The notes beneath the pieces are model-generated. The model worked only from the letters and a program-made list of their open reading frames with translations, searched no databases and was not told where the DNA came from. Below, piece by piece: positions 1 to 64,000 of a DNA stretch of 64,000 nt (positions within the stretch are counted from its first letter, which is position 1; every line of letters begins with the position of its first letter). The stretch comes from Lusitaniella coriacea LEGE 07157. Lineage in GTDB: Bacteria > Cyanobacteriota > Cyanobacteriia > Cyanobacteriales > Spirulinaceae. The translations under genes and the position numbers were made by a program. Where the stretch lies: the NCBI RefSeq assembly GCF_015207425.1, contig NZ_JADEWZ010000020.1, positions 1 to 64,000 of the forward strand, in the 5' to 3' direction.

Positions 1-698
1 GAGACAGGGGAGAGAGGGAGACGGGGAGATATTCTTCATCCTGAACTCTGAATTCGGAATTCGGAATTCGGAACTCTGAAGGGTTGGAGGTGCTTTGAGC
101 CACAGTCGCCGAACACCAACTTAAATAAAACACGCTGGTATGAATTGCTATTCGCGCGATCGTTGGCTGACTAGACATAAATTTGACTGCATTCCTGACG
201 CTCCCCTGGATTGAGCTGCCTAATTCGCTACGTCATGAGTTTCCCCGACGCAATAGAATTCAACATCGCCTAAAAGGTTGATTCCGCAATATTGTCCGAA
301 GGATTCAGAGTAAGGGTGAATTGATTTTTCATTCCAAAAGTAGGGCGTATCTCCTTGAGAGCGTGCGGGTAAGGGGAAAATATGGAGTAAAAATTTTTTC
401 ATTTAAAAATATAGATATCACTGAATATTCGATCGCTAAATGAGGTTGGATATCAGTAATTCCTCACAAATATTACATTGTTTTTCCTGAAAACTTAACA
501 AATCTAAATGTTTTCCGAACTGAAAGAACGGAAATGAAAGGTCAAAAGTATAGGATAGCGGCTGTTAGGAAAAATGGTGTAGTTAATTACTTAGCGTTCA
601 GCCATTCCAATATGGCTATAGCTACAGCAGCTTAGTTGGGCGACTCTTAGTGAGTGCGAATACAATGGGGGAAGATTCCAAAACGGGAGTTGAGGTTA
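1..698. other. Left-edge intergenic region
   Basis: This stretch holds no confident gene. Bases 1-90 are low-complexity purine-rich sequence followed by three overlapping copies of a gaattcgg-type unit, a common sort of intergenic filler in cyanobacteria. A 60-codon minus-strand reading frame lies at 220-402 and is listed separately with low confidence. The rest, 403-698, is AT-rich and presumably carries the promoter of the CHAT gene that follows. I see no tRNA or clear terminator here. Confidence 0.5.
220..402 (-). CDS. Small hypothetical protein, doubtful
   Basis: This is a 60-residue reading frame starting with ATG and ending with TAG. The start MKKFLLHIFPLP is basic then hydrophobic, but the rest is polar with two cysteines and no family I recognise. 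No strong Shine-Dalgarno sequence precedes it. It lies in a gene-free edge region, so it may be the remnant of a longer gene or a chance frame. I give it only because nothing else explains this segment. Confidence 0.2.
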   Translation of the reverse strand: MKKFLLHIFPLPARSQGDTPYFWNEKSIHPYSESFGQYCGINLLGDVEFYCVGETHDVAN

Positions 699-3302
699 AT
701 GTTGAAGCCTGTACGTCGTTGGTTCAAGTGGTTGGGGCTATTACTCCTTAGCGCGTTGTGTTGCTGGGTATTTCACTGGGGGGCGATCGCATCAGAGATG
801 CGGCTCTACGAGATCGCGCAAACACCCCCCACCCAACTCTCCACCGCAGCAACGGTAGAACAGGGTATTTCTGCTTATCAAGGGGGGGACTTTACCGGCG
901 CGATCGCGATTTGGCAGCAAGTACTTTCCCGCATTAACTCCGATGAAGATCGTGCGGTGGTTTACGCCAATCTCGCTTTAGCCTATCGGCAAACCGGTCA
1001 ACTCTCGGAAGCGATTCAAACCTGGGAAGAGGCGATCGCGCTCTACCGCGATCGCGACGAGGAAGATTTAGAGATTGCCAAACTCTTAGCGGAACAGGCT
1101 CAAGCCTACAGCGATTTGGGGCAGCACAAGCGAAGCATTATCCTGTTGGAATCTGCCTTAGACATCCTCGAAGAGCAACCCGATCCCCTTACCGAAGCCG
1201 CAATTCACGGCATTTTTGGCAATGCTTACATGGCGTTGGGCAATTATGACACCGCGATCGCGTCCCACGAAAAAAGCCTCGCGATCGCCCGCAGCAGTAA
1301 CAGCACTCGCCACATTGCAACCGCTCTCAATAACCTGGGAACGGCTCACCTGAAGCAAGCCGAACGCTTGTATTATCAAGCAGAAGTTGCCGATGCCGAG
1401 GGCGATCCTCAAGCGAAACAGCTAAAGCAAGAGGAACAAGAAAATGTCGCGCGATCGCGCAGTCTCTTTGAGGAAAGTATTACTGTCGCCCAACAAGGCA
1501 AAAAATTAGAGGAAATTCGGGCATTACTCAATCTCAATCGCCTGCTCGAAAAAAGTTTTCACCAAGGTTTATCCGAGAACAATGGTGGAGAAATTACCAG
1601 CAATCAGCAGCGAATTGAAGAATTACTCCCCTTGATACCTGATTCTCGCCAAAAAGCCTATGCAACAATTAATTTAGCTGAAAGCATCCTCGATCGCGCC
1701 GACGAAAAAATGTTAGATCGGGTCGTACCGCTCCTAGAACAAGCCTTAACCATCGCACAACGCATTGGGGATACCAAAGCCCAATCCTTTGCCCTGGGAA
1801 GCTTGGGGAAAGTCTACGAAAACAATCTCAAGGACTTTGGGCGAGCGATGGAGTACACCCAAAATGCCCTCTTTGTCTCCCAACAAGTGAATGCTGCCGA
1901 TAGTTTGTATCTGTGGCAATGGCAGTCTGGGCGCATCCTCAAAGCCCTCAATCGTCCCGCCGCCGCAATCTCGGCGTACAAACACGCGATCGCGACGCTG
2001 CAAAGCATTCGCGGCGATATCATCTCCGCTAACAAAGAACTACAGCTCGATTTCCGGGAAGATGTCGAACCCGTTTATCGCCAACTCATCGAGCTACTGC
2101 TGACGACTCCCGACACCGAAGCAATAACATCTCAAGGGAAAGCAGAAAGGACAAAATCCACCCTCCTCGCTCAAAACACATCCTCTTCTCGCCTCCAAGA
2201 AGTTGTCAATACCCTAGAAAGTCTCAAACTCGCTGAAGTTCAGAACTTTTTCGGCGACGATTGCGTGCAATTAGCACTCTCTAGAGGCAACGGTACCCAG
2301 GAAAGTTTGGCATCGAGCAATACGGCGGTGATTTACTCCATCGTCCTGGGCAATCAAACAACGCTCGTTCTCCAAGCTCCCGACGGAACGCAAAAAAAAT
2401 ATACTAAGACCATCGATAAAGACAGCATTGAAGAAGAAATTACCCAACTGCGGTTTTATCTCGAAGAGCGACCTGCCGCCCGCTATTTACCCTACGCTCA
2501 AGCGGTTTATGACTGGTTCATTCGACCGATGGAAGCAGACTTAGCGGCGATGAAACCCAACACCCTGTTGTTTATTAATGACGGAGTATTGCGGAAAATT
2601 CCAATGGCGGCACTCCACGATGGGGAACAGTTTTTGATTGAGAAATATCCCATCGCCATCACGCCGAGCATTAACCTAACCATTACCAGACCCTTAAGCC
2701 GCGAGAATCTCGAAGCTTTGAGTTTGGGCTTAACCGTTGCAAAACCGCCCTTTGCTCCGCTGTTTAACGTTAAAGCTGAGATTAATGCCGTTCAAGAGAT
2801 TTTGGGAGGGGTGAAATTAATCGATGAGGACTTTACTCAAGAAAATCTCCAAACTCAATTACGCGCAAAATCTTTCCCCGTCGTTCACCTGGCAACTCAC
2901 GGAAAATTTGGGGTTGATGCTCAAGATACCTTTTTGTTGGGATACGACAAACCCCTGACCATTGAAGACATTGACAATCTTTTAAGGACGCGGCGCGATC
3001 GCGAACCCGTGGGACTCTTGACCATGAGCGCCTGCCAAACTGCCGCCGGAGATAATCGTTCTGCCCTCGGTATGGCTGGCGTTGCGGTGCGTGCGGGGGT
3101 CGAAAGCGCTCTTGCAACTCTGTGGTTTATCAATGATGAAGCAACGGTTCCCTTTATCAAAGAATTTTACCGACAACTGCTCGATCCCAAACTTACCAAA
3201 GCCGAAGCGCTCAGAAATGCACAATTAACGATGATTGCCGATCGAAATTACTCGCACCCTGCAATTTGGTCGCCGTTTGTTTTGATTGGAAATTGGCTGT
3301 AG
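699..3302 (+). CDS. TPR-CHAT domain protein, exported
   Basis: The protein is about 867 residues. An N-terminal hydrophobic segment (residues 8-25, WLGLLLLSALCCWVF) looks like a signal peptide or anchor, so it probably acts in the periplasm or at the membrane. Residues about 40-420 are tetratricopeptide repeats (motifs such as AIxxWEEAIALY and ALNNLGTAHL). The C-terminal third is a CHAT domain, a caspase/separase-like peptidase fold. The catalytic pair is visible: His in ATHGKFG (about residue 734) and Cys in MSACQTAAGD (about 779). TPRs usually bind partner proteins, and substrates are unknown for this family. I chose ATG 699, preceded by GGAGTTGAGG, over a GTG at 654, because it places the signal segment at the very N-terminus. 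Two other CHAT genes lie in the window. Confidence 0.88.
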   Translation: MLKPVRRWFKWLGLLLLSALCCWVFHWGAIASEMRLYEIAQTPPTQLSTAATVEQGISAYQGGDFTGAIAIWQQVLSRINSDEDRAVVYANLALAYRQTGQLSEAIQTWEEAIALYRDRDEEDLEIAKLLAEQAQAYSDLGQHKRSIILLESALDILEEQPDPLTEAAIHGIFGNAYMALGNYDTAIASHEKSLAIARSSNSTRHIATALNNLGTAHLKQAERLYYQAEVADAEGDPQAKQLKQEEQENVARSRSLFEESITVAQQGKKLEEIRALLNLNRLLEKSFHQGLSENNGGEITSNQQRIEELLPLIPDSRQKAYATINLAESILDRADEKMLDRVVPLLEQALTIAQRIGDTKAQSFALGSLGKVYENNLKDFGRAMEYTQNALFVSQQVNAADSLYLWQWQSGRILKALNRPAAAISAYKHAIATLQSIRGDIISANKELQLDFREDVEPVYRQLIELLLTTPDTEAITSQGKAERTKSTLLAQNTSSSRLQEVVNTLESLKLAEVQNFFGDDCVQLALSRGNGTQESLASSNTAVIYSIVLGNQTTLVLQAPDGTQKKYTKTIDKDSIEEEITQLRFYLEERPAARYLPYAQAVYDWFIRPMEADLAAMKPNTLLFINDGVLRKIPMAALHDGEQFLIEKYPIAITPSINLTITRPLSRENLEALSLGLTVAKPPFAPLFNVKAEINAVQEILGGVKLIDEDFTQENLQTQLRAKSFPVVHLATHGKFGVDAQDTFLLGYDKPLTIEDIDNLLRTRRDREPVGLLTMSACQTAAGDNRSALGMAGVAVRAGVESALATLWFINDEATVPFIKEFYRQLLDPKLTKAEALRNAQLTMIADRNYSHPAIWSPFVLIGNWL

Positions 3303-3382
3303 GTATTAATTTTCCTGACATTTCTTGACTGGGCGCGATCGCGCGTTCTAAGATGCGGCTTTGCTACAAAGAGAGGAAAATC

Positions 3383-4459
3383 ATGAGAAAGTACGCGATC
3401 GCGATCGGATTAACAATCGTCTCCGGCTTAACCCCTCTCCCCGCAAAAGCGGTCAGTCTCATCAACGAGATTACAAGTATCTACGCATTTGGGGACAGTC
3501 TTTCCGACACGGGAAACTTGTTTAACGCAACAGGACTTCCCCCCTTCCCCTACTTTGACGGGCGTTTCTCCAACGGTCTAAATTGGATCGATTATCTCTC
3601 TCAAGATTTGGGACTGGACACCCCCACCCCCATCACTGATGTGCGAGATGGAACAGCTCCCACGGATGGCATTAACTTCGCCTTTGGCGGCGCGACAACG
3701 GGTTTGGATAATACCGTCTCTCCCAGACTTCTCGGCTTACAACAGCAGGTTGGAGCCTTTGCCAGCCTAATTGCTCCAGGGGGAGTCGATCCTAACGGGT
3801 TATATCTCCTTTGGGGCGGCGCAAACGATTACCTCCCCACCGACAGCACGACGTTTATCCCTTTTGATAACCCCACCCAAACTATCGACAATCTATCTGC
3901 GGCAATTACCACTCTCGCAGGCTTAGGGGCTAAAAATATTATGGTGGTTAACCAGCCCGACTTTGGAAGCATTCCTCGCGTTCTGGGAAACGATCCGACC
4001 TTTTCCCTCCCTCCGGATACCCCAACTCTCGCAGAATTCAATGCCTTATCGAACTCGCACAACACTCAATTAGACTCACTTCTCGACAGTTTGAGTAACG
4101 ATCCCCTGCTCGATCTCAATCTCCTTTCATTAGATGTCAATTCCCTTTTTCGACAGGCGATTAGCGATCCAGCATTAGGGTTTACAAATACAACTGAACC
4201 CTGCCTATTTACCATCACCTGCGTCTTCAACCCCTCCCAACAGGAGCAATTTCTTTTTTGGGACGGTTTACACATCACCACCAGAGCGCATGAACTTGTC
4301 GCTCAACAGGCATTCGCAACCCTCGAACATAACGCAGAAGAATCGGTTCCCGAACCCAATAGCGCGATCGGAATCTTGGCAATGGGTGTTTTGGGTGGAG
4401 GCGCGTTACTCAAACGCCAACGCCAACGCCAATCAAAATCTGTTGCCATTAAGTCCTAG
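3383..4459 (+). CDS. GDSL/SGNH hydrolase with PEP-CTERM tail
   Basis: This is a secreted esterase/lipase-type protein of about 358 residues. A signal peptide covers residues 1-23. Block I, FGDSLSDTG, carries the nucleophile Ser39. A GGANDY stretch matches block III, and the DGLHIT motif near residues 294-299 supplies the catalytic Asp and His. The C-terminus has VPEPNS, a hydrophobic helix and a basic tail, which is the PEP-CTERM sorting signal recognised by exosortase; no exosortase gene is in the window. The start ATG 3383 follows GAGAGGAAA, which favours it over the upstream ATG 3353. The TAG stop lies inside the end of a family-B repeat element, so the element may have fixed the present C-terminal end. 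Confidence 0.88.
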   Translation: MRKYAIAIGLTIVSGLTPLPAKAVSLINEITSIYAFGDSLSDTGNLFNATGLPPFPYFDGRFSNGLNWIDYLSQDLGLDTPTPITDVRDGTAPTDGINFAFGGATTGLDNTVSPRLLGLQQQVGAFASLIAPGGVDPNGLYLLWGGANDYLPTDSTTFIPFDNPTQTIDNLSAAITTLAGLGAKNIMVVNQPDFGSIPRVLGNDPTFSLPPDTPTLAEFNALSNSHNTQLDSLLDSLSNDPLLDLNLLSLDVNSLFRQAISDPALGFTNTTEPCLFTITCVFNPSQQEQFLFWDGLHITTRAHELVAQQAFATLEHNAEESVPEPNSAIGILAMGVLGGGALLKRQRQRQSKSVAIKS

Positions 4460-4551
4460 TGGTCTGTCAATTTTCAATTTGTGGGTAGATTGTTTCCCCG
4501 TGTCCCCGCATCGCTCTAAGCGCACAAAACCGAGCTTGACGAACTACTAGG
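4455..4551 (+). repeat. Family B element, copy B1
   Basis: This 97-base element has imperfect 16-base terminal inverted repeats: left CCTAGTGGTCTGTCAA, and right reading CCTAGTAGTTCGTCAA on the opposite strand. The inside is rich in cccgtgtcccc-type motifs. Similar copies occur at 27082-27372, 5938-5975 and 35899-35964. The TAG stop codon of the upstream hydrolase lies within the left end. No coding capacity. Confidence 0.7.
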
Positions 4552-4633
4552 TACCACTTGAAGATGTAATCAACCATGAATTGATCATCGCGCGATCTCT
4601 ACTCCAAGCTTGAAAGAATGGGAGAAAATTTCT

Positions 4634-5716
4634 TTAGCTTTGAGAAGCGTAACTTTGAATTGCCGAAATTATCTGCTCAGAATATTGATAGATATCTGCA
4701 ACGCTTTCAATAGAATTTTTCGTTTCCTGTTTATTAGCATCAAAAGTGCCTAGATGTTTTTGACGAGTGTTAAACCAAAATCTACATATAGGCTTTCGAT
4801 TATTATCTTCAAAAAAGACACTCATATAAGTTTTGGCATCTCGATGTGCTATACGCTCAGGATCTACTACCTTCGCTGCTATTGCTTGCACTATACGAAA
4901 AGCCTGTAATTCCTCTTCAGTAGTAACAATGCCAGAATCCTCATCATCACTTATTTCAACTTGAGGTTTGTCTTCCTGTACCCCCTTTGAAGGTTCGCCC
5001 TCAGTTTCCAGTGCTGAAAGTAAACGATCGCTCACCTTCTCACTGATAAATTGATGCAAGCCTTTTTCAACTAAAGGAATGAAAGTCTCTTTAGCTGTTC
5101 CTATCCATCTAGATCTCGGGTTAACTTGTGTAAAAAAGTACCTACAAAAATCTTCATCGGGAGATTCATACTGCTCTGCCAATATTTTTTTTATCGCAGA
5201 AGTATATTTAAGTTCACTCGCTGTACTAAGGACTTCTTCTAAATCAAAATCATCTTTTGCTAATTTCTTGACTTCTTTCACAAGGTTAGGGCGTGGATCT
5301 TCTAAATCTAATTCTAAAAATGGACGTTGATCCATTTTGTTGGGTTCTTCCAAATCAGAATAGAAGCGATACTGTATTCCATTCGTGAGAATCGTAATTC
5401 TTGCTTTCGTTACGGAAAAATAACGGAAAAGTTGGGACATTTCTGCGTCCCTCAAATCAACTCCCGCTTTTTTGCACTCAACCAAAAGAATAATTTCCTC
5501 ATCATTCAGGATCGCATAATCAACCTTCTCCCCCTTTTTAATACCCACATCGGCGGTGAACTCTGGAACAACTTCTTTAGGATTGAAAATATCATAGCCC
5601 AAAGCTAAAATGAAAGGCATCACCAGAGCATTTTTCGTCGCTTCTTCTGTCTGAAGATTTCCACGTAAACTAGGAAGGCGTTGAACTAATGCGGCAAATT
5701 TTTCATCAAATGACAT
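4634..5716 (-). CDS. Type I restriction HsdR N-terminal-like nuclease domain protein
   Basis: The protein has 360 residues. The N-terminal half matches the HsdR-N family, the PD-(D/E)XK nuclease-like domain of type I restriction R subunits: a TEEATKNALVMPFI helix, then KVDYAI and LLVECKKAG supply the Asp and the Glu-x-Lys of the nuclease motif. The C-terminal part (about 260-350) resembles the extra domain in solitary HsdR-N proteins. No helicase domain, hsdM or hsdS is nearby, so it is an orphan rather than a classical restriction system. The start follows AAAGGATTGAGTTT. Its DNA is more AT-rich and poorer in HIP1 than its neighbours, consistent with transfer. Its function is unknown. Confidence 0.8.
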   Translation of the reverse strand: MSFDEKFAALVQRLPSLRGNLQTEEATKNALVMPFILALGYDIFNPKEVVPEFTADVGIKKGEKVDYAILNDEEIILLVECKKAGVDLRDAEMSQLFRYFSVTKARITILTNGIQYRFYSDLEEPNKMDQRPFLELDLEDPRPNLVKEVKKLAKDDFDLEEVLSTASELKYTSAIKKILAEQYESPDEDFCRYFFTQVNPRSRWIGTAKETFIPLVEKGLHQFISEKVSDRLLSALETEGEPSKGVQEDKPQVEISDDEDSGIVTTEEELQAFRIVQAIAAKVVDPERIAHRDAKTYMSVFFEDNNRKPICRFWFNTRQKHLGTFDANKQETKNSIESVADIYQYSEQIISAIQSYASQS

Positions 5717-6038
5717 AAACTCAATCCTTTAAAAATTTTCTTAGGCAATCGGAGCAAATTATATTTCCGAAGAGTACCCCGATTTTCCTGTTACTTAGTA
5801 AGCATACTAAACCACGTCTAGCTTGAAAATATTAGTTTCAAGAATCCACCGAAAAATCTTTTAGGCTAGAGACTTTAGGTTTTGGAGCATCCTAAAAGAA
5901 ACTCCAGGTTTCGACGTGGACGCAGTTTATTTAACCACTAGTAGTCTGTCAATTTTTAATTTGCGGGTCAAAAAATTCTCCCCGTCTCCCTGTCTCCCAC
6001 TCTCCGCGTCTCCCACTCTCCGCGTCTCCGTGTCATTA
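5717..6038. other. Intergenic region with family B fragment (B3)
   Basis: About 320 bases with no gene. A truncated family-B end is at about 5938-5975 (actagtagtctgtcaattt). After it come repeated ccgtctccctgtctcccac-type motifs that run up to the stop codon of the histidine kinase. The part next to 5717 carries the promoter and ribosome site of the HsdR-N gene. Confidence 0.5.
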
Positions 6039-7955
6039 TTAAAGCTGGGTCTGGGGTAATGTGAGGGTAAAAGTGGTTTGAAAAATTTGAGGATCGTCTG
6101 TGGGTTCGCTTGTCACCGCGATCGCGCCATTCAGGTGATCCACTAAAGACTTAACCAACGCCAACCCCAAACCTGTCCCGTGTCCGCTACCGGATTTCGG
6201 TGAATTTTGCTCAAAAGGTTTGAAAATTGTCTTTTTTGCTGCGGAAGAAATCTCTGTCCCAAAATTCGTTACGGCGATCGTGATGAAACGCTCTGATCCT
6301 TCAGATATTGGAGTTACACCGAGGTGAACGGTGGTTTCCGGGGTAGAAAATTTCCCTGCATTACTGAGTAACTGGGAAAGAATGCTATTGAGGCTATTCA
6401 AATCCGTGTGGAGTTTCAAGGGGAAGTTTGGATAGTCAACAGCGAGAGTCAAGGCAAAACCTTCATCTTGCCATTGTTTAATAAAAGATTGCTCTAACTC
6501 TCGAATCACCTCCGGAAGATCGATCTGTTGGGGATGGGATTTAAATTGTTTGGAATCGAGTTGCTGTAGGGTTAATAAGTCGTTAATTAAGTTAATTTCT
6601 TTACTACATTCATCCTCCAAAATTTTGAAATAGCTCTGTTGGCGATCGCCTTCGGGAGCAATTTTGAGCATCTCAATCGACATCTTCATTTTGGTGAGGG
6701 GATGTTTGAGTTCGTCTTGAACCGTTGAAAGAAAGGAGTCTTTCATCTGATTCAACTGCTTGAGTTCTTCGATCTGCTGGCGCATTTTTTCCGATAATCG
6801 CGCTTTAACTTCCAAACTGCGCGTCAGTTGAGCAGTACGTTCGTCCACCATCGATTGAACGCGCCGCAGCGCTTGGTGATGAATAATTTCGCTACTGACT
6901 TGGGAGCTAATCCAGGCAATTAGATCCAATTCTTCCGGTTGCCAAGTACGAGGATAGCGATCCTCAAATACCAAAAACCCCAATACGGTACCGGGGTGAG
7001 CATCGCTCGTTTTCCGTCCCATCAACGGCGCAAACAGTAAGGCGCGACTTTGAGCGGGATCTAAACCCAAACTGAGTTGTTCAATGTTCTCCAAAATTGG
7101 CTCGCAGGAGCAATCAAAAATTGCAAAGGGTTGCGGCGCGCAACTCCAGGCTTGGGAGAAGAGGGGAGAATCCGCGAGGGTAAACGTGGACTGGATTGAA
7201 AGTTCGTCTTGGGGAATTGCCGACCATTGCTCGATCGCGTTAACGGTGGCTTTGGGAATGTCTTGGCGATCGCGGCTTTGGTAGAGGGGGTTTGTATATT
7301 TGAGCATGACCACCCAGCCTCGATAGAGTTGCAGCGCTTGTGCGGTTTCTTCTAAGGCACTTTTGAGGATTTGAGGCAGATCGGAGGCACTGCGAATCGT
7401 ATTGCTGAGATGGTTGAGGAGAATTTGATAGCGGTTACTGGCTCCTACTTGTTGCTGAAGTCGCGCGCGATCGCAAGCGAGAGCAACCCAGGAAGCAATG
7501 TTTTGCAGTTTTTTCTTATCCGTTTTGCTCCAGGAGCGAGCCTGAGCGCGACCCAGAATAATCAGTCCATTCGCGCGATCGCGCGTCCCTTGAACCAAGA
7601 GCGTGCGGCTTGCGAGACAATCGAGGAGTGCATTAGGCGCTTTATTGGCGCGAATCTCCTGGGGTTTGATCGTCCCCTGTTCTTCAATCTCCCCAACAAT
7701 TTTTGCAAAAGTCGCATCGGAGAGAACGCAAGTTGTCAACTCAGGGGAAAAAGCAACACTACTCCCATCTTGCCAAAATCCCGTTTTCGCTTGCGCGCCG
7801 CGATCGGGTTGAGCCAGAATCAAGCAGGCATCCGCATTTAAAATTGCCCCTAGTTCCCGTGCAATCCCGGAAAGCATGGTTTGGGCATCCGAGCTAGCGA
7901 GAATAATTTGTATAATCTGTTGCCCAAAGTCGTCGCCTGCTTCTAAATCGTACAT
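6039..7955 (-). CDS. GAF-domain sensor histidine kinase
   Basis: This is a 638-residue cytosolic kinase with no membrane segment. It has two GAF-like sensory modules (about 10-175 and 185-360), then a helical linker (about 365-405) and a HisKA dimerisation helix. The phosphoacceptor is His418 in DELKHPLTK. The ATPase domain shows the N box (LLSNAGKF) and a G2 box (GHGTGLGLALVKS). The G1 box reads TNFGTEIS rather than the usual D-x-G-x-G, so the Asp is replaced by Asn. GAF domains bind small ligands or bilins, but no conserved Cys that would mark a phytochrome chromophore is evident. No partner regulator is adjacent. A 23-base perfect palindrome lies about 190 bases upstream. Confidence 0.88.
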   Translation of the reverse strand: MYDLEAGDDFGQQIIQIILASSDAQTMLSGIARELGAILNADACLILAQPDRGAQAKTGFWQDGSSVAFSPELTTCVLSDATFAKIVGEIEEQGTIKPQEIRANKAPNALLDCLASRTLLVQGTRDRANGLIILGRAQARSWSKTDKKKLQNIASWVALACDRARLQQQVGASNRYQILLNHLSNTIRSASDLPQILKSALEETAQALQLYRGWVVMLKYTNPLYQSRDRQDIPKATVNAIEQWSAIPQDELSIQSTFTLADSPLFSQAWSCAPQPFAIFDCSCEPILENIEQLSLGLDPAQSRALLFAPLMGRKTSDAHPGTVLGFLVFEDRYPRTWQPEELDLIAWISSQVSSEIIHHQALRRVQSMVDERTAQLTRSLEVKARLSEKMRQQIEELKQLNQMKDSFLSTVQDELKHPLTKMKMSIEMLKIAPEGDRQQSYFKILEDECSKEINLINDLLTLQQLDSKQFKSHPQQIDLPEVIRELEQSFIKQWQDEGFALTLAVDYPNFPLKLHTDLNSLNSILSQLLSNAGKFSTPETTVHLGVTPISEGSERFITIAVTNFGTEISSAAKKTIFKPFEQNSPKSGSGHGTGLGLALVKSLVDHLNGAIAVTSEPTDDPQIFQTTFTLTLPQTQL

Positions 7956-8144
7956 CTTTGTACTCGCAAAACACTGCTACTGATGAACGGTGACAGCATA
8001 GCAAGTCAATAGTTCAATTCAAACTTTTGCCCGGAAGACTCATCAACAAGCACTCTCTAGGAGGGAGCGGATTCCCGTTACTTCCGGAATCCCTGATTCA
8101 AAGGGCGAAGGGTTGACTGACTCAATTGGAGTCCGATAGCTGCC

Positions 8145-8167
8145 GATCGATCTACTGTAGATCGATC
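8145..8167. promoter_or_regulatory. 23-base perfect palindrome, possible operator
   Basis: Two 11-base arms, GATCGATCTAC and its exact complement, flank one central T. A further GATCTAC-like half follows directly. The site lies 190 bases upstream of the histidine kinase start and about 80 bases past the end of the gene on its other side. There is no T-run, so it does not look like an intrinsic terminator; a protein-binding site is more likely. No regulator can be assigned. Confidence 0.4.
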
Positions 8168-8247
8168 TACCACGTTCGTGTTTATAATTCCCGATTTTGT
8201 GTGAGAAATTTCATTCAACTGTCTTACTTAATATTTTCCCTCACATA

Positions 8248-9180
8248 CTACTTGTCTCGAGCATTTTTTTGTCGATCGGCCTGTTTCTGTGCCATCTCGC
8301 TATTATTGCGGTAGAGAATGACTCGTTCCTGAGCTTTGGCGTAGCGGGTGTCGCTGGGGGGGACAGTTGCCATCAAATCCGAGGCGCGCTGCCACTGCGC
8401 CGCTAAATCCAACCACTGGGCAACAGTTTGGGCGGTTTGCCCTTCGAGGGACGCATCTTCTGCCATGCGAATGGCATTGGCAAAGGCATCGTTATTGTTG
8501 TTGAGGGGCGGGGACACCACAGTGCTAGAGACGGGGATGGGAGGGGTAGTTTTCGCGAGGTTTGAGGGGTTTGGCTCGCGCGATCGCCAGTAAAGAACGC
8601 CCCCGCCCGCTCCCAAAATCAAGCAACTCCCCAGGATACCCCCCACTAGCCCTTGCCAGTAAGAGCGTTTGGGCGATTGCAGGAGCGACAGGGATTGTTG
8701 CAATTTGGGGGATTTGCTTGAGAGCGCCTCTCGCTGTTGAAACTGTCGTCTTAAGCGCTGGAACCAATTGGGGGGAGTAATGGCAATCTCTTGCATCCAA
8801 AGCAGTTGGTTGTCTGGATCTCGCGTGATTTCCTCAAGCCACAGGAGTTGTTGTTCGCGGGCAATGCGAGCATTAATGCGAACGCGGCGGAAATTAGGGG
8901 GGGCAAGACTTTCTAACATTCCCTGAAGGCGCGGAATGAGTTGGGATCGATCTAATTGCTCGACAGTCGCGGCTTCACAGAGAATTTGCAGAATTCCATC
9001 CGAAAACATGGCTCTGGTTCTCACGCCCAAATCTGCAAGTTGCTCGTTCATCAATTGAATCAAAGCTGCCATACTGCCTTGACGAGCTTGTCGAACAATT
9101 TCATCAATTCTCTCTGCCATTTCCGGTTGAATCATGGTTATAGATACTAATCCCACAATGCGGTCGAATGGAAATCGCAT
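8248..9180 (-). CDS. Membrane protein with W-VP helical module, unknown role
   Basis: The protein has 310 residues (295 if the ATG at 9135 is used; neither start has a strong ribosome site). Residues 20-180 are soluble and mostly helical, with no family I recognise. A single membrane segment lies at about 185-205 (GGILGSCLILGAGGGVLYW). After a proline/serine linker, residues 230-300 form a helical module with the pattern AQWLDLAAQWQRA, TVPPSDTRYAKAQ and a basic tail. The same W...A...VP...Y..AQ pattern recurs in the proteins at 27452 and 56519 in this window. The topology suggests a bitopic membrane protein with the module on one side. Function unknown. Confidence 0.72.
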   Translation of the reverse strand: MRFPFDRIVGLVSITMIQPEMAERIDEIVRQARQGSMAALIQLMNEQLADLGVRTRAMFSDGILQILCEAATVEQLDRSQLIPRLQGMLESLAPPNFRRVRINARIAREQQLLWLEEITRDPDNQLLWMQEIAITPPNWFQRLRRQFQQREALSSKSPKLQQSLSLLQSPKRSYWQGLVGGILGSCLILGAGGGVLYWRSREPNPSNLAKTTPPIPVSSTVVSPPLNNNNDAFANAIRMAEDASLEGQTAQTVAQWLDLAAQWQRASDLMATVPPSDTRYAKAQERVILYRNNSEMAQKQADRQKNARDK

Positions 9181-9585
9181 CTCTTTGAGTTATAGCAGTC
9201 GCTAAAACAGTTAGGACAACAGCCAAAGCACTAAACCTTGGCGGGTCAAGGTTTTCCCTTCTGCCCTCTACCTCCTGCCTTTGGCGATAGAGGCTGTTTG
9301 CGATAGGAATTCCTTAGCGATCGCGTCTGAGAGCCACAACCCACTTCGTCATTGAGTAACATTCGACCCAATTTGTACTAGCGTATACAAATATTAGACT
9401 AAATTTCTGAACCTGATGATAACTTAAGCGCGTCCCCTCTCGCTACACCGAATAGAGTACAGCGCTTTATGGAAAATCCCTTAAGATCCCCAACGCGATC
9501 GCGAAATACTAGCAATCCGCCCGGTGAGAATGCGAAAATAACAAGATTAAGGCAATGGAGATCCCCAAAAAGGAGAAAATCAATC
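9181..9585. other. Intergenic region upstream of ndhM, with hairpin
   Basis: About 400 bases separate two divergent genes. A perfect 8-base stem (AAACCTTG 9233-9240, CAAGGTTT 9247-9254) with loop gcgggt precedes two further T residues. No gene is seen. The reading frame of ndhM stays open upstream to 9469, but that portion has no similarity to NdhM. Confidence 0.4.
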
Positions 9586-9945
9586 GTGTTATTGAAATCT
9601 ACAACTCGTCACATTCGCCTCTACGCAGCAGAAGTCCAAGATAACGAGCTGATTGAGAGCAACAATGTTTTGACCTTAGATGTCGATCCCGATAACGAAT
9701 TTAATTGGAGTGAAGATGCCCTACAACGGGTTTACCATCAATTTGACGAGCTAGTGGAATCTTACAGCAACCAAGATTTGACGGAATACAATCTCCGTCG
9801 CATTGGTTCTGATTTGGAACACTTGATTCGCGATCTCTTGCAACAAGGTCAAATTAGTTACAATCTTCAGGGGCGCGTTCTCAACTACAGTATGGGATTG
9901 CCTCGCATGGAAAGCCCAGAATCCGAAGGAAAGTACGCCAGTTAA
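9586..9945 (+). CDS. ndhM: NAD(P)H-quinone oxidoreductase subunit M
   Basis: NdhM is a small stromal-side subunit of the cyanobacterial and chloroplast NDH-1 complex, which carries out cyclic electron flow and respiration at the thylakoid membrane. The 119-residue protein starts [17 protein letters not shown] and has the family signatures [32 protein letters not shown] and [10 protein letters not shown]. The start is GTG 9586, preceded by AAGGAGA at correct spacing; an in-frame ATG at 9469 would add 39 unrelated residues and is rejected. The length matches the family. It is followed 28 bases later by a small membrane protein gene, probably in the same transcript. Confidence 0.95.
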
Positions 9946-9973
9946 ATCCTAAATCCCTTACCCTATTGCAACT

Positions 9974-10216
9974 TTGTCCTCTGATAAATCTCTAAATCCC
10001 TGGCATTACAAACCCTGGTGGTGTCAACCTTGGTCGATCGTGCTAACCGGAATTCTCCTGGTGGTGGGAAGCGGTTTTCTCAGCAATCGCCTGTGGGTTG
10101 CCGCGATCGTTGCCTTGCCCATTTTAATGTGGTGGGGCTATTTTCTAATTCTCTGGCCGAGACTGATGCAAAGTAGTGGAATTTTGTCCGAATACCATCG
10201 AGAATTGCGAGATTAA
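9974..10216 (+). CDS. Small two-helix membrane protein, conserved in cyanobacteria (DUF6737-like)
   Basis: This is an 80-residue protein. A tryptophan-rich start (NPWHYKPWWCQPWSI) leads into two hydrophobic helices (about 21-38 and 41-62) and a short polar tail. The start codon appears to be TTG at 9974; there is no ATG at a suitable place and no strong ribosome site. I believe it belongs to a small uncharacterised family of cyanobacterial membrane proteins (DUF6737), but that name is from memory. It follows ndhM closely, which suggests cotranscription. Role unknown. Confidence 0.72.
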   Translation: MSSDKSLNPWHYKPWWCQPWSIVLTGILLVVGSGFLSNRLWVAAIVALPILMWWGYFLILWPRLMQSSGILSEYHRELRD

Positions 10217-10253
10217 AAATCTTTGAGGGTAAATTTGGTTAACATCGGATTGT

Positions 10254-10432
10254 TAAGCTAAAACACATTCAAATTGGGTATCGAGCGCTCTGTCTCAAAG
10301 CCGTCAATCTCTCACCGTGTCACCGCGTCCCCCATTCCCCGTGTCAGCCCTAACTAAGGCGATTCAAACGGATTTTATATCACCCCATCCCCGTGTCAGT
10401 CTCATTCACAATTTTAAATGCATAGCAGCTTA
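10254..10432 (+). repeat. Family A element, copy A1
   Basis: This 179-base element has ends TAAGCT and AGCTTA as inverted repeats. It begins aaacacattcaaattggg and ends aaatgcatagcagctta. The inside has runs of accgtgtc and cccattcccc. Other full copies are at 41912-42045 (minus) and 53547-53750, with partial ones at 18842, 38843, 36708 and 58021. Its last base is the first base of the PP2C start codon, so the element forms the whole leader of that gene. Confidence 0.75.
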
Positions 10433-12636
10433 TGCTCCACTGCTCCAATTCCAACTGCCAAGTAGCTAATTCCCCGGACGATCGATTTTGTCTCAGGTGC
10501 AAAACGCCGCTAATCCATCGCTATTTATGGGCAGTGGGAACGGAAATGCTTGCGAATTCCCCCGGTCAAATCCTCGATGAGCGCTATCTCATCATCCAAC
10601 CGCAAATTGTTCTCGATACAAAACCCGCTCAACCACTAGCCCTCTCCTCAGACGTTCCCAATTGGATTGCGCCCTATCTCAAACTGTTTGCCTATCGCTT
10701 GCACGTACCGCAAGTGTATGGACAAGTCGCCCCAAGCGGTGCAGCAGGATCGATCTGGTTGTTGGAGTATGGCAGTTTTCCCAGCAGCGTCACCGAGCAG
10801 TTCGCGCGGGGTCGATTTTTTTCAACCTTGAACGAGGCGTGGGTTCATGGGAATTCCCTGCGCCAGCTCAATTGGTTGGGGCAAATTGCTCGCTTGTGGG
10901 ATCCGCTTCAAGACCAGGGAGTGGCTTCGAGTTTGTTGAACCCTTCCTTGTTGCGGATCAATGGTTCTGTGCTGCTGCTGCGGGAGTTGCAAGGGGATGG
11001 GAACGAAGAATTGCCAACTTTGGCGCGTCTCGGTCGGTTGTGGTCGCAATGGACGCAGGATGCATCTCCCACCATTCAGCCATTTTTGAAAAATACCTGC
11101 GAACAATTGGAGTCCGGCGCGATCGCGAACGCCGAGCAATTAATCGCGGCATTAGATTTTGCCCTCGCCGAGTGCGGTAGCCGCGCAACCCGACAGTATC
11201 AAATTTATACTCGCACCGATGCAGGGCCCAGTCGCGACCACAACGAAGATGCTTGCTATCCCGCAGAAGGCAACGTGGCGCGCGTCGAACCCCAAGCCGC
11301 TCCCCTCGCGATCGTCTGCGATGGCATTGGGGGACATGATGGGGGAGAAATTGCATCCCACCTGGCAATTAATACGATTCAGGAGCAAGTTTCGCGACAG
11401 TCCTCCAGCACGAATTCCTCTAACCCTTCCCTCACGCTACAACTCCTAGAAGAAGCCGTTTGTAAAGCCAACGATCTCCTCAGCGACCGCAACGATAGCG
11501 AACAACGGCACGATCGCCAGCGCATGGGGACAACCCTGGTCATGGCGTTGGCGCGCGCTCACGAAATGTATCTCACTCATGTGGGGGATTCTCGAATTTA
11601 TTGGATCGCGCGATCGGGTTGCTATCAAGTCACCCTGGATGACGATCTCGCATCTCGCGAAGTTCGCTTGGGTTACACCCTCTATCGCCATGCCCTCAAC
11701 TATTCCAACGCAGGGGCTTTGGTTCAGGCATTAGGAATGAGCGCCTCTTCTCGCCTATACCCGACTGTCAATCGCATTACCCTCGATGAAGATGGAGTCT
11801 TTTTGCTGTGTTCTGATGGCTTAAGCGATTTCGATCGCGTGGAACAATATTGGGAGACGGAAATCTTACCGATTCTCTCAGAAGAAACCGATATCGCTCA
11901 GGCGGTGGAACGCCTCGTCCACATTGCCAATACCCAAAATGGTCACGATAATGTAACGGTTGCCCTGCTTTGGGTTCGGGTCAGCTTGCCCCAAACGCCC
12001 CAAACGCCCATTCAGGCACTCGATCGACTCCCCCGCATTGCCCAAACCGCCCGACCCGCTCCCGCATCGCCCTCCTCCCAAGGGACGCAACCTGCAATCC
12101 CCCCGGAAACCCCTCAAACATCCCCTCCCCCCTTACTAAGAGCGCTAACCCTTCTCGCCCTGCTGGGGTTGGGTTTAGGCGGACTGTCCTATGGCTTGTT
12201 TCCTGAAGTGCGATCGCGCGTCAATGCCCTAGGAACAAGGGAAAAAGACGAACCCGCACTCGCCCCAACCTCTTCCCCATTACCGGAACCGCCCCTGGAA
12301 GTGGGCAATGCCCTCAAGCTGCCAACGGAGATTACCCTATATTCCCAACCCGCCGCCGAACCGACGACCGCCGACAAAATCATCGTTCCTCCCGGAACCG
12401 TCTTGCAAGTCGTCCAAAAACAGGCAATGGAGGACAAAACCCTGTGGCTCAAGTTCAAAACTTGCGCAACTGCGCCCAGCAATCCGCCCCAATTGCAACC
12501 TCTCCCACCTCAAGAAGGGTGGATTGCCGCCGATACCCTCTCCCTACTCGCTCCCCAACCCCTAACCGCCCTTCCCCCAGGGTGTCAAACGCCAACCCCT
12601 CGCCCTAATTCTCAACCCCCAACCCCCGAACTTTAA
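10432..12636 (+). CDS. Zinc-ribbon PP2C-family protein phosphatase
   Basis: This 734-residue protein removes phosphate from Ser/Thr residues, by family. The N-terminus is a C4 zinc ribbon (Cys4, Cys9, Cys20, Cys23). Residues about 30-250 are of unknown fold. The PP2C domain spans about 255-515, with metal-binding Asp residues in DHNEDA, CDGIGGHDGG (Asp297), THVGDSR, CSDGLSDFD (Asp462) and GHDNVTV. After a Pro-rich linker comes one membrane helix (about 563-585) and an SH3-like C-terminal part (about 615-720), which probably lies outside the cytosol. The start ATG abuts a repeat element and has no ribosome site, but the zinc ribbon begins three residues later, so it cannot be far wrong. The CHAT-FHA gene follows after 80 bases. 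Confidence 0.92.
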   Translation: MLHCSNSNCQVANSPDDRFCLRCKTPLIHRYLWAVGTEMLANSPGQILDERYLIIQPQIVLDTKPAQPLALSSDVPNWIAPYLKLFAYRLHVPQVYGQVAPSGAAGSIWLLEYGSFPSSVTEQFARGRFFSTLNEAWVHGNSLRQLNWLGQIARLWDPLQDQGVASSLLNPSLLRINGSVLLLRELQGDGNEELPTLARLGRLWSQWTQDASPTIQPFLKNTCEQLESGAIANAEQLIAALDFALAECGSRATRQYQIYTRTDAGPSRDHNEDACYPAEGNVARVEPQAAPLAIVCDGIGGHDGGEIASHLAINTIQEQVSRQSSSTNSSNPSLTLQLLEEAVCKANDLLSDRNDSEQRHDRQRMGTTLVMALARAHEMYLTHVGDSRIYWIARSGCYQVTLDDDLASREVRLGYTLYRHALNYSNAGALVQALGMSASSRLYPTVNRITLDEDGVFLLCSDGLSDFDRVEQYWETEILPILSEETDIAQAVERLVHIANTQNGHDNVTVALLWVRVSLPQTPQTPIQALDRLPRIAQTARPAPASPSSQGTQPAIPPETPQTSPPPLLRALTLLALLGLGLGGLSYGLFPEVRSRVNALGTREKDEPALAPTSSPLPEPPLEVGNALKLPTEITLYSQPAAEPTTADKIIVPPGTVLQVVQKQAMEDKTLWLKFKTCATAPSNPPQLQPLPPQEGWIAADTLSLLAPQPLTALPPGCQTPTPRPNSQPPTPEL

Positions 12637-12716
12637 CTTTCCTCGCCTTTAGGCAAGGAAGAATGTCAAACTGAGTATCGTAGATCGAATTTCTGGATGC
12701 AATTGAAGGTTGCAGT

Positions 12717-14330
12717 ATGCCTGTCGGAGTAAATCCTTGTTTGAGTTTAGCGATCGCGCGCCTATCCACCGCCAGCCCAGAGCATTTTGCTATCTGGGTT
12801 CTCCAAGCCCCCCTTCCCGGAGCCTACGTCCACCACGACTGCATTTGGTTGGAGGAACTCACCCAACAATGGTTGGCATGGCAACAAATGTTTTCCGTGC
12901 AAAACCAACCCCATCTCCCCGTCGTCCACCCCCTATTGCCCACCTTTCCACCACTCAATCCGGAAACTTCAGCTAGAGGCTATAGCGGGCGATTGATGCA
13001 GGAATTTGGAATGTCCCTGTGGCAATGGCTTTTTAGCGGCTCGATTCGCAACAGCCTTGCTCAAAGTCGAGGAATGGCAATCGGACAAAGCAAACCCCTG
13101 CGCTTGCGACTCGATATTCGCGATCCCAACCTGATTCCCCTTCCCTGGGAAATCATGCAACCCGAAGCCGGAAAACAATCCATCGCTCTCAATCAACAAC
13201 TCCTCTTCAGCCGCACCACCAACGATGTCGATCCCCTCAGTTTGGTGCGCGCCCGCGAAGAGTTAAATATTCTCTTGGTCTTGGGTCAAAATTCGGAGCG
13301 CGCCAGTCAAAGCGACGATCTCCTGCAACTTCAACAAGAGGCAGATATTCTGATCCAAGCCATCAAACAGCATCCCATTCCCGGCACTCCCGTGGAGCAA
13401 TTCACCGCTCCCGTTCCCGCGCGCGTCCAACCCCTGATTCAACCGACGACTGCCGCCCTGATCGACGCTCTCGAACAAGGCAATTACAATGTCTTCTTTT
13501 ACGCGGGTCACGGCATTCCCGCCCCCGATGGTGGCTCCCTCCTTCTCTCAAGGGATGCAACGATTAATGGAACAGAACTCGCTCAGGTTCTCGCGCGAAC
13601 CAAAATTGTCCTAGCGGTGTTCAACGCCTGTTGGGGAGCGCAACCCGATCGCATCGAACAGCGCACGATTCCGCGCAGCAGTTTGGCAGAAGTTTTGATT
13701 CATCACGGCGTTCCCGCAGTCTTAGCCATGCGCGACCTGATTGCCGATCGCGAAGCGCTCAGTTTCATTGAAACCTTTACCGAAGCCCTGGCTCAACGAA
13801 TGCCTATCGATCTCGCGGTTGCGATGGCGAGACAGCAACTCCTCACTCTCTATAAATTCAATCAACCCGCTTGGACGCTACCCATTTTGTATATGCATCC
13901 GGAGTTTGAGGGGGAACTGATTCAATCCATCGATCGCGGCATTACCGAACTGCCAACCATTCTCCCCAGCCATTTTGATGCTCCCCACCCCGTCGCCTTA
14001 CTGCGGTCTTTAGAGGATGACGATCGGGTTTGGCAAATTCGCGGCGGATTGATGCGAGTGGGACGGCGACCGGAAAACGATCTCGTGATTTCAGAGCAGT
14101 GGGTCAGTCAAAAGCACGCGAAAATTTTCTGTCGCGAAACGGGAAGAGAGCCAGGGGCGAGTACTCCCAGTTATTTTCTCGAAGATGACTCCCGCTACGG
14201 CACTTTTATTTCTAGCGCCGAGGGATGGCAAAAAATTCATCACCAAGAAGTTGTTTTGCAATCGGGGGTACAGATTAAATTTGGAAGTTTGCAGGGTCAA
14301 GGACTAGAGTTCGCGATCGAAGTGGAGTAG
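12717..14330 (+). CDS. CHAT-FHA domain protein
   Basis: This 537-residue cytosolic protein joins a CHAT caspase-like peptidase to a phosphothreonine-binding FHA domain. CHAT spans about 130-400, with His265 in FYAGHGIP and Cys305 in FNACWGAQ, so the catalytic pair is intact. FHA occupies about 440-535: GLMRVGRRPENDLVI, then VSQKHAKI and DDSRYGTF give the conserved Gly-Arg, Ser-x-x-His and Asn/Gly-type positions. Residues 1-125 resemble the helical region often preceding CHAT in such proteins. A GAAGG site sits six bases before the ATG. It directly follows a PP2C phosphatase gene, so reversible threonine phosphorylation read by FHA could control the protease; this is inference. Confidence 0.9.
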   Translation: MPVGVNPCLSLAIARLSTASPEHFAIWVLQAPLPGAYVHHDCIWLEELTQQWLAWQQMFSVQNQPHLPVVHPLLPTFPPLNPETSARGYSGRLMQEFGMSLWQWLFSGSIRNSLAQSRGMAIGQSKPLRLRLDIRDPNLIPLPWEIMQPEAGKQSIALNQQLLFSRTTNDVDPLSLVRAREELNILLVLGQNSERASQSDDLLQLQQEADILIQAIKQHPIPGTPVEQFTAPVPARVQPLIQPTTAALIDALEQGNYNVFFYAGHGIPAPDGGSLLLSRDATINGTELAQVLARTKIVLAVFNACWGAQPDRIEQRTIPRSSLAEVLIHHGVPAVLAMRDLIADREALSFIETFTEALAQRMPIDLAVAMARQQLLTLYKFNQPAWTLPILYMHPEFEGELIQSIDRGITELPTILPSHFDAPHPVALLRSLEDDDRVWQIRGGLMRVGRRPENDLVISEQWVSQKHAKIFCRETGREPGASTPSYFLEDDSRYGTFISSAEGWQKIHHQEVVLQSGVQIKFGSLQGQGLEFAIEVE

Positions 14331-14456
14331 GATTCTGTATATTAATCGTGAATCAATGGAAATTTAATTTTCAAATGGTTCGGAACGCGACCCTATCGCC
14401 GTGTAGGTATTCATAGTCAGTTGGGAGTATTCGGTAGGACTAGAAGGAGAATTATT

Positions 14457-15041
14457 ATGCTCGATCGATCGATTAATTGCCAAAACGATATTACCAAGCT
14501 CAAAACCGTTCAAGCAGAGTTCCTAGAGGCGCTCTTAGAAAAGGAAGCCATTTATCCCTGGAATCCGGCAGAACCCGAAACAGAAGAATATTTAGCACAC
14601 CTCGAACAGGAATTTTCCCTGGCGGATTGGTCGGAAACTCAGGACGTTCTTCCCCGCACCGAAGGCTTATTTTCTGCTTTCGATCGATGCTGGTCTGCTT
14701 CTGGTGTTGAAGCGCTGTGCGATTCGCTATGGGAGCGTTTTGGGGAGTGCGTTCCTAGAAAATGGCTGGGCGCGATCGCGGCTCAAGCGGAAACTCTAGC
14801 TTCTCAGGAAATGCACTTGGCAGATCGCCTCGTTCAGTGCGTTCAACCCATTTTGTCTCAGTGGGGAGAAGAGGATTTGTATTTGTTTGCCCGTCCGTTT
14901 GTCTATGCAATGCGTTCTGCGGAGCAAGAGGATTGCGATCGCGTGGATTGGGACACGCTTTCCCCAATCGAACGGGCGCGCTATACCCTAAAAATTGCCC
15001 GCTATGCCGTGAAACAGTTGGAAGCAAACGATTCCGATTGA
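14457..15041 (+). CDS. Hypothetical protein, helical
   Basis: The protein has 194 residues and I do not recognise its family. It is acidic, rich in Trp, Leu and Glu, predicted mainly helical, with no signal or membrane segment and no clear catalytic motif. Four cysteines are scattered through it. ATG 14457 follows AGAAGGAG at good spacing and is preferred to ATG 14421. It lies 126 bases after the CHAT-FHA gene on the same strand and may be a third member of that transcript. A hairpin follows at 15088-15108. Confidence 0.75.
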   Translation: MLDRSINCQNDITKLKTVQAEFLEALLEKEAIYPWNPAEPETEEYLAHLEQEFSLADWSETQDVLPRTEGLFSAFDRCWSASGVEALCDSLWERFGECVPRKWLGAIAAQAETLASQEMHLADRLVQCVQPILSQWGEEDLYLFARPFVYAMRSAEQEDCDRVDWDTLSPIERARYTLKIARYAVKQLEANDSD

Positions 15042-15087
15042 GTGACCGATATTGTTTTCAATGTTGGAGTTATGAACAATAATGATG

Positions 15088-15108
15088 AGGCGGACTGCTC
15101 GTCCGCCT
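15088..15108 (+). terminator. Hairpin, terminator-like without T-run
   Basis: A perfect 8-base stem (AGGCGGAC and GTCCGCCT) surrounds loop tgctc, 46 bases past the hypothetical gene and 13 bases before the next ATG. There is no T-run, so termination is uncertain. It is one of several GC-rich intergenic hairpins in the window with similar geometry (53453, 56471, 63010). Confidence 0.45.
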
Positions 15109-15121
15109 TACTTGTTAAAGA

Positions 15122-15568
15122 ATGAAACGAGTTTTTAAATTTTTATCTTTGTCTGGGCGCGATCGCGCGCTTTTGTTGAGTGCAATGCTACTACTCGCAG
15201 CAATCCGCTTGGGACTGGTCTTTCTGCCCTTTCAAACCTTGCGTCGCCTACTGGGGAAAATAGCTCGATCCTCCCGTGTAGAATCGAGAATGGAGAGATC
15301 GCGCGATCGTATTATTTGGGCAGTTGAAACCGCCAGTCGCTACCTTCCCGGTCAAAGTCGCTGTTTGGCAAGAGCATTAACCGCTCAAGTCCTGCTCTCT
15401 CGTCAGGGCTACGAGGCTCAAATTCGCATCGGCGTGGCGAAAGATAGTAGAGGTCATCTAGAAGCTCATGCCTGGGTTGAGAGCCAAGGAAACGTCGTTC
15501 TGGGGCGTTTGAGCAACTGGGAGCGGTTTACCCCATTGCCTCATTTAGATGCGCCTCGTAGGAATTGA
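15122..15568 (+). CDS. Lasso peptide B2-type transglutaminase-like protein
   Basis: The protein has 148 residues. It has one or two hydrophobic segments (about 14-40) and then the B2/Transglut_core3 domain: SRCLARALTAQVLLSRQG carries the catalytic Cys, and GHLEAHAWVE carries the catalytic His. In lasso peptide pathways, B2 is the leader peptidase that works with a PqqD-like B1 and an asparagine-synthetase-like cyclase. None of these, nor a clear precursor peptide, is nearby, so the present role is uncertain; the gene may be an orphan acting on another peptide. It faces the sulfotransferase gene end to end, 52 bases apart, a pairing also seen in some cyanobacterial B2 clusters. Confidence 0.82.
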   Translation: MKRVFKFLSLSGRDRALLLSAMLLLAAIRLGLVFLPFQTLRRLLGKIARSSRVESRMERSRDRIIWAVETASRYLPGQSRCLARALTAQVLLSRQGYEAQIRIGVAKDSRGHLEAHAWVESQGNVVLGRLSNWERFTPLPHLDAPRRN

Positions 15569-15620
15569 CACGGAGACGTGGGGACAATTACCCATTCTTC
15601 TGATGACTAAAGCCGATCCT

Positions 15621-16520
15621 CTACACTTTTAGCCAATCCGAAAGATCGCGATCGATTAACTCCTGAAGTTCTAGAATATCCTCGCGATAAAGATCGACCA
15701 ACAACGCTCGTTCCTCCTGAGAAAGCGCCCCATGACTCTTATCTGCCGAATTTAAATTAATTAAACTTTGGCGAATTGCCTGCCTTTTTTCTTCCGGTAA
15801 AAACACTTTAAGAGTAGAAGCAACCGCCGTTCGCAATGGATTTTGCTTGCGTAACATTCGGTTAATCGATTGATTTTTAGGAACTTGAGCGGTTTGAGCG
15901 CGACGAGAAGTATCGGGTTTAAGAGTATCATCCACCCCAATAAAGCGATACATTTCCTGCATGAATGAGATGGAATCCTTACACAGATCCTCGTATAAAT
16001 AAACGCGGATTTTCTCGCGATCGAACTGTTCGTAAAAATGCTTTAATTGTTGGGCATAAAATCCCTTTCGTAAAATAAAAGATTTATGAGCGCTGAACTT
16101 CACTTGCTCTGACAAACTCTTGACCTTCGGCGAACCAATTGCATCGCGGATATGCATTAAGTGGTCGGAATGCGCCCGTTCTGTCGGATTTCGTAAAACG
16201 GCAATCAGTTTTGCATCGGGAACGTAACGTTTAATTCGCTCAATTGCAGTTTTATAGTGAAACAAATAGTTCGGAGACGCTTCCCCCAGTGCAATTTCAT
16301 CTTCTACCCCTGAAAAGAGTTGGCAATACTGTTCAAAGGTATTGATTTTTGTACTATTTTCAGAATTCCCATCCGCAATACGCTGTTCCCAATCTTTTTC
16401 TAGGAAATTGGTTTCCTTAACAGGGCTGAGGTACACTTGAGGATGTTGCTTGAGATAGCGATAAATTGAGGTTGTTCCTGCTTTTTGAACGCCGACAATC
16501 AGAAAGTTGGGTGATTTCAT
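15621..16520 (-). CDS. Sulfotransferase family protein
   Basis: This 299-residue protein is predicted to transfer a sulfuryl group from PAPS. The 5'-phosphosulfate loop is VGVQKAGTTSIYRYL near the N-terminus, and the 3'-phosphate motif is VLRNPTERAHSDHL (about 108-122). KETNFLEKDW matches the family's conserved early segment. No signal peptide or membrane helix is seen. The acceptor is unknown: polysaccharide, lipid or peptide are all possible. It converges with the B2-type peptidase gene. Upstream, 16619-16675 can fold into a three-way junction that would be in its leader if transcription starts before it. Confidence 0.88.
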   Translation of the reverse strand: MKSPNFLIVGVQKAGTTSIYRYLKQHPQVYLSPVKETNFLEKDWEQRIADGNSENSTKINTFEQYCQLFSGVEDEIALGEASPNYLFHYKTAIERIKRYVPDAKLIAVLRNPTERAHSDHLMHIRDAIGSPKVKSLSEQVKFSAHKSFILRKGFYAQQLKHFYEQFDREKIRVYLYEDLCKDSISFMQEMYRFIGVDDTLKPDTSRRAQTAQVPKNQSINRMLRKQNPLRTAVASTLKVFLPEEKRQAIRQSLINLNSADKSHGALSQEERALLVDLYREDILELQELIDRDLSDWLKV

Positions 16521-16829
16521 CGTTGTTAGAGTTGATAAGTTTCAGCGATCTTTGAATTGCTCTTGCATCTAACTTATATTTTGAGCCAACGAGAGCAATT
16601 GGGAAGTCTTAGCCTACTTACAGCATTCCCACAAATTTGTGGAATCTCACAAGCGTGAGTTGAATCTGTGCTGTAGACAAAAAAAATTCTTCCACACCCT
16701 ATTACTCTGAAGATATAACACTACGCATTGAGATTAGAACATCCGCGAGTTCCATAAGGTGAGAAAACCTGCGAGACTTCCACTACAGAAATTATCGCAG
16801 GTTAAAGCAAGGAACCTTTTTTCAATCTC
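16521..16829. other. Intergenic region with three-way-junction inverted repeats
   Basis: About 310 bases between rpaA (3' end) and the sulfotransferase (5' end). At 16619-16675 an outer stem (TACAGCA with TGCTGTA) encloses two hairpins: one at 16625-16645 around ACAAATTTGT and one at 16646-16659 (CTCAC aagc GTGAG). No T-run follows in either direction close by. The rest shows nothing recognisable. Confidence 0.45.
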
Positions 16830-17570
16830 TTATTCCGCTTGGGAGTCGCGTTCGTCTGCCATCTGTTCGCCGTTTGGTAATTCCAAGCAATACCCCGCAC
16901 CGTAAACGGTTTTAATATATTTTGGATGGCGAGGATCGGGTTCGAGTTTGGTGCGCAAATGCCGAATATGAACTCTAATTGTCTCAATATCGTCATCAGG
17001 ATCGTAACCCCAAACCTCTTTGAGGATTTCGCTAGGAGAGACGGTTTGTCCGTGGCGCTGAAGCAAGCAGTGGAGTAGCTCAAACTCTAAATGGGTCAAT
17101 TTAACGGTTTTCTCGAACCAAATCGCCTCGAAGCGTTCGGGAATCAACGTTAGGGGACCGTAGTTGAGAATTTCAGAGTGTTTTGCCGCTTGGGGAATGC
17201 GATCGGTTCGGCGCAATAATGCTCTTACCCTGGCGAGCATTTCTTCTAGCTCAAAGGGTTTAGTCATATAGTCGTCGGCACCCGCATTGAACCCTCCCAC
17301 TTTATCTTGGGTTTGATCGAGGGCGGTAAGCATCAAAACGGGAATGTCAGAGGTACGTTCATCGCGGCGAAGTCTCTGGCAGACGGTAAAACCGTCAACT
17401 TTAGGGAGCATTAAGTCAAGCAAAATCAGGTCTGGTTGAAGCTGAACGGCAAGTGCTTGACCCTTAATGCCATCCTTTGCCTGACTCACGTCATACCCAG
17501 CCATTTCCAAATTAACGGAGACTAATTCTGTAATTGCGGGATCGTCGTCGATGACCAGTATTCGCGGCAT
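16830..17570 (-). CDS. rpaA: Response regulator RpaA (circadian output)
   Basis: RpaA is the OmpR/PhoB-type regulator that converts KaiABC clock phase, through SasA and CikA, into genome-wide expression rhythms. The 246-residue protein has a receiver domain (1-120: acidic DDD at 8-10, phosphoacceptor Asp52 in LILLDLML, Lys in TKPFE) and a winged helix C-terminal domain (about 130-235). Long runs such as [32 protein letters not shown] and [17 protein letters not shown] are diagnostic of RpaA and distinguish it from RpaB. The length fits the family. It stands alone with no kinase gene nearby, as usual. A 170-base gap separates it from the upstream gene and probably holds its promoter. Confidence 0.96.
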
Positions 17571-17743
17571 CTCTAGAGAGTATGAGCTATATGTTTATCT
17601 ATAGTTCTATTAAGAACTGTAGTGGGAACATGAAGATTCCTGTACTGATTATAAGCATTAAATCTGTATTTTTTGGGAAGTTTGTTCTGATTTGTCGATC
17701 GCGCGAAACATTTATGAAACTTTTGCGTTCGAGAGATTCGAGT

Positions 17744-18835
17744 TCAAACGCGCTGGGGAAACGGGGAAAGCAGTCGGGCGAGAGTGGCTTCCATTACGGC
17801 TGGGGTTTGGGCGACGACAGCAAACATTAAGGCTTCTTGATAGACGCGCTGTGCCGGATGAGATTTCCCGTTGGCGGCTCCACTCGAAGCGGTAACGGCA
17901 GCTTGAGCGCAGCGTTGAGCGAGGTGAATGGCTTCTGCGCGTAGGGACAAGCGTTGCTCGAAGTTGAGGGTTTGAGTTTGTAAGTTTTCCAGGATGGCGC
18001 GGCGACAATTTTCCAATTCCTGCTCTAGGGCGTTGTGTGCTTCTAGCAAGAAAGGAAATTGTTTTTTGTGGTAAGCGGTTTGCAGGATTGTTAAACCCGC
18101 TTTGGCACAGCCGAGGGCGAAGGAACTGGCATTGAGAACATTCTTTCGGTCTTTTTCGCGAATGCGATCGCGCGGTTCAATGGTTATGAGGCGATCTTTC
18201 TCTAAAAACCACCCCTCCAAACGGGCGCTAACGGTGTTTGTCGATTCCATCGCGGCGAGTTGCATCGGAGGAGAAAATTGAAGCGTTCCCCCAGCAGGTT
18301 GCACGAGATTTTCTAATGGCATCAAGCCGTAGACTGCTTCCCCAGTTGGGAGGGTTGCGCCGATAATGAAGTGGTGAAAAAAGCCAAATCCGGTAATCCA
18401 AGGAACGTTTCCCGTCAGTTCGTAGCCACTATCGACTTCTAAGGCGGTTAGGGTGGGTTTTCCCTGGCGACGCAGGTGAGAAAAGCCCACCCCAACTAAA
18501 ACCTCTCCCGTTCCCATGAGGGGCAAGTAGGCGTGTTTGAGGGCTTCGTTGGTGCCGTTGGCGAGTAATGCTCCGGCGGTTTGATGTTGCGTTTGTAAAA
18601 AGGCGAGCGCTCCGGAGTAGGAAGCGACGGTTTCTTGAAAGTGGTGGAATTCGAGGGGGCTTAACCCCTTTCCCTGCCATTGTTTGGGAACTTTGAGTGC
18701 CAGAAGCGCGCGATCGCCTAACCCCTGCAAAGCCAGTTGCAGCGCATCGAATCCTGCGTCAATGTCTCCAGCATGGGGTGCAACCGACTCCTGTAAATAG
18801 GATTCAGCAAGGTGCAAGCAATAGCCATCAGTCAT
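17744..18835 (-). CDS. Acyl-CoA dehydrogenase-like flavoprotein
   Basis: The 363-residue protein resembles the acyl-CoA dehydrogenase family: an N-terminal helical domain (1-115, with FHHFQETVASYSGALAF), a middle beta domain (about 120-225, ELTGNVPWITG as the flavin-side segment) and a C-terminal helical bundle (225-363). The usual catalytic Glu is not obvious and the C-terminus is short, so substrate and even dehydrogenase activity are uncertain. Cyanobacteria generally lack classical beta-oxidation, so a different acyl or monooxygenase-type role is possible. The start MTDGYC is encoded within an intergenic tgatgactgatg-type repeat, so the true start may be slightly different. Family-A copy A2 begins six bases upstream. 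Confidence 0.78.
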   Translation of the reverse strand: MTDGYCLHLAESYLQESVAPHAGDIDAGFDALQLALQGLGDRALLALKVPKQWQGKGLSPLEFHHFQETVASYSGALAFLQTQHQTAGALLANGTNEALKHAYLPLMGTGEVLVGVGFSHLRRQGKPTLTALEVDSGYELTGNVPWITGFGFFHHFIIGATLPTGEAVYGLMPLENLVQPAGGTLQFSPPMQLAAMESTNTVSARLEGWFLEKDRLITIEPRDRIREKDRKNVLNASSFALGCAKAGLTILQTAYHKKQFPFLLEAHNALEQELENCRRAILENLQTQTLNFEQRLSLRAEAIHLAQRCAQAAVTASSGAANGKSHPAQRVYQEALMFAVVAQTPAVMEATLARLLSPFPQRV

Positions 18836-18841
18836 CAGTCA

Positions 18842-18945
18842 TAAGCTGAAATACATTTAAACTGGGTATCGAGCGCTCTGAATTAAAGTCATCAATCTTT
18901 CACCGTGTCCCCGTGTCAATCTTAACTAGGACGACTCAACTATCG
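18842..18945 (+). repeat. Family A element, partial copy A2
   Basis: It begins TAAGCTGAAATACATTTAAA and shares gggtatcgagcgctctg and caccgtgtccccgtgtca with copy A1, then fades near 18945, so the right end is missing. It lies between the divergent ends of the acyl-CoA dehydrogenase-like gene (start codon six bases away) and the psbV2 stop. Confidence 0.65.
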
Positions 18946-18954
18946 GATGCAATC

Positions 18955-19467
18955 TCACGGCCGCTTTATAACGCCCCAACCCGGCGATTTTTGCGCTGCT
19001 CGAATCACAAATGCCGCTAACTTTTCTAATTCGGCTTGGGATATCCAATCTTCTTCGACTTGGCGACACCAAATACTCATCTCGCTGCCATCATAATTCA
19101 TGGGTTCGCGCAAAAACGCCACAATTGCCCCGACATTATCTCGCGGTGGTGTTGCGCCTGCCAGGTCTTCCGTCGAAAGGGATACTCTGGGATCTTGTAG
19201 GGTTGTCCCTCCCACGTGGCAATAAATACAGTGTTCTTTGAATAATTCTTTTCCCTGCTCGAAATCTTCTGGGGTAAAAGTTTTTGTATTTCCCGCGCGA
19301 TCGTAATCTAGGGTGACGGGTTCGCTGGCAATGAATCGCTTAATGTATTTACTAACAGCTAGCGCAGGCGCAGTGTAACTAAAAAAAAGAATGCTCGCGA
19401 AAAAGATCGCGAACAAAAAGCCCCTGTAATGGGAAAGACGAGTTAAAAATGCAAAAAATCGAGTCAT
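18955..19467 (-). CDS. psbV2: Cytochrome c-550-like protein PsbV2
   Basis: PsbV2 is a lumenal monohaem cytochrome related to PsbV; its role is not settled. The 170-residue precursor has a signal peptide (about 1-37, ending in APALAV). The haem site is CIYCH. Where PsbV has the second axial ligand His, this protein reads MSIWCRQ; a Cys in that place is the known His/Cys coordination of PsbV2. ATPPRDNVGAIVAFL and the terminal GWGVIK match the family. psbV lies 130 bases upstream on the same strand, the usual psbV-psbV2 arrangement. Confidence 0.93.
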   Translation of the reverse strand: MTRFFAFLTRLSHYRGFLFAIFFASILFFSYTAPALAVSKYIKRFIASEPVTLDYDRAGNTKTFTPEDFEQGKELFKEHCIYCHVGGTTLQDPRVSLSTEDLAGATPPRDNVGAIVAFLREPMNYDGSEMSIWCRQVEEDWISQAELEKLAAFVIRAAQKSPGWGVIKRP

Positions 19468-19597
19468 TTTAAATTCTGCGAGGGAATAAGGGATTGGAGA
19501 CTTGGCAAGAACGAAACCAACAAAGATCGCGATCTTTTCCCCATCCCCGAATCCTCTGATTCCCCCATCAATTTAGATTGGTAACGGGAATTGCGTT

Positions 19598-20089
19598 TTA
19601 GTCGTAGACTTTACCCGCACCCCAGCGAGAACCGCGAATGTTGATCTCACTTAAAATATAGCCCGCTAGATCGTTTAAATCGTCTTCGGTTAAATTTCTC
19701 ATCTCAGGATAGAGATCGGCACGAGTTGTATTGGGATGAAATTCGCTAATGTCTACTTCTCCGTCATAGGTTTTGGGATTTTGGAGGTAGCTGACAATTG
19801 CTGCAATGCTATCGCGAGGAGGCTCTGCTCCTTTGAGCGATGTGTCTCCTAATGTCACGTTGGGGTTAGTTTTGGTTCTTCCCACCATGTGGCACTGGGA
19901 ACAAGTGTTGTTAAATACGCGCTTGCCATGCTCGAATTGAGCATTGCTTAACACGACTGTTTCACCCTGCCCACTTTGCGTTACCGTGCGCAAGTTTTTA
20001 TCCATTTCAACCGCAGAGGCATTATCTGTTGGTAGTTGAAAGGCAAAAAATAGAGTTACAAGAACTCCCAAAATAAAGCGTTTTAGCAT
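19598..20089 (-). CDS. psbV: Photosystem II cytochrome c-550
   Basis: PsbV is an extrinsic lumenal subunit that stabilises the Mn4CaO5 cluster of photosystem II. The 163-residue precursor has a signal peptide (about 1-26, ending in ASA) and the mature start VEMDKNLRTV. The haem-binding CSQCH and the distal ligand His in DISEFHPNTTRADLYP are both present, and the tail GSRWGAGKVYD is typical. I chose ATG 20089, preceded by GAGGAGAAGT, over an upstream ATG at 20131 that would add 14 basic residues before the signal peptide. psbV2 follows downstream. Confidence 0.96.
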   Translation of the reverse strand: MLKRFILGVLVTLFFAFQLPTDNASAVEMDKNLRTVTQSGQGETVVLSNAQFEHGKRVFNNTCSQCHMVGRTKTNPNVTLGDTSLKGAEPPRDSIAAIVSYLQNPKTYDGEVDISEFHPNTTRADLYPEMRNLTEDDLNDLAGYILSEINIRGSRWGAGKVYD

Positions 20090-20254
20090 ACTTCTCCTCA
20101 AAAAGTTTGGCTTATTCATTGGTACATTCAATACAGTCCCGACTTAATGGCTTCGCGTTTTCTGACGATCGGCAAGCCCTTCGACGATCTTTAATTCAGT
20201 TACGAAGATTAAATCGCTCTCATAAATATGATGCCATTCAACTGCACTCTTTCC

Positions 20255-21064
20255 TCAAGAATTGAGGGTCTTTGCAATAAGTGCGGCGAGTTCTGGGGTT
20301 GCGCCGAGGGGATGTCCGAGGAGGAGTTGGGCGTGAGGGAATTGGAATTGGAGGTGTTGAATTTGTCGCGCGATCGCGTCTGTAATACCTCCAGAGAAGA
20401 GAAAGTAAGGCTGGATGCCGATTTGAGGGTATCCTGCATTCACTAATATTTGGATCTGCGTTGGTAAATCCGGAGCAATTGACCAGTAAGCGGGAATTGC
20501 ACCAAGTTGGGGCGCAAGGGTTTCAATTTCTTGGTTTCCTCCAGGACGACGACTGCCGTGGGAGAGTAATATGCGCGCTGAGGTGTTGAATTGCTGGAAC
20601 TTTTCACTCAGTAATGAAACAACTTCCGGATTGCTGCCAATATGGGGATTTAATTTGATTTTTATCGTTTTTCCTACGCGATCGCGTGCTTGCGCGACGG
20701 CTTGGGGAATATCTTCTCTGGCGTGAACCCCAGAGAGAAGAAATTGGGGGAGAATTTCGATTTGGGAAAAACCGCGCGCTTTCGCAGTGCGGGCAAATTG
20801 TTCGATCCTCTCGTGCAGGGGAACTGTGGCAAATTCCAAGGTTGCGGTTTCAACCCAAGGCAAGGCGGTGCCTCGTTCTGCTAATAAAAGGGTCGTGCTG
20901 CGTCGCGCAACGCCTTCTATTCGACTCGGAGAAGCCTGCTGCTTGAGTTGCAGTGCAACCTTTTGGGCTAGGGCTTCGGCAGCGATTTGGGGGCGCGGAT
21001 CGCGACTTCCGTGGAAGATGAGGAGGTAGGCAGAGAGCAAGGTCACTTCGCAGTTATCAGTCAT
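20255..21064 (-). CDS. Sirohydrochlorin chelatase (CbiX/SirB family)
   Basis: The 269-residue protein has two CbiX-like halves, as in long sirohydrochlorin chelatases that insert Fe2+ (sirohaem) or Co2+ (cobalamin). The first half keeps both metal-binding His residues: LLIFHGSRDPRP and FLLSGVHAREDI. The second half keeps LLSHGSRRPGG, but its later site reads FLFSGGITDAI, so the second His is lost; this asymmetry is normal in two-domain members. The first residues (MTDNCEVT) come from an intergenic atgactgataactg repeat, so a GTG six codons later may be the ancestral start. It stands alone. Confidence 0.87.
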   Translation of the reverse strand: MTDNCEVTLLSAYLLIFHGSRDPRPQIAAEALAQKVALQLKQQASPSRIEGVARRSTTLLLAERGTALPWVETATLEFATVPLHERIEQFARTAKARGFSQIEILPQFLLSGVHAREDIPQAVAQARDRVGKTIKIKLNPHIGSNPEVVSLLSEKFQQFNTSARILLSHGSRRPGGNQEIETLAPQLGAIPAYWSIAPDLPTQIQILVNAGYPQIGIQPYFLFSGGITDAIARQIQHLQFQFPHAQLLLGHPLGATPELAALIAKTLNS

Positions 21065-21324
21065 CAGTTATCAGTTATCGGGGGCTATCGCGTTTCTCAG
21101 ACTCATGGCTGTTTCTAGCTTGTTGTTCTTTGAAACGCCCTCACCGCAATGAATAGCGCCATTCCAACCCAAGTCGATAGCATGAAACCTCATTTTTGGA
21201 GTCAAAAAGTTTTAAGTTTTGTTTAGTGTTTTAATTTTACTCGTTCTCTTCTACAAAATCCGTTGGATTTATTACAACTGGATGTAAGCAGGTTTTATGC
21301 CATATTCATTAATTAAATTTTTAG

Positions 21325-22236
21325 TTAGTTAATAAAACCCAACTTTTGCAACACGGGTTGCGTTGAAACCACATGACGCTCTAACCCTAACTGTTTGGGT
21401 TCGATGCCCAACGCAAGGGCAACAAGTTGGGAGAGATGGAGAACGGGCAATTTCAAAGTTTTGCCAATAACCTTCTCCACTTCTGGCTGACGGGAGTCTA
21501 GGTTGAGATGGCAGAGGGGACAAGGGGTCACCAAACAATCTGCCCCAGCCGCGATCGCGTCCTGAAGATGTTTCCCCGCCATTTTGAAAGATTCCTGGGG
21601 TGCATAGCTCGAAAGAGGCCAACCGCAGCACTGCGTCCGTCCGGGATACTCCACAGGCGTTGCCCCCACTGTTTGGAAAACCTTTTCCATCGATTCGGGT
21701 TGAAAGGGATTATCGAAAGGAATCGATTTTTGCGCCCGAAGTAAATAACAACCATAAAACGCAGCGCACCTCAACCCCGACAACTGGCGCGTCACCCTTT
21801 CCTCAAGGGCATCCAAACCGTAATCCCCCACCAACGCCCACAACAAATGTTTGACCTCCGTCGTCCCGCGATAGGGAGAGCAGTGTTCTTTCGCCAGAAA
21901 TCCATTCACCTGTGCGAGGTAGTCGGGATCGCCCTCTTGAGCCTCCTTCAATCGCTCGTCCACATGACCCAAAACCCCCTGACACGTGCTGCAATGGGTC
22001 AATAGGGGCAAATTCAACGATTCAGCCAAGGCAATATTCCGGGCATTCACCGCATCCTCTAGGAGTTGCGAATCTTCTTTGTACGTCCCAGAACCACAGC
22101 AGGCTGCCTTTTTTAGTTCGATCAATTCAATACCGAGCGCTTGCGCCAACAACCCGGTGGATTGGTAGAGTTCGCGGCACGCGCCTTGAGCAACGCAACC
22201 CGGAAAATAGGCATATCGCAAAGTTTGAGTCGGCAT
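21325..22236 (-). CDS. HdrB-like heterodisulfide reductase subunit B family protein
   Basis: The 303-residue protein has the two CCG cysteine motifs of HdrB/CCG proteins. The first set is [19 protein letters not shown] and THCSTC; the second set is [17 protein letters not shown] and TPCPLCHL. In methanogens such motifs hold non-cubane [4Fe-4S] clusters that reduce disulfides. In cyanobacteria the partner and substrate are unknown; a similar subunit is part of some succinate dehydrogenase-like or quinone-linked enzymes. No HdrA or HdrC gene is adjacent. A 180-base gap separates it from acpP, which is divergent. Confidence 0.85.
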
Positions 22237-22417
22237 AGAATATAGACGTTGGTGGGTGTTTGGGCAAGGCGAGTCGCTCTTCTATCATATCGACTTTGAC
22301 CCCCTAGAAAGCGAATGGCTCTCGTTGGATGTCCCCCTTTCAGATAAGATGAGAAATGCGAAGAATTGCATCGACGCGATCGAATTCATTTATTTATCCC
22401 GGTTGAGGAAAACTTCA

Positions 22418-22666
22418 ATGAGCCAAGAAATTTTTGAGAAAGTCCAACAAATTGTTTCCGAACAACTCGAAGTTGAAACCAGTAAAGTTACACCAGAAGC
22501 CACCTTTGCCAACGACTTAGGCGCTGATTCCCTCGATACCGTAGAATTGGTAATGGCTCTCGAAGAAGAATTTGATATTGAAATTCCCGATGAAGCAGCC
22601 GAACAAATCGATACGGTTCAAAAGGCTGTGGATCACATTGCAATGAAAGTGAAAACTTCTGCTTAA
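22418..22666 (+). CDS. acpP: Acyl carrier protein
   Basis: ACP carries growing acyl chains on a phosphopantetheine arm in type II fatty acid synthesis. The 82-residue acidic protein has the attachment Ser in [14 protein letters not shown] 22418 follows TTGAGGAAAA; the frame stays open upstream to 22256, but that part is not ACP. fabF starts 89 bases after the stop, so acpP-fabF form the usual operon. The 180 bases upstream, shared with the divergent HdrB-like gene, must hold the promoter. Confidence 0.97.
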
Positions 22667-22755
22667 ATTTGTTATTTTTCGATCGAGCCGCATCAATTAC
22701 TTCATCCGTCTCCAGTTTGCATTTTGGGCTTCAATGCCCCTAAAAATCTAGTGTC

Positions 22756-24006
22756 ATGACGAATCCACAACTCAATCGCGTTGTTGTCACGGGGTTAGGC
22801 GCAATAACCCCTATTGGAAATACGCTTTCTGAATATTGGGAAGGCTTATTAAGCGGGCGTAACGGGATTGCTCCGATTACGCTATTCGATCCTTCTCGCC
22901 ACGCTTGCCGAATTGCCGGGGAAGTCAAAGGTTTCGATCCCCATGAATACATGGAACGCAAGGAAGCCAAGCGAATGGATCGTTTTGCCCAGTTCGCAGT
23001 AGCAGCCAGCAAGAACGCGATCGCGGATGCCCAATTGACCATCGACGACCTGAACGCAGAGCAAGTCGGAGTCTTGATTGGAACGGGTGTCGGCGGCATC
23101 AAAGTTCTCGAAGATCAGCAGGAAGTTTACCTAACCAAAGGGCCCGATCGCTGTAGCCCCTTCATGATTCCCATGATGATTGCGAATATGGCGGCGGGTT
23201 TAACCGCGATTCACACGGGAGCAAAAGGGCCCAACTCTTGCGTTGTTACTGCTTGTGCGGCAGGTTCTAATGCCGTTGGAGATGCCTTTCGCTTGATTCA
23301 ACGAGGCTACGCCCAAGCCATGATTTGCGGGGGGGCAGAAGCTGCCGTTACGCCCCTATCCGTTGCGGGGTTTGCCTCGGCGCGGGCGCTTTCGACGCGC
23401 AACGACGATCCCCAACACGCCTGTCGTCCCTTCGACCGCGATCGCGACGGTTTTGTTATGGGGGAAGGAACCGGAATTCTGGTTTTAGAAAATTTGGAAC
23501 ACGCCTTGCGTCGCGGCGCGAGAATTTATGCCGAAATCGTCGGCTACGGAATGACCTGCGATGCCTATCACATTACTGCCCCCGTTCCTGACGGTTATGG
23601 CGCAACCCGCGCGATCGAACTGGCAATGCAAGATGCAGGGTTGAACCCAGAACAAGTGAGTTATATCAACGCTCACGGAACGAGTACGCCGGCAAACGAT
23701 GTCACAGAAACCAAGGCAATTAAAAAAGCCCTGGGCGAGAGTGCCAACAAGATCCCCATCAGTTCGACAAAATCGATGACCGGACACCTCCTCGGCGGTT
23801 CTGGCGGGATCGAAGCCGTTGCAACAGTCATGGCAGTTGCCAACGATAAAATGCCCCCTACAATCAATCTAGAAAATCCAGACCCCGGATGCGATCTCGA
23901 CTACATTCCTCACAAAAGTCGCTCTGGAAAAGTTGAAGTCGCACTGTCCAATTCCTTTGGATTTGGCGGGCATAACGTCACCTTAGCCTTTAAAAAATAC
24001 ACTTAA
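22756..24006 (+). CDS. fabF: 3-oxoacyl-[ACP] synthase II
   Basis: FabF condenses malonyl-ACP with acyl-ACP in chain elongation. The 416-residue protein has the thiolase fold with the nucleophile Cys in VTACAAGSNA, the first His in NAHGTSTPAND and the second in MTGHLLGGSG. GFGGHN near the C-terminus is also conserved. Length is standard. It follows acpP in the same direction. A GC-rich inverted repeat (GCACGCG 24043-24049, CGCGTGC 24064-24070) about 40 bases past the stop may terminate the operon. Confidence 0.97.
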   Translation: MTNPQLNRVVVTGLGAITPIGNTLSEYWEGLLSGRNGIAPITLFDPSRHACRIAGEVKGFDPHEYMERKEAKRMDRFAQFAVAASKNAIADAQLTIDDLNAEQVGVLIGTGVGGIKVLEDQQEVYLTKGPDRCSPFMIPMMIANMAAGLTAIHTGAKGPNSCVVTACAAGSNAVGDAFRLIQRGYAQAMICGGAEAAVTPLSVAGFASARALSTRNDDPQHACRPFDRDRDGFVMGEGTGILVLENLEHALRRGARIYAEIVGYGMTCDAYHITAPVPDGYGATRAIELAMQDAGLNPEQVSYINAHGTSTPANDVTETKAIKKALGESANKIPISSTKSMTGHLLGGSGGIEAVATVMAVANDKMPPTINLENPDPGCDLDYIPHKSRSGKVEVALSNSFGFGGHNVTLAFKKYT

Positions 24007-24042
24007 CCGCGATCGCGCTCCCATAGAGATCTGTCCTTGGCA

Positions 24043-24070
24043 GCACGCGCAGCACACTAGATCCGCGTGC
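24043..24070 (+). terminator. Possible fabF terminator hairpin
   Basis: Seven-base GC-rich arms, GCACGCG and CGCGTGC, enclose a 14-base loop, followed by cgttctctta, a weak T-containing tract. It lies 37 bases after the fabF stop, where a terminator is expected. The T-run is poor. Confidence 0.35.
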
Positions 24071-24132
24071 CGTTCTCTTAGGGTTCGGATTTCTACACTC
24101 CCATATTCATTCGCTATCTCTTAAACTTAATC

Positions 24133-24224
24133 GCTACATTAGAGGAACGAATCGGTACGATGAAGTTGTGAGACGGGTCTGATAATATGAGCAAATGTTA
24201 GTCAGTCTGCTTCCCTAATGTAGC
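24133..24224 (+). promoter_or_regulatory. Long-range stem in leader of the CAAD gene
   Basis: GCTACATTAG at 24133-24142 is exactly complementary to CTAATGTAGC at 24215-24224, enclosing 72 bases. The structure ends 59 bases before the CAAD start codon, so if transcription begins upstream it would close a large leader domain. It could also be an independent small RNA. No known riboswitch consensus is recognised. Confidence 0.35.
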
Positions 24225-24283
24225 TGTCTTCTCAACGAGAAAACACCTCATCAAATCTCATCCAATGCTAAGGAGATAGAACC

Positions 24284-24694
24284 ATGCAAGAGCCACAAAT
24301 TAAGACCGTAGAGCAACAGAATTCGACAATTAACACCGAACCCGGAGGAAAAATTGCTCTCCCCCCTGCCGAACAACCTTGGGAAGAATGGGTCAAACCC
24401 GCGACTGATTTTCTCTCTCAGTTACCTTACTATGTGAATCGGTTTTTCTCAGACTACAAAAAGCCCTTGACCGTGGTTGCGGTCTGTATCGCAGGTGGAA
24501 TTACCGCTAAAGTAACCTTGGCGCTCTTAGGCGCAATTAATGATATTCCGTTACTCGCACCCACTATGGAACTAGTAGGTTTGGGTTATACGGGATGGTT
24601 TGTTTGGCGCTATCTCCTCAAAGCATCCGATCGCCGGGAGTTAAGGGCAGAGATTGACAAGGTAAAAACCCAAGTCCTCGGTTCGGATTCCTAA
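24284..24694 (+). CDS. CAAD domain membrane protein
   Basis: The 136-residue protein has a soluble N-terminus (1-60) and two adjacent membrane helices (about 64-85 and 90-110: VVAVCIAGGITAKVTLALL, then LVGLGYTGWFVWRYLL), then a charged amphipathic helix. This is the CAAD domain, found fused to some cyanobacterial aminoacyl-tRNA synthetases and in thylakoid-associated proteins related to CURT1, where it anchors proteins to or shapes thylakoid membranes. Here it is a stand-alone protein. AAGGAGATAG precedes the ATG. A strong hairpin terminator follows. Confidence 0.87.
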   Translation: MQEPQIKTVEQQNSTINTEPGGKIALPPAEQPWEEWVKPATDFLSQLPYYVNRFFSDYKKPLTVVAVCIAGGITAKVTLALLGAINDIPLLAPTMELVGLGYTGWFVWRYLLKASDRRELRAEIDKVKTQVLGSDS

Positions 24695-24719
24695 TCCAGA
24701 GCATTACATTGACACATCA

Positions 24720-24744
24720 AAAGGCACGGTCAGACCGTGCCTTT
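24720..24744 (+). terminator. Intrinsic terminator after CAAD gene
   Basis: A perfect 11-base stem (AAAGGCACGGT, loop cag, ACCGTGCCTTT) lies 25 bases after the stop codon, followed by gccagtttt. It is symmetric enough to work in both directions and could also serve the converging HetZ-related gene. Confidence 0.7.
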
Positions 24745-24898
24745 GCCAGTTTTAAGGGAGACGATTGAGGACATTATCTCTCAATCTAAAAAATGCAGAA
24801 ACGCCCAGGGAAAAAGGACGAGTCGATACTTTATTTTTCCTGATGAGTTAGGAATCTTTTCATAAAATATTGTTTCTCCGAAAGAGCAAACAAAGGAG

Positions 24899-26071
24899 TT
24901 AATTGTTAGTTCGTAATGCTTGAGCCGCTTGGTAGATTTGAGTCCACTCGCTCATAACCTTGCTAGTTTTCCAATCTAAGGTTTGCGCGATTTCTTCCAA
25001 TGTGACATCAGCTTTCAATTGCTCGATTAACTGGCGTTGTAAGGGCGTAAGACTTTGCCAGAAAATATCCCACTGTCTGGGAGTCAATCCTAAATTATGT
25101 TCCTTCAAAGAGGTTTGTAACCAATTTGCAACCAATTCCGGCTGATTCTTAATCGTAAATACCTTGATCGCGTGATAGCTGACTTTTTCGCGCAATCGAT
25201 AAACTTGCTTAATCGGTAAATTGAGTTTTTTAGAGATTGCTTCTTGTGAACGACCTTGAAGATAGAGGCGCAACCAATCGACGGCAACGGGATCGACTTT
25301 TTCTGTTAAATAACGCTCGAATTCTTGCTGTACGACTTGCCGCAGAACTTGTTGTTCTTCCGTATCGACCATTTCTTGGTAGTTTGCAACCGCTTCTGTG
25401 TCGAGCAAACTGACAGGAGAATCCGTTTCATCGAAAGTCACCTCTTCCGAAATCATGCGGATGATATTTTGCTGCGGGACTTGAGTGAGTCCTCCGCGTT
25501 GGGAACGGCGCAGGAAATTGACAAAGCGATAAACGAGCAAAGGTTTATTGCGTATGGGTCGCAGGCAATATTCTTCAATACTCGTCAGCAATAGTGCATT
25601 TTTGAGCTGCTTGTCTTGGGTGCATTGACCGATCCAGGTAATCGCGGATTGGATGTAGCGGTCGCTGTTGAGCATTTCCTGCACGATCTCTTGTAGAACG
25701 TCAGCAACGGCGCGATTGCGATCGCGGCTGAGGGCAACCCAGGTGCGAATTTTGTTGCGCAGCATCACCAAAGAACCCAACCGAGAAATCAATCGTCGAT
25801 AGGCTTGAGTTGGCGCTGTGCCTAAGTAACGCTGTCGCAGGATCCGATAGCGATACTCCATTGCTTGTTTGGCGATTTCTTCTTGCTTCGGATTCAAGCG
25901 CTCGAATCGCTCTAAATCTCCTCCGAGTAGCCAGCGCACGATACTCGTGCGAGTTTCTGGGCTTTGCTGAGGGAAATCTGCCAGTAGGCGATCGCGCCAA
26001 GCAGTTTCTAGCTCCACAGCTAACTTGGTCATTAAATTAAACTCCTCTAACCCCTGTCTTAAAGTTTGCAT
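24899..26071 (-). CDS. HetZ-related protein
   Basis: The 390-residue protein resembles the HetZ family: a helical N-terminal region, then a sigma-like helix-turn-helix part (LRLYLQGRSQEAISKKLNLPIKQVYRLREKV is spread over about 265-297) and a C-terminal segment of the type LVANWLQ, LTPRQWDIFWQSLTPLQRQ and LDWKTSKVMSEW. HetZ is a DNA-binding factor for early heterocyst differentiation and patterning, but HetZ-like paralogs exist in cyanobacteria without heterocysts, where the role is unknown. Met14 could be an alternative start. It stands alone and converges on the CAAD gene. The family call rests on remembered similarity of the C-terminal half. Confidence 0.7.
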   Translation of the reverse strand: MQTLRQGLEEFNLMTKLAVELETAWRDRLLADFPQQSPETRTSIVRWLLGGDLERFERLNPKQEEIAKQAMEYRYRILRQRYLGTAPTQAYRRLISRLGSLVMLRNKIRTWVALSRDRNRAVADVLQEIVQEMLNSDRYIQSAITWIGQCTQDKQLKNALLLTSIEEYCLRPIRNKPLLVYRFVNFLRRSQRGGLTQVPQQNIIRMISEEVTFDETDSPVSLLDTEAVANYQEMVDTEEQQVLRQVVQQEFERYLTEKVDPVAVDWLRLYLQGRSQEAISKKLNLPIKQVYRLREKVSYHAIKVFTIKNQPELVANWLQTSLKEHNLGLTPRQWDIFWQSLTPLQRQLIEQLKADVTLEEIAQTLDWKTSKVMSEWTQIYQAAQALRTNN

Positions 26072-26452
26072 GACAATCTCCCTTAACTAAAGCAATTGAG
26101 AATTTAAAATTCAAAAAAAATACTTCACGCGATACCCAACGACCTTGCCCTCCGCAGAGCGAACTTAGGATGTCGGGTGCATTTCATGGCTTAAAAGGGA
26201 CACCACTAGGACTAAACCGGATTGAAGTCGAAAACTTAACATGGATATGGGCTAAGAGTGAGTTCTATAGGTATATACGTCTGATGGGGGGAAAGTTATG
26301 CAGTTTTTGGGGGAAATCTTGTGAAAATTGCTCTGCAACCCGTTTCTGTTGGTTGCGTTTTGTAAACTCAGTCCGGAATTGAGACGGTTGAAACGTGAGG
26401 TTACGATTAGTACTATGTCCCGCACGGTTATCTCCAATTCTCTATTTTTCCG
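26072..26452. other. Divergent intergenic region
   Basis: About 380 bases between the divergent HetZ-related and FHA genes. It contains short open frames on both strands without ribosome sites or recognisable products. The promoters of both genes must be here, but I cannot assign -35/-10 boxes with confidence. Confidence 0.4.
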
Positions 26453-26971
26453 ATGCCAGAACTACTCCTTGAGTGGCAAGAAGCCAACGAAACCAAAACC
26501 TATATCCTTCAGGATCGACAGCCCAGTAAAAATCCTGGAACCGTTCGCTTGGGGCGAGATCCGGTGCGTTGCGATCTCGTTCTCGCCAATCCCACCGTCT
26601 CCGGACTGCACGTTGAGATTTTTTTCCATCCCCAACACCATCAATTTTGCTTGCGCAATCTTCGGGATAGTAATCCTCCTGTTGTAGACGGACGACAGAT
26701 CGGTCGTGGCGAAGCGCTTTTGCATCCCGGCAGCACGATCTATCTGGGACACCTCTTGCTCAAGGTTAACCCCGTTCCCGTCGTGGTGACAGGAAGTAGC
26801 ATTCCTTCGACAGTGCTTGTGGCTAAAAGTTTGCCTGGGATTGTCTCTTACGGGCTGGAATGTCCCCACTGCCATCGCCTTTCGACCTACGAACGGATCG
26901 ATTTGGGGTGTGGTTGGTGCGGAACCTCTTTGGCGGCGGCGGCGAGTGTAGTCATGCCTTCATCGGGTTAA
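26453..26971 (+). CDS. FHA domain protein with C-terminal zinc ribbon
   Basis: The 172-residue protein has an FHA domain (about 5-105): VRLGRDPVRCDLVL, then TVSGLHVEIFF with the Ser-x-x-His pair, and a later Asn-rich loop. This domain binds phosphothreonine peptides. A short zinc ribbon follows (CPHCHRL and CGWCG at about 137-157). The order FHA then ribbon mirrors the ribbon-PP2C at 10432, and both could work in the same phosphorylation network; that is inference. No good ribosome site precedes the ATG. Confidence 0.85.
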   Translation: MPELLLEWQEANETKTYILQDRQPSKNPGTVRLGRDPVRCDLVLANPTVSGLHVEIFFHPQHHQFCLRNLRDSNPPVVDGRQIGRGEALLHPGSTIYLGHLLLKVNPVPVVVTGSSIPSTVLVAKSLPGIVSYGLECPHCHRLSTYERIDLGCGWCGTSLAAAASVVMPSSG

Positions 26972-27081
26972 GTCTTGTTAAGATGGTCGTGTCTTTACCG
27001 CGCGATCGCGGGAACCCTAAAAAGGAATGCGATCGAAGAGATTGCTCGATTCTGTTTCCTGCTTCGATGGGATCTCCCCAA

Positions 27082-27372
27082 CTTAGTGGTCTGTTAGTTT
27101 TCAATTTGTGGGTAGATCGTTTCCCCGTGTCTCCCACTCTCCTCGGTCAGCATTCCCTTGCTAGGTCGGTTGGATAAGCTGAGGAGGTGGCGACATTCGA
27201 GGTCTCCTCGAATGCTTGTGACCGCCGTGGAAGCCTCAGCATCCTCCGACCTCTTTCGGAGGGGCTGTCTTTGGAGGTTTCCTCCAAAGTTTATACGCCC
27301 CGTCCGACGCGGGGTCTGACCGTTCTCCGCGTCACCCTGAACGAACAAAATCGAGTTTGACGAAGCACTAGG
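27082..27372 (+). repeat. Family B element B2, interrupted by element C1
   Basis: The outer element begins ttagtggtctgttag and ends tttgacgaagcactagg, matching the ends of B1. Its length is 291 bases because a 177-base family-C element (27145-27321) sits inside. Without the insert the remainder would be close to B1 in length. No coding content. Confidence 0.65.
27145..27321 (+). mobile_element. Family C element C1, nested, hairpin-rich
   Basis: The ends are GGTCAG and CTGACC, inverted. It contains three strong hairpins: 27194-27214 (CATTCGAGG tct CCTCGAATG), 27243-27262 (CCTCCGA ... TCGGAGG) and 27269-27289 (CTTTGGAGG ttt CCTCCAAAG). The right 45 bases are almost the same as in C2 at 53611-53706. 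It lies within a family-B element, while C2 lies within a family-A element. No reading frame of note, so it would be a non-autonomous element. Confidence 0.6.
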
Positions 27373-27451
27373 GGAGATAATGCATAAAATCCGAATGTCC
27401 TCCCTAGTTAAACTCTAATAAACCGATCGTTTAAAAAATAATTTAAGCGCC

Positions 27452-28480
27452 ATGTTATTACCTTCCCGTCGCACTACCACCTCGATCGCTTTAACGAGTC
27501 TTTTCGCTTTAGGAATTGTTGCCTGCGGTCGCGACCAAACAGAAAATAAAGTCGAATCCCCTGCTGTGGCAGCCAGTAACTCCGCCGATCCCTACAAGCA
27601 AGCCATTAACACCGCCTCCAGTGCTATCAAAGTCACTCAAGGGACACCCCAACAAGCAGATTGGGCAAAAGCATCTCAACACTGGCAACAAGCCATTCAG
27701 CACCTACAAGCGGTTCCCGCCTCCCACCCGCAACACCAAGCCGCGCAGACCAAAATTCCCCAATACCAGCGTTTTTTAGCAGTCGCTCAAAACAAGAGTA
27801 AAGCTGCCAATCCTCCTGCGGCGAAAACCGCTAAACTCCCCTCCGGACGAGATCCTTACAACGAAGCGATTGCATTGGCTTCCAGCGCGATTACCGTGAG
27901 TCAAACAGCAATGGTACAGGAAGACTGGACGATTATTGCCGAGCGCTGGCGACAGGCAGTGGACTATCTCAAAGCGGTTCCGTCTTCTCACCCGCAATAC
28001 CAAGCCGCACAAGCCAAAATTCCTCAGTACCAGCGTTTCTTTACAGAAGCAAAGGATAAAGCCAATCCACCGCAATCCGTCCAAGCTAATACAAATGAAG
28101 ATGTCAATCCTAAGTTTTTTAGCTTACCGATTAAAGAACGCACTCGAGGCATTCCGATTGTTGAAGTTAAATTCAACGGGCAACAAAAGTTCGAGATGCT
28201 GTTTGATACCGGAGCAAGCTTAACGCTGCTGGGCGGTCATATGGCAACGGCATTGAATTTACAGCCAGTTGATTCGGCATTAGTCACGATTGCAGATGGC
28301 TCTCAAGTGTTAGTTCCACTGGTTAAACTCGACTCGATTGAGGCAAGCGGTCGAATTAAACGAAATCTCACTGCGGCTGTTGCACCAAGTATGCCGATTG
28401 GTTTGCTCGGACAGGACTTTTTTGAAAAATATGACTACACGATCAAACAGAACGCGATTGAGTTTCGCCTCCGTTCCTAA
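27452..28480 (+). CDS. Retropepsin-like aspartic protease lipoprotein with two W-VP repeats
   Basis: The 342-residue protein begins with a lipoprotein signal (FALGIVACGRD, lipid Cys about residue 25). Two tandem 67-residue helical repeats follow (about 46-112 and 133-200), each with DPY, W..A...W..A, L.AVP.SHP and KIPQYQRF. Residues about 220-340 are a single retropepsin-type aspartic protease domain with the active-site motif EMLFDTGASLTLL and a later GLLGQDFF. Such single-domain enzymes are thought to act as dimers. It is likely anchored on the periplasmic side; the substrate is unknown. The repeat module also occurs in the proteins at 8248 and 56519. Confidence 0.85.
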   Translation: MLLPSRRTTTSIALTSLFALGIVACGRDQTENKVESPAVAASNSADPYKQAINTASSAIKVTQGTPQQADWAKASQHWQQAIQHLQAVPASHPQHQAAQTKIPQYQRFLAVAQNKSKAANPPAAKTAKLPSGRDPYNEAIALASSAITVSQTAMVQEDWTIIAERWRQAVDYLKAVPSSHPQYQAAQAKIPQYQRFFTEAKDKANPPQSVQANTNEDVNPKFFSLPIKERTRGIPIVEVKFNGQQKFEMLFDTGASLTLLGGHMATALNLQPVDSALVTIADGSQVLVPLVKLDSIEASGRIKRNLTAAVAPSMPIGLLGQDFFEKYDYTIKQNAIEFRLRS

Positions 28481-28503
28481 TTTCAATGCTGGAGACTGAA
28501 TAC

Positions 28504-30135
28504 TTACTGTCTTAGCAATTTCTGAAATCTAGGATCGTGCTGAATTGCGTCCAAATCTGGTTCTGTTTTTGCCCAGTCTTGAATGGTTTTGGGATCGAGT
28601 TCAATGGCGCTTTGTAGGCTTTCGAGGGCAAGATCGAATTGAGTTTGTAGGGCGTGGCAACAGGCTTTGTTATACCAAGCAGTGGGATTGTTCGGTTGCA
28701 GTTGTAGGGCTTGGTTATAGGCGAGAATTGCAACTTCTATGTCCCCCAAACTGGCTAGGGCAACGCCTTGATTGATCCAAGCTTCGGAATTATTCGGTTG
28801 GCAGCGTAAAGCGCGATCGTAAGCGAGTTGTTCTTCTTGGTAGCGTCCCAACATTCCTAATAATACGCCACGATTATTCCAGGCTTCGTATTTGTTAGGT
28901 TTGCATTGAACTGCGCGATCGTAAGAGTTTAGGGCTTCTTCATAGCGTCCCAAATTTCTCAAAATCACGCCACGATTATTCCAAGCATCATGCAAGTTGT
29001 TTTGCTGCTCTAGGGCTTTTTCGTAGGCATTTAAAGCCTCTTGGAGATATCCTAATTGTGCTAATGCAACTCCTTTGTTGTACCAAGTTTCGGCTTTGTC
29101 GGGTTTGAATCGAAGGGCTTGATTGTAGGACGCGATCGCTTCTTCATAACACCCTATTTTCTCTAATGCCACGCCGCGATTATTCCAAGTATCGTGTTCG
29201 TTGGTTTTATATTGAAGAGCTTGGTTATAAGATTCAATTGCGGCTTCATAGCGTTCCAATTCTTTCAAGGCAATGCCTTTGTTATACCAGGCTTTATCAA
29301 AGTCGGGTTTAATTTTTAGGGCGCGATCGTAGGAAATGATGGCTTCTTCATACTGTTCTAAATGCTCTAATGCCACTCCCCGATTATTCCAGGCTTTGTA
29401 GGAGTTTGATAGTGTTTCAAGGACGCGATCGTAGGACGCGATCGCGTCTTGATATTGATTTTCAAAATAAAAAATATTTCCGAGTTCTAACCCAAGATCG
29501 GATTGAGTGGAAAATACGCGATCGCGTTCTGAAAGAATACTTTTTATTTCATTGACTCTTTGCTGGCGCTCGAAGGAACTCAAAGCAATGTAGTCTTGAA
29601 TATTTCCTTCTAATAGTGCATTTTTAATGGAATTATTATTTTCAAGATTTTGCAATCTTGAAGTCTGCTCAAATATCCCTTCTTCTAGCAGTGTTAAATT
29701 CTCTCTTTGACTTGATAAGTGTTCGAGAGTTTCAAGATCGCTCAAAATGAATAAATTTGATTCTGAATATTGTTCTTGACTTTTGTCTATCCTTTCAAAA
29801 ATTGATGAAAAAAGACGAGCATTCCAAGAGTCTTTAAAACTTTTTGCAAGATCGTTTCTTTTGACGATCGCGATTGTAGAAGTGTTTTGTTTGAAAAAGC
29901 TTCGCTCAACGATATCGCGCCAATTTTGCTTAAATGGATGTAACTCGATGATCTCAACCTTTTCGCTTCGATCGTAACGTTCGATCTCTCGAATCATTTG
30001 AGCGGTTTCTTCCAAAGCACAACCAATCCATAAAGCACCAATGTTCCTTCGGCATAGTAAATGATGCTTCAGGGTTTTAATCTTTTTCTTGAACCTTGCT
30101 TCATCTTGGATATTTAGTCGATCGAGGTCAATCAT
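28504..30135 (-). CDS. TPR protein with uncharacterised N-terminal domain
   Basis: The 543-residue protein ends 21 bases from the preceding convergent gene. Residues 1-190 form a domain I do not recognise, beginning with a helix-rich segment, LWIGCALEETAQMIREIERY and later STIAIVKRNDL; it looks like an alpha/beta fold and could be a nucleotide-binding-like domain without a Walker A motif. Residues about 210-520 are nine or so TPR units with the strongly repeated pattern YDRAL, AWNNRGVALEKLG, YEEAIASY. Such proteins mediate protein-protein contacts. No signal or membrane segment. Confidence 0.82.
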   Translation of the reverse strand: MIDLDRLNIQDEARFKKKIKTLKHHLLCRRNIGALWIGCALEETAQMIREIERYDRSEKVEIIELHPFKQNWRDIVERSFFKQNTSTIAIVKRNDLAKSFKDSWNARLFSSIFERIDKSQEQYSESNLFILSDLETLEHLSSQRENLTLLEEGIFEQTSRLQNLENNNSIKNALLEGNIQDYIALSSFERQQRVNEIKSILSERDRVFSTQSDLGLELGNIFYFENQYQDAIASYDRVLETLSNSYKAWNNRGVALEHLEQYEEAIISYDRALKIKPDFDKAWYNKGIALKELERYEAAIESYNQALQYKTNEHDTWNNRGVALEKIGCYEEAIASYNQALRFKPDKAETWYNKGVALAQLGYLQEALNAYEKALEQQNNLHDAWNNRGVILRNLGRYEEALNSYDRAVQCKPNKYEAWNNRGVLLGMLGRYQEEQLAYDRALRCQPNNSEAWINQGVALASLGDIEVAILAYNQALQLQPNNPTAWYNKACCHALQTQFDLALESLQSAIELDPKTIQDWAKTEPDLDAIQHDPRFQKLLRQ

Positions 30136-30616
30136 TTTTAAGTTTTAAATATACTGAACTAGCACGAGCTAAAAGACTGCGCTAAACGCAAAACACATTG
30201 AAACTAAACGTTTAGCTTGTTTGTTTTTCAAGAAATGGTTGCGATGTTCGATCGATTCCAAACTTAACTATTTCGCAAAGAGTCTGCAAAAAGAAAGGCA
30301 CAACCGCTTAATTGTTAATTAGGTTGGTAAGGCGAAAATATGCACTTGTGCCAGTTAACTAAGCTGGAGATTGAGAAATCGCCGCGATCGCGTACAGATG
30401 TTATGGCAATTCAATAGAACGTGCTTCAGACAGTGTTTATCATTCTACCGTTTTATTTTTCCAAGGAAAAAAATTAAGTATATTATTCTGTTACAAGGGT
30501 ATAACTCGTCACCTCATAGTGAATATTAATTAACGGAAAATGTTCCCCGATCTTCCCGTCCGGTTATTCATTCCTAAAATGAAGATCCGATCGATGACAG
30601 AATCTTTAGCAAACCT
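30136..30616. other. Intergenic region, no gene seen
   Basis: About 480 AT-rich bases between divergent genes. A 7-base inverted repeat (GGCACAA near 30298 and TTGTGCC near 30349) flanks about 45 bases. There is no tRNA, no long reading frame and no clear terminator. It presumably carries promoters of both neighbours. Confidence 0.4.
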
Positions 30617-32575
30617 ATGAATCCAAATCCTCCTCAAATTCAACTGAGTTGGGACGATCCGGTTACCGGAGATCGCCGCGAACCGATCGCGCGCGTTCCC
30701 ATCGCTTTGGGACGAGAATTCCAGAAAATGCCCACAGAAATTGAGGGTCGGCGAGTGACCCGATTGGTCTTAAATAGCTTGGAAGTGTCTCGCTTTCACG
30801 GGCTGATTGACTGGAAAAATGGGAGTTTTTTCGTTGTTGACCAAGGCAGTCAGAATGGGTTGAAAGTCAACAGTCAAAATCGTCAGGAGATGGCACTCGC
30901 CCACGGCGATATTTTAACCATTGGCCCTTACGCGATCGCGATTTCCCTCTTCGTGGGAACTGCACCCACGCAACCGCCCAATCCTTCGCAAATTCCTTTC
31001 AACCCCACCACCAACTCCCCCGATCCTCAACCGCAACCATCGCGAAGCAGCAACTTTCCTCCCCCCGCTTTCGAGCAACCCGAAGTGAATCCCCAAGACC
31101 TCCACGCAACGGGTTTACAGGTGAAAGAGAGCGAATACGCCACAATTGGAGGCGGATTGGGCAGTTTCATTTGGGCGGACTGCTTGCGAATTTTTGGGGT
31201 TCCCGCAGACGAAATTACTGCATTAGGGGTCGATTCTTCCCCCTATAGTCGCTATAAACAACTGTGCCTGAATTCCCAAATTCCCCTGCACGAACGGTTG
31301 CGCTCCAATTCCGACTCTTGTCCGGATAATCTTTGGGGGTTTCCCAGCTACGCTTGGCGAGAAGCTTGGCAGGATTTGCGCCGGGGACAATTGAAGAACG
31401 CTTTGAGCTATTTGTGGCAGGTGTTTGCCGAACCCACTTTTACTCAAACCTATACGCCGCGTGCGAGCAATGTGTTCGATTCGATCGATCGCGAACAGAA
31501 GCGAATCGGTTGGGATAAAATTTTTTGCTACGGTAGCGTCAGAGCCATTCGCAAAACCACAGATGGTCGGTACGCGATCGCGTATTCTCAAACCACAACC
31601 CAAGGGCGCGATCGCGCATTCCTCATCGCCCGCTTCGTCAGCCTTGCCACCGGATACCCGGCAATTAAATTCCTCCCCGATCTCCAGGCATATCGCGAGA
31701 AAACCAAAGACTTCCAGTCCGTCGTCAACGCCTACGAACCCCACGACTTCATCTACGAGCAACTCGAACAAAAAGGCGGTACTATCCTCCTTAGAGGGCG
31801 AGGAATCGTGGCCTCTCGCATTATTCAGCGCCTTGACGAAGCGCGATCTCACAACCCCAAAATTCGGATTATTCACCTCATGCGTTCCCCAAAATCCGAA
31901 GGACAAAAATTTCGCCGCGCTCGACGAACCGTTAAAAATCACTTTGAATTTCAACCCTTCAACTGGCCCAAAGCTTGTTGGAGTGGCGATTTACGAGTTG
32001 AACTCGAACGTGCAAATCCCCAACAGCGCCAACAGCTTATTACCGATTGGGGAGGAACCACCACCGCAGACCGCCAAGACTGGTACGAAGAAATCGAGCG
32101 AGGACTCAAAGAAGGCTGGTACAGAATAGAATTCGGTCGCGTCGAACGGGTCGAACGGGAAACCGATGGCATTATTACCTACATTCAAAATTCTAACTAC
32201 AAAGGAGAGTTGCGCCTCGAAGCCGATTTCATCATCGATGCAACGGGATTAGACGCGGATGTGAGCGCCAGTCCGCTTTTGAACGATCTGGTAACCCATT
32301 ACAACTTACCCCTCAATCCATTAGGACGTTTAAGGGTGAGTAACGAGTTTGAATCCGTTGAAATGCGAACATCGCGAGGTCGAATATATGCAATTGGGGC
32401 AATTACTCTGGGTGGGCCCTACGCAGCCGTTGACAGCTTTCTCGGCTTGCAATACGCTGCTTTACGCTCGGTTTATCATTTAGCCAAAACTCGCGCTCCT
32501 AGGGTTAAAAAACTCAATTTCGCAACCTCTTTAGGACAATGGTTTAAATGGGTTGCCGATCGCGCACCTTCGTAG
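30617..32575 (+). CDS. FHA-flavoprotein fusion (FAD/NAD(P)-binding oxidoreductase)
   Basis: The 652-residue protein starts with an FHA domain (about 5-115: IALGREF, SLEVSRFHGLI with Ser-x-x-His, DQGSQNGLKVN) followed by a Pro-rich linker (115-150). The rest is a two-dinucleotide-fold oxidoreductase: ATIGGGLGSFIWADCL (about 175) as first Rossmann loop, ILLRGRGIVASRII (about 393) as second, and FIIDATGLDADV (about 537) as the typical ATG motif before the final FAD strand. No transmembrane segment. Joining FHA to such an enzyme suggests recruitment by phosphoproteins; the substrate is unknown. Large antisense frames within it are GC-driven shadows. Confidence 0.82.
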   Translation: MNPNPPQIQLSWDDPVTGDRREPIARVPIALGREFQKMPTEIEGRRVTRLVLNSLEVSRFHGLIDWKNGSFFVVDQGSQNGLKVNSQNRQEMALAHGDILTIGPYAIAISLFVGTAPTQPPNPSQIPFNPTTNSPDPQPQPSRSSNFPPPAFEQPEVNPQDLHATGLQVKESEYATIGGGLGSFIWADCLRIFGVPADEITALGVDSSPYSRYKQLCLNSQIPLHERLRSNSDSCPDNLWGFPSYAWREAWQDLRRGQLKNALSYLWQVFAEPTFTQTYTPRASNVFDSIDREQKRIGWDKIFCYGSVRAIRKTTDGRYAIAYSQTTTQGRDRAFLIARFVSLATGYPAIKFLPDLQAYREKTKDFQSVVNAYEPHDFIYEQLEQKGGTILLRGRGIVASRIIQRLDEARSHNPKIRIIHLMRSPKSEGQKFRRARRTVKNHFEFQPFNWPKACWSGDLRVELERANPQQRQQLITDWGGTTTADRQDWYEEIERGLKEGWYRIEFGRVERVERETDGIITYIQNSNYKGELRLEADFIIDATGLDADVSASPLLNDLVTHYNLPLNPLGRLRVSNEFESVEMRTSRGRIYAIGAITLGGPYAAVDSFLGLQYAALRSVYHLAKTRAPRVKKLNFATSLGQWFKWVADRAPS

Positions 32576-32663
32576 TTCGTTAGCCAAACACTGAACTCAT
32601 AACCTACCGCTAATCTGTTATAAAAATTAAAGAATTATTATAGTTTGAAACAAACATTAGCGA

Positions 32664-33365
32664 ATGCTGAGAATTTTTACCGATTTTGACGGCCCTATCA
32701 TGGACGTTTCCGAACGCTATTACCGCGTTTATCAATTCTGCCTCGAACAGATTAAACGTCCCGATCAACCCATCAGCGTGCTATCAAAGGAAGAATTCTG
32801 GAAGTTGAAACGATCGCGCGTTCCCGAACGACAAATCGGTATTCTTTCCGGCTTAGACGAAGCCCAAGCGCCCGAATTCTCGCAATTACGACGAGATACC
32901 GTACACACCCTACCCTACCTCGTTCATGACAAACCCGTTCCCGGCGCGATCGCGACCCTAGAAAAACTCCATCGCGCCAACGTCGATCTCGCCATCATGA
33001 CCATGCGTCGAACCCGCGAACTAGAAATTCCCTTCAAAGACCACAACCTACAGCGCTTCTTCAAAACCGATCGCTGCTATTGTTTGCCCAACGATTACAT
33101 TAAAACCGGAGATGTTAAGGATAAACCCCTTTTGATGGAACGCGCCCTTAAAGAACTTTCCCCCGCCACCGAAAATTGGGCAATTGGAGACACTGAAGCC
33201 GATATTGTTGCCGCCAAAACTAACAATGTCCATGCCATTGGCGTACTATCGGGAATCCGCGATCGCGCCCAATTAGAACAATACAATCCCGACTTCATCG
33301 TTGCCAATCTTACCGACGCGATCGCGCTCATCGAAGAACAATCCTCCCTTCCCCTCGTTGGCTAA
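32664..33365 (+). CDS. HAD family hydrolase
   Basis: The 233-residue protein has HAD motif I FTDFDGPIMD (nucleophile Asp8, acid Asp10), motif II around AIMTMRRTRE, a Lys in motif III and motif IV WAIGDTEADIVAAK. The cap is helical (about 15-90). This layout fits phosphoglycolate phosphatase-like or nucleotidase-like enzymes, but the substrate cannot be fixed from sequence; the Pro after FDG is unusual among them. It follows the FHA-flavoprotein after 88 bases. It ends 10 bases from the converging CPP1-like gene. Confidence 0.85.
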   Translation: MLRIFTDFDGPIMDVSERYYRVYQFCLEQIKRPDQPISVLSKEEFWKLKRSRVPERQIGILSGLDEAQAPEFSQLRRDTVHTLPYLVHDKPVPGAIATLEKLHRANVDLAIMTMRRTRELEIPFKDHNLQRFFKTDRCYCLPNDYIKTGDVKDKPLLMERALKELSPATENWAIGDTEADIVAAKTNNVHAIGVLSGIRDRAQLEQYNPDFIVANLTDAIALIEEQSSLPLVG

Positions 33366-33375
33366 CCCCCATCCC

Positions 33376-33990
33376 TCAACGCAGGAAACTGCTCGTCACC
33401 CAAAAAATCAATAACGCGACCAACGCCGCCACCTGATGATCCGCCAAACCCGAAAAATTCAGGGTGCCATTCAACGCAATCCCCAAACCTACACCTACCA
33501 GCAAACCGATCAGACCCATTAACACAGAACGTCCAAAGCGATTTTCCTTACGGTTGAGAAAATAGACATTCGCACAAAAAGCCAGAGCAATTACCAAAGA
33601 AGGAGTCGAACTGGCAGGGGATGGATCTAAAAACGTCAAGAGTCCCAAACCCAAAAACACCCCCGCAGGCCACAAAATGTCCCCGCGCGATGGCGTATCA
33701 ACCAACTCTTGCAACCACGACGGCGACTGACTTGCGCTAATCGGCGTAAAAGTAGAAGAAGACTCAACCGAGCGTTCCGGAAACCGAATGCGCTCTGGAA
33801 CCTTGATTTTGCCCTCCTGACGCATTTTGAGGCGCTCCATAATAATGGCATCGTAGGCAGCCTCAATACTTTCGACAAGCTTACTATCCTCGCGATATTC
33901 TTGACTCAAGCGACTTTTTGCATTTTGAATTTCCTCAAAAGAAGCATCGTTCGTAACCCCAAGCTTTTCGTAGGGATTTTGATCGCTCAT
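33376..33990 (-). CDS. CPP1-like J-like membrane protein (DUF3353)
   Basis: The 204-residue protein starts with a J-like domain (NPYEKLGVTNDASFEEIQNAK, about 5-60) that lacks the HPD signature of true DnaJ. Three or four membrane helices follow (about 108-200). Plant CPP1 is a chaperone-like protein that stabilises protochlorophyllide oxidoreductase in plastid membranes, and cyanobacterial relatives are thought to act in thylakoid protein biogenesis. An AAAACCTCCG complement just before the start gives a GGAGGTTTT ribosome site. Confidence 0.87.
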   Translation of the reverse strand: MSDQNPYEKLGVTNDASFEEIQNAKSRLSQEYREDSKLVESIEAAYDAIIMERLKMRQEGKIKVPERIRFPERSVESSSTFTPISASQSPSWLQELVDTPSRGDILWPAGVFLGLGLLTFLDPSPASSTPSLVIALAFCANVYFLNRKENRFGRSVLMGLIGLLVGVGLGIALNGTLNFSGLADHQVAALVALLIFWVTSSFLR

Positions 33991-34357
33991 TTAAAACCTC
34001 CGAGATATTCCCATATTTGCCTGCGGTTGTTGCCACAACGAGTGAATGGTGAAGCACCGAGGCGATCGGTATGCTTTAGAACGTGAGAGTATTTCCGGTC
34101 AAGTGTGACCCAGGTCATTTCTACTCCCTACCCAGTTAGTTTAGCCTGAAGATAGAGACATGAGTATCGATCTACAATCGCATCCTCGTTCAATTTTTAC
34201 ATTTTTACATACAGAATAAGATATCAATAATTATTGGAATCCCTGAGTTGCGACCCCATTTTTGTCTAGAATACCGATCGGACTCTTAAGTGTTCTCCCC
34301 TAACGTTCTCGTTTGTAACTTGGTTCGTGTCAAAAAAGACTTAAATATCTATAGGCT
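33991..34357. other. Divergent intergenic region
   Basis: About 365 bases between CPP1-like and the OmpR-type regulator, on opposite strands. No RNA gene or repeat is recognised. The regulator start has no clear ribosome site, so it may be leaderless or weakly translated. Confidence 0.35.
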
Positions 34358-35071
34358 ATGCCACCCGCCAAAATTCTTGTTGTAGACGACGATCCTGCCA
34401 TTCGCAACCTCATTCTGCGCTTTTTAGGTCAAAAAGACTATCAAGTAGAGTCTGCTGACAATGGCAAAATGGCTCTTGATATTTTTTCTCGATTTAACCC
34501 AGATCTGGTGATTTTGGATATAAATTTGCCCGATACCTTGGGTTATAACTTGTGTGAAGAAATGCAACAGCGCACGGGGGTATTTGTTTTGATGCTCACT
34601 GGTCGCACGGGTGCCGAAGACATAGAAAGGGGTTTTAAAAAAGGAGCGGATGACTACCTCAAAAAACCTTTCGATCTCCAGGAATTGGAATTTCGTGCGA
34701 ACGCCATTCTTAAGCGACGGCGAACCGTCACCCAAACCCCTCAAAAGCAAGCGTTGATTTTTGATTACTTGGAAATTGACCCAGACCGCCGAGAAATTAC
34801 CGTCAATGGGAATATCGTCCCCTTTACCGCGTTGGAATTCGATCTTCTCTTTTTCCTCGCAAGCCACCCCGGTCAAGCACTCAGCCGACCTCAGTTGATT
34901 AGCGAAGTTTGGGACTATTCAGAAATAGTAGGCGACCAAAGGGTTGTTGACGTTCATATCGGTCAAATTCGGAAAAAAATTGAGGTTGATGCTTCTCAAC
35001 CTTCTTTGATTAAGACAATTCGAGGGTTTGGATATCGTTTTGAGCCTCCGAATCCGAACGACGAAGCTTAA
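34358..35071 (+). CDS. OmpR/PhoB-type response regulator
   Basis: The 237-residue protein has a receiver domain (acidic DDD 10-12, phosphoacceptor Asp54 in LVILDINLP, Lys in LKKPFD) and a winged-helix DNA-binding domain (about 135-230, with LEFDLLFFLASHPG, RVVDVHIGQIRKKI and IKTIRGFGYRF). It is clearly different from RpaA at 16830 and is not RpaB. Its partner kinase is not adjacent; the GAF kinase at 6039 is far away and no link can be made. Target genes are unknown. Confidence 0.9.
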   Translation: MPPAKILVVDDDPAIRNLILRFLGQKDYQVESADNGKMALDIFSRFNPDLVILDINLPDTLGYNLCEEMQQRTGVFVLMLTGRTGAEDIERGFKKGADDYLKKPFDLQELEFRANAILKRRRTVTQTPQKQALIFDYLEIDPDRREITVNGNIVPFTALEFDLLFFLASHPGQALSRPQLISEVWDYSEIVGDQRVVDVHIGQIRKKIEVDASQPSLIKTIRGFGYRFEPPNPNDEA

Positions 35072-35103
35072 CCCAGAATAAAGTTCGTCTCGCCATAAAA
35101 CCG

Positions 35104-35373
35104 CTACGAACTTATCTCGCGTTCCTCCTCATTCGCAGATGCAGTGGGGGACTCCTTTGCTTCTTCGAGTTGAGCTTTCATCTTCACAGACTCCTCGATT
35201 TGTTGAGCCTCCTTTTTAATTTCATTCTGAAATTCATTGGAAGCTTCTTGGAAACCGCGAATGGCTTTACCCAGACTGCGACCGATTTCAGGAAGTTTCT
35301 TCGGCCCAAAGACGAGTAAAGCAATAACCAGAATCAGCATCATTTCTGGTAAACCGATGCCAAAAATATTCAT
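35104..35373 (-). CDS. tatA: Sec-independent translocase TatA/E family protein
   Basis: The 89-residue protein has one short N-terminal membrane helix (about 5-22), the FGPKKLPEIGRSLGKAI hinge/amphipathic helix and a charged tail, all typical of TatA. TatA oligomers make the pore for folded twin-arginine proteins in thylakoid and plasma membranes. The start follows TGGAGAAGCAGT. It lies downstream of psbH on the same strand, but a strong terminator between them suggests a separate promoter. Confidence 0.93.
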   Translation of the reverse strand: MNIFGIGLPEMMLILVIALLVFGPKKLPEIGRSLGKAIRGFQEASNEFQNEIKKEAQQIEESVKMKAQLEEAKESPTASANEEEREISS

Positions 35374-35416
35374 ACTGCTTCTCCAGGTAGTAAAGGTTTG
35401 GTTTTAGAGGGGGGAT

Positions 35417-35440
35417 AAAAAAAACCCGGACGAATCCGGG
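35417..35440 (-). terminator. Intrinsic terminator of psbH
   Basis: On the minus strand this reads CCCGGA, loop TTCG, TCCGGG, then eight T residues. It is a textbook rho-independent terminator 40 bases after the psbH stop. A TTCG tetraloop makes the hairpin exceptionally stable. Confidence 0.88.
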
Positions 35441-35479
35441 ACAGATTTTTCAAAACTCTGATGCTTCAATTTAAACCGC

Positions 35480-35683
35480 CTAATTTCCAAGGCTTTTCCA
35501 ATCTACATCAACGCTATTGAGGAGTAGATCGGAGTTGTAAATTTGCAAGATGATTAGCAAAAAGACAAGAAATAGCACCATAAAAACGGCCATGAGTGGA
35601 GTTGTTCCCCAACCGGGAGCAACTTTTCCGTATTCAGAGTTGAGGGGTCTAAGGATTTCTCCTAACCGAGTGCGTTGTGCCAT
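35480..35683 (-). CDS. psbH: Photosystem II reaction centre protein H
   Basis: PsbH is a single-helix subunit needed for photosystem II assembly, quinone-site function and repair. The 67-residue protein has the conserved start [25 protein letters not shown] and a membrane helix (about 29-47) then a short lumenal tail; the plant phosphorylated N-terminal extension is absent, as in cyanobacteria. psbN is divergent 87 bases away, which is the conserved arrangement. A TATAAT box at 35733-35738 on this strand fits a promoter. Confidence 0.97.
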
Positions 35684-35732
35684 AGGTCACCAAATTATGA
35701 ATCTAAGTGAGTTTTTGTTAATGTTCTGTAAT

Positions 35733-35738
35733 ATTATA
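35733..35738 (-). promoter_or_regulatory. Candidate -10 box of psbH
   Basis: Minus-strand TATAAT, with AAAGTT 17 bases upstream as a weak -35. It lies in the 87-base gap between divergent psbH and psbN, about 50 bases before the psbH start. A transcription start has not been shown. Confidence 0.45.
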
Positions 35739-35770
35739 GGGGAATAGGGTCTCATAACTTTACTCCACCT

Positions 35771-35902
35771 ATGGAAACTGCAACAGTTTTTATCATTAGT
35801 ATTGCTGTCATTGTTGTCGCGATCGCGGCTTATGCCATTTATCTCTCTTTTGGCGCTCCCGCAGCCGAATTGAGCGATCCCTTTGAAGATCACGAAGATT
35901 AG
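35771..35902 (+). CDS. psbN: Photosystem II assembly protein PsbN
   Basis: This 43-residue protein starts METATVFIISI and ends DPFEDHED. One membrane helix (about 5-26) is followed by a short acidic tail, exactly the family layout. PsbN is not a subunit of mature photosystem II; in plants it is an assembly factor for the early reaction centre. It is divergent from psbH as in most cyanobacteria. The TAG stop coincides with the left end of a family-B repeat fragment (35899 on). Confidence 0.95.
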   Translation: METATVFIISIAVIVVAIAAYAIYLSFGAPAAELSDPFEDHED

Positions 35903-35964
35903 TGGTTCGTCAATCTAGCGCGTTGAGGGTGACACGGGGGAATGACTTCCCCCCAAATAAACCA
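35899..35964 (+). repeat. Family B fragment, copy B4
   Basis: It begins TTAGTGGTTCGTCAA, close to the family-B end, directly on the psbN stop codon. It continues with gggtgacacggggg, similar to the interior of the family. The right end is degenerate. Confidence 0.5.
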
Positions 35965-35975
35965 CTGACAGAGTA

Positions 35976-36206
35976 TTAGAAAGAGCGAGTTGTTTGAATT
36001 CTTTCTATCCCCACCACTTTCTCAGAAGGGTGAAAGGGAGAATGCGCTCCCGGAAATCGAACGATTAAAATTTGCCGGGAAGAAGGTTTAGGCGATCGCG
36101 CGATAGAATAATTGAGATTATCGGCAATGAATGTCACTGCCGTTGTCATCGCGATCGCGTGAACCAATAAAGACATCTTTGATAAAGCTTTGGGATTAGA
36201 CATCAT
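35976..36206 (-). CDS. Hypothetical small exported protein
   Basis: This is a 76-residue frame starting MMSNPKALSKMSLLVHAIAM, with a GTGGAGATTT ribosome site. The first 30 residues look like a signal peptide (basic start, hydrophobic core). The remainder is polar and basic, without a known family. It may be a genuine small secreted protein or a chance frame; the good ribosome site and signal are the only support. Confidence 0.45.
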   Translation of the reverse strand: MMSNPKALSKMSLLVHAIAMTTAVTFIADNLNYSIARSPKPSSRQILIVRFPGAHSPFHPSEKVVGIERIQTTRSF

Positions 36207-36401
36207 TGAAATCTCCACACACACACAGAGTTTTCTTTAATTTCGCTTCAAGTTTGTCTTGAGCGAGAACAGTCAATCAGGGAACATAAAACTCTCTACA
36301 ATCCCAACGGGACACATTCCCCTTTTTCTCCATTCCGCTCTAAGACGAGAGATCGGTACAATAAGTTTCACCCCTTCAACCGTTCTCAGGAGAAACAATT
36401 T

Positions 36402-36707
36402 ATGCCCGATGCAGTTGGTGTTGTTGAAACCCTCGGCTTCCCTTCAATCCTTGCCACCGCAGATGCAATGGTCAAAGCCGCAGCCGTCACCGTAGTGTAT
36501 TGCGATAAAGCCGAAAGCGGTCGGTTTTTGGTTGCCATTCGCGGTCACGTAGCAGAAGTCAAACGCGCGCAAGAAGCAGGAATAGAAGCCGCCGAAAATG
36601 TTTATGGCGGAGAAGTCATTACCCACTACATCGTCCCTAACCCCCCCCAAAACGTAGTTTCTGTTTTACCCCTCGAATATACCGAACAAGCCGATCCCTT
36701 TCGTTGA
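36402..36707 (+). CDS. Carboxysome shell protein, CcmK3-like
   Basis: The 101-residue protein is a single BMC domain, which forms the hexagonal facets of the carboxysome shell. It begins DAVGVVETLGFPSILATADAMVKAA and ends HYIVPNPPQNVVSVLPLEYTE, closer to CcmK3 than to CcmK1/K2/K4. At the central pore loop, where the major shell proteins read K-I-G-S, it has KAESG, an acidic change typical of the minor paralogs. CcmK3 usually lies beside ccmK4 and needs it to form mixed hexamers; here the next gene is asnS and no ccmK4 is present in the window. AGGAGA precedes the ATG. Confidence 0.9.
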   Translation: MPDAVGVVETLGFPSILATADAMVKAAAVTVVYCDKAESGRFLVAIRGHVAEVKRAQEAGIEAAENVYGGEVITHYIVPNPPQNVVSVLPLEYTEQADPFR

Positions 36708-36965
36708 TATCCCCTTGATATAAAATTCGGTTGAATCGCCTTAGTTAGGTTTGACACGGCACTTCGACACGCTCAGTGACCGGGAGATGCGGGGATGGGG
36801 AGACACTGGGAAAAGAGCTGGGGAGGCTGGGGGAGTTTGGGAAGCTGGGGGAGATTGAGAAACCTTCTGCCCTCTGCCCTCTGCCCTCTGCCTTGCCGTC
36901 AGGCGCTGATGACTGATAACTGTCATGGCGACGGCTATACATTGCATCAACGCACCCCACGGTTA
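36708..36965. repeat. Intergenic region with family A fragment and low-complexity repeats
   Basis: Bases 36708-36760 match the interior of family A on the minus strand (rc: aactaaggcgattcaa and ttttatat). The middle is a gggg-rich tract and three tandem ctctgccct units (about 36867-36893). Then comes a tgatgactgataactg motif (36908-36923), also found at the starts of two genes in this window. Confidence 0.55.
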
Positions 36966-38357
36966 TTAAAAATCCGCACTCAAAGGCGCACGAGGAAATG
37001 GAATTACATCTCGAATATTTCCCATTCCCGTCATAAATTGCACCAATCTCTCAAACCCTAACCCAAAGCCTGCATGGGGAACGGTTCCATAGCGACGTAA
37101 ATCGAGATACCACCATAATTCCTCTTGTGGCATTCCCATTTCATCGATTCGTTTCTCCAACACATCTAGCCGTTCTTCCCGTTGAGAACCGCCAATGATT
37201 TCCCCTATCTTGGGTGCGAGTACGTCCATTGCCGCGACGGTTTTTCCATCATCGTTGAGGCGCATATAAAAGGCTTTAATGTCCTTGGGATAATCGCAGA
37301 CAATGACGGGCTTTTTAAATAATTCTTCCGCTAAATAACGCTCGTGTTCCGATTGCAAATCGACTCCCCAATCGACGGGAAATTCAAATTTCTTTTTCGC
37401 TTTTTTGAGCAGTTCTATCGCTTCAGTATAAGTGATGCGTTCAAACTGATTGTTAATGATATTGTCCGCCGTTGCCAGAACGGTTTTATCAATCCGTTTG
37501 TTGAAGAATTCCATATCTTCCGGACAACGATCGCGCACGGATTGGAAAATGTATTTGAGGAAGGCTTCCGCTAAGTCCATATCCCCTACTAAATTGCAGA
37601 ATGCCATTTCCGGTTCGATCATCCAAAATTCCGCTAAATGGCGTGAGGTGTTGGAGTTTTCCGCACGGAAGGTGGGACCGAAGGTATAGACATTTTTAAA
37701 AGACATCGCCATCACTTCCGCTTCGAGTTGTCCGCTAACAGTGAGGTAGGCGCGTTTGCCGAAAAAGTCTTGGCTGTAGTCCACTTCGCCATTTTCCTGG
37801 CGAGGAACCTGTTTGAGGTCAAAATTTGTGACGTTGAAGAGTTCCCCCGCGCCTTCGCAGTCGCTAGCGGTGATCAGAGGGGTGTGAACCCAGAGGAAAT
37901 CTCGTTCTTGAAAAAACTGGTGAATTGCCGCAGCACAGGCGTTACGGACGCGGAAAACCGCTCCTAGGGTGTTGGTGCGCGCTCTTAAATGTCCGATCTC
38001 CCGCAGGAATTCAAAGGAGTGGCGTTTTTTCTGGAGGGGATAGGTTTCGGGGTCGGATTCGCCGTAAATTTGAAGGTTGGTGGGTTTGAGTTCGATGCGC
38101 TGTCCTTTGCCTTGGGAGGGGATTAGGGTTCCGGTGACTTCAATGGAGGTTCCTGTGGTGATGCGTTTAAGCAATGCTTCGTAATCGGGAAAATCTGCAT
38201 CTACGACGACTTGAAGATTCGCCATCGCAGAACCGTCATTAATTTCCATAAAGGCGAAATTTTTTAATTCCCGTTTCGTGCGAACCCACCCTTGAATGGT
38301 TGCGGTGTCGTCCAGTTGACCGTTTCTTAAAATATCGACAATGCGTTGCGCTTCCAT
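36966..38357 (-). CDS. asnS: Asparaginyl-tRNA synthetase
   Basis: AsnRS charges tRNA-Asn. The 463-residue protein has an N-terminal OB-fold anticodon-binding domain (about 15-100) and a class IIb catalytic core. Motif 2 is seen as [16 protein letters not shown] and motif 3 as [26 protein letters not shown] is the family's usual C-terminus. Asn-specific residues (as opposed to Asp) are consistent with [17 protein letters not shown]. Length is standard. The hypothetical gene at 38378 is upstream by only 20 bases on the same strand, so they may be cotranscribed. Confidence 0.96.
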
Positions 38358-38377
38358 GAAAGTTATAATTTCCCGAT

Positions 38378-38842
38378 TTAATTGCGAATGCCCAAAATTG
38401 TAGCGCCAATGCCGATGAATAGTCCGCCCAGGAGATAAATGCGCGCGCGATCGCGCTGTTCGACATTCAAAGATTCCGCGCTAGAATTCTCCAGGAAGAT
38501 ATTAATTTTTTGTGCTAAGACTTCTTTCGCCGCGCGATCGCCCGTATAGTAGCGCGTAAAGGGAATTTCCCCTTCTGGAGTCAACAGTACCACGCGATAC
38601 ATGGGGTCGCTGCGTTTCAGGCGATCGCTGGATTTGGGAACCTGTTTGACATCGACTTTTGCCCCTTGCAGACGTGCGAGGGGGATTTGTTGGGTTTTTG
38701 ATTCGAGTCCGGTTAGGGTGACGTGTTGACAATTTCCCAAACCCCCACGGTTACAGGTTAACAGGGTTCCGCGATCCAATCGCGCGATCGCGCCCAGCCC
38801 AATCCCGATGAAAATAACGCCGAGGATTTTAGAACCGTTCAT
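38378..38842 (-). CDS. Hypothetical membrane protein
   Basis: The 154-residue protein has a hydrophobic helix at each end (about 5-22 and 132-152) and a soluble middle with a beta-rich segment ([21 protein letters not shown]). Both ends in the membrane and a central loop outside or inside is the likely form. No known family. It lies just upstream of asnS. A family-A end fragment stands directly against its start codon, so its leader derives from that repeat. Confidence 0.72.
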
Positions 38843-38875
38843 ACGCTGCTATGCATTTAAATTTTACGCCTGATG
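38843..38875 (-). repeat. Family A end fragment, copy A5
   Basis: The minus strand reads aatttaaatgcatagcagcgt and then the ATG of the hypothetical gene. This matches the right end of A1 (aaatgcatagcagctt and then ATG). Only the terminal part of the element is recognisable. Confidence 0.55.
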
Positions 38876-38898
38876 TGAATTGGATATTTCCTCAAACC

Positions 38899-39027
38899 GC
38901 CAAGAACTCAAGTTCTTGGCTAATAGCCTAAGTCATCTCAAGATGACTCCACCACCAATTTTTCCTGTTGCGAGCATGAGTCCATTTAAATGGACTTGAG
39001 CTGTTAGCCTTGAATTTGAATTCAAGG
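38899..39027. repeat. Cluster of four short palindromes
   Basis: Four perfect hairpins of 8-10 base pairs lie in 129 bases: 38899-38920 (GCCAAGAACT, loop ca), 38931-38948 (AGTCATCT, loop ca), 38979-38996 (AGTCCATTT, no loop) and 39008-39027 (CCTTGAATT, loop tg). Their sequences differ but their size is nearly constant. They lie between the start of one minus-strand gene and the end of the next. No T-run, so they are not standard terminators. Confidence 0.6.
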
Positions 39028-39136
39028 TGGGTCGGCTATCTTAGCGAATAGTTTTAATCAACATTAGGCGTAAATTAGCCCTTAGCAGTCCAAGTTAAGG
39101 ATTAGTAGCCTAATTCTATTGCCCATTACCTGAATT

Positions 39137-41713
39137 CTAATCCGCCTCGCCAATTAACGTAAACGCCGCCCAATCGCGAGGAGCTGGGTTTTCTTCCATC
39201 ATATCCAACATCGCCTGACGCAACGCTTGCGCCTTATCCATCTTTTTCTCGTAGCGGTTCGTGTAAAACTCCGTCATCAACTCCCTCGTCTCCGTGTCGG
39301 GAACCTTCCACAGCGACACCATAATGCTGGGAACCCCTGCGGTAATCAAAGAACGAGATAAACCGATGATGCCATCTCCCGAAAGATCGCCCAAACCCGT
39401 CTCGCAGGCGCTCAAAACCACCAATTCGGCATTTAGGGGATTATTTTGAGTCATCGTTACGATCTCCCCAGAAGTCAGCAAACCATCGTTGGGATTGCCG
39501 CCGAAAATCGATTGCCCTTCCGTCCTGTTCCCAGAAGGTGCAAGGGCAATCGCGCCGGGAATCCCATAGCCAAAATCATCCAGGAGTCCGTGGGTGGCGA
39601 AATGAATCAAACGCGCGGTTTTCATGCGCTGCGCGACAGTCGTTTCTGTGGCATTTGCGCCCAAAAGTGCTTCTGTATCGAGCATTTGCGCAATTTCCGT
39701 GGCTTCGCGTTCTGCACCGGAGAGATTGGAAAGTTGGGTTGAACCGCCGTTTCCATCGGGAATCCGGGGCATAGTGGGATTTCCCACAATCAATATATCT
39801 CCCCTGCCCCCCTGCGCCCCTGCACCTCTGCTTTTATGCTTGCGAGTGAGTTGCAATACCTGAATCGAAGGCGCGGTAAGGATTGTATGCTTTTCGATCA
39901 AATAATTGAATTCTGCGTCTTGGAGTGCCGGAAAGGGAACATAGAACAGGGATTGATGGGGAATGAAAATCACCCGATCTTCGGGGTTGGTGGGAAGGAA
40001 TTCAGCGATGGGTGCAATCAGGAGTTTGTGGAGTTGTTGGAGGCGATTAGCGCGAGTGTCTTCGCTATCTCTCGCACGCACTGCAACAAGACTGCGGAGG
40101 GATTCCTGCGTACCGCGAATCAGGGATGTAAATTCGCTCCTATCTTCTTCGCCGCGTTGTCCGGCGGCTTGGAGGCGGGCGATTTCGGTGATATTGGCAA
40201 GAGAACCGTCTAGTTTTTCCAAGTCAACGGCGCGGAAGTCGATTTTTCCGGTGGGTTGGATGACCCAAATCAGAAGAGAATTAGAAAGAACGGAGTATTG
40301 AACGAGGGTGGCGTTTTGCGCTTTGGCGATTTGTTTAATTTCTTCGATGGATGGGGGATCGATTTTGGGCAGTTCCTCGGATTGAGGGTTGAGTTGTTTT
40401 GCCAGGAGTTCCACGAATGCTCTAGCACGTCCCCGTTCGGAAATTTCAAGCGCGCGATCGGTTTTGTTTTGGGCGATGAGGGTTTCTTGAAGGAGACGAT
40501 AGGTATGCGCTTGAGTTTCAAAGATAGAAATTTTATCGGCATCGGCGAGTTCAGGGGAACGTAGAGATTCCCAAACAGTAATAGCAGCGTAGAGGTTTTC
40601 TTCGGCTTCAGCGTACTGCTTTTGCTTGAAGTAAGCTCCACCCAGATTGTTGAGGGTGATTCCTTTTTTTGCGTGATTTCTTACTTCTTTCGTAATAGCT
40701 AAAGCTTGTTGATAGCATTTAATTGCTTTGGTGTACTGTCTTTGTTTTTCGTAAATCAAGCCCAGATTGTTAAGAGTTGTCCCTTCGCCAGCGCGATCGC
40801 CCACCTCTTGCGCGATAACTAGAGCTTGTTGAAGGTATTCAATCGCTTCTGAGTACTCTCCCAATGAGCCATAAATTGCACCCAGATTGTTGAGAGTTGT
40901 CCCTTCCATTAGACGATTACTCACTTCTTTGTGTATGGCTAAAGCTTGCTGGTAATATTCAATGGCTTCAGCGTACTGTCTTAGGTTGCGGTAAACATTG
41001 CCCAGATTGTTGAGAGTGGTTCCTTTCCCAGCGCGATTTCCTACTTCTTGCACGATGGCTAAGGCTTGTTGATAGTATTCAAGTGCTTTCGGATATTGCC
41101 CCAGGTTTTGGTAAACATTACCCAGATTGTTAAGGGTTGTCCCTTCTCCGACGCGATCGCCCACTTCTTGGGTGATGGTGAGGGCTTGTTGGTAGTATTC
41201 AATGGCTTTGGGGTATTGTCCCAGGTTGCGGTAAACCGCGCCCAGATTGTTAAGGGTTGTCCCTTCTCCAGCGCGATCGCCCACTTCTTGGGTGATGGTG
41301 AGGGCTTGTTGGTAGTATTCAATGGCTTTGGGGTATTGTCCCAGGTTGCGGTAAACCTCGCCCAGGTTGTTGAGCAAAGTTCCTTCACTTTTGCGCTCTG
41401 CTAGTTCTCTAAAAATAACGAGAGATTGTTGATATTTCTTCAAAGCTTCTCGAAATTGCCCTCTAGCTGCTAACTGAAGCCCTTCTCTATTCAGTCGTAA
41501 CGCCTCAGCACGTCGATCTGACGAGGTTTGTGCTTGGGTAAGTCTTTCCTGTTCTGGAATTGCGCGATCTTGCCTCAGAGTCCATTCAGCATCAACCCGA
41601 CGATTATTTTCATTCTTCGCGACAGCAGAAACGGGGAAGGAGAAAGCCGACAGCAGGAGAGCGAGGGTTAAACTCGCAGTCCATTTGGGGTTAAGAAATT
41701 GGGAAGGGAACAT
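39137..41713 (-). CDS. TPR-CHAT domain protein, exported
   Basis: This 858-residue protein begins with a signal peptide (about 11-32, LTLALLLSAFSFPVSAVA). TPR units fill about 70-400, most with the pattern TLNNLG.VY.NLGQYPKAIEYYQQAL, followed by helices and a CHAT peptidase domain (about 560-855). The catalytic pair is His708 in FATHGLLDD and Cys770 in LSACETGLGD. It is probably periplasmic. It belongs to the same family as the protein at 699, but its repeats are more uniform: two 120-base DNA units (41161 and 41281) share a 77-base identical stretch, pointing to recent unit duplication or conversion. The start lacks a ribosome site. Confidence 0.88.
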   Translation of the reverse strand: MFPSQFLNPKWTASLTLALLLSAFSFPVSAVAKNENNRRVDAEWTLRQDRAIPEQERLTQAQTSSDRRAEALRLNREGLQLAARGQFREALKKYQQSLVIFRELAERKSEGTLLNNLGEVYRNLGQYPKAIEYYQQALTITQEVGDRAGEGTTLNNLGAVYRNLGQYPKAIEYYQQALTITQEVGDRVGEGTTLNNLGNVYQNLGQYPKALEYYQQALAIVQEVGNRAGKGTTLNNLGNVYRNLRQYAEAIEYYQQALAIHKEVSNRLMEGTTLNNLGAIYGSLGEYSEAIEYLQQALVIAQEVGDRAGEGTTLNNLGLIYEKQRQYTKAIKCYQQALAITKEVRNHAKKGITLNNLGGAYFKQKQYAEAEENLYAAITVWESLRSPELADADKISIFETQAHTYRLLQETLIAQNKTDRALEISERGRARAFVELLAKQLNPQSEELPKIDPPSIEEIKQIAKAQNATLVQYSVLSNSLLIWVIQPTGKIDFRAVDLEKLDGSLANITEIARLQAAGQRGEEDRSEFTSLIRGTQESLRSLVAVRARDSEDTRANRLQQLHKLLIAPIAEFLPTNPEDRVIFIPHQSLFYVPFPALQDAEFNYLIEKHTILTAPSIQVLQLTRKHKSRGAGAQGGRGDILIVGNPTMPRIPDGNGGSTQLSNLSGAEREATEIAQMLDTEALLGANATETTVAQRMKTARLIHFATHGLLDDFGYGIPGAIALAPSGNRTEGQSIFGGNPNDGLLTSGEIVTMTQNNPLNAELVVLSACETGLGDLSGDGIIGLSRSLITAGVPSIMVSLWKVPDTETRELMTEFYTNRYEKKMDKAQALRQAMLDMMEENPAPRDWAAFTLIGEAD

Positions 41714-41911
41714 TATTTCAGTTATTCAGTTGGGAGAGATAACGAACAGTTTTCGCTTGTATCAAGATTGAAAAAAAGGCGGGTTTGCTCGATACGATCG
41801 TTGGGTGTCAGAGGTCGTTGTTTCAACCCGCCTCTATTCTTTTTATATCTCTGAGGCGCGATGGGTTATGCACTTTTTGAGTAAATGTTGGTTTTGATGG
41901 GTTATGGCGAA

Positions 41912-42045
41912 TAAGCTGCTATGCATTTAAATTGTGACTGAGGCTGACACGGGGAGGTCGCAAGCCGACCTAGGGGTGACGCGGTGAGAGATTGATGACT
42001 TTGCTACAGAGCGCCTAATACCCAACTTGAATGTGTTTTAGCTTA
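41912..42045 (-). repeat. Family A element, copy A3
   Basis: This 134-base copy is in the minus orientation with both ends intact: TAAGCTGCTATGCATTTAAA on the left and gaatgtgttttAGCTTA on the right, the reverse of A1. Its interior is shorter and includes gacacggggag. It directly abuts D2. Confidence 0.7.
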
Positions 42046-42137
42046 GGGAATAGGGAACAGTAGGAAGAGATACAGGTGTTATTTGGAGAATATGAGAAAT
42101 GAGTGTTGGGTTTTGTGCTTCATTTGGAAACGCTATA
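42046..42137 (-). mobile_element. Family D element, truncated copy D2
   Basis: On the minus strand it reads TATAGCGTTTCC, then gaagcacaaaacccaacact, and the ataacacctgtatctcttcc segment, matching the left two thirds of D1 at 52748. The far end is lost where it meets A3. Confidence 0.55.
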
Positions 42138-42160
42138 TCAACTTCACCTGACGTTTAGCA

Positions 42161-42334
42161 ATGGCGACATTCGTTGCTTTAATGTTCTCCCTATCTCGAT
42201 TGAAACATCAATATCGCGTCCGCAATTGGTCTGAGTATAATGCAGGGCTTAAACAGAAGAGAAGCCTAACATTTCTGGTTTTTGCGTGCGGAACTTTGTT
42301 TGCAAGCGATTCAAATCACAACAATCCACGATAG
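42161..42334 (+). pseudogene. IS5-type transposase N-terminal remnant
   Basis: A 57-codon frame begins ATG 42161. The part at about 42202-42282 reads KHQYRVRNWSEYNAGLKQ and then RSLTF, which matches the conserved N-terminus of IS5-family transposases (YRVRNW.EYN..L..RGSLT). After that the similarity ends and the frame closes within the mrpB 3' end. No catalytic DDE region is present, so this is a remnant. Confidence 0.6.
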
Positions 42335-42978
42335 CGAATAAACAATAAAATCACTGCCCAAGACCCTAACGCTACCTTGAGTGCGACTAAGATATTTAAT
42401 AGGGGAATAACCCCACCGCTAAAAAGCATTCCTAATTCTCCCTGGGGAAGTTCCCATCCAATTAGGGTCAAAACCGCCAGAATAATAAAAATTAGCACAG
42501 AAACCTTTTCAATCGTCGCTGCTTTCCACTTTGTATAGATTGTTTCCATCCACTCCGAAGACGAGGTAATTGCAATCAAACCGATCGCGGTTCCTCCCGC
42601 AACTCCCGCCGCAAAACCGCCACCAGGACTGAGATGACCGCGAATTGCAAGTTCAATACTCACCAAAGCCGCGATCGTTGCGCCCAACCGTGCGAGTACA
42701 ATGGAAGGGCGATCGCTGAATTGATAAACGTTTTCGGTAGGTTGTTCGTTGGCGAGAAGAAAACGAACGCCCAAAACCGCAATTGAAAAGACCACAACTT
42801 CAAAAATCGTGTCGTAAAGTCGATTGCGAAAAATAATCCCAGAAACCGCATTTGGTACGCCACTGTCGGTGACAATTGATTCGACAATCGATAATTCTGT
42901 CCATTCTCCTTCTGGATTTGCCACAATCAGCATTTTGACAAACAATGCGATTCCCGCTACGAGATAAACCCATTTCAT
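42316..42978 (-). CDS. mrpB: Mrp antiporter subunit B
   Basis: The 220-residue membrane protein carries an MnhB domain in its C-terminal two thirds, with the signature AIRGHLSPGGGFAAGVAGG, and about six membrane helices. Its N-terminal part (1-80) resembles the end of the MrpA-type module. It overlaps the preceding gene by one base, so translation is coupled. It is the last gene of the mrp operon. The Mrp complex exchanges cytosolic Na+ for protons. Confidence 0.88.
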   Translation of the reverse strand: MKWVYLVAGIALFVKMLIVANPEGEWTELSIVESIVTDSGVPNAVSGIIFRNRLYDTIFEVVVFSIAVLGVRFLLANEQPTENVYQFSDRPSIVLARLGATIAALVSIELAIRGHLSPGGGFAAGVAGGTAIGLIAITSSSEWMETIYTKWKAATIEKVSVLIFIILAVLTLIGWELPQGELGMLFSGGVIPLLNILVALKVALGSWAVILLFIRYRGLL

Positions 42979-43538
42979 TAATGCTTTTCCTCTTCGTTGG
43001 GTACAGTGATATAAGTCAGGCTAACTTCAGGTACAGAAAGTTCGGTTTGCATGATTTCAAACAGACGGCGAACTCTAATTGCGGCGTGATAAATTCGATT
43101 ACTATCAGGTTCTAATTCTTCTTGTTTGGCGCAAGTTGCGTGAACTTCTTTTGCCATCAATGCTTGTTCTAAAGCTTGTGAATTGGGGTATTCAACTAAC
43201 TCCAAACGCATATAGTGTTTATCAATGACTTTTTTGAGATTGGCGATAATTTCTGCAAAATAACTTTCTCTTTCTTCTCCTAATTCTTCAATGATTCCCA
43301 GTCGCATGACCAAAGAGGAGCGAACTGCAACGATGTAAAGTGTAATCGCTAACATCGTTCCTACCAAAGCTTCTGTTAATGCCACATCCGCAGCTCCCAA
43401 AACCGCATACACTAATGCAGCAACTGCTCCTAAAATAGCTCGAATCACTAATGCTTGGTAGGGATTAACCTGAAAAACCAGCATCAATGCAACTAAGGGG
43501 AGTAAGGCGACAATGACATAAATATAGCTATCAATCAT
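42978..43538 (-). CDS. DUF4040/MrpA C-terminal-type subunit
   Basis: The 186-residue protein has three membrane helices (about 8-85) matching the DUF4040 / MbhD domain: ALVIRAILGAVAALVYAVLGAADVALTEALVG. The remaining 100 residues are a soluble tail, charged, not typical of the family. In standard Mrp systems this domain is part of large MrpA; in cyanobacteria it is a separate small gene. It is one base into the mrpB start. Confidence 0.82.
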   Translation of the reverse strand: MIDSYIYVIVALLPLVALMLVFQVNPYQALVIRAILGAVAALVYAVLGAADVALTEALVGTMLAITLYIVAVRSSLVMRLGIIEELGEERESYFAEIIANLKKVIDKHYMRLELVEYPNSQALEQALMAKEVHATCAKQEELEPDSNRIYHAAIRVRRLFEIMQTELSVPEVSLTYITVPNEEEKH

Positions 43539-43595
43539 TTTTGCTTTTTATTAAAAACTCGAAAGTAATGAAAAAAATACACAAGAAAATTTGAT

Positions 43596-44474
43596 TCATA
43601 GACTACCTTTATAAATATCTTCAAAAAAAACAAAATAATCAAAGAAAGTATGTAATTGATATATTGTATAACTGTCCATATTTTTGCGGTCTAGATAGTA
43701 ATTAAAAACTCGAGAGAAACGATTAAAACTCAATATTGATTGGTATTGCTTTTCTAACTTCTTTCTTTGTTTTCTTCGTTCTGCCTTACATAAGGTACTG
43801 GCAATCAATTTAAAATTTATCCATAGATATTTATATTCTGTCTCTATCCGAATTACCTCATAAGAATCTCGCTTTAATTGTTCTAAACAGTTATATATTG
43901 GTTGTAATAAGATATTTGATTTTTCTCCATTGCCCTCTATCTCTATTGGTAACAAATCAATGACAGCCCATCTTGTAAAACAGACATCACTAGACATCAT
44001 AGAATCAATCAACTCCCAATAATTGTCTAATCCCAACCATTGCATTTCACAGAATAGCCTAGATAAAATCAAAGGATCGGTATCTTGTAAGTAATAAAAA
44101 GCTTTCTTTAAAGCAGAAATGCTATTGTGGCTGCAAGTTTTTCCTAATGTATAGATGGCATCCTTGACAGTATTACGATCGCTGGAAGAAAGTAAGCTTT
44201 CAAGAGTTTTGACAATTAAAGATTTTGGATATTTTTCTCTGAATTCCGTCAATTCACTATAACGATTTCCACATACTACTAAGTCTCGAACGATAAAACA
44301 AGTCTCACTTATTTTATTTCGATCTTGAGATTTGAGCAACCGACAAAGACTTTCTTCTAATTCAGCAAAAGACAAGTTATTGACAATGTTAACCAAGTAA
44401 TCGAGATCGAGAGAATCACCATACTTTTTTATATTATCAATAACAATATTTTCTTTGGTTTGCATGATATTCAA
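43596..44474 (-). CDS. HEAT-like protein inserted in the mrp operon
   Basis: The 292-residue protein is helical, with degenerate HEAT-like units: LLKSQDRNKISETCFIVRDL, LLSSSDRNTVKDAIYTLG and FCEMQWLGLDNYWELI style segments, which recall cyanobacterial HEAT proteins of unknown role. No membrane segment. It is clearly richer in AT than mrp genes and lies between mrpG and the DUF4040 gene, where no extra gene is expected. It might be a late insertion. Gaps of 57 and 84 bases separate it from its neighbours. Confidence 0.75.
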   Translation of the reverse strand: MNIMQTKENIVIDNIKKYGDSLDLDYLVNIVNNLSFAELEESLCRLLKSQDRNKISETCFIVRDLVVCGNRYSELTEFREKYPKSLIVKTLESLLSSSDRNTVKDAIYTLGKTCSHNSISALKKAFYYLQDTDPLILSRLFCEMQWLGLDNYWELIDSMMSSDVCFTRWAVIDLLPIEIEGNGEKSNILLQPIYNCLEQLKRDSYEVIRIETEYKYLWINFKLIASTLCKAERRKQRKKLEKQYQSILSFNRFSRVFNYYLDRKNMDSYTIYQLHTFFDYFVFFEDIYKGSL

Positions 44475-44558
44475 TCACTATTTACATCAATTTTTTTGTA
44501 TATTCAAAACTTTATTTCCTTTTTTATCTCATTGAAAAAACTGTTCTGATGTTAAGTT

Positions 44559-44876
44559 TCATTCCTCAACCCAACCGACTTCATCTGTTGAGTGAGAAGA
44601 ACGAATATTCTTTCCACTACTAGAACAGTACGCCAAGACATATCCTAAAACTGTGTTCCAAATTGCTAAAGTAATAATCGCCAGGAGTAACAAAGGCCAT
44701 TCATTCGGTATTTTGAGCAACAAACCAATGACAATCGTCATCGAACCCAAAGTATCGGCAACAGAAAGGCTGTGGAGTTTGAATAAAACCGAACGATTTC
44801 CAACTAACGGGAATGTTCCCCAAAACCAGAAGATAATCCCAACAACAATCAAGCCATAACTTAAAATATCAATCAT
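44559..44876 (-). CDS. mrpG: Mrp antiporter subunit G
   Basis: The 105-residue protein has three membrane helices (about 5-25, 41-60, 62-85) and the family pattern LVGNRSVLFKLHSLSVADTLGS. MrpG is a small structural subunit of the Na+/H+ antiporter. It overlaps mrpF by four bases (ATGA). The order mrpE-F-G is the standard one. Confidence 0.9.
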   Translation of the reverse strand: MIDILSYGLIVVGIIFWFWGTFPLVGNRSVLFKLHSLSVADTLGSMTIVIGLLLKIPNEWPLLLLAIITLAIWNTVLGYVLAYCSSSGKNIRSSHSTDEVGWVEE

Positions 44877-45124
44877 ATTTCATTCAACCCCTTAATTAGA
44901 TGTGCTAATAGCATTAATCCTGCTTCCCCAACACTGAGGATGATGACGGCAACAACTCCAATCGACCAATCATCTCGCAATACGGAAATAACGAGCATCA
45001 TGATTGAAGTCTTTGTGGCAATACTGGCGAAAGCAAGAACTTTTTGCCAGATATCATTATCCTGCCAAGCCTCATAAATTGGGATGAGTAAAGCCAAAAT
45101 CATGGCAATTAGAATTGAGTCCAT
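44873..45124 (-). CDS. mrpF: Mrp antiporter subunit F
   Basis: The 83-residue protein has three membrane helices, starting MDSILIAMILALLIPIYEAW, with TKTSIMMLVISVLRDDW in the middle. The length and order are typical of MrpF. It overlaps mrpG by four bases and follows mrpE after a 36-base gap. Confidence 0.87.
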   Translation of the reverse strand: MDSILIAMILALLIPIYEAWQDNDIWQKVLAFASIATKTSIMMLVISVLRDDWSIGVVAVIILSVGEAGLMLLAHLIKGLNEI

Positions 45125-45160
45125 CTTTTCTTCTTTTAAGTTTATAAATCAATGATGATT

Positions 45161-45595
45161 TTACCTCGTCTCCCTATCCCCCTGTCTCACCGTATTCCTT
45201 CGCTTTCGTTTGACTCTGTGAACTTCATACCAACCATTTTCATGGTATTTGGTGACAATTGTTTTTGGGGTAAAAGTAATCAAAAAGATATCTAAAAATA
45301 CAAGTCCCGGCGTTCTACAAGGTTTGACTCTTTCCTGAACAATATCTTCGTGGTTGTGGGGACGAAGCATGATTTCTATTGCTTCCATATAAGCTTGGGG
45401 AATCGCAATAATAATTTCCCACAATACTCGCAACCAATCTTTTAATGCACTGGGTGATGTTGCACCGCGAGGTAACAATAGCGCGATCGCGACACCGATG
45501 ATAATATTGGACAAACTGAAGTCAGCGGTAAGCAAGAACCAGATTGCCAATCGAAGGATTATGTTAAGATACGCGATCGCGTCCATACTATCCAA
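45161..45595 (-). CDS. mrpE: Mrp antiporter subunit E
   Basis: The 144-residue protein has an N-terminal pair of membrane helices (about 8-42), then the conserved EIIIAIPQAYMEAIEIMLRP stretch and the TPGLVFLDIFLITFTP loop, as in MrpE. Its start overlaps the end of the second mrpD by 37 bases; a Met three codons later (45586) is an equally likely start. The C-terminus is basic. Confidence 0.9.
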   Translation of the reverse strand: MDSMDAIAYLNIILRLAIWFLLTADFSLSNIIIGVAIALLLPRGATSPSALKDWLRVLWEIIIAIPQAYMEAIEIMLRPHNHEDIVQERVKPCRTPGLVFLDIFLITFTPKTIVTKYHENGWYEVHRVKRKRRNTVRQGDRETR

Positions 45596-47049
45596 AAAAG
45601 TAAAATTAACATCAAACTCATTACCCCAATCAGATGATCGAATTTCTCAACCGCACGAGGTAACTTAATTGTTAGCTTTTTGATAATCAAGAGATAGATC
45701 GTCCAACCTATTGCAATGGTTATCAACGGTTTGACAATATTTTTTAGAGTATAAGCTTCATAATACACAAAGTTTGCGACAATTAATCCACCCAGTAAAA
45801 TAATCATCGCCAACCAAAAACCGAGTGGTAGTTTTTTTCCTACTTTGCTTTCAGTCTCAATCTCTCTGTCTCGGTTTAATGCTAGTTTTTGATGGGGGAG
45901 AAAGATGAATTTAGCGAAGGAAATTGCCGTTCCCAATGCAGCAATATTCATAGCAACAACTTGCCACGGCAAAAAATTCTTTGCGGTTAAAACTTTTGCA
46001 CCAAATCCGGAGAGTAGGGGAAAGCCAGAGATTGAAAAACTTGCGATAACTAAAGCAATCCAAATTTTCGTATCAATAGGATTATATTGTAATTCTTTAA
46101 AGTTACGGCTGGGTAAAACACCCGCAATTAAAAATAGTGCAGATTTAACCAAACCGTGAGTCAAAGCATAAAAACCACCCACAACAGGTGCAGCAAGAAC
46201 AAACCCTAATTGAGAAATGGTGTGAAATGCCAACATTCGCTTGGTATCTTTTTCAAAGATGGCATACCCAACGCCTAAGAGTGCCGTACTCACCCCAAAA
46301 AACCTCACGATGGGGTCGATTTCTTCTAACATTAACGCACAGCGAACGAGGGGAAATACCGCCGCTTTTACCACAACTCCCGACAGCATTGCCGAGACTG
46401 GACTTTCAGATTCTGAGTGGGTTAGAGGCAACCACAATCCCGATACAAAGATTCCCCCTTTTACTAATAATCCCAGAAAAATGAGCGCGATCGCTTCTGG
46501 CGGAGAACCGCGCAACCCAACAAAGTTAAAAGAATGATGAGCTTGATAAACGAGTACTGCCCCTACCAGATAAAATAGCATTGCCGTATTGCTAACAAAT
46601 AGGTAACGCAATCCCACCCAAATTGAGCGATCTGTGCGAGGATAAGTAATTAATAGAAATGAGGCAACACCAATGACTTCTAATGCCACATACAAGCTAA
46701 CAAAATCTTCACAGATAAATGTGGCATTGACACTACCATGCAGCATAATAGCTTGCATATAAAAGAATGCTGTCCTGCCACTTTGCCAACAGTAAAGAAT
46801 AACGGCGGCGGTGACTAAAGTATTGGTTAAAATAAAAAAGCTACTCAGTTGGTCTATTGTTAAACTAACACCAAAGCTATCGAGTAGTTGTATCTTTAGA
46901 GGCGAATCTTCTAAAAAGACTTGTACGGCGTAAGCCGCAGATAATAATGTAATCCCTAATGCAAGAAAACGATCGAGTTTAGGAAGTAAATAAATAATAA
47001 ACCCAATAAAAAAGGGGAATGCCAACCACGCGATCGTAAAATTAGTCAT
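45559..47049 (-). CDS. mrpD: Mrp antiporter subunit D, second copy
   Basis: This 496-residue proton-translocating subunit has about 14 membrane helices and belongs to the NuoL/M/N family. The first 320 residues or so are nearly identical to the other mrpD at 47217 (long shared runs such as LALGITLLSAAYAVQVFLED and SPVSAMLSGVVVKAAVFPLV), with the key Lys and His of the channel conserved. The last 170 residues differ strongly. This pattern suggests either gene conversion of the N-terminal part or rapid change in the tail. Two mrpD genes are known in other cyanobacterial mrp operons. A piece of mrpC precedes it. Confidence 0.92.
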   Translation of the reverse strand: MTNFTIAWLAFPFFIGFIIYLLPKLDRFLALGITLLSAAYAVQVFLEDSPLKIQLLDSFGVSLTIDQLSSFFILTNTLVTAAVILYCWQSGRTAFFYMQAIMLHGSVNATFICEDFVSLYVALEVIGVASFLLITYPRTDRSIWVGLRYLFVSNTAMLFYLVGAVLVYQAHHSFNFVGLRGSPPEAIALIFLGLLVKGGIFVSGLWLPLTHSESESPVSAMLSGVVVKAAVFPLVRCALMLEEIDPIVRFFGVSTALLGVGYAIFEKDTKRMLAFHTISQLGFVLAAPVVGGFYALTHGLVKSALFLIAGVLPSRNFKELQYNPIDTKIWIALVIASFSISGFPLLSGFGAKVLTAKNFLPWQVVAMNIAALGTAISFAKFIFLPHQKLALNRDREIETESKVGKKLPLGFWLAMIILLGGLIVANFVYYEAYTLKNIVKPLITIAIGWTIYLLIIKKLTIKLPRAVEKFDHLIGVMSLMLILLFWIVWTRSRILT

Positions 47050-47118
47050 GACGTATTACTATTTTTTGTGACACTCATTCCTAAAGTAGGATTATTCTTT
47101 GCTTTCTTCATCGCGTCG
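47046..47118 (-). pseudogene. Remnant of the mrpC 3' end
   Basis: Read on the minus strand, these bases translate to AMKKAKNNPTLGMSVTKNSN and end in a TGA overlapping the mrpD ATG (ATGA). The true mrpC at 48668 ends VMKLAKDNPTLETSEIEKNN and also meets mrpD by ATGA. The match in sequence and junction shows that a tandem duplication covered the mrpC end plus mrpD, and that the mrpC piece has decayed. No start codon or ribosome site for an intact protein is present. Confidence 0.68.
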
Positions 47119-47216
47119 ATCGAGATTATTGATTCATGCACAACCTTAAGAATAAATTATCTGAGGGATCCAAAGCAAGTAATTTATTTTCGATCGAGTC
47201 TTTTGAAGGAAAAGTA

Positions 47217-48671
47217 TTATACTTGCAAGATCCAGAAGACTAGAATTAACATTAGACTCATAATTCCAATCAGATGGTCAAATGTTTCCATTTTTCGTGG
47301 CAGTGTAATGGAAAGCTTTTTGAGAATCAAAAGATATCCCAACCAACCAATCGCTATAGTTGCTAGTGGTTTGATGAGATTAAAGTAGGTATAAGCTTCG
47401 TAATAAAAAGCATTTGCTAAAATCAACCCACTCAATAAAATAGTCATCGCCCACCAAAAACCAGACGATATTTTCTTGTGGTTCTTGTCAAGACTTGTTT
47501 CAAGAGGTTTTTTATGGGGCAAGAAAATGAATTTCGCAAATGTTATAACTGTCCCAAGCGCAGCAATATTTATGGGAATTACTTGCCAAGGCTCTAGATT
47601 TTTCATGGTCAATACTTTGGAACTAAACCCAGACAATAAGGGAAATCCAGAAATTGATAAGCTAGCAACGACTAAAACCACCATTATGTTTTTAGCAATC
47701 GCCAAATTCCTTAATTCTTCAAAATCACGACTGGGTAAAATACCCGAAATGAGAAATAGTGCGGATTTCACTAAACCGTGAGTCAAAGCATAAAAACCAC
47801 CAACAACAGGTGCAGCAAGAACAAAACCTAATTGAGAGATCGTGCTAAATGCCAGAGTGCGTTTGGTATCTTTTTCAAAGATGGCATACCCAACGCCCAA
47901 GAGTGCTGTACTTACCCCAAAAAACCTCACGATGGGGTCAATTTCTTCCAACATCAACGCACAACGAACAAGGGGGAATACCGCCGCTTTCACCACGACT
48001 CCCGACAGCATCGCCGAGACTGGACTTTCAGATTCTGAGTGGGTTAGAGGTAACCACAATCCCGATACAAAGATTCCCCCTTTTGCTAATAATCCCAGAA
48101 AAATGAGCGCGATCGCTTCTGGCGGAGAACCGCGCAACCCAGCAAAGTTAAAAGAATGATGGGCTTTATAAACTAAGATTGCCCCGACTAGATAAAATAG
48201 CATTGCCGTATTGCTAACAAATAGGTAACGCAATCCCACCCAAATCGAGCGATCTGTGCGAGGATAAGTGATTAGCAGAAACGCTGCAACACTAATTACT
48301 TCCAATGCCACATACAAGCTAATAAAATCTTCACAGATAAATGTGGCATTGACGCTACCATGCAGCATAATAGCTTGCATATAAAAGAATGCTGTCCTGC
48401 CACTTTGCCAACAGTAAAGAATAACGGCGGTGGTGACTAAGGCATTGGTTAAAATAAAAAAGCCACTCAGTTGGTCTATTGCTAAATTAACACCAAAGCT
48501 ATCGAGTAGTTGTATCTTTAGAGGCGAATCTTCTAAAAAGACTTGTACGGCGTAAGCCGCAGATAATAATGTAATCCCTAATGCAAGAAAACGATCGAGT
48601 TTGGGAACTAAATAAATAACAAACCCAATGAAAAGGGGGAGTGCCAACCAAGCGATCGTAAAATTAGTCAT
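47217..48671 (-). CDS. mrpD: Mrp antiporter subunit D, first copy
   Basis: The 484-residue paralog of the gene at 45559, with about 14 membrane helices. It overlaps mrpC by four bases (ATGA). Conserved features are LTHSESESPVSAMLSGVVVK and EKDTKRTLAFSTISQLGFV. Its first 320 residues are almost the same as the second copy, while the C-terminal 160 are different. In Mrp complexes, MrpD is one of two proton-pumping antiporter-like subunits, and the cyanobacterial doubling may replace the missing large MrpA. A gap of 167 bases, with the mrpC remnant, precedes the second copy. Confidence 0.93.
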   Translation of the reverse strand: MTNFTIAWLALPLFIGFVIYLVPKLDRFLALGITLLSAAYAVQVFLEDSPLKIQLLDSFGVNLAIDQLSGFFILTNALVTTAVILYCWQSGRTAFFYMQAIMLHGSVNATFICEDFISLYVALEVISVAAFLLITYPRTDRSIWVGLRYLFVSNTAMLFYLVGAILVYKAHHSFNFAGLRGSPPEAIALIFLGLLAKGGIFVSGLWLPLTHSESESPVSAMLSGVVVKAAVFPLVRCALMLEEIDPIVRFFGVSTALLGVGYAIFEKDTKRTLAFSTISQLGFVLAAPVVGGFYALTHGLVKSALFLISGILPSRDFEELRNLAIAKNIMVVLVVASLSISGFPLLSGFSSKVLTMKNLEPWQVIPINIAALGTVITFAKFIFLPHKKPLETSLDKNHKKISSGFWWAMTILLSGLILANAFYYEAYTYFNLIKPLATIAIGWLGYLLILKKLSITLPRKMETFDHLIGIMSLMLILVFWILQV

Positions 48672-49003
48672 GGCGTATTATTCTTTTCGATTTCGCTAGT
48701 TTCCAAAGTGGGATTATCCTTTGCTAACTTCATGACTCCCACCAACATTAAAGCTTGAATAGAAAAACCAATCACAATTGCCGTCAAGATAACTGCTTGA
48801 GGAACGGGATCAGAATAAACCACATCATTAGCACTAGAAGCAATGGGGGTAAACAAACCATCTCGCGATGCAATTAGCACGTAATAGGCGACAACTCCCG
48901 TACTCATGATATCCATCGAGATAATTTTCATCACTAGATTTTTTTTGAAAATGATGCCAAAAAATCCGGAAAAAATGGTGATGAAGACAAAAGCTTCTAA
49001 CAT
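48668..49003 (-). CDS. mrpC: Mrp antiporter subunit C
   Basis: The 111-residue NuoK-like protein has three membrane helices (about 3-20, 27-50, 72-92), with DPVPQAVILTAIVIGFSIQALML as the conserved third helix. It is the first mrp gene here, 88 bases after bicA on the same strand, and overlaps mrpD by four bases. No strong ribosome site. Confidence 0.9.
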   Translation of the reverse strand: MLEAFVFITIFSGFFGIIFKKNLVMKIISMDIMSTGVVAYYVLIASRDGLFTPIASSANDVVYSDPVPQAVILTAIVIGFSIQALMLVGVMKLAKDNPTLETSEIEKNNTP

Positions 49004-49091
49004 AAGAAAATCATCGAAATTGCTATCAAAAAAGATCTTCGATTAACCTAGGGAGTTTATCTCTCTGAGCTAATCGAAGCGTGTTGGGAAA

Positions 49092-50786
49092 TCAACCAAT
49101 CGCTTGGGGATTGACTGAGCTTCCACTGAACTCCATCACGTGTTCGTCTACATAGTTTACAGCTTGTCTGAGCGCTGTCACGCGATCGCGCATGATATTT
49201 TCATCGGGTATACGTTCCATGACACCCATTTTCCGCAGGCGTTTCTCCGCTTGTCCGCTAATACCAACTAGAAATACCTGACGATCTTTTTCTATAGCTT
49301 CTTTAATTGCATTTTCTAATGCCAAAGAAGACGTGACACCTAAAATGGGTACTTCAGATAAATCCAAAACTAAGGCTTGATAAGCATTAATCAAATTGTG
49401 TTCGCGAGAGATTGCTTTAGCTACTCCAAAAATCATCGGACCGCTAAGATAAAACAAAAGGACACGACCATTCGCTTGTTCTAATAACTCTTTTTCTTCT
49501 GGGTTAAGCTCAATTTCTTCATCATCGTAGGTTACTGCTTTGACTTTATCGGCACGATGATTAGAAAGGCGTTCAATAGTGAGAACGTTAGCAACAAAAA
49601 CCCCAACACCTACAGCAACAATTAAATCGACAAAAACCGTTAGTGCAATTACCCCATACATAATCGATGCAGCTTTAGGGGAGATTTTATGAGCGCGCTT
49701 GAGGAAACCCCAGTCAACAATATCGATACCCACTTTCAGAGCAATACCCGCCAAAACTGCAAGGGGAATACCCTCAAGATATTGACTCAATCCCAAAACG
49801 ACTACTAGCAAAAGTAGAGCGCGAGTCAAACCTGAAATAGCGGTTCTTGCACCTGTTTGAATGTTGACGACCGTACCCATTGTTGCGCCAGCACCAGCAA
49901 TTCCACCAAATAAACCAGAAACCAAGTTACCAATTCCTTGACCGATTAATTCTTTATTGGACTCGTGTTCGGTGCGAGTTAAACTGTCTGCGACAAGAGA
50001 AGTGAGTAGTGCATCAATACACCCCAACATTGCCAAAACCAAAGCGTCAACCAACATGGTTTGAAGTTGAGGTGGACTAAACGTTGGCATTTGTAAGCTG
50101 GGTAAACCAACCGAAATCTCTCCAATTCGACGAATCTCTGCATCCCCAAATAAGAATATTGCCATTAAAGTACCGACAATTAATGCAAGTAACTGCGGTG
50201 GCATATATTTCTTGAATTTGGAAGGATAGAAGAGCAGAATGGCAACTGTTAAACCCGCTAATAGCGTTTCGAGAGGATTAATCCCCGCAATCAGATTTGG
50301 TATGTTTTGTACTGTGCCAATTACCCCACCTTTTGGACTATCCTGTCCGAGAAAAGGCGCAATTTGGAGAATGATTAGAATTACCCCAATTCCCGACATG
50401 AATCCCGATATCACGGTGTAGGGCATTAAGGTAACGTATCGCCCTAATTTTAAAAGCCCAAAAATGATTTGAAAAACCCCAGCTAGCATGACGACGGTAA
50501 ATGCCATTGCCAAACCATTTTCAGGATTAGCTGCTGTTAGACTGGCAATCACTGCGGTCATCACCACCGTCATTGGGCCCGTCGGTTCTGAAATTAGAGT
50601 TGGAGTACCGCCAAAAAGAGCAGCAAAAAAGCCAACTAAAATTGCTCCCCACAGACCAGCAGAAGCTCCCGCACCAGAAGCAACCCCGAAGGTCAAAGCC
50701 ATTGGTAAGGCGATAACCGCAGCAGTAATCCCGCCGAAGATATCGCCTTTTACGTTTCTGAAATGAATCTTGTTTGTAACTGCCAT
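49092..50786 (-). CDS. bicA: SulP family Na+-dependent bicarbonate transporter BicA
   Basis: BicA takes up HCO3- with Na+ and is a main part of the cyanobacterial carbon concentrating mechanism. The 564-residue protein has a membrane domain of 14 segments (about 1-400; SEPTGPMTVVMTAVIAS, GAGATMGTVVNIQTGARTAISG) and a C-terminal STAS domain (about 430-550; LDLSEVPILGVTSSLALENA). The overall pattern agrees with cyanobacterial BicA and not with sulfate-type SulP. It is upstream of mrp on the same strand, and Mrp would remove the Na+ that enters; the linkage makes functional sense. The start lacks a clear ribosome site. Confidence 0.9.
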   Translation of the reverse strand: MAVTNKIHFRNVKGDIFGGITAAVIALPMALTFGVASGAGASAGLWGAILVGFFAALFGGTPTLISEPTGPMTVVMTAVIASLTAANPENGLAMAFTVVMLAGVFQIIFGLLKLGRYVTLMPYTVISGFMSGIGVILIILQIAPFLGQDSPKGGVIGTVQNIPNLIAGINPLETLLAGLTVAILLFYPSKFKKYMPPQLLALIVGTLMAIFLFGDAEIRRIGEISVGLPSLQMPTFSPPQLQTMLVDALVLAMLGCIDALLTSLVADSLTRTEHESNKELIGQGIGNLVSGLFGGIAGAGATMGTVVNIQTGARTAISGLTRALLLLVVVLGLSQYLEGIPLAVLAGIALKVGIDIVDWGFLKRAHKISPKAASIMYGVIALTVFVDLIVAVGVGVFVANVLTIERLSNHRADKVKAVTYDDEEIELNPEEKELLEQANGRVLLFYLSGPMIFGVAKAISREHNLINAYQALVLDLSEVPILGVTSSLALENAIKEAIEKDRQVFLVGISGQAEKRLRKMGVMERIPDENIMRDRVTALRQAVNYVDEHVMEFSGSSVNPQAIG

Positions 50787-51427
50787 TGTGAAAATCTAAA
50801 ATGTGATTTAGGTACACTTTGTTTTGTATTTAAGCTTGAATTTCCTAGATCTCGAATTCATAGATACAAATTCAATTGATAACCATAGAAATGCAGATTT
50901 GGTAAGCAGCCCAAACCACAAATTTATACAGCTAGTACAGCTAGGAAGTTCCCCCAATCCAAAACAAGAATGCAGAAAAAGCTAAAGCAAGCTTTTGAAA
51001 GTTTTTATTTTCATAAAGATTGACTCAAACCATCGCTAATTTTGAAAGGGTTCTGAAACAGCCTGCTATCAAACTAAACAGGAAGAAACCTTCTTTCCTT
51101 AGAACTAGGTCGAGTTTTAATCTGCTATTGAAAATGTTTGATTGATTTCGATCTACTGTCTAATTCTACAGGAATAATGAAATAAATCTATATTTTCAAC
51201 TTGAAGTTTCTTAATCCGATCGCTAATTTGAGGGGACGTGTGGTTTCTTATCGTAATCAAGTAAACATTCCGCGTGCTGCCTTTGGGCAGAACTGATTCT
51301 CGCCAAATAGTAGAGCTGAAGGCTGAATATTTACTGTTAATCTGCCTTTTACCTAAAATTTACCTTGACCTTTTAATCTAGCTCAAGGCGAAGTTGTATC
51401 GTAAAGGCGGTAAGCCTTGCAGTTTTT
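50787..51427. other. Long intergenic region upstream of bicA
   Basis: About 640 AT-rich bases between the divergent bicA and Crp/Fnr genes. No gene or repeat from the listed families is seen. TCAATTGATA at about 50873 is a short palindrome. This region should contain the bicA-mrp promoter and its carbon-responsive control sites, but I cannot place them. No RNA gene is recognised. Confidence 0.4.
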
Positions 51428-52051
51428 ATGTTCCTGAGCGATCGCGCAACCCCAAAAATTTCTCAAGCTGAAGAACCCCAACTACACTTTTATCAAAAAG
51501 GAGAACAAATCCCCCTGATGACCCAAGGGATTTGGCAAGTCTATCGAGGTTGGGTGCAACTGGGAACCACTCACGCGAATGGCGAAGACGTTTTGCTCGG
51601 TTGGGCTTCCCCTTCAACCTTTTTCGGACAATGGCTCACTGACTTAACCCTATACGAAGCGAAAGGGCTTTCCGATGTGTACCTGCGCTGGTACTTCCTC
51701 AGCGAAATCGAATCCTCACCTCACCTCGCTCAATCCCTTGCGACACAGCTCAGTCGCCGCTTGCGACAAACTGAAGCCCTGTTGGCAATTGCAGGACAAC
51801 GCCGCGTTGAAGAGCGTTTAACCCAACTCCTCCTTTTGCTCAAAGCGGAATTAGGTCAACCCGTCTCAGAAGGAACCCGCTTACCTGTGCGCCTCACCCA
51901 TCAAACCCTTGCCACCGCCATTGGGACGACTCGCGTAACCATTACCCGACTGTTGGGCAAACTCCAGCGCAATCATCATCTTCTCCTCGATCGCGATCGC
52001 CATATTATCCTTAACGATTCAAAATTTGCCGAGTTAGGTTCCAAGTTGTAA
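51428..52051 (+). CDS. Crp/Fnr family transcription regulator
   Basis: The 207-residue protein has a reduced cyclic-nucleotide-like sensor (about 20-100) and a C-terminal winged helix (about 130-200) with RLTHQTLATAIGTTRVTITRLLGKLQ as recognition region. The sensor has no typical cNMP-binding RxA motif and no four-Cys Fe-S site, so its ligand is unknown. The length is a little short compared with NtcA and it lacks the NtcA signature. The divergent bicA start is 640 bases away; control of bicA is possible but not shown. Confidence 0.87.
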   Translation: MFLSDRATPKISQAEEPQLHFYQKGEQIPLMTQGIWQVYRGWVQLGTTHANGEDVLLGWASPSTFFGQWLTDLTLYEAKGLSDVYLRWYFLSEIESSPHLAQSLATQLSRRLRQTEALLAIAGQRRVEERLTQLLLLLKAELGQPVSEGTRLPVRLTHQTLATAIGTTRVTITRLLGKLQRNHHLLLDRDRHIILNDSKFAELGSKL

Positions 52052-52092
52052 GCTAAGACTCGATCGCCCTTCTATCGATTGGGAGTAAAGCC

Positions 52093-52704
52093 CTGAGTCT
52101 TACTGCAATTTCCATTCCGCCAACATCGGGAAATCCCCCTAGCCATCTTTGGGTTGCTCTCCACGGTTGGGGTGCTAATGCCGAAGACCTTGCCAGTCTA
52201 GCGCCCTTTTTAAACCTGCCCAACTATCAAATGGTTTTTCCCAATGCCCCTTTTTCCCATTATCAAAATCCGGCGGGTTTGGCCTGGTATGCCTTAGAAC
52301 GCGAAGGCTATCCCGGTTTGGCAGAAAGTCGGCAAATGTTAGAAGATTGGTTGCAAGGATTGGAAGCGACGACAGGCATTCCCCTCTCTCGCACGATTTT
52401 AGCGGGCTTTTCCCAGGGCGGCGCGATGACCTTAGATGTGGGGACGAAATTGCCCTGTCGGGCGTTGTGCAGTCTGAGTGGCTATTTACACGCACCCCTG
52501 CAGAAAAGCGAGGCACCGCCTCCAGCCTTAATCGTACATGGCGCTCAAGACCCCGTTGTACCGCTCCAAGCCGCGCATCAGGTGAGGGACGGACTCACAG
52601 CATTGGGAACGAAGGTAGACTACCACGAGCTTGAGATGGGACACGAAATTCAACCTGCTGTATTAAAACTCATTGGCGACTTTATCGCCGCGTTGCCTGA
52701 ATGA
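52093..52704 (+). CDS. Carboxylesterase/phospholipase family, apparent CTG start
   Basis: The 203-residue alpha/beta hydrolase has the catalytic Ser in LAGFSQGGAM, Asp in HGAQDPVVP and His in EMGHEIQP. The oxyanion segment VALHGWGANAEDL lies upstream of the first ATG (52231), so that ATG cannot be the real start. The frame is open back to 52057, with no ATG, GTG or TTG. CTG 52093 has GGGAG seven bases upstream and opens a sequence (L/M-SLTAISIPPTSG) that looks like the family N-terminus. The protein likely hydrolyses acyl esters in the cytosol. It follows the regulator by 41 bases. Confidence 0.85.
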   Translation: MSLTAISIPPTSGNPPSHLWVALHGWGANAEDLASLAPFLNLPNYQMVFPNAPFSHYQNPAGLAWYALEREGYPGLAESRQMLEDWLQGLEATTGIPLSRTILAGFSQGGAMTLDVGTKLPCRALCSLSGYLHAPLQKSEAPPPALIVHGAQDPVVPLQAAHQVRDGLTALGTKVDYHELEMGHEIQPAVLKLIGDFIAALPE

Positions 52705-53050
52705 GGAGCCTTCGCTTTTGGAAAATCGCGCAGACTTCGCAGACTTCTATAGCGTTTTCAAATGAAGCGTGAAACCCAACACAGATTTCTTATATCCCCA
52801 AATAATACCTGTATCTCTTTCTACTTCTGCCTACTGCCTACTGCCTACTACCTTTTGCCGTCACGTCCAGTTCCATATCCCAAACGAAAACGCTATATGA
52901 GGAGTTCGACTAGCTAGCCAGCGTTTCAGGACATTCCATGCATATTATAAAGGCAAGAAGAAGCCTTAAAAACCTTGCTAGAAGGGGAAACAGCTACTAT
53001 CTTACTCGCCGCAACCCCATTGCATCCAGTACAATAAATGCAGGATTGGA
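52705..53050. other. Intergenic region with family D element
   Basis: About 345 bases. D1 (52748-52897) fills most of it. After it, 52957-53040 contains an 84-base stretch without stops in one frame ending VQ-stop, too short to identify. It may be the tail of a lost gene. No terminator was recognised. Confidence 0.4.
52748..52897 (+). mobile_element. Family D element D1 (MITE-like)
   Basis: This 150-base sequence has perfect 12-base terminal inverted repeats: TATAGCGTTTTC and GAAAACGCTATA. The inside carries a short tandem repeat of ctactgcctactgcctacta. It has no coding capacity. A truncated copy, D2, occurs at 42046-42137. Size, ends and lack of a gene match a miniature inverted-repeat transposable element; TA at each end may be a target duplication. 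Confidence 0.7.
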
Positions 53051-53398
53051 ATGACAAAACTCAATGGTGCAATGTCTCAACGCGAACAAGTCATTAAATT
53101 TTTCCAAACAGCCTGCCAAGAGCGGGCATTACAAGATCGGCTCAAACCACCTTGTCCTCCGACGCGCCAGGGATTTGCGGCTGTTGCCCGCGAATGGGGA
53201 TACAATTTTGACGGGACAGCTATTGACGATTACGTGCGCTTCTATCAGTTCTACGAAGAATTTCAGGACGCGATCGATAGAGCGCAAAACGGTAGCGAAC
53301 CCTTATCCCGTTGGATGCAAAAATGGCAAAAGCATCTGAAAAAGTTTGAAGAAGATCCTCTCCGCGATCGCGAGGATACCATTAAAAAATTTATCTAG
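53051..53398 (+). CDS. Nif11 domain-like protein
   Basis: The 115-residue protein resembles the Nif11 family: VIKFFQTACQERALQDRLK, then a stretch with AVAREWGYNFDG. Nif11 domains are found in proteins near nitrogenase genes and as leader parts of some RiPP precursors. Here no Gly-Gly cleavage site or Cys/Ser-rich core is seen, and the tail is charged, so a precursor role is unlikely. Met8 (53072) is another possible start. A hairpin follows at 53453. Confidence 0.7.
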   Translation: MTKLNGAMSQREQVIKFFQTACQERALQDRLKPPCPPTRQGFAAVAREWGYNFDGTAIDDYVRFYQFYEEFQDAIDRAQNGSEPLSRWMQKWQKHLKKFEEDPLRDREDTIKKFI

Positions 53399-53452
53399 CC
53401 GTTACCTAGAAAACATCTCGCGGGAATCATTTCTTGACGGCACGAACAAACC

Positions 53453-53475
53453 TAGGGCGCAAGACTCGCGCCCTA
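53453..53475 (+). terminator. Hairpin after Nif11-like gene
   Basis: An 8-base stem (TAGGGCGC and GCGCCCTA) with a seven-base loop, 55 bases past the stop. No T-run. It is one of the similar GGGCG-type hairpins in the window. Confidence 0.4.
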
Positions 53476-53546
53476 TCGTTCCTATTAGAGTAGCCCAACC
53501 AATAGAACTATCCTACTCAGCTCAGTTACAGCTTTCAGCCATCATT

Positions 53547-53750
53547 TAAGCTCAAACACATCTAAACTGGATATCTGGCGCTCTCTATCAAAGCCGTCCC
53601 CTCAACCCTCGGTCAGCGTTCTCAAGTCCGCGTCATTTGACGGGGCGTACAGGGTTTCGAGGAAACCTCCAAAGTTTATACGCCCCATCCGACGCGGAGT
53701 CTGACCTCTCCGCGTCAGTCTCATTCACAATTTAAATGAATAGCAGCTTA
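53547..53750 (+). repeat. Family A element A4 with nested element C2
   Basis: The ends are TAAGCT and AGCTTA, with cacatctaaactggatatc on the left and tttaaatgaatagcagctta on the right. It is 204 bases long because family-C element C2 (53611-53706) lies inside. Its right end is one base from the cbiM stop codon. Confidence 0.68.
53611..53706 (+). mobile_element. Family C element C2, nested in A4
   Basis: The ends are GGTCAG and CTGACC as in C1. A GGTTTC gag GAAACC hairpin lies within (about 53655). The last 45 bases (cctccaaagtttatacgccc onward) match C1. It is shorter than C1 because most of the C1 hairpin part is absent. Confidence 0.55.
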
Positions 53751-53751
53751 T

Positions 53752-54414
53752 TCAAGTGTCAGCTTGTGAGATTGACCCACTCTCCAATAGTTCCGGCTTG
53801 ACGCGCTGAAGAAAATTAACCACCATTCCCGTAAATATCCCTTCAATCACTGCCTGAATTCCGTAACCTGCCAAAGACGCATAAATCACCTGCTGCTCTC
53901 GTTGCCCATCAATATCCGCAGGAATCGTATTCAGAACGACCAAGACAAAAATAGTGGCAGACAAAGCTAACGTCCCCGCACCCACAAAAAACGGCAACGC
54001 TTTCCCAAACCACGCCCGCTTGCGCATCCAGGGCAATCCCCATTGATAGAAATGGTGGGCTAACAGCGCGGGAACTCCCATCATGACAGCATTGATCCCC
54101 AATGTTGAAATGCCGCCGTGGAAAAAAATCGCAGCTTGAAAAAAGAGTCCGATTAAAATGGCGAGAAACGCATAATAGCCCAGGATAATTCCCATCAGTC
54201 CATTGAGAATGAGATGAATACTCGTTGGAGGTAAGGGAATACGAATGAAAGAAGTTACAAAAAAAGCAGCCGTCAACAGCGACGCTTTGGGTATTTTCTC
54301 AGTAGGATTGCTCTCTTTCTGAATTTTCCGTAGAGCATACCAAGTCACTCCTCCTGTAATGGCGTAACCTGTTATGGAAACTGCCGGAGGAACAAAACCG
54401 TCAGGAATATGCAT
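53752..54414 (-). CDS. cbiM: CbiM-type energy-coupling factor permease (Co/Ni)
   Basis: The 220-residue membrane protein starts MHIPDGFVPP, the metal-binding N-terminus (Met-His) that is exposed in CbiM/NikM. It has about seven helices and conserved SIHLILNGLMGIILG and GINAVMMGVPALLAHH. CbiM is the substrate subunit that takes up Co2+ or Ni2+, usually with CbiQ and CbiO; neither is in the window, so energising subunits must be elsewhere, or the protein works alone. It follows the CbiL-like gene after 18 bases. Confidence 0.9.
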   Translation of the reverse strand: MHIPDGFVPPAVSITGYAITGGVTWYALRKIQKESNPTEKIPKASLLTAAFFVTSFIRIPLPPTSIHLILNGLMGIILGYYAFLAILIGLFFQAAIFFHGGISTLGINAVMMGVPALLAHHFYQWGLPWMRKRAWFGKALPFFVGAGTLALSATIFVLVVLNTIPADIDGQREQQVIYASLAGYGIQAVIEGIFTGMVVNFLQRVKPELLESGSISQADT

Positions 54415-54432
54415 TCTTTAAACCGTCCAATC

Positions 54433-54921
54433 TTAACAATGATCGATCTTCTTTCGAGAGAAAAATAAGGCGGTTCCCACGCATCCCCAAATACCAGCCA
54501 TCGCCATTACAGTCTTTTGTAAGGGCGTATAAACTTCGTTGCTTCCCCCCACAAAAGATTGAGCAGTTGGAACTGTTGTTGCTGTAGCGGTTTCCTCGAC
54601 CGGAATTGTCAGAATCGAACCGTGACCCGCTTGACGAACTTTGACTTCCCAGGAACCGGTTTGGGTGCGGTCTGGAATAAAGGTATAGCGACCTTGTTCG
54701 TCAGTGATGCCTTGCTGCCAAGGAGTAGAAGGATTATTGGGCGCATAAATGGTGACTTGGGCATTTACCATTGGGACGTTTTGTTCGTAGTTTGCCTGAA
54801 TTTCAATGGCTTGGGTTTGACGATATTCAATCGTACTGCTGTGGGCGAAAGCTTCCCTCGACCCACTGAAGGAAGAGAGGAGTAGCAAAGGCAAGAGATA
54901 GGAAAGTTTAGGAGATGTCAT
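54433..54921 (-). CDS. CbiL/NikL-like periplasmic-facing protein
   Basis: The 162-residue protein has a signal peptide (about 1-26, ending in AFA), a beta-sandwich of carboxypeptidase-regulatory type (about 45-115; ITDEQGRYTFIPDRTQTGSW) and a C-terminal membrane helix (about 133-152). Such proteins occur with CbiM/NikM as an auxiliary subunit in Ni/Co ECF systems (CbiL or NikL). Position just upstream of cbiM supports this. The HSSTIEY segment right after the signal could bind metal with its His. Confidence 0.78.
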   Translation of the reverse strand: MTSPKLSYLLPLLLLSSFSGSREAFAHSSTIEYRQTQAIEIQANYEQNVPMVNAQVTIYAPNNPSTPWQQGITDEQGRYTFIPDRTQTGSWEVKVRQAGHGSILTIPVEETATATTVPTAQSFVGGSNEVYTPLQKTVMAMAGIWGCVGTALFFSRKKIDHC

Positions 54922-54991
54922 ACCAAAAGGGAGAAGGATTGATTGGGGGTTAAGCTAATCACGAGCAAGTTGAGTTAGATGTTGCGAGAAT

Positions 54992-55804
54992 TTAGGTGCG
55001 ACAGTGACCTTCGCCGACATGACCTAAACTGTCAAGGGCGTTTTCGAGTAATTGATAGGTTGCAGGGTCTAGTTGGGTTTGCAAGGTTGTGAGTTCGGCA
55101 TTAAGCGTACCGTCTTTGGCTAAGGCGGCAAAAGGCTCAAAACCCACCGCTTCTGAGTTGGGACTCTCCTCTAGGGGAACGTCTGCATCTCCAAAGAGAT
55201 GGTCGAAGTGAAAGGTGATTTCAACTTCACCGTCTTGGGATTCGCTCACAACACCTTTTCGTTGGTCGCCAACGTATTGACCGCAGGTGTAGACAATTTT
55301 GGGGTCAAACTTGAGGGTGAATTGAATGATTTTTTCACTCTTTGTGGCTTGACCTTCCAGGATAATCGATCGCGCGCTCTCCCCTTTCTCCGGTTCCAAT
55401 TCCCACGTCAGTGCGTTATACATTCCCAAAGGAACCTCGGTCTGTGCCACAACAATCGGTTCGGCATCCTCGTCTCCTGCTGCTAAATCCACTGTTTTAG
55501 CTTCGTTTAAAAGGGTTACGCTCTCCTGCGCTTTGATTGCACCTGCCTCCTCTGGGTTGAAGGGCGGCTCGGTCTGGTAGGCTTGAATATTAGCAACAGT
55601 GACAATCGCACGATCGAAGACTATTTTCCAGCCATCCTTTGTCGTAAAACCTTGACGGATAAAATCTTCTCCGTTTGCCACTAAACTTAGAGAACCGCGA
55701 TCGGTTGAGTTTCCATCCGTTGTACTCGGAACAGTGCAGCCAAAACCAATTGAAAGTAAAAGAGTTGCACTTGCGAAGAATCCAATTTGTTTTTGCTTTA
55801 ACAT
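54992..55804 (-). CDS. Putative metal-associated lipoprotein
   Basis: The 270-residue protein has a lipoprotein signal (LLSIGFGCTVP, lipid Cys about 23). The rest is beta-rich with VIFDRAIVTVANIQAYQTEP-like strands and a distinctive EITFHFDHLFGD segment and final EGHCRT. His-rich spots and the position ahead of the CbiL-like gene and cbiM suggest a metal-binding role on the cell surface. The family name is uncertain (DUF4382-like or MbnP-like are possible), so I leave it open. It is divergent from the ferritin-like gene, with a CCCCTAGGGG palindrome between them. Confidence 0.68.
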   Translation of the reverse strand: MLKQKQIGFFASATLLLSIGFGCTVPSTTDGNSTDRGSLSLVANGEDFIRQGFTTKDGWKIVFDRAIVTVANIQAYQTEPPFNPEEAGAIKAQESVTLLNEAKTVDLAAGDEDAEPIVVAQTEVPLGMYNALTWELEPEKGESARSIILEGQATKSEKIIQFTLKFDPKIVYTCGQYVGDQRKGVVSESQDGEVEITFHFDHLFGDADVPLEESPNSEAVGFEPFAALAKDGTLNAELTTLQTQLDPATYQLLENALDSLGHVGEGHCRT

Positions 55805-55866
55805 TCGTATTTGATGACAGCGAAATTGAGAATGAATGATCGACTAATCTCAGTGTTCGGATTCTG

Positions 55867-55898
55867 TTGACAATTATCAATCCCCCCCTAGGGGTATT
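55867..55898. promoter_or_regulatory. Candidate metal-responsive promoter/operator
   Basis: TTGACA (55867-55872) is followed by AATCCCCCCTAGGGGTATTT, whose core CCCCTAGGGG (55884-55893) is palindromic and whose GGGGTAT half looks like half of the sites bound by CsoR/RcnR-type copper, nickel or cobalt sensors. It lies where the -35/-10 spacer would be, between divergent genes for a lipoprotein linked to cbiM and a ferritin-like protein. No such regulator gene is in the window. Confidence 0.4.
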
Positions 55899-56008
55899 TC
55901 AGGCAAATTTTAAGGTAAAACACAGATTTCACTCTTTAGGATTAGTTGAAAAAGATTCTCAAAAATGTTTTAATAGGAACTTTATCTCTACAGTATCGAC
56001 AAGACAAT

Positions 56009-56443
56009 ATGAAAGACCTGAACCGGGACAAAACGATTGAGCTGCTCAATAAAATCATGGAATTTGAGTTGGCTGGCGTTGTGCGCTACACCCACTACTC
56101 GCTGATGGTAACCGGGCCCAATCGGATTCCCATTGTCGATTTTTTCCAAACTCAAGCCAATGAATCTCTCACCCACGCTCAACAAGTTGGGGAAATTCTC
56201 ACGGGGTTAGAGGGACATCCTAGTTTGCGCATCGCACCCATCGAGGAGACGAACCAACACGATCTCCATGCTGTGTTAACAGAAAGCCTCAACCACGAGA
56301 AAAAAGCCTTGATTTTATACAAACAACTCCTTGATGTCGTGCAGGAGGCAAGTGTATATCTTGAGGAGTTTGCACGGGGAATGATCGGTCAGGAAGAATT
56401 GCACAATATTGAAATCAAAAAGATGTTGCGAGACTTCGTTTAA
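56009..56443 (+). CDS. Ferritin-like/bacterioferritin family protein
   Basis: The 144-residue four-helix protein has paired Glu/His ligands of a di-iron site: EFELAGVVRYTHYS, ANESLTHAQQ, ESLNHEKKAL and GQEELHNIEI. It may store or oxidise iron, or protect against peroxide. ATG 56009 is preferred to TTG 55946, which would add 21 unusual residues; neither has a strong ribosome site. It is divergent from the lipoprotein/cbiM cluster, with a shared control region. A hairpin follows after 27 bases. Confidence 0.83.
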   Translation: MKDLNRDKTIELLNKIMEFELAGVVRYTHYSLMVTGPNRIPIVDFFQTQANESLTHAQQVGEILTGLEGHPSLRIAPIEETNQHDLHAVLTESLNHEKKALILYKQLLDVVQEASVYLEEFARGMIGQEELHNIEIKKMLRDFV

Positions 56444-56470
56444 GACATCGTAAAGGCTCAGAACGCTTTC

Positions 56471-56491
56471 AGGGCGAGGACACCTCGCCCT
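56471..56491 (+). terminator. Hairpin after ferritin-like gene
   Basis: A perfect 9-base stem (AGGGCGAGG and CCTCGCCCT) with loop aca, followed by ataacg. The lack of a T-run makes termination uncertain, but the position suits it. Confidence 0.5.
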
Positions 56492-56557
56492 ATAACGATC
56501 TTACCTTCAATCTGGGGAATGCTAATCCCAGGAGTATTTACCAGTGGCGGGTTTATC

Positions 56558-57889
56558 ATGTTTCGTTTAAGTCAGAAGGCGTTCGAGATTCTCCAGAATG
56601 AAGTCAAAAGATGCACAGAAAAAGATGATCTTACCGGTGAAGTTGCTCAAAGAATCGTGATGAAGCGATTGGAACAACTTCGTGATAGGTTCGGGAAGCG
56701 ATTAACGGAAGAAGAGTTGCGGGGAATGGTGAAAGATCTGTTTCCTCAGTTTAGCGACGAGGTTATCAAAAAGGCAGCCAAGGCGAATCGTCAGCGAGTT
56801 CCCTTGGGGACAATTTCTCTAGTGCTAGGGGGTTTAGCCGGACTCATTTGGGCAGTTAATTTGCCTTATCCCATGATTCGTCGTCCCGTGGCAAAAACCG
56901 CCCCCATTCTATTGCTTCCGAGTTACCTAAGTATGGATCGCAACTATCGAGAAGCAATTGCCCATGTGGAACAAGCAGATCGATTGGTGAACGAGGCAAC
57001 CAGTTTAGCAGATTTTGAATTGGGAGAGGAGAAAGTTAAGATCGCTCAAAAAAATTTAGATGCTCTCCCGGTTTGGTTTTTGGGCTACGAACCTCAGCGT
57101 TACTGTTCGTTTGTGAGTTGTAGTTGGCAGTTTACTCTCGATGAATTTGAAGCGGCTCGTGCTAAGGTGGGGCGCATGGAAGCGACTCTTTTCCAGGAAA
57201 AGAATGCTATGGCGCAACTGGAACAGTCGGAAGCGACGCTGGAGCAAAGCAAACAGAATTATCAAAGTGCGGCGACTTCGGGCGAAAAACAAACTACTTT
57301 GAGTGCTTGGCAGACTTCGATTGATGAGTTGAATGCCCTTCCTCCCAATACTTTAGCGGCAAAAGTCGCTCAAAGAAAATTACAAGCCTACGAACGAGAT
57401 TTTAAAGAAGTTGCGGGAGTTGTTGCTAAGGGAAATCGCAGCAATACTTTGATTAACGCGGCGAAGGGATTTGCCAATGCTGCGGCGAAAATGAGCCAAA
57501 ATCCGCCCCATCCCGCAGCAACTTGGCAACAATGCGAAGAACTGTGGGGGTTTGCCATTCAGCGTTTAGAATCGGTTCCGGTAGAAGATGCTGGCTACGC
57601 GGATGCTCAAAAGTTACTGGCGACTTATCGAGCGAATTTGGCGACGATTGAAATTCGGCGACAGGCTGAAACCGAAGCCGTACAAGCGTTGGAAATTGCA
57701 CAAGGGAAAATCGAACGGCTGCTTGCTTCTGTTCCTAATGAGGATGATGTGCGCGATCGCGGTCAAATTGTAAGTCAATTTCAGGGAATTGTGAATCAGT
57801 TGAGCAAGGTACAACCCGGAACCACTGCTTACGAGGAATCACAAGTGCTTTTGCAATCGGCGAGAAATAAACTCAAGGAGTGGCAATAG
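56558..57889 (+). CDS. Membrane-anchored helical repeat protein with W-VP modules
   Basis: The protein has about 443 residues from ATG 56558 (456 from 56519; neither is clearly better). An N-terminal soluble helical part (about 1-78) precedes one membrane helix (about 82-102). The rest is made of roughly four helical units, two of them clear, with the pattern W......A...L..VP......Y..AQ..L..Y (e.g. TWQQCEELWGFAIQRLESVP). The same unit is in the proteins at 8248 and 27452. Function unknown; coiled-coil scaffold is likely. Confidence 0.75.
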   Translation: MFRLSQKAFEILQNEVKRCTEKDDLTGEVAQRIVMKRLEQLRDRFGKRLTEEELRGMVKDLFPQFSDEVIKKAAKANRQRVPLGTISLVLGGLAGLIWAVNLPYPMIRRPVAKTAPILLLPSYLSMDRNYREAIAHVEQADRLVNEATSLADFELGEEKVKIAQKNLDALPVWFLGYEPQRYCSFVSCSWQFTLDEFEAARAKVGRMEATLFQEKNAMAQLEQSEATLEQSKQNYQSAATSGEKQTTLSAWQTSIDELNALPPNTLAAKVAQRKLQAYERDFKEVAGVVAKGNRSNTLINAAKGFANAAAKMSQNPPHPAATWQQCEELWGFAIQRLESVPVEDAGYADAQKLLATYRANLATIEIRRQAETEAVQALEIAQGKIERLLASVPNEDDVRDRGQIVSQFQGIVNQLSKVQPGTTAYEESQVLLQSARNKLKEWQ

Positions 57890-58152
57890 TCAATTAACCT
57901 CAAATCATTCAAATTGCCCATCATAAAAATTCACCGCATCGACCTGTCATATCAAATCCTCTTAATTGCTCATCGTAAAAACTGCGACCTGTCACCAAAC
58001 TCCCCCTGCTTCTTCTCGCCGCGTCACCGTGTCACCGTGTCACTCTTCACCGAGGGCATTCAAACAGATTTTATATGAGTGCGCGATCGCGCGGGTGGAA
58101 CTTTTAACCTTGCGCGTTAATGTGTACTCAAACCTTCCAATCGATTGAGTTT
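57890..58152. other. Intergenic region with family A fragment
   Basis: About 260 bases. A family-A interior fragment is at 58021-58078 (accgtgtcaccgtgtcac and ggcattcaaacagatttta). Nothing else is recognised. The DUF192 gene starts at its end. Confidence 0.45.
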
Positions 58153-58662
58153 ATGATATTTCGTCTCATTCCTTTTACGATCGCGCTCTGTGTTTTTGGA
58201 TTAGGCTGTTCCGCTAGCGAATTAAACGATACATCCTCCGAATCCCCAACACCCCAAGAGACAGTCGCAGCAAAACAAGGACAAATGTTACCCATTGACG
58301 CGATCGCGATTCTTGGCGGCGAGGAAATCGAACTTGAAGTCACCCGCACCCCCGAACAACAGGCATTAGGGTTGATGTTCCGAGAGAACTTACCCGACAA
58401 TCGGGGAATGCTCTTTAGTTTCGATCCCCCCCAGGAAGTCAACTTTTGGATGATGAACGTCAAAATTTCCCTGGATATGGTTTTCCTGCGAGAGGGGAAA
58501 ATTGTCGCGATCGCGCGGGACGTTCCCCCCTGTAAAAGCGAACCCTGTCCCACCTACGGGCCTCCCCAACCCATCGATCGCGTCATCGAACTGCGCGGCG
58601 GACGAGCAGAAGAATTGGGACTGGGTGAAGGGGATTCTGTTGTCATCGATTTTAAACATTGA
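58153..58662 (+). CDS. DUF192 family lipoprotein
   Basis: The 169-residue protein has a lipoprotein signal (ALCVFGLGCSAS) and the DUF192 domain (about 58-168): VTRTPEQQALGLMFRENLPDNRGML, then FWMMNVKISLDMVFL and VELRGGRAEELGLGEGD-like segments. DUF192 proteins are small exported proteins of unknown biochemical role. ATG 58153 places the signal peptide at the start and is preferred to 58120. fbp follows on the same strand after 81 bases. Confidence 0.86.
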   Translation: MIFRLIPFTIALCVFGLGCSASELNDTSSESPTPQETVAAKQGQMLPIDAIAILGGEEIELEVTRTPEQQALGLMFRENLPDNRGMLFSFDPPQEVNFWMMNVKISLDMVFLREGKIVAIARDVPPCKSEPCPTYGPPQPIDRVIELRGGRAEELGLGEGDSVVIDFKH

Positions 58663-58743
58663 CCTAAAATAGTCAATAGAGAAAATCTACGATTGATTTT
58701 CTTATCGTCCGCGATCGCGCCTTCTCTAGGGAGGATGAACATC

Positions 58744-59808
58744 ATGGCAACTGTAGAGCAGTCCGAAATAAACGAACACGCTTTAGATCGAGATTGCACC
58801 ACCCTATCCCGTCACGTCCTCCAGCAATTCCCCAGCTTTACCCCCGAAGCCCAAGACATTAGCGCCATTATGAGCCGTCTTGCCCTCGCCGGAAAGCTAA
58901 TTGCTCGACGCTTGAGTCGTGCCGGACTCATGGACAACGCCTTGGGGTTTACCGGAGAAGTCAACGTTCAAGGGGAATCCGTCAAAAAGATGGATATTTA
59001 CGCCAACGACGTTTTCATCTCCGTCTTCAAGCAAAGCGGTTTAGTGTGCCGCCTTGCCTCCGAAGAAATGGAAAAACTCTACTACATCCCAGAAAATTGC
59101 CCCATCGGGCGCTATACCTTGCTCTACGACCCTATTGATGGCTCGTCTAACGTAGACATTAATCTCAATGTGGGTTCCATCTTTTCCATCCGCCAACAGG
59201 TGGGGAACGACCTCGACGGCACCGCTCAAGACTTGCTGCAAACCGGGGGACGCGAGCAAATTGCAGCCGGATACATTCTCTATGGTCCCAGCACGGTTCT
59301 GGTTTATTCGATCGGAAATGGCGTTCACTCCTTCATTCTTGACCCCAGTTTGGGAGAATTTATCCTAGCAGAAGAAAATATTAAAGTCCCCAATCGCGGC
59401 GCAGTCTATAGCATGAATGAAGGCAACTTCTGGCAGTGGGATCGATCCATTCGAGACTACATTCGTTACGTCCATCGCCACGAAGGTTACACCGCACGCT
59501 ATAGCGGCGCGCTCGTTGGCGATTTTCACCGTATTCTCTTGCAAGGAGGAGTCTTTATCTATCCCGGAACCCTCAAGAAACCCGAAGGAAAATTGCGCCT
59601 TCTTTATGAAACCGCACCTCTGGGGTTTTTAATCGAACAAGCTGGGGGATGGGCAAGTACCGGAGAGCAAGCTATTTTGGATGTTATCCCCGACAAACTC
59701 CACGCACGAACGCCCTTAATTATTGGCTCGACAGAGGATGTCAAATTAGTGGAGTCTTTTATTCAAGAGCTAGCCAGAGAGCAAGCAGAAGAAAACGATG
59801 AATGGTAG
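58744..59808 (+). CDS. fbp: Fructose-1,6-bisphosphatase class I
   Basis: FBPase hydrolyses fructose-1,6-bisphosphate in gluconeogenesis and the Calvin cycle. The 354-residue protein has the metal site [17 protein letters not shown], the earlier [14 protein letters not shown] and [17 protein letters not shown]. In cyanobacteria this class works beside the bifunctional F/SBPase. ATG 58744 lies nine bases after GGAGG and is chosen over upstream in-frame starts at 58693 and 58735. tal follows after 61 bases; zwf and opcA, often in the same cluster, are not present. Confidence 0.96.
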
Positions 59809-59869
59809 GTAAAAGGCGCTTTTTACCTGATACGAACGACTAAAAATTACTGAAGGAGTAACATTAAAA

Positions 59870-61015
59870 ATGGTTGCAGCGAATCCTATTTTCCAGATCG
59901 AGCAAGAATACGGTCAAAGCATCTGGATGGATAACTTGAGCCGAGATATTATCAAATCCGGCGAACTGAAACAACTCATCGAATCGCGCGGGATTCACGG
60001 GATTACCTCTAACCCCGCAATTTTTGAAAAAGCGATCGCGGGCAATCAAATTTACGACGCGGATATTGAAGCGAGGATTGCAGAAGAGAAATCCGTAGAA
60101 GAAATTTATGAATCCCTCGTTTTTGACGATATTCGCCGCGCCTGCGATATTTTTAGGCCCGTTTACGAACAAACTGAAGGCTTAGATGGCTACGTGAGTA
60201 TTGAAGTTCCGCCTACCATTGCCAAGGATACCGAAAGCACGATTCGCGAAGCTCGGCGCTACTTTGCCGCCATTGGGCGCGACAATGTGATGATTAAAAT
60301 TCCCGGCACTCCCGAAGGACTTCCCGCAGTGGAAGCTGCGATCGCGGATGGAATTAATGTTAATGTCACCTTGTTATTCTCCGTTGAAAGTTACGTGGAA
60401 ACTGCCTGGGCGTACATCCGAGGCTTAGAGGCACGCGCCGCGAAAGAAGAAAAGATCGACACCATCTCCTCCGTCGCCAGCTTCTTCCTCAGCCGCATCG
60501 ACAGTAACATCGACAATCGCCTCGATGCCAAACTCGAAGGCGCAACCCCAGAAGCTGCAAGCAAACTCAAAGCCCTCAAAGGCAAAATCGCGATCGCCAA
60601 CGCCAAAATCGCCTACCAAAAATACAAAGAAATCTTCAGCAGCGATCGCTGGCAAGCCCTCGCCGCCAAAGGAGCCAAACCCCAGCGCCTCCTCTGGGCG
60701 AGTACCAGCACAAAAAACCCCGACTACAGCGATGTCATGTACGTTGACCAACTTGTCGGAACAGACACCGTAAACACCCTTCCCCCAGCCACAATCGAAG
60801 CCTGTGCCGATCACTGCGATCCTGCCAATCGCATTGAAAGCAATGTCGAAGATGCTCGCCGCGAAATTGAAATGCTCAAAGACCCCGATGTGAACATCGA
60901 CCTCGATGAAGTGATGAACGAACTTCTTGATGAAGGCATCGACAAATTCGTTAAACCCTTCGAGTCTCTCATCTCCTCCCTAGAATCTAAAGTCAAACAA
61001 CTCGCTACCGTTTAG
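59870..61015 (+). CDS. tal: Transaldolase
   Basis: Transaldolase transfers a three-carbon dihydroxyacetone unit between sugar phosphates in the pentose phosphate pathway. The 381-residue protein is the long form: SIWMDNLSRDIIKSG at the start, GIHGITSNPAIFEKAI, the Schiff-base Lys in NVMIKIPGTPEG, and SRIDSNID with LLWASTSTKNPDYSD later. GAAGGAGTAAC is the ribosome site. It is downstream of fbp, most probably in one transcript. Length matches the cyanobacterial type. Confidence 0.96.
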   Translation: MVAANPIFQIEQEYGQSIWMDNLSRDIIKSGELKQLIESRGIHGITSNPAIFEKAIAGNQIYDADIEARIAEEKSVEEIYESLVFDDIRRACDIFRPVYEQTEGLDGYVSIEVPPTIAKDTESTIREARRYFAAIGRDNVMIKIPGTPEGLPAVEAAIADGINVNVTLLFSVESYVETAWAYIRGLEARAAKEEKIDTISSVASFFLSRIDSNIDNRLDAKLEGATPEAASKLKALKGKIAIANAKIAYQKYKEIFSSDRWQALAAKGAKPQRLLWASTSTKNPDYSDVMYVDQLVGTDTVNTLPPATIEACADHCDPANRIESNVEDARREIEMLKDPDVNIDLDEVMNELLDEGIDKFVKPFESLISSLESKVKQLATV

Positions 61016-61122
61016 CGTCCCCTTACTGGGGTGTTTTGGGAAAATGGGGATAGAGAGAGATTTTTCGCGATCGATAATTATCCCCTATTCCCATCCAAGA
61101 AACGCAACTTTTCCGTTTTGCA

Positions 61123-62862
61123 ATGCTCGGATCTTGGCGCGCGATCGGTTTGGTATTTTTGTCTTTTCTTGTGGTTTTGCTCCTTCGACCGCAGCAATTT
61201 ATGATGAGTGTTCCTAATTCCAATTTACGCCTGTTGAGCGATCCATTTCTCCAATTGCCCCAGGAAACTTCCGTGCGAGTGGTGTGGTTTACGGAGTTTG
61301 CGGGAACCGAGCATTTCGTAAGGTATGGGGAGCGTTTGGAGGAGCGCGCGATCGCGCGCTCAACCCAGTTAACCCGCATTCGGGAAGACCAGAACTCCAA
61401 AATCGAACGAATTCCCAAAACCCCAATTCAACGGGATATCTGGCGACACGAAGCGATTGTTGAGGGGTTATCTCGACGAGTGCCGTATCAAGCAATTAGC
61501 GTGGGGGAAAAAGGGGAAGAAATTACTAGCGATCGATTCACCCTTGCGCCGCTTCCCCAACTCGGAACACCTTTAAAAATCTTACTAACCTCCGACCATC
61601 AATTAATGCCCATGACCCCCACCAATCTCCAGAAAGTGGTAGAAACGGTGGGACGAGTGGATGCAGTATTTTTGGCAGGAGATTTGGTCAATATACCCGA
61701 TCGCGCGTCGGAATGGTTCGATGACAATCGCGGTGGCGCATTTTTCCCCAGCCTACAAGGTCGTGCGACCTACAAACTGAATCAAACAGTTTATCGCGGT
61801 GGAGAATTGATTCAACACGCTCCCCTTTATACCGCGATCGGCAACCACGAAGTCATGGGGAAATATTCCCAAGAGAAGGAATTGAACGCCCAATTCGATC
61901 GTCCCCTACCCCGAACAGTTGCGCAACGCCTTTATCAAGAAGCCGCACAACAAATCAACCCCCAAAACGACACCAAAATCAAAGCAGAATGGATTAAAAA
62001 TCACTCCTTTAACACCGACACCTACGAAGAACTTTTCACCTTACCCGAAAGTCCCTCTGGCGGCGAAAAATACTACGCCGTCACGTTTGGGGATATTCGT
62101 CTCGTGGTTTTATTTGCCACCAACATCTGGCGATCTCCTACCCTAGATACCACAAAAATGAGTCGCTATCGAGAACCAGATCGCTTGCTAGATCGTCCTG
62201 AAGAGTGGGGATACGGGCAGCATATCTTTGAACCTATCGCCCAAGGAAGTCCTCAGTATCAATGGTTGGAAACCGAACTCAACAGCCCTGAATTTCAGCA
62301 GGCGAAATACAAAATGGTGATGTTTCACCATCCACCTCACAGTTTGGGAGACAATATCGTTCCGGCATATACCAATCCGGTTCCCGTCATCCAATCCATA
62401 GAAGGGAAAGTGCAATCGGTACGCTACGAATACCCTTTAAACAAGGATTATTTGATTCGAGATATCGAACCCTTGTTCGACAAGGCAGGGGTGCAATTGG
62501 TTTATTTCGGTCATTCTCACCTCTGGAATCGCTTCACCAACGAGCAAGGCGTTCATTTCCTGGAATCATCGAATGTGGGCAATACCTACGGAGCATATTG
62601 GGGGAATAAACAACGTTTTGTGCCGGAGGGGTATCGAGAAATTTACGCCGCGACAGGCGATCCCAATGGCTTAGAACCCGTCGTCCCGACCCTTGACCCC
62701 TTAAAAGACGAAAATGCGGAATCGTTGCCTTATATCGCCAGTAACGAAATTTCCGTTTTTAGCATCTTGGAAACGGAGACGGGAACTGTCAGCAGCTACC
62801 GCTTCGATACCCAAAACCCCCAATCCCCGGTGGTTAAATTTGATGCGTTTGAGCTGAAATAA
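61123..62862 (+). CDS. Metallophosphoesterase, exported
   Basis: The 579-residue protein begins with a signal peptide or anchor (about 6-22). The N-terminal 150 residues form a fibronectin-like domain as in purple acid phosphatase relatives. The calcineurin-like domain (about 150-500) shows LLTSDHQL, FLAGDLVN, AIGNHEVMG, MVMFHHPPHS and YFGHSHLWN, all five metal-site blocks. The first block has S-D-H in place of the usual D-x-H order. Substrates are unknown; phosphate scavenging outside the cell is a reasonable inference. It follows tal after 107 bases. Confidence 0.88.
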   Translation: MLGSWRAIGLVFLSFLVVLLLRPQQFMMSVPNSNLRLLSDPFLQLPQETSVRVVWFTEFAGTEHFVRYGERLEERAIARSTQLTRIREDQNSKIERIPKTPIQRDIWRHEAIVEGLSRRVPYQAISVGEKGEEITSDRFTLAPLPQLGTPLKILLTSDHQLMPMTPTNLQKVVETVGRVDAVFLAGDLVNIPDRASEWFDDNRGGAFFPSLQGRATYKLNQTVYRGGELIQHAPLYTAIGNHEVMGKYSQEKELNAQFDRPLPRTVAQRLYQEAAQQINPQNDTKIKAEWIKNHSFNTDTYEELFTLPESPSGGEKYYAVTFGDIRLVVLFATNIWRSPTLDTTKMSRYREPDRLLDRPEEWGYGQHIFEPIAQGSPQYQWLETELNSPEFQQAKYKMVMFHHPPHSLGDNIVPAYTNPVPVIQSIEGKVQSVRYEYPLNKDYLIRDIEPLFDKAGVQLVYFGHSHLWNRFTNEQGVHFLESSNVGNTYGAYWGNKQRFVPEGYREIYAATGDPNGLEPVVPTLDPLKDENAESLPYIASNEISVFSILETETGTVSSYRFDTQNPQSPVVKFDAFELK

Positions 62863-63009
62863 TACAATCTGCACTAAAGCCCGTAGAGGTTATCGTTCAA
62901 TGACACTGACTGAAGACGGTTGGGCCTTGCCCAACCTAAGAAATATCAGGTCTTTCAGGCATTTTCAAAGACTTACAGCAATAGAAAGATGAGTGAGAAA
63001 ACTTATCCT

Positions 63010-63028
63010 GGGCGAATGCAATTCGCCC
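63010..63028. repeat. GGGCGAAT hairpin repeat
   Basis: A perfect 8-base stem (GGGCGAAT and ATTCGCCC) with loop gca, followed by cctact. Sequences of this kind are widely dispersed in cyanobacterial intergenic DNA. It lies between the converging metallophosphatase and Uma2 genes, where it may end both transcripts. Confidence 0.55.
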
Positions 63029-63084
63029 CTACTAAAGATATGTCCTAATAGAGATAGCGACTGCTATATTTCAGCGCCATTCGG

Positions 63085-63870
63085 CTATAGTTGCTGAGGG
63101 TCGATTCCCAGCTCACGTAGCTTTGCAGCTAGGAGATCGGCTCTATTTTTCTCCTGCTCGGCGCGTTGTTGTGCCTGCTCGGCGCGTTGGCGCTCCTGTT
63201 CTGCACGCTGACGTTCCTGTTTTGTTTGCTCGCTGCTCCACAACAATAAATTCCCATCCCCATCCCACCAACGCAACCAATTAATTGTTTGTGCTAAACG
63301 TTCTCCATGCCAAATTCCCAAGAACAGTTCCAGTTCCTCAATCCAATATCGTCCGTTGGAATCGGGTGCTTGAAGCTGATAGCGATTCTCTTGTAAGGAA
63401 CGAACCTCTAAACTCAACTCGTAAGGATCGTAGGTGACGTAGGTGGGGACTTTGAGGATTTGTTCGTAGTAGTAGAGTTTTCCGTAGGGTGGGGTTGCGC
63501 GGATGGAGAGTTCGCCTCCTTCGGTTTCCGAGAGAAATTCCATCACCACTGCGATAGGTTCGCCTTCGAGATTGGGGGTGTAGCTGCGGCGAATTGCGCC
63601 CTCAGCAATGGGTTTAACCTGGGGAACATAAAACCAATCTGGCGCTTTGATGACCAGTTTTTTGTTCACCGTAGCAACAAATCCAAAATTAGACCCCATC
63701 AACATTTGGGGTTGGGTACGATTCGCCGCTCCTAGAGCATCGGTGAGAGCAGCAGCCAGCCAAGGTTGTTGAATATTTTCCACGGGGTCATCGGGTAAGA
63801 CGTAATGGGGGGGAAGTGCGTCCCAGGTGACCGCGAGTTGGGTTTTGGGAGATGGAAGTTGAGCAACCAT
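63085..63870 (-). CDS. Uma2 family (DUF820) nuclease-like protein with coiled-coil tail
   Basis: The 261-residue protein has a Uma2 domain (about 10-190), a PD-(D/E)XK-like fold very expanded in cyanobacteria, with KAPDWFYVP and AVVMEFLSE near the expected acidic site positions. Nuclease action has not been shown for most members. Residues about 205-250 form a coiled coil built from the repeated heptad-like ERQRAEQ. The ATG at 63870 is preferred to a TTG at 63903. No toxin-like partner is seen. Confidence 0.83.
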   Translation of the reverse strand: MVAQLPSPKTQLAVTWDALPPHYVLPDDPVENIQQPWLAAALTDALGAANRTQPQMLMGSNFGFVATVNKKLVIKAPDWFYVPQVKPIAEGAIRRSYTPNLEGEPIAVVMEFLSETEGGELSIRATPPYGKLYYYEQILKVPTYVTYDPYELSLEVRSLQENRYQLQAPDSNGRYWIEELELFLGIWHGERLAQTINWLRWWDGDGNLLLWSSEQTKQERQRAEQERQRAEQAQQRAEQEKNRADLLAAKLRELGIDPQQL

Positions 63871-64000
63871 ATTTATGAGGGCTTCGGTCAAAGGATAGTT
63901 CAATTATACCGATCGCGCGATCGCCATTTCTATTCTTCCCCCTCTCCTCGCGAGCCACTGATGCGTTTAGGCAAACTGAATTGAGTCCGATTCAAAAAAT

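What the first reader, a model, noticed from the sequence alone, without database searches (positions are those of the whole stretch)
10432..15041. PP2C phosphatase next to a CHAT-FHA protein: a possible phospho-switched protease module
A membrane-anchored zinc-ribbon PP2C phosphatase (10432) is followed after 80 bases by a protein joining an intact CHAT peptidase (His265, Cys305) to an FHA domain (12717), and then by an unknown helical protein (14457) on the same strand. FHA reads phosphothreonine and PP2C removes it. If the three are one transcript, dephosphorylation could turn a caspase-like protease on or off. CHAT and PP2C proteins are known from bacterial conflict systems; this exact set is not one I recognise. 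No Ser/Thr kinase is in the window.
Basis: partly seen in the sequence, partly recalled or inferred. Interest (0 to 1): 0.62.

Follow-up and report, generated by a model that had tools for sequence, protein, structure and literature searches.

The report
Phosphate-reading HetF-like protease with partner
The stretch holds a widely conserved cyanobacterial gene set centred on a caspase-like protease that carries its own phospho-threonine reader and almost always occurs with one small protein of unknown kind, which suggests a new phosphorylation-controlled protein-cutting pathway.

Summary
In detail: an intact PP2C phosphatase, a CHAT-FHA protein with an intact His/Cys dyad and a new 194-aa helical family (P0003) lie in that order on one strand. 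The set is conserved, but the tight pair is CHAT-FHA plus P0003: of 290 cyanobacterial genomes 147 have both, 1 only CHAT-FHA (at a contig end), 1 only P0003. Decaying copies suggest P0003 can outlive the protease, not the reverse. PP2C lies upstream in at least 95 of 148 but is a general gene. CHAT-FHA is sister to HetF, a developmental protease reported to cut PatU3. Its linker before FHA has Thr410 in 127 of 127 proteins; in HetF-like proteins that column is Thr in 1 of 16: a candidate phospho-switch. Best reading: a housekeeping, phospho-controlled HetF-like protease acting on P0003, with PP2C a plausible, unspecific eraser. Substrate role, switch and eraser role are inferred. A defence role is unlikely. 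The open papers searched gave no description of it.

The parts
10432..12636 (+). PP2C-type Ser/Thr phosphatase (P0001, 734 aa): N-terminal 4-Cys zinc ribbon, unassigned domain about 30-250 (perhaps a degenerate kinase-like domain), PP2C 255-520, hydrophobic helix 567-589, beta-rich C-terminus about 627-711
12717..14330 (+). CHAT-FHA protein (P0002, 537 aa): CHAT peptidase (His265/Cys305) of the HetF sister clade, linker, C-terminal FHA domain
13944..13955 (+). codons 410-413 (Thr-Glu-Leu-Pro) of CHAT-FHA: linker motif T-x-x-P, Thr 127 of 127, Pro 126 of 127; candidate phospho-site for the FHA domain
14457..15041 (+). P0003 (194 aa): new all-helical family, co-retained partner of CHAT-FHA; conserved YPW motif (33-35) and R146/P147/M152/R153
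12638..12661 (+). hairpin just after the PP2C stop codon (-10.7 kcal/mol for 12632-12668, z -2.6; the wider stretch 12625-12716 folds no better than shuffles, z -0.5)
15080..15117 (+). strong hairpin after P0003 (-19.3 kcal/mol for 15078-15118, z -6.6), possible end of the unit

Best explanation
CHAT-FHA is a chromosomal, apparently vertically kept sister of the developmental protease HetF in which an FHA phospho-threonine reader stands in place of HetF's membrane/TPR part. Its dedicated partner is the protein encoded next to it (P0003), most likely its target, a protein whose activity the protease ends or releases by cutting, as HetF cuts PatU3. A Ser/Thr kinase phosphorylates Thr410 in the linker; the phospho-Thr is bound by the FHA domain of the same or a neighbouring molecule, changing the assembly and so the activity of the peptidase; the PP2C encoded upstream removes the phosphate. 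Shown: intact catalytic residues, HetF kinship, co-retention of the pair, invariance of Thr410, PP2C synteny. Inferred: that P0003 is cut, that Thr410 is phosphorylated and read by the FHA domain, and that this PP2C is the eraser.
For: HetF kinship: 18 CHAT-FHA and 16 HetF-like proteins form one clade (UFboot 98, rooted on another CHAT) apart from 20 of the 40 other CHAT hits of the same genome; NCBIfam HetF model E 1.1e-49 over residues 96-406. Peptidase: His265/Cys305 127 of 127. Partner: 147 genomes with both, 1 and 1 with one only, 141 with neither, of 290; in 29 of the 147 the two are not close neighbours, five of these on one contig at least 550 kb apart. Asymmetry among 59 near relatives: 40 both, 13 neither, P0003 alone in 4 (G008, G029, G036 intact; G035 an 80-aa relic), CHAT-FHA alone in 2 (G041, 61% complete and with an interrupted frame; G055, a copy lacking residues 300-485 with Cys305); G029 keeps a stop-ridden CHAT-FHA remnant between PP2C and P0003. 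Switch site: Thr410 127 of 127 and Pro413 126 of 127 in a linker whose other columns (402-426) are 17-80% conserved; in 16 HetF-like proteins the aligned columns hold Thr in 1 and Pro in 3; FHA core R450 113, S464 126, H467 126 of 127. Eraser: intact PP2C upstream in at least 95 of 148. HetF precedent: a review says HetF cleaves PatU3 (PMC12288457, passages).
Against: No biochemical data. 14 of 127 FHA domains lack the phosphate-binding Arg (R450 to S, M, F or C) yet keep Thr410, so Thr410 may serve something else. Thr410 lies only about 17 residues before the first conserved FHA residue (Ala427), short for binding within one molecule. Six of 16 HetF-like proteins have some T-x-x-P within 70 residues after CHAT, at scattered places, so such a motif also arises by chance. 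P0003 has no conserved Thr, so it is not an obvious FHA ligand, and no cleavage site is shown. PP2C matches all 59 near relatives, 17 of which lack CHAT-FHA, so it must have other substrates. Gaps between the genes are often above 100 bases, so an operon is not certain. Genomes are related, so 147 of 149 is not 147 independent events.
Confidence: 0.4

Rival explanations
1. P0003 is an inhibitor, chaperone or activating scaffold of the protease rather than its substrate; the true substrates lie elsewhere and are recruited by the FHA domain through their own phospho-threonines.
For: An inhibitor also fits the pattern that the protease is rarely if ever seen without P0003 while P0003 can outlive it. 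P0003 is small, helical and faster evolving than the protease (mean distance 1.16 against 0.61 in 25 loci).
Against: HetF, the sister, is reported to cut a dedicated protein (PMC12288457, passages). P0003 stays intact in three genomes without the protease (G008, G029, G036), which a mere accessory protein would not need. Not decisive.
Confidence: 0.3
2. PP2C has no special tie to CHAT-FHA: it is a general envelope phosphatase whose gene merely sits in an old conserved block (ndhM, DUF6737, PP2C, CHAT-FHA, P0003), and the real pair is CHAT-FHA/P0003.
For: PP2C relatives in 236 of 290 (paralogues possibly included) and a strong match in 59 of 59 near relatives, including those without CHAT-FHA; its best place is not next to CHAT-FHA in 31 of the 126 CHAT-FHA genomes where that place was printed, some of which may be contig breaks; ndhM is also an old neighbour (34 of 120 loci).
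Against: Upstream within 3 kb, same strand, in at least 95 of 148; an FHA reader beside a phosphatase makes functional sense; distance matrices of PP2C and CHAT-FHA correlate beyond NdhM (partial r 0.66, 25 loci), though less than CHAT-FHA with P0003 (0.76).
Confidence: 0.4
3. Thr410 and Pro413 are structural (a cap of the CHAT domain), and the FHA domain only localises the protease on other phosphorylated proteins, such as a kinase.
For: Thr410 is kept in the 14 of 127 proteins whose FHA lacks Arg450. The genome has 61 Pkinase hits that could provide ligands. One of 16 HetF-like proteins also has Thr in this column.
Against: In the other 15 HetF-like proteins the column is not Thr and the region is a variable linker; the columns on either side of the motif are variable in CHAT-FHA too.
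Confidence: 0.37
4. A phospho-regulated conflict or defence module (caspase-like effector armed by phosphorylation).
For: CHAT and PP2C proteins occur in conflict systems (recalled); PADLOC gives weak matches (PDC-M21C 0.00032 to the PP2C, caspase 0.0096 and SAVED_CHAT 0.022 to CHAT-FHA).
Against: One strong match per genome is listed, in about half of the class sample; synteny with ndhM and peptide deformylase; kinship with the developmental HetF; the 80 best of 350 loci found in a bacterial and archaeal collection all have cyanobacterial names.
Confidence: 0.04

Closest known systems
HetF (CHAT protease of heterocyst development and cell division; reported to cleave PatU3)
   Same: Closest CHAT relative found (one clade, UFboot 98); same His/Cys dyad; probably one dedicated target protein each.
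   Different: No TM or TPR part found, an FHA domain instead; far below the NCBIfam HetF cut-off (169.5 against 1200 bits); both proteins occur in one genome (G046); partner family matches no named family searched here.
TIFA (human FHA protein; Thr9 phosphorylation leads to oligomers; abstract in the listing, PMC10113258)
   Same: A key Thr close to the FHA domain (position recalled); the phospho-site controls assembly (here only proposed).
   Different: Adaptor without protease; no sequence relation claimed.
GarA/OdhI-type FHA switches of actinobacteria (recalled)
   Same: A single phospho-Thr ahead of an FHA domain read within the same molecule (proposed here).
   Different: They act on metabolic enzymes; no peptidase domain.
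PstP/Stp1 and PRK14559-type PP2C phosphatases
   Same: PP2C fold and metal residues (tPphA 2j86 Z 27.0, rmsd 3.7, 231 residues).
   Different: Below the cut-offs of NF011149 (278.5 against 374) and NF033484 (166.4 against 230); extra zinc ribbon, unknown N-terminal domain and C-terminal beta-rich part.
Kinase-kinase-phosphatase (KKP) phage-defence module (abstract start in the listing, PMC11341870)
   Same: Ser/Thr phospho-signalling genes placed together.
   Different: Prophage-borne and with kinases; here no kinase lies in the window.

Membership tests
HetF | CHAT domain in the HetF clade | tested here: met
   CHAT-FHA and HetF-like proteins form one clade, UFboot 98; but CHAT-FHA is its own sub-clade (94)
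HetF | score above the curated HetF model cut-off, full-length match | tested here: not met
   169.5 bits against 1200, only profile 72-388 of 836; of three HetF-like proteins scanned one (G046) passes with 1255.6, the others score 762.4 and 652.7
HetF | TM and TPR parts besides CHAT (as in a figure legend of PMC8406250) | tested here: not met
   FHA follows CHAT; no TPR family at E 0.1; TM absence judged by eye only
HetF | cleaves PatU3 | not testable with these tools
   needs biochemistry
CHAT peptidase (PF12770) | score above the gathering cut-off and catalytic His and Cys | tested here: met
   71.3 against 24 bits; H265 and C305 127 of 127
Phospho-Thr-binding FHA domain | Arg, Ser and His of the binding loops (roles recalled) | tested here: met
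   R450 113, S464 126, H467 126 of 127; window protein has all three; 14 of 127 relatives lack the Arg
FHA-associated phospho-switch (GarA or TIFA-like) | conserved Thr near the FHA domain | tested here: met
   T410 127 of 127; Thr in the aligned column in 1 of 16 HetF-like proteins
FHA-associated phospho-switch (GarA or TIFA-like) | the Thr is phosphorylated and bound by FHA | not testable with these tools
   needs phosphoproteomics and binding assays
PRK14559 / Stp1 PP2C equivalogs | score above curated cut-offs | tested here: not met
   278.5 against 374 and 166.4 against 230 bits; PP2C fold itself is clear
Pseudokinase fused to PP2C | kinase-like N-terminal domain | tested here: inconclusive
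   ribbon plus N-terminus against 20 own-genome kinases E 4.4e-5, but residues 28-252 alone are hardly better than shuffles (1 of 60 at least as good); no Pkinase hit at E 1 in 31 members
Anti-phage or conflict system | match to known defence models | tested here: inconclusive
   only weak matches (best PDC-M21C 0.00032 to the PP2C); context looks housekeeping
Single operon of PP2C, CHAT-FHA and P0003 | co-transcription | tested here: inconclusive
   same strand, gaps 80 and 126; hairpin after PP2C; promoter and terminator scans no better than shuffles

The most novel reading that the evidence does not exclude
A second, general cyanobacterial regulated-proteolysis pathway besides HetF/PatU3: a kinase phosphorylates Thr410 of CHAT-FHA, FHA-driven assembly switches on the caspase-like peptidase, which makes one cut in the new protein P0003 to release or remove a regulator, and the membrane PP2C with its extra C-terminal domain resets it; that is, a bacterial phospho-controlled, proximity-activated caspase-like switch present in about half of the sampled class (148 of 290 genomes).
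Probability: 0.2. Interest if true: 0.85.

Novelty: new variant of a known kind. Interest (0 to 1): 0.58.

Why it matters
HetF is one of the few bacterial CHAT proteases with a known developmental role. Here its closest relatives turn out to form a larger family with a built-in phospho-threonine reader, a near-obligate partner of unknown kind, and a conserved candidate phospho-site. If the switch works as proposed, it would join Ser/Thr kinase signalling to caspase-like proteolysis in bacteria in a way that can be tested by single point mutations (T410A, C305A) in ordinary laboratory cyanobacteria.

Tried and rejected
Defence-system reading: set aside on synteny, distribution and HetF kinship.

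PP2C as the dedicated partner: set aside, it is wider than the protease. The 236 of 290 counts relatives at E 1e-60 and may include paralogues; the best match of each of the 59 genomes (E 1.9e-199 or better) stands above the strongest second match (2.0e-192), for a few only narrowly, and five (G028, G042, G044, G051, G055) have stops inside.

Kinase-like domain in PP2C residues 30-250: the order of helices and strands in the model looks kinase-like to me, and the profile comparison is collinear with zinc-ribbon kinases, but without the ribbon it is hardly better than column shuffles, and the fold searches were filled by the PP2C domain, so that part is untested by fold.

P0003 fold: Foldseek best E 0.68, VIA best Z 5.0, no Pfam family in more than 2 of 50 members, weak PDB sequence hits only; absence of a match does not show a new fold.

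P0003 as the FHA ligand: no conserved Thr. An invariant Arg153 at the edge of a low-confidence loop could be a cut site, but this rests on conservation alone.

FHA-PrsW as a third member: its distribution is wider than the pair and it is convergent, so set aside.

Thr410 motif 'absent from HetF': my first reading by eye; a recount shows Thr in the aligned column in 1 of 16 and Pro413 in 3 of 16, and scattered T-x-x-P in 6 of 16, so I say 'not conserved in HetF' and lowered the best explanation from 0.42 to 0.40 and raised the structural rival from 0.35 to 0.37.

Promoter and terminator scans were at chance level. Papers: the listings, and passages of six papers, showed no work on a CHAT-FHA protein; no paper was read whole, and the held library is open-licence PMC only.

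Rows dropped before counts: CHAT-FHA conservation used full-length, stop-free, non-identical proteins only (98, 127). In the 290-genome count, G068 and G167 matched only at HetF-like strength (7.7e-63, 1.1e-68) and were not counted as CHAT-FHA; with them the tally is 150. The 148 include some partial genes (for example G061, G097, G261, G275, G295, G321). Second matches counted in many rows were not printed; I take them to be HetF. In 22 of 148 genomes the best PP2C place was not printed, so 95 is a lower bound. Neighbour counts depend on contig breaks, and the 120 loci include P0003-only stretches and may hold the same genome twice.
Full report
What is there. The three genes are as described: PP2C at 10432-12636, CHAT-FHA at 12717-14330, and an unknown 194-aa protein (P0003) at 14457-15041, all on the + strand with gaps of 80 and 126 bases. 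Domains were confirmed with Pfam. The unknown protein matches nothing in Pfam, NCBIfam or PADLOC at E 0.1. Upstream lie ndhM (9469) and a DUF6737 gene (9974); downstream an orphan lasso-B2/transglutaminase-like gene (15122) and a sulfotransferase gene on the other strand. The genome has 42 CHAT hits and 61 Pkinase hits; no Pkinase hit falls in the window.

How conserved. A first search of 59 relatives found CHAT-FHA proteins at 52-68% identity in 42 of them, two of these broken or interrupted, and a scan of a named collection returned the best 80 of 350 loci, all with cyanobacterial names. In 290 genomes of the class with completeness of at least 90, the CHAT-FHA profile matched 150 at E 1e-60, two of them only at HetF strength, and the P0003 profile matched 148 at E 1e-8. 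Comparing the places: 147 genomes have both, G222 has only CHAT-FHA (its downstream end lies 139 bases from a contig end), G029 only P0003, 141 neither (Fisher p 2.4e-82, not corrected for kinship). P0003 lies downstream on the same strand within 3 kb in 118 of 147. In the other 29 the two genes are not close neighbours; in five of them (G063, G198, G229, G290, G315) they lie on one contig at least 550 kb apart, in the rest on different contigs, and they are still kept together. PP2C lies upstream within 3 kb on the same strand in at least 95 of 148, but its relatives at E 1e-60 are in 236 of 290 genomes.

Loss events. Among the 59 relatives 40 have both, 13 neither, 2 only CHAT-FHA, 4 only P0003; PP2C has a strong match in all 59, five with stops inside. 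I looked at the six exceptions. G041 is 61% complete and its CHAT-FHA frame is interrupted near residue 80. G055 has a CHAT-FHA gene that lacks residues 300-485, Cys305 included, and no P0003 match. G035 has an 80-residue P0003 relic and no CHAT-FHA. G029 has PP2C, a stop-ridden remnant of the CHAT-FHA tail, then intact P0003. G036 has PP2C directly followed by P0003 (68 bases). G008 has P0003 away from PP2C and no CHAT-FHA. So CHAT-FHA without P0003 was seen only at a contig end, in an incomplete genome or as a broken gene, while P0003 can survive the protease. This fits a target or an inhibitor better than a mere helper.

What the protease is. NCBIfam matches the CHAT part to HetF at 1e-49, far below the HetF cut-off. 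A tree of 18 CHAT-FHA, 16 HetF-like and 20 other CHAT domains (20 of the 40 others) of the window's genome gives CHAT-FHA (UFboot 94) and HetF-like (99) as sisters (98), with one of the other CHAT domains as root. Of three HetF-like proteins scanned, that of G046 passes the HetF cut-off and two score lower (762.4 and 652.7 against 1200); G046 also has CHAT-FHA. HetF is described as a divisome component with CHAT, TM and TPR parts (PMC8406250, passages) and as cleaving PatU3 (PMC12288457, passages; the primary paper is not held).

The switch candidate. In 127 relatives His265 and Cys305 are invariant; FHA binding residues are R450 113, S464 126, H467 126 of 127. In the linker between CHAT and FHA, Thr410 is 127 of 127 and Pro413 126 of 127, while the other columns from 402 to 426 are 17-80% conserved. 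In 16 HetF-like proteins the aligned columns hold Thr in 1 and Pro in 3; six of the 16 have some T-x-x-P within 70 residues after CHAT but at scattered offsets, whereas in CHAT-FHA it sits 13 to 15 residues after a fixed CHAT anchor in 101 of the 103 proteins (of 127) where my pattern found it. A conserved Thr near an FHA domain is the layout of TIFA (PMC10113258, abstract) and, by recall, of GarA and OdhI. Against a pure FHA-ligand role: 14 of 127 FHA domains have lost Arg450 but keep Thr410.

The partner. P0003 homologues are 31-45% identical to it. AlphaFold2 gives an all-helical model (mean pLDDT 81.1, pTM 0.58); no convincing structural match. Invariant residues in 50 sequences include Y33, P100, L141, R146, P147, M152, R153 and S169. 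No Thr or Lys is conserved at 60% or more. Distances of CHAT-FHA and P0003 correlate at r 0.86 (0.76 after removing NdhM) in 25 loci; CHAT-FHA with PP2C 0.82 (0.66).

The phosphatase. Zinc ribbon, PP2C core close to tPphA (Z 27.0, rmsd 3.7, 231 residues), a hydrophobic helix and a beta-rich C-terminus. It does not reach the PRK14559 cut-off. A kinase-like N-terminal domain is possible but not shown.

Transcription. Hairpins follow PP2C (-10.7 kcal/mol, z -2.6; the wider stretch z -0.5) and P0003 (-19.3, z -6.6). Consensus scans for promoters and terminators were at chance level. Co-transcription is undecided.

Judgement. The literature listings and the passages seen gave no description of this protein in the open papers held.

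Noticed in passing
L033:10903-12336 and 34 of 120 loci: A second FHA-tagged protease, FHA fused to a PrsW intramembrane metalloprotease (L033), lies convergent just beyond P0003, with peptide deformylase next in 26 loci; it is wider spread than the pair (164 of 290 genomes at E 1e-40); in the window's genome the PrsW part matches on another contig (C24).
   Followed up: partly
15122-15568: Orphan lasso-peptide B2-like / Transglut_core3 protein (NF033537 3.1e-35) directly after the strong hairpin; seen in none of the 80 named loci around CHAT-FHA.
   Followed up: no
654-3302 and 39137-41713: Two further CHAT genes in the window (CHAT hits at 2490-3293 and 39146-40042); the genome has 42 CHAT hits.
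   Followed up: no
L054, L066, L075: In three Laspinema loci P0003 lies upstream of CHAT-FHA instead of downstream.
   Followed up: no
L077, L082, L084, L090: In these Microcoleus-type loci CHAT-FHA is about 75 residues longer (612 aa) and no PP2C relative lies in the 8 kb held on either side.
   Followed up: no
9469-10216: ndhM and a DUF6737 gene form an old conserved block with PP2C and CHAT-FHA (34 and 12 of 120 loci).
   Followed up: partly
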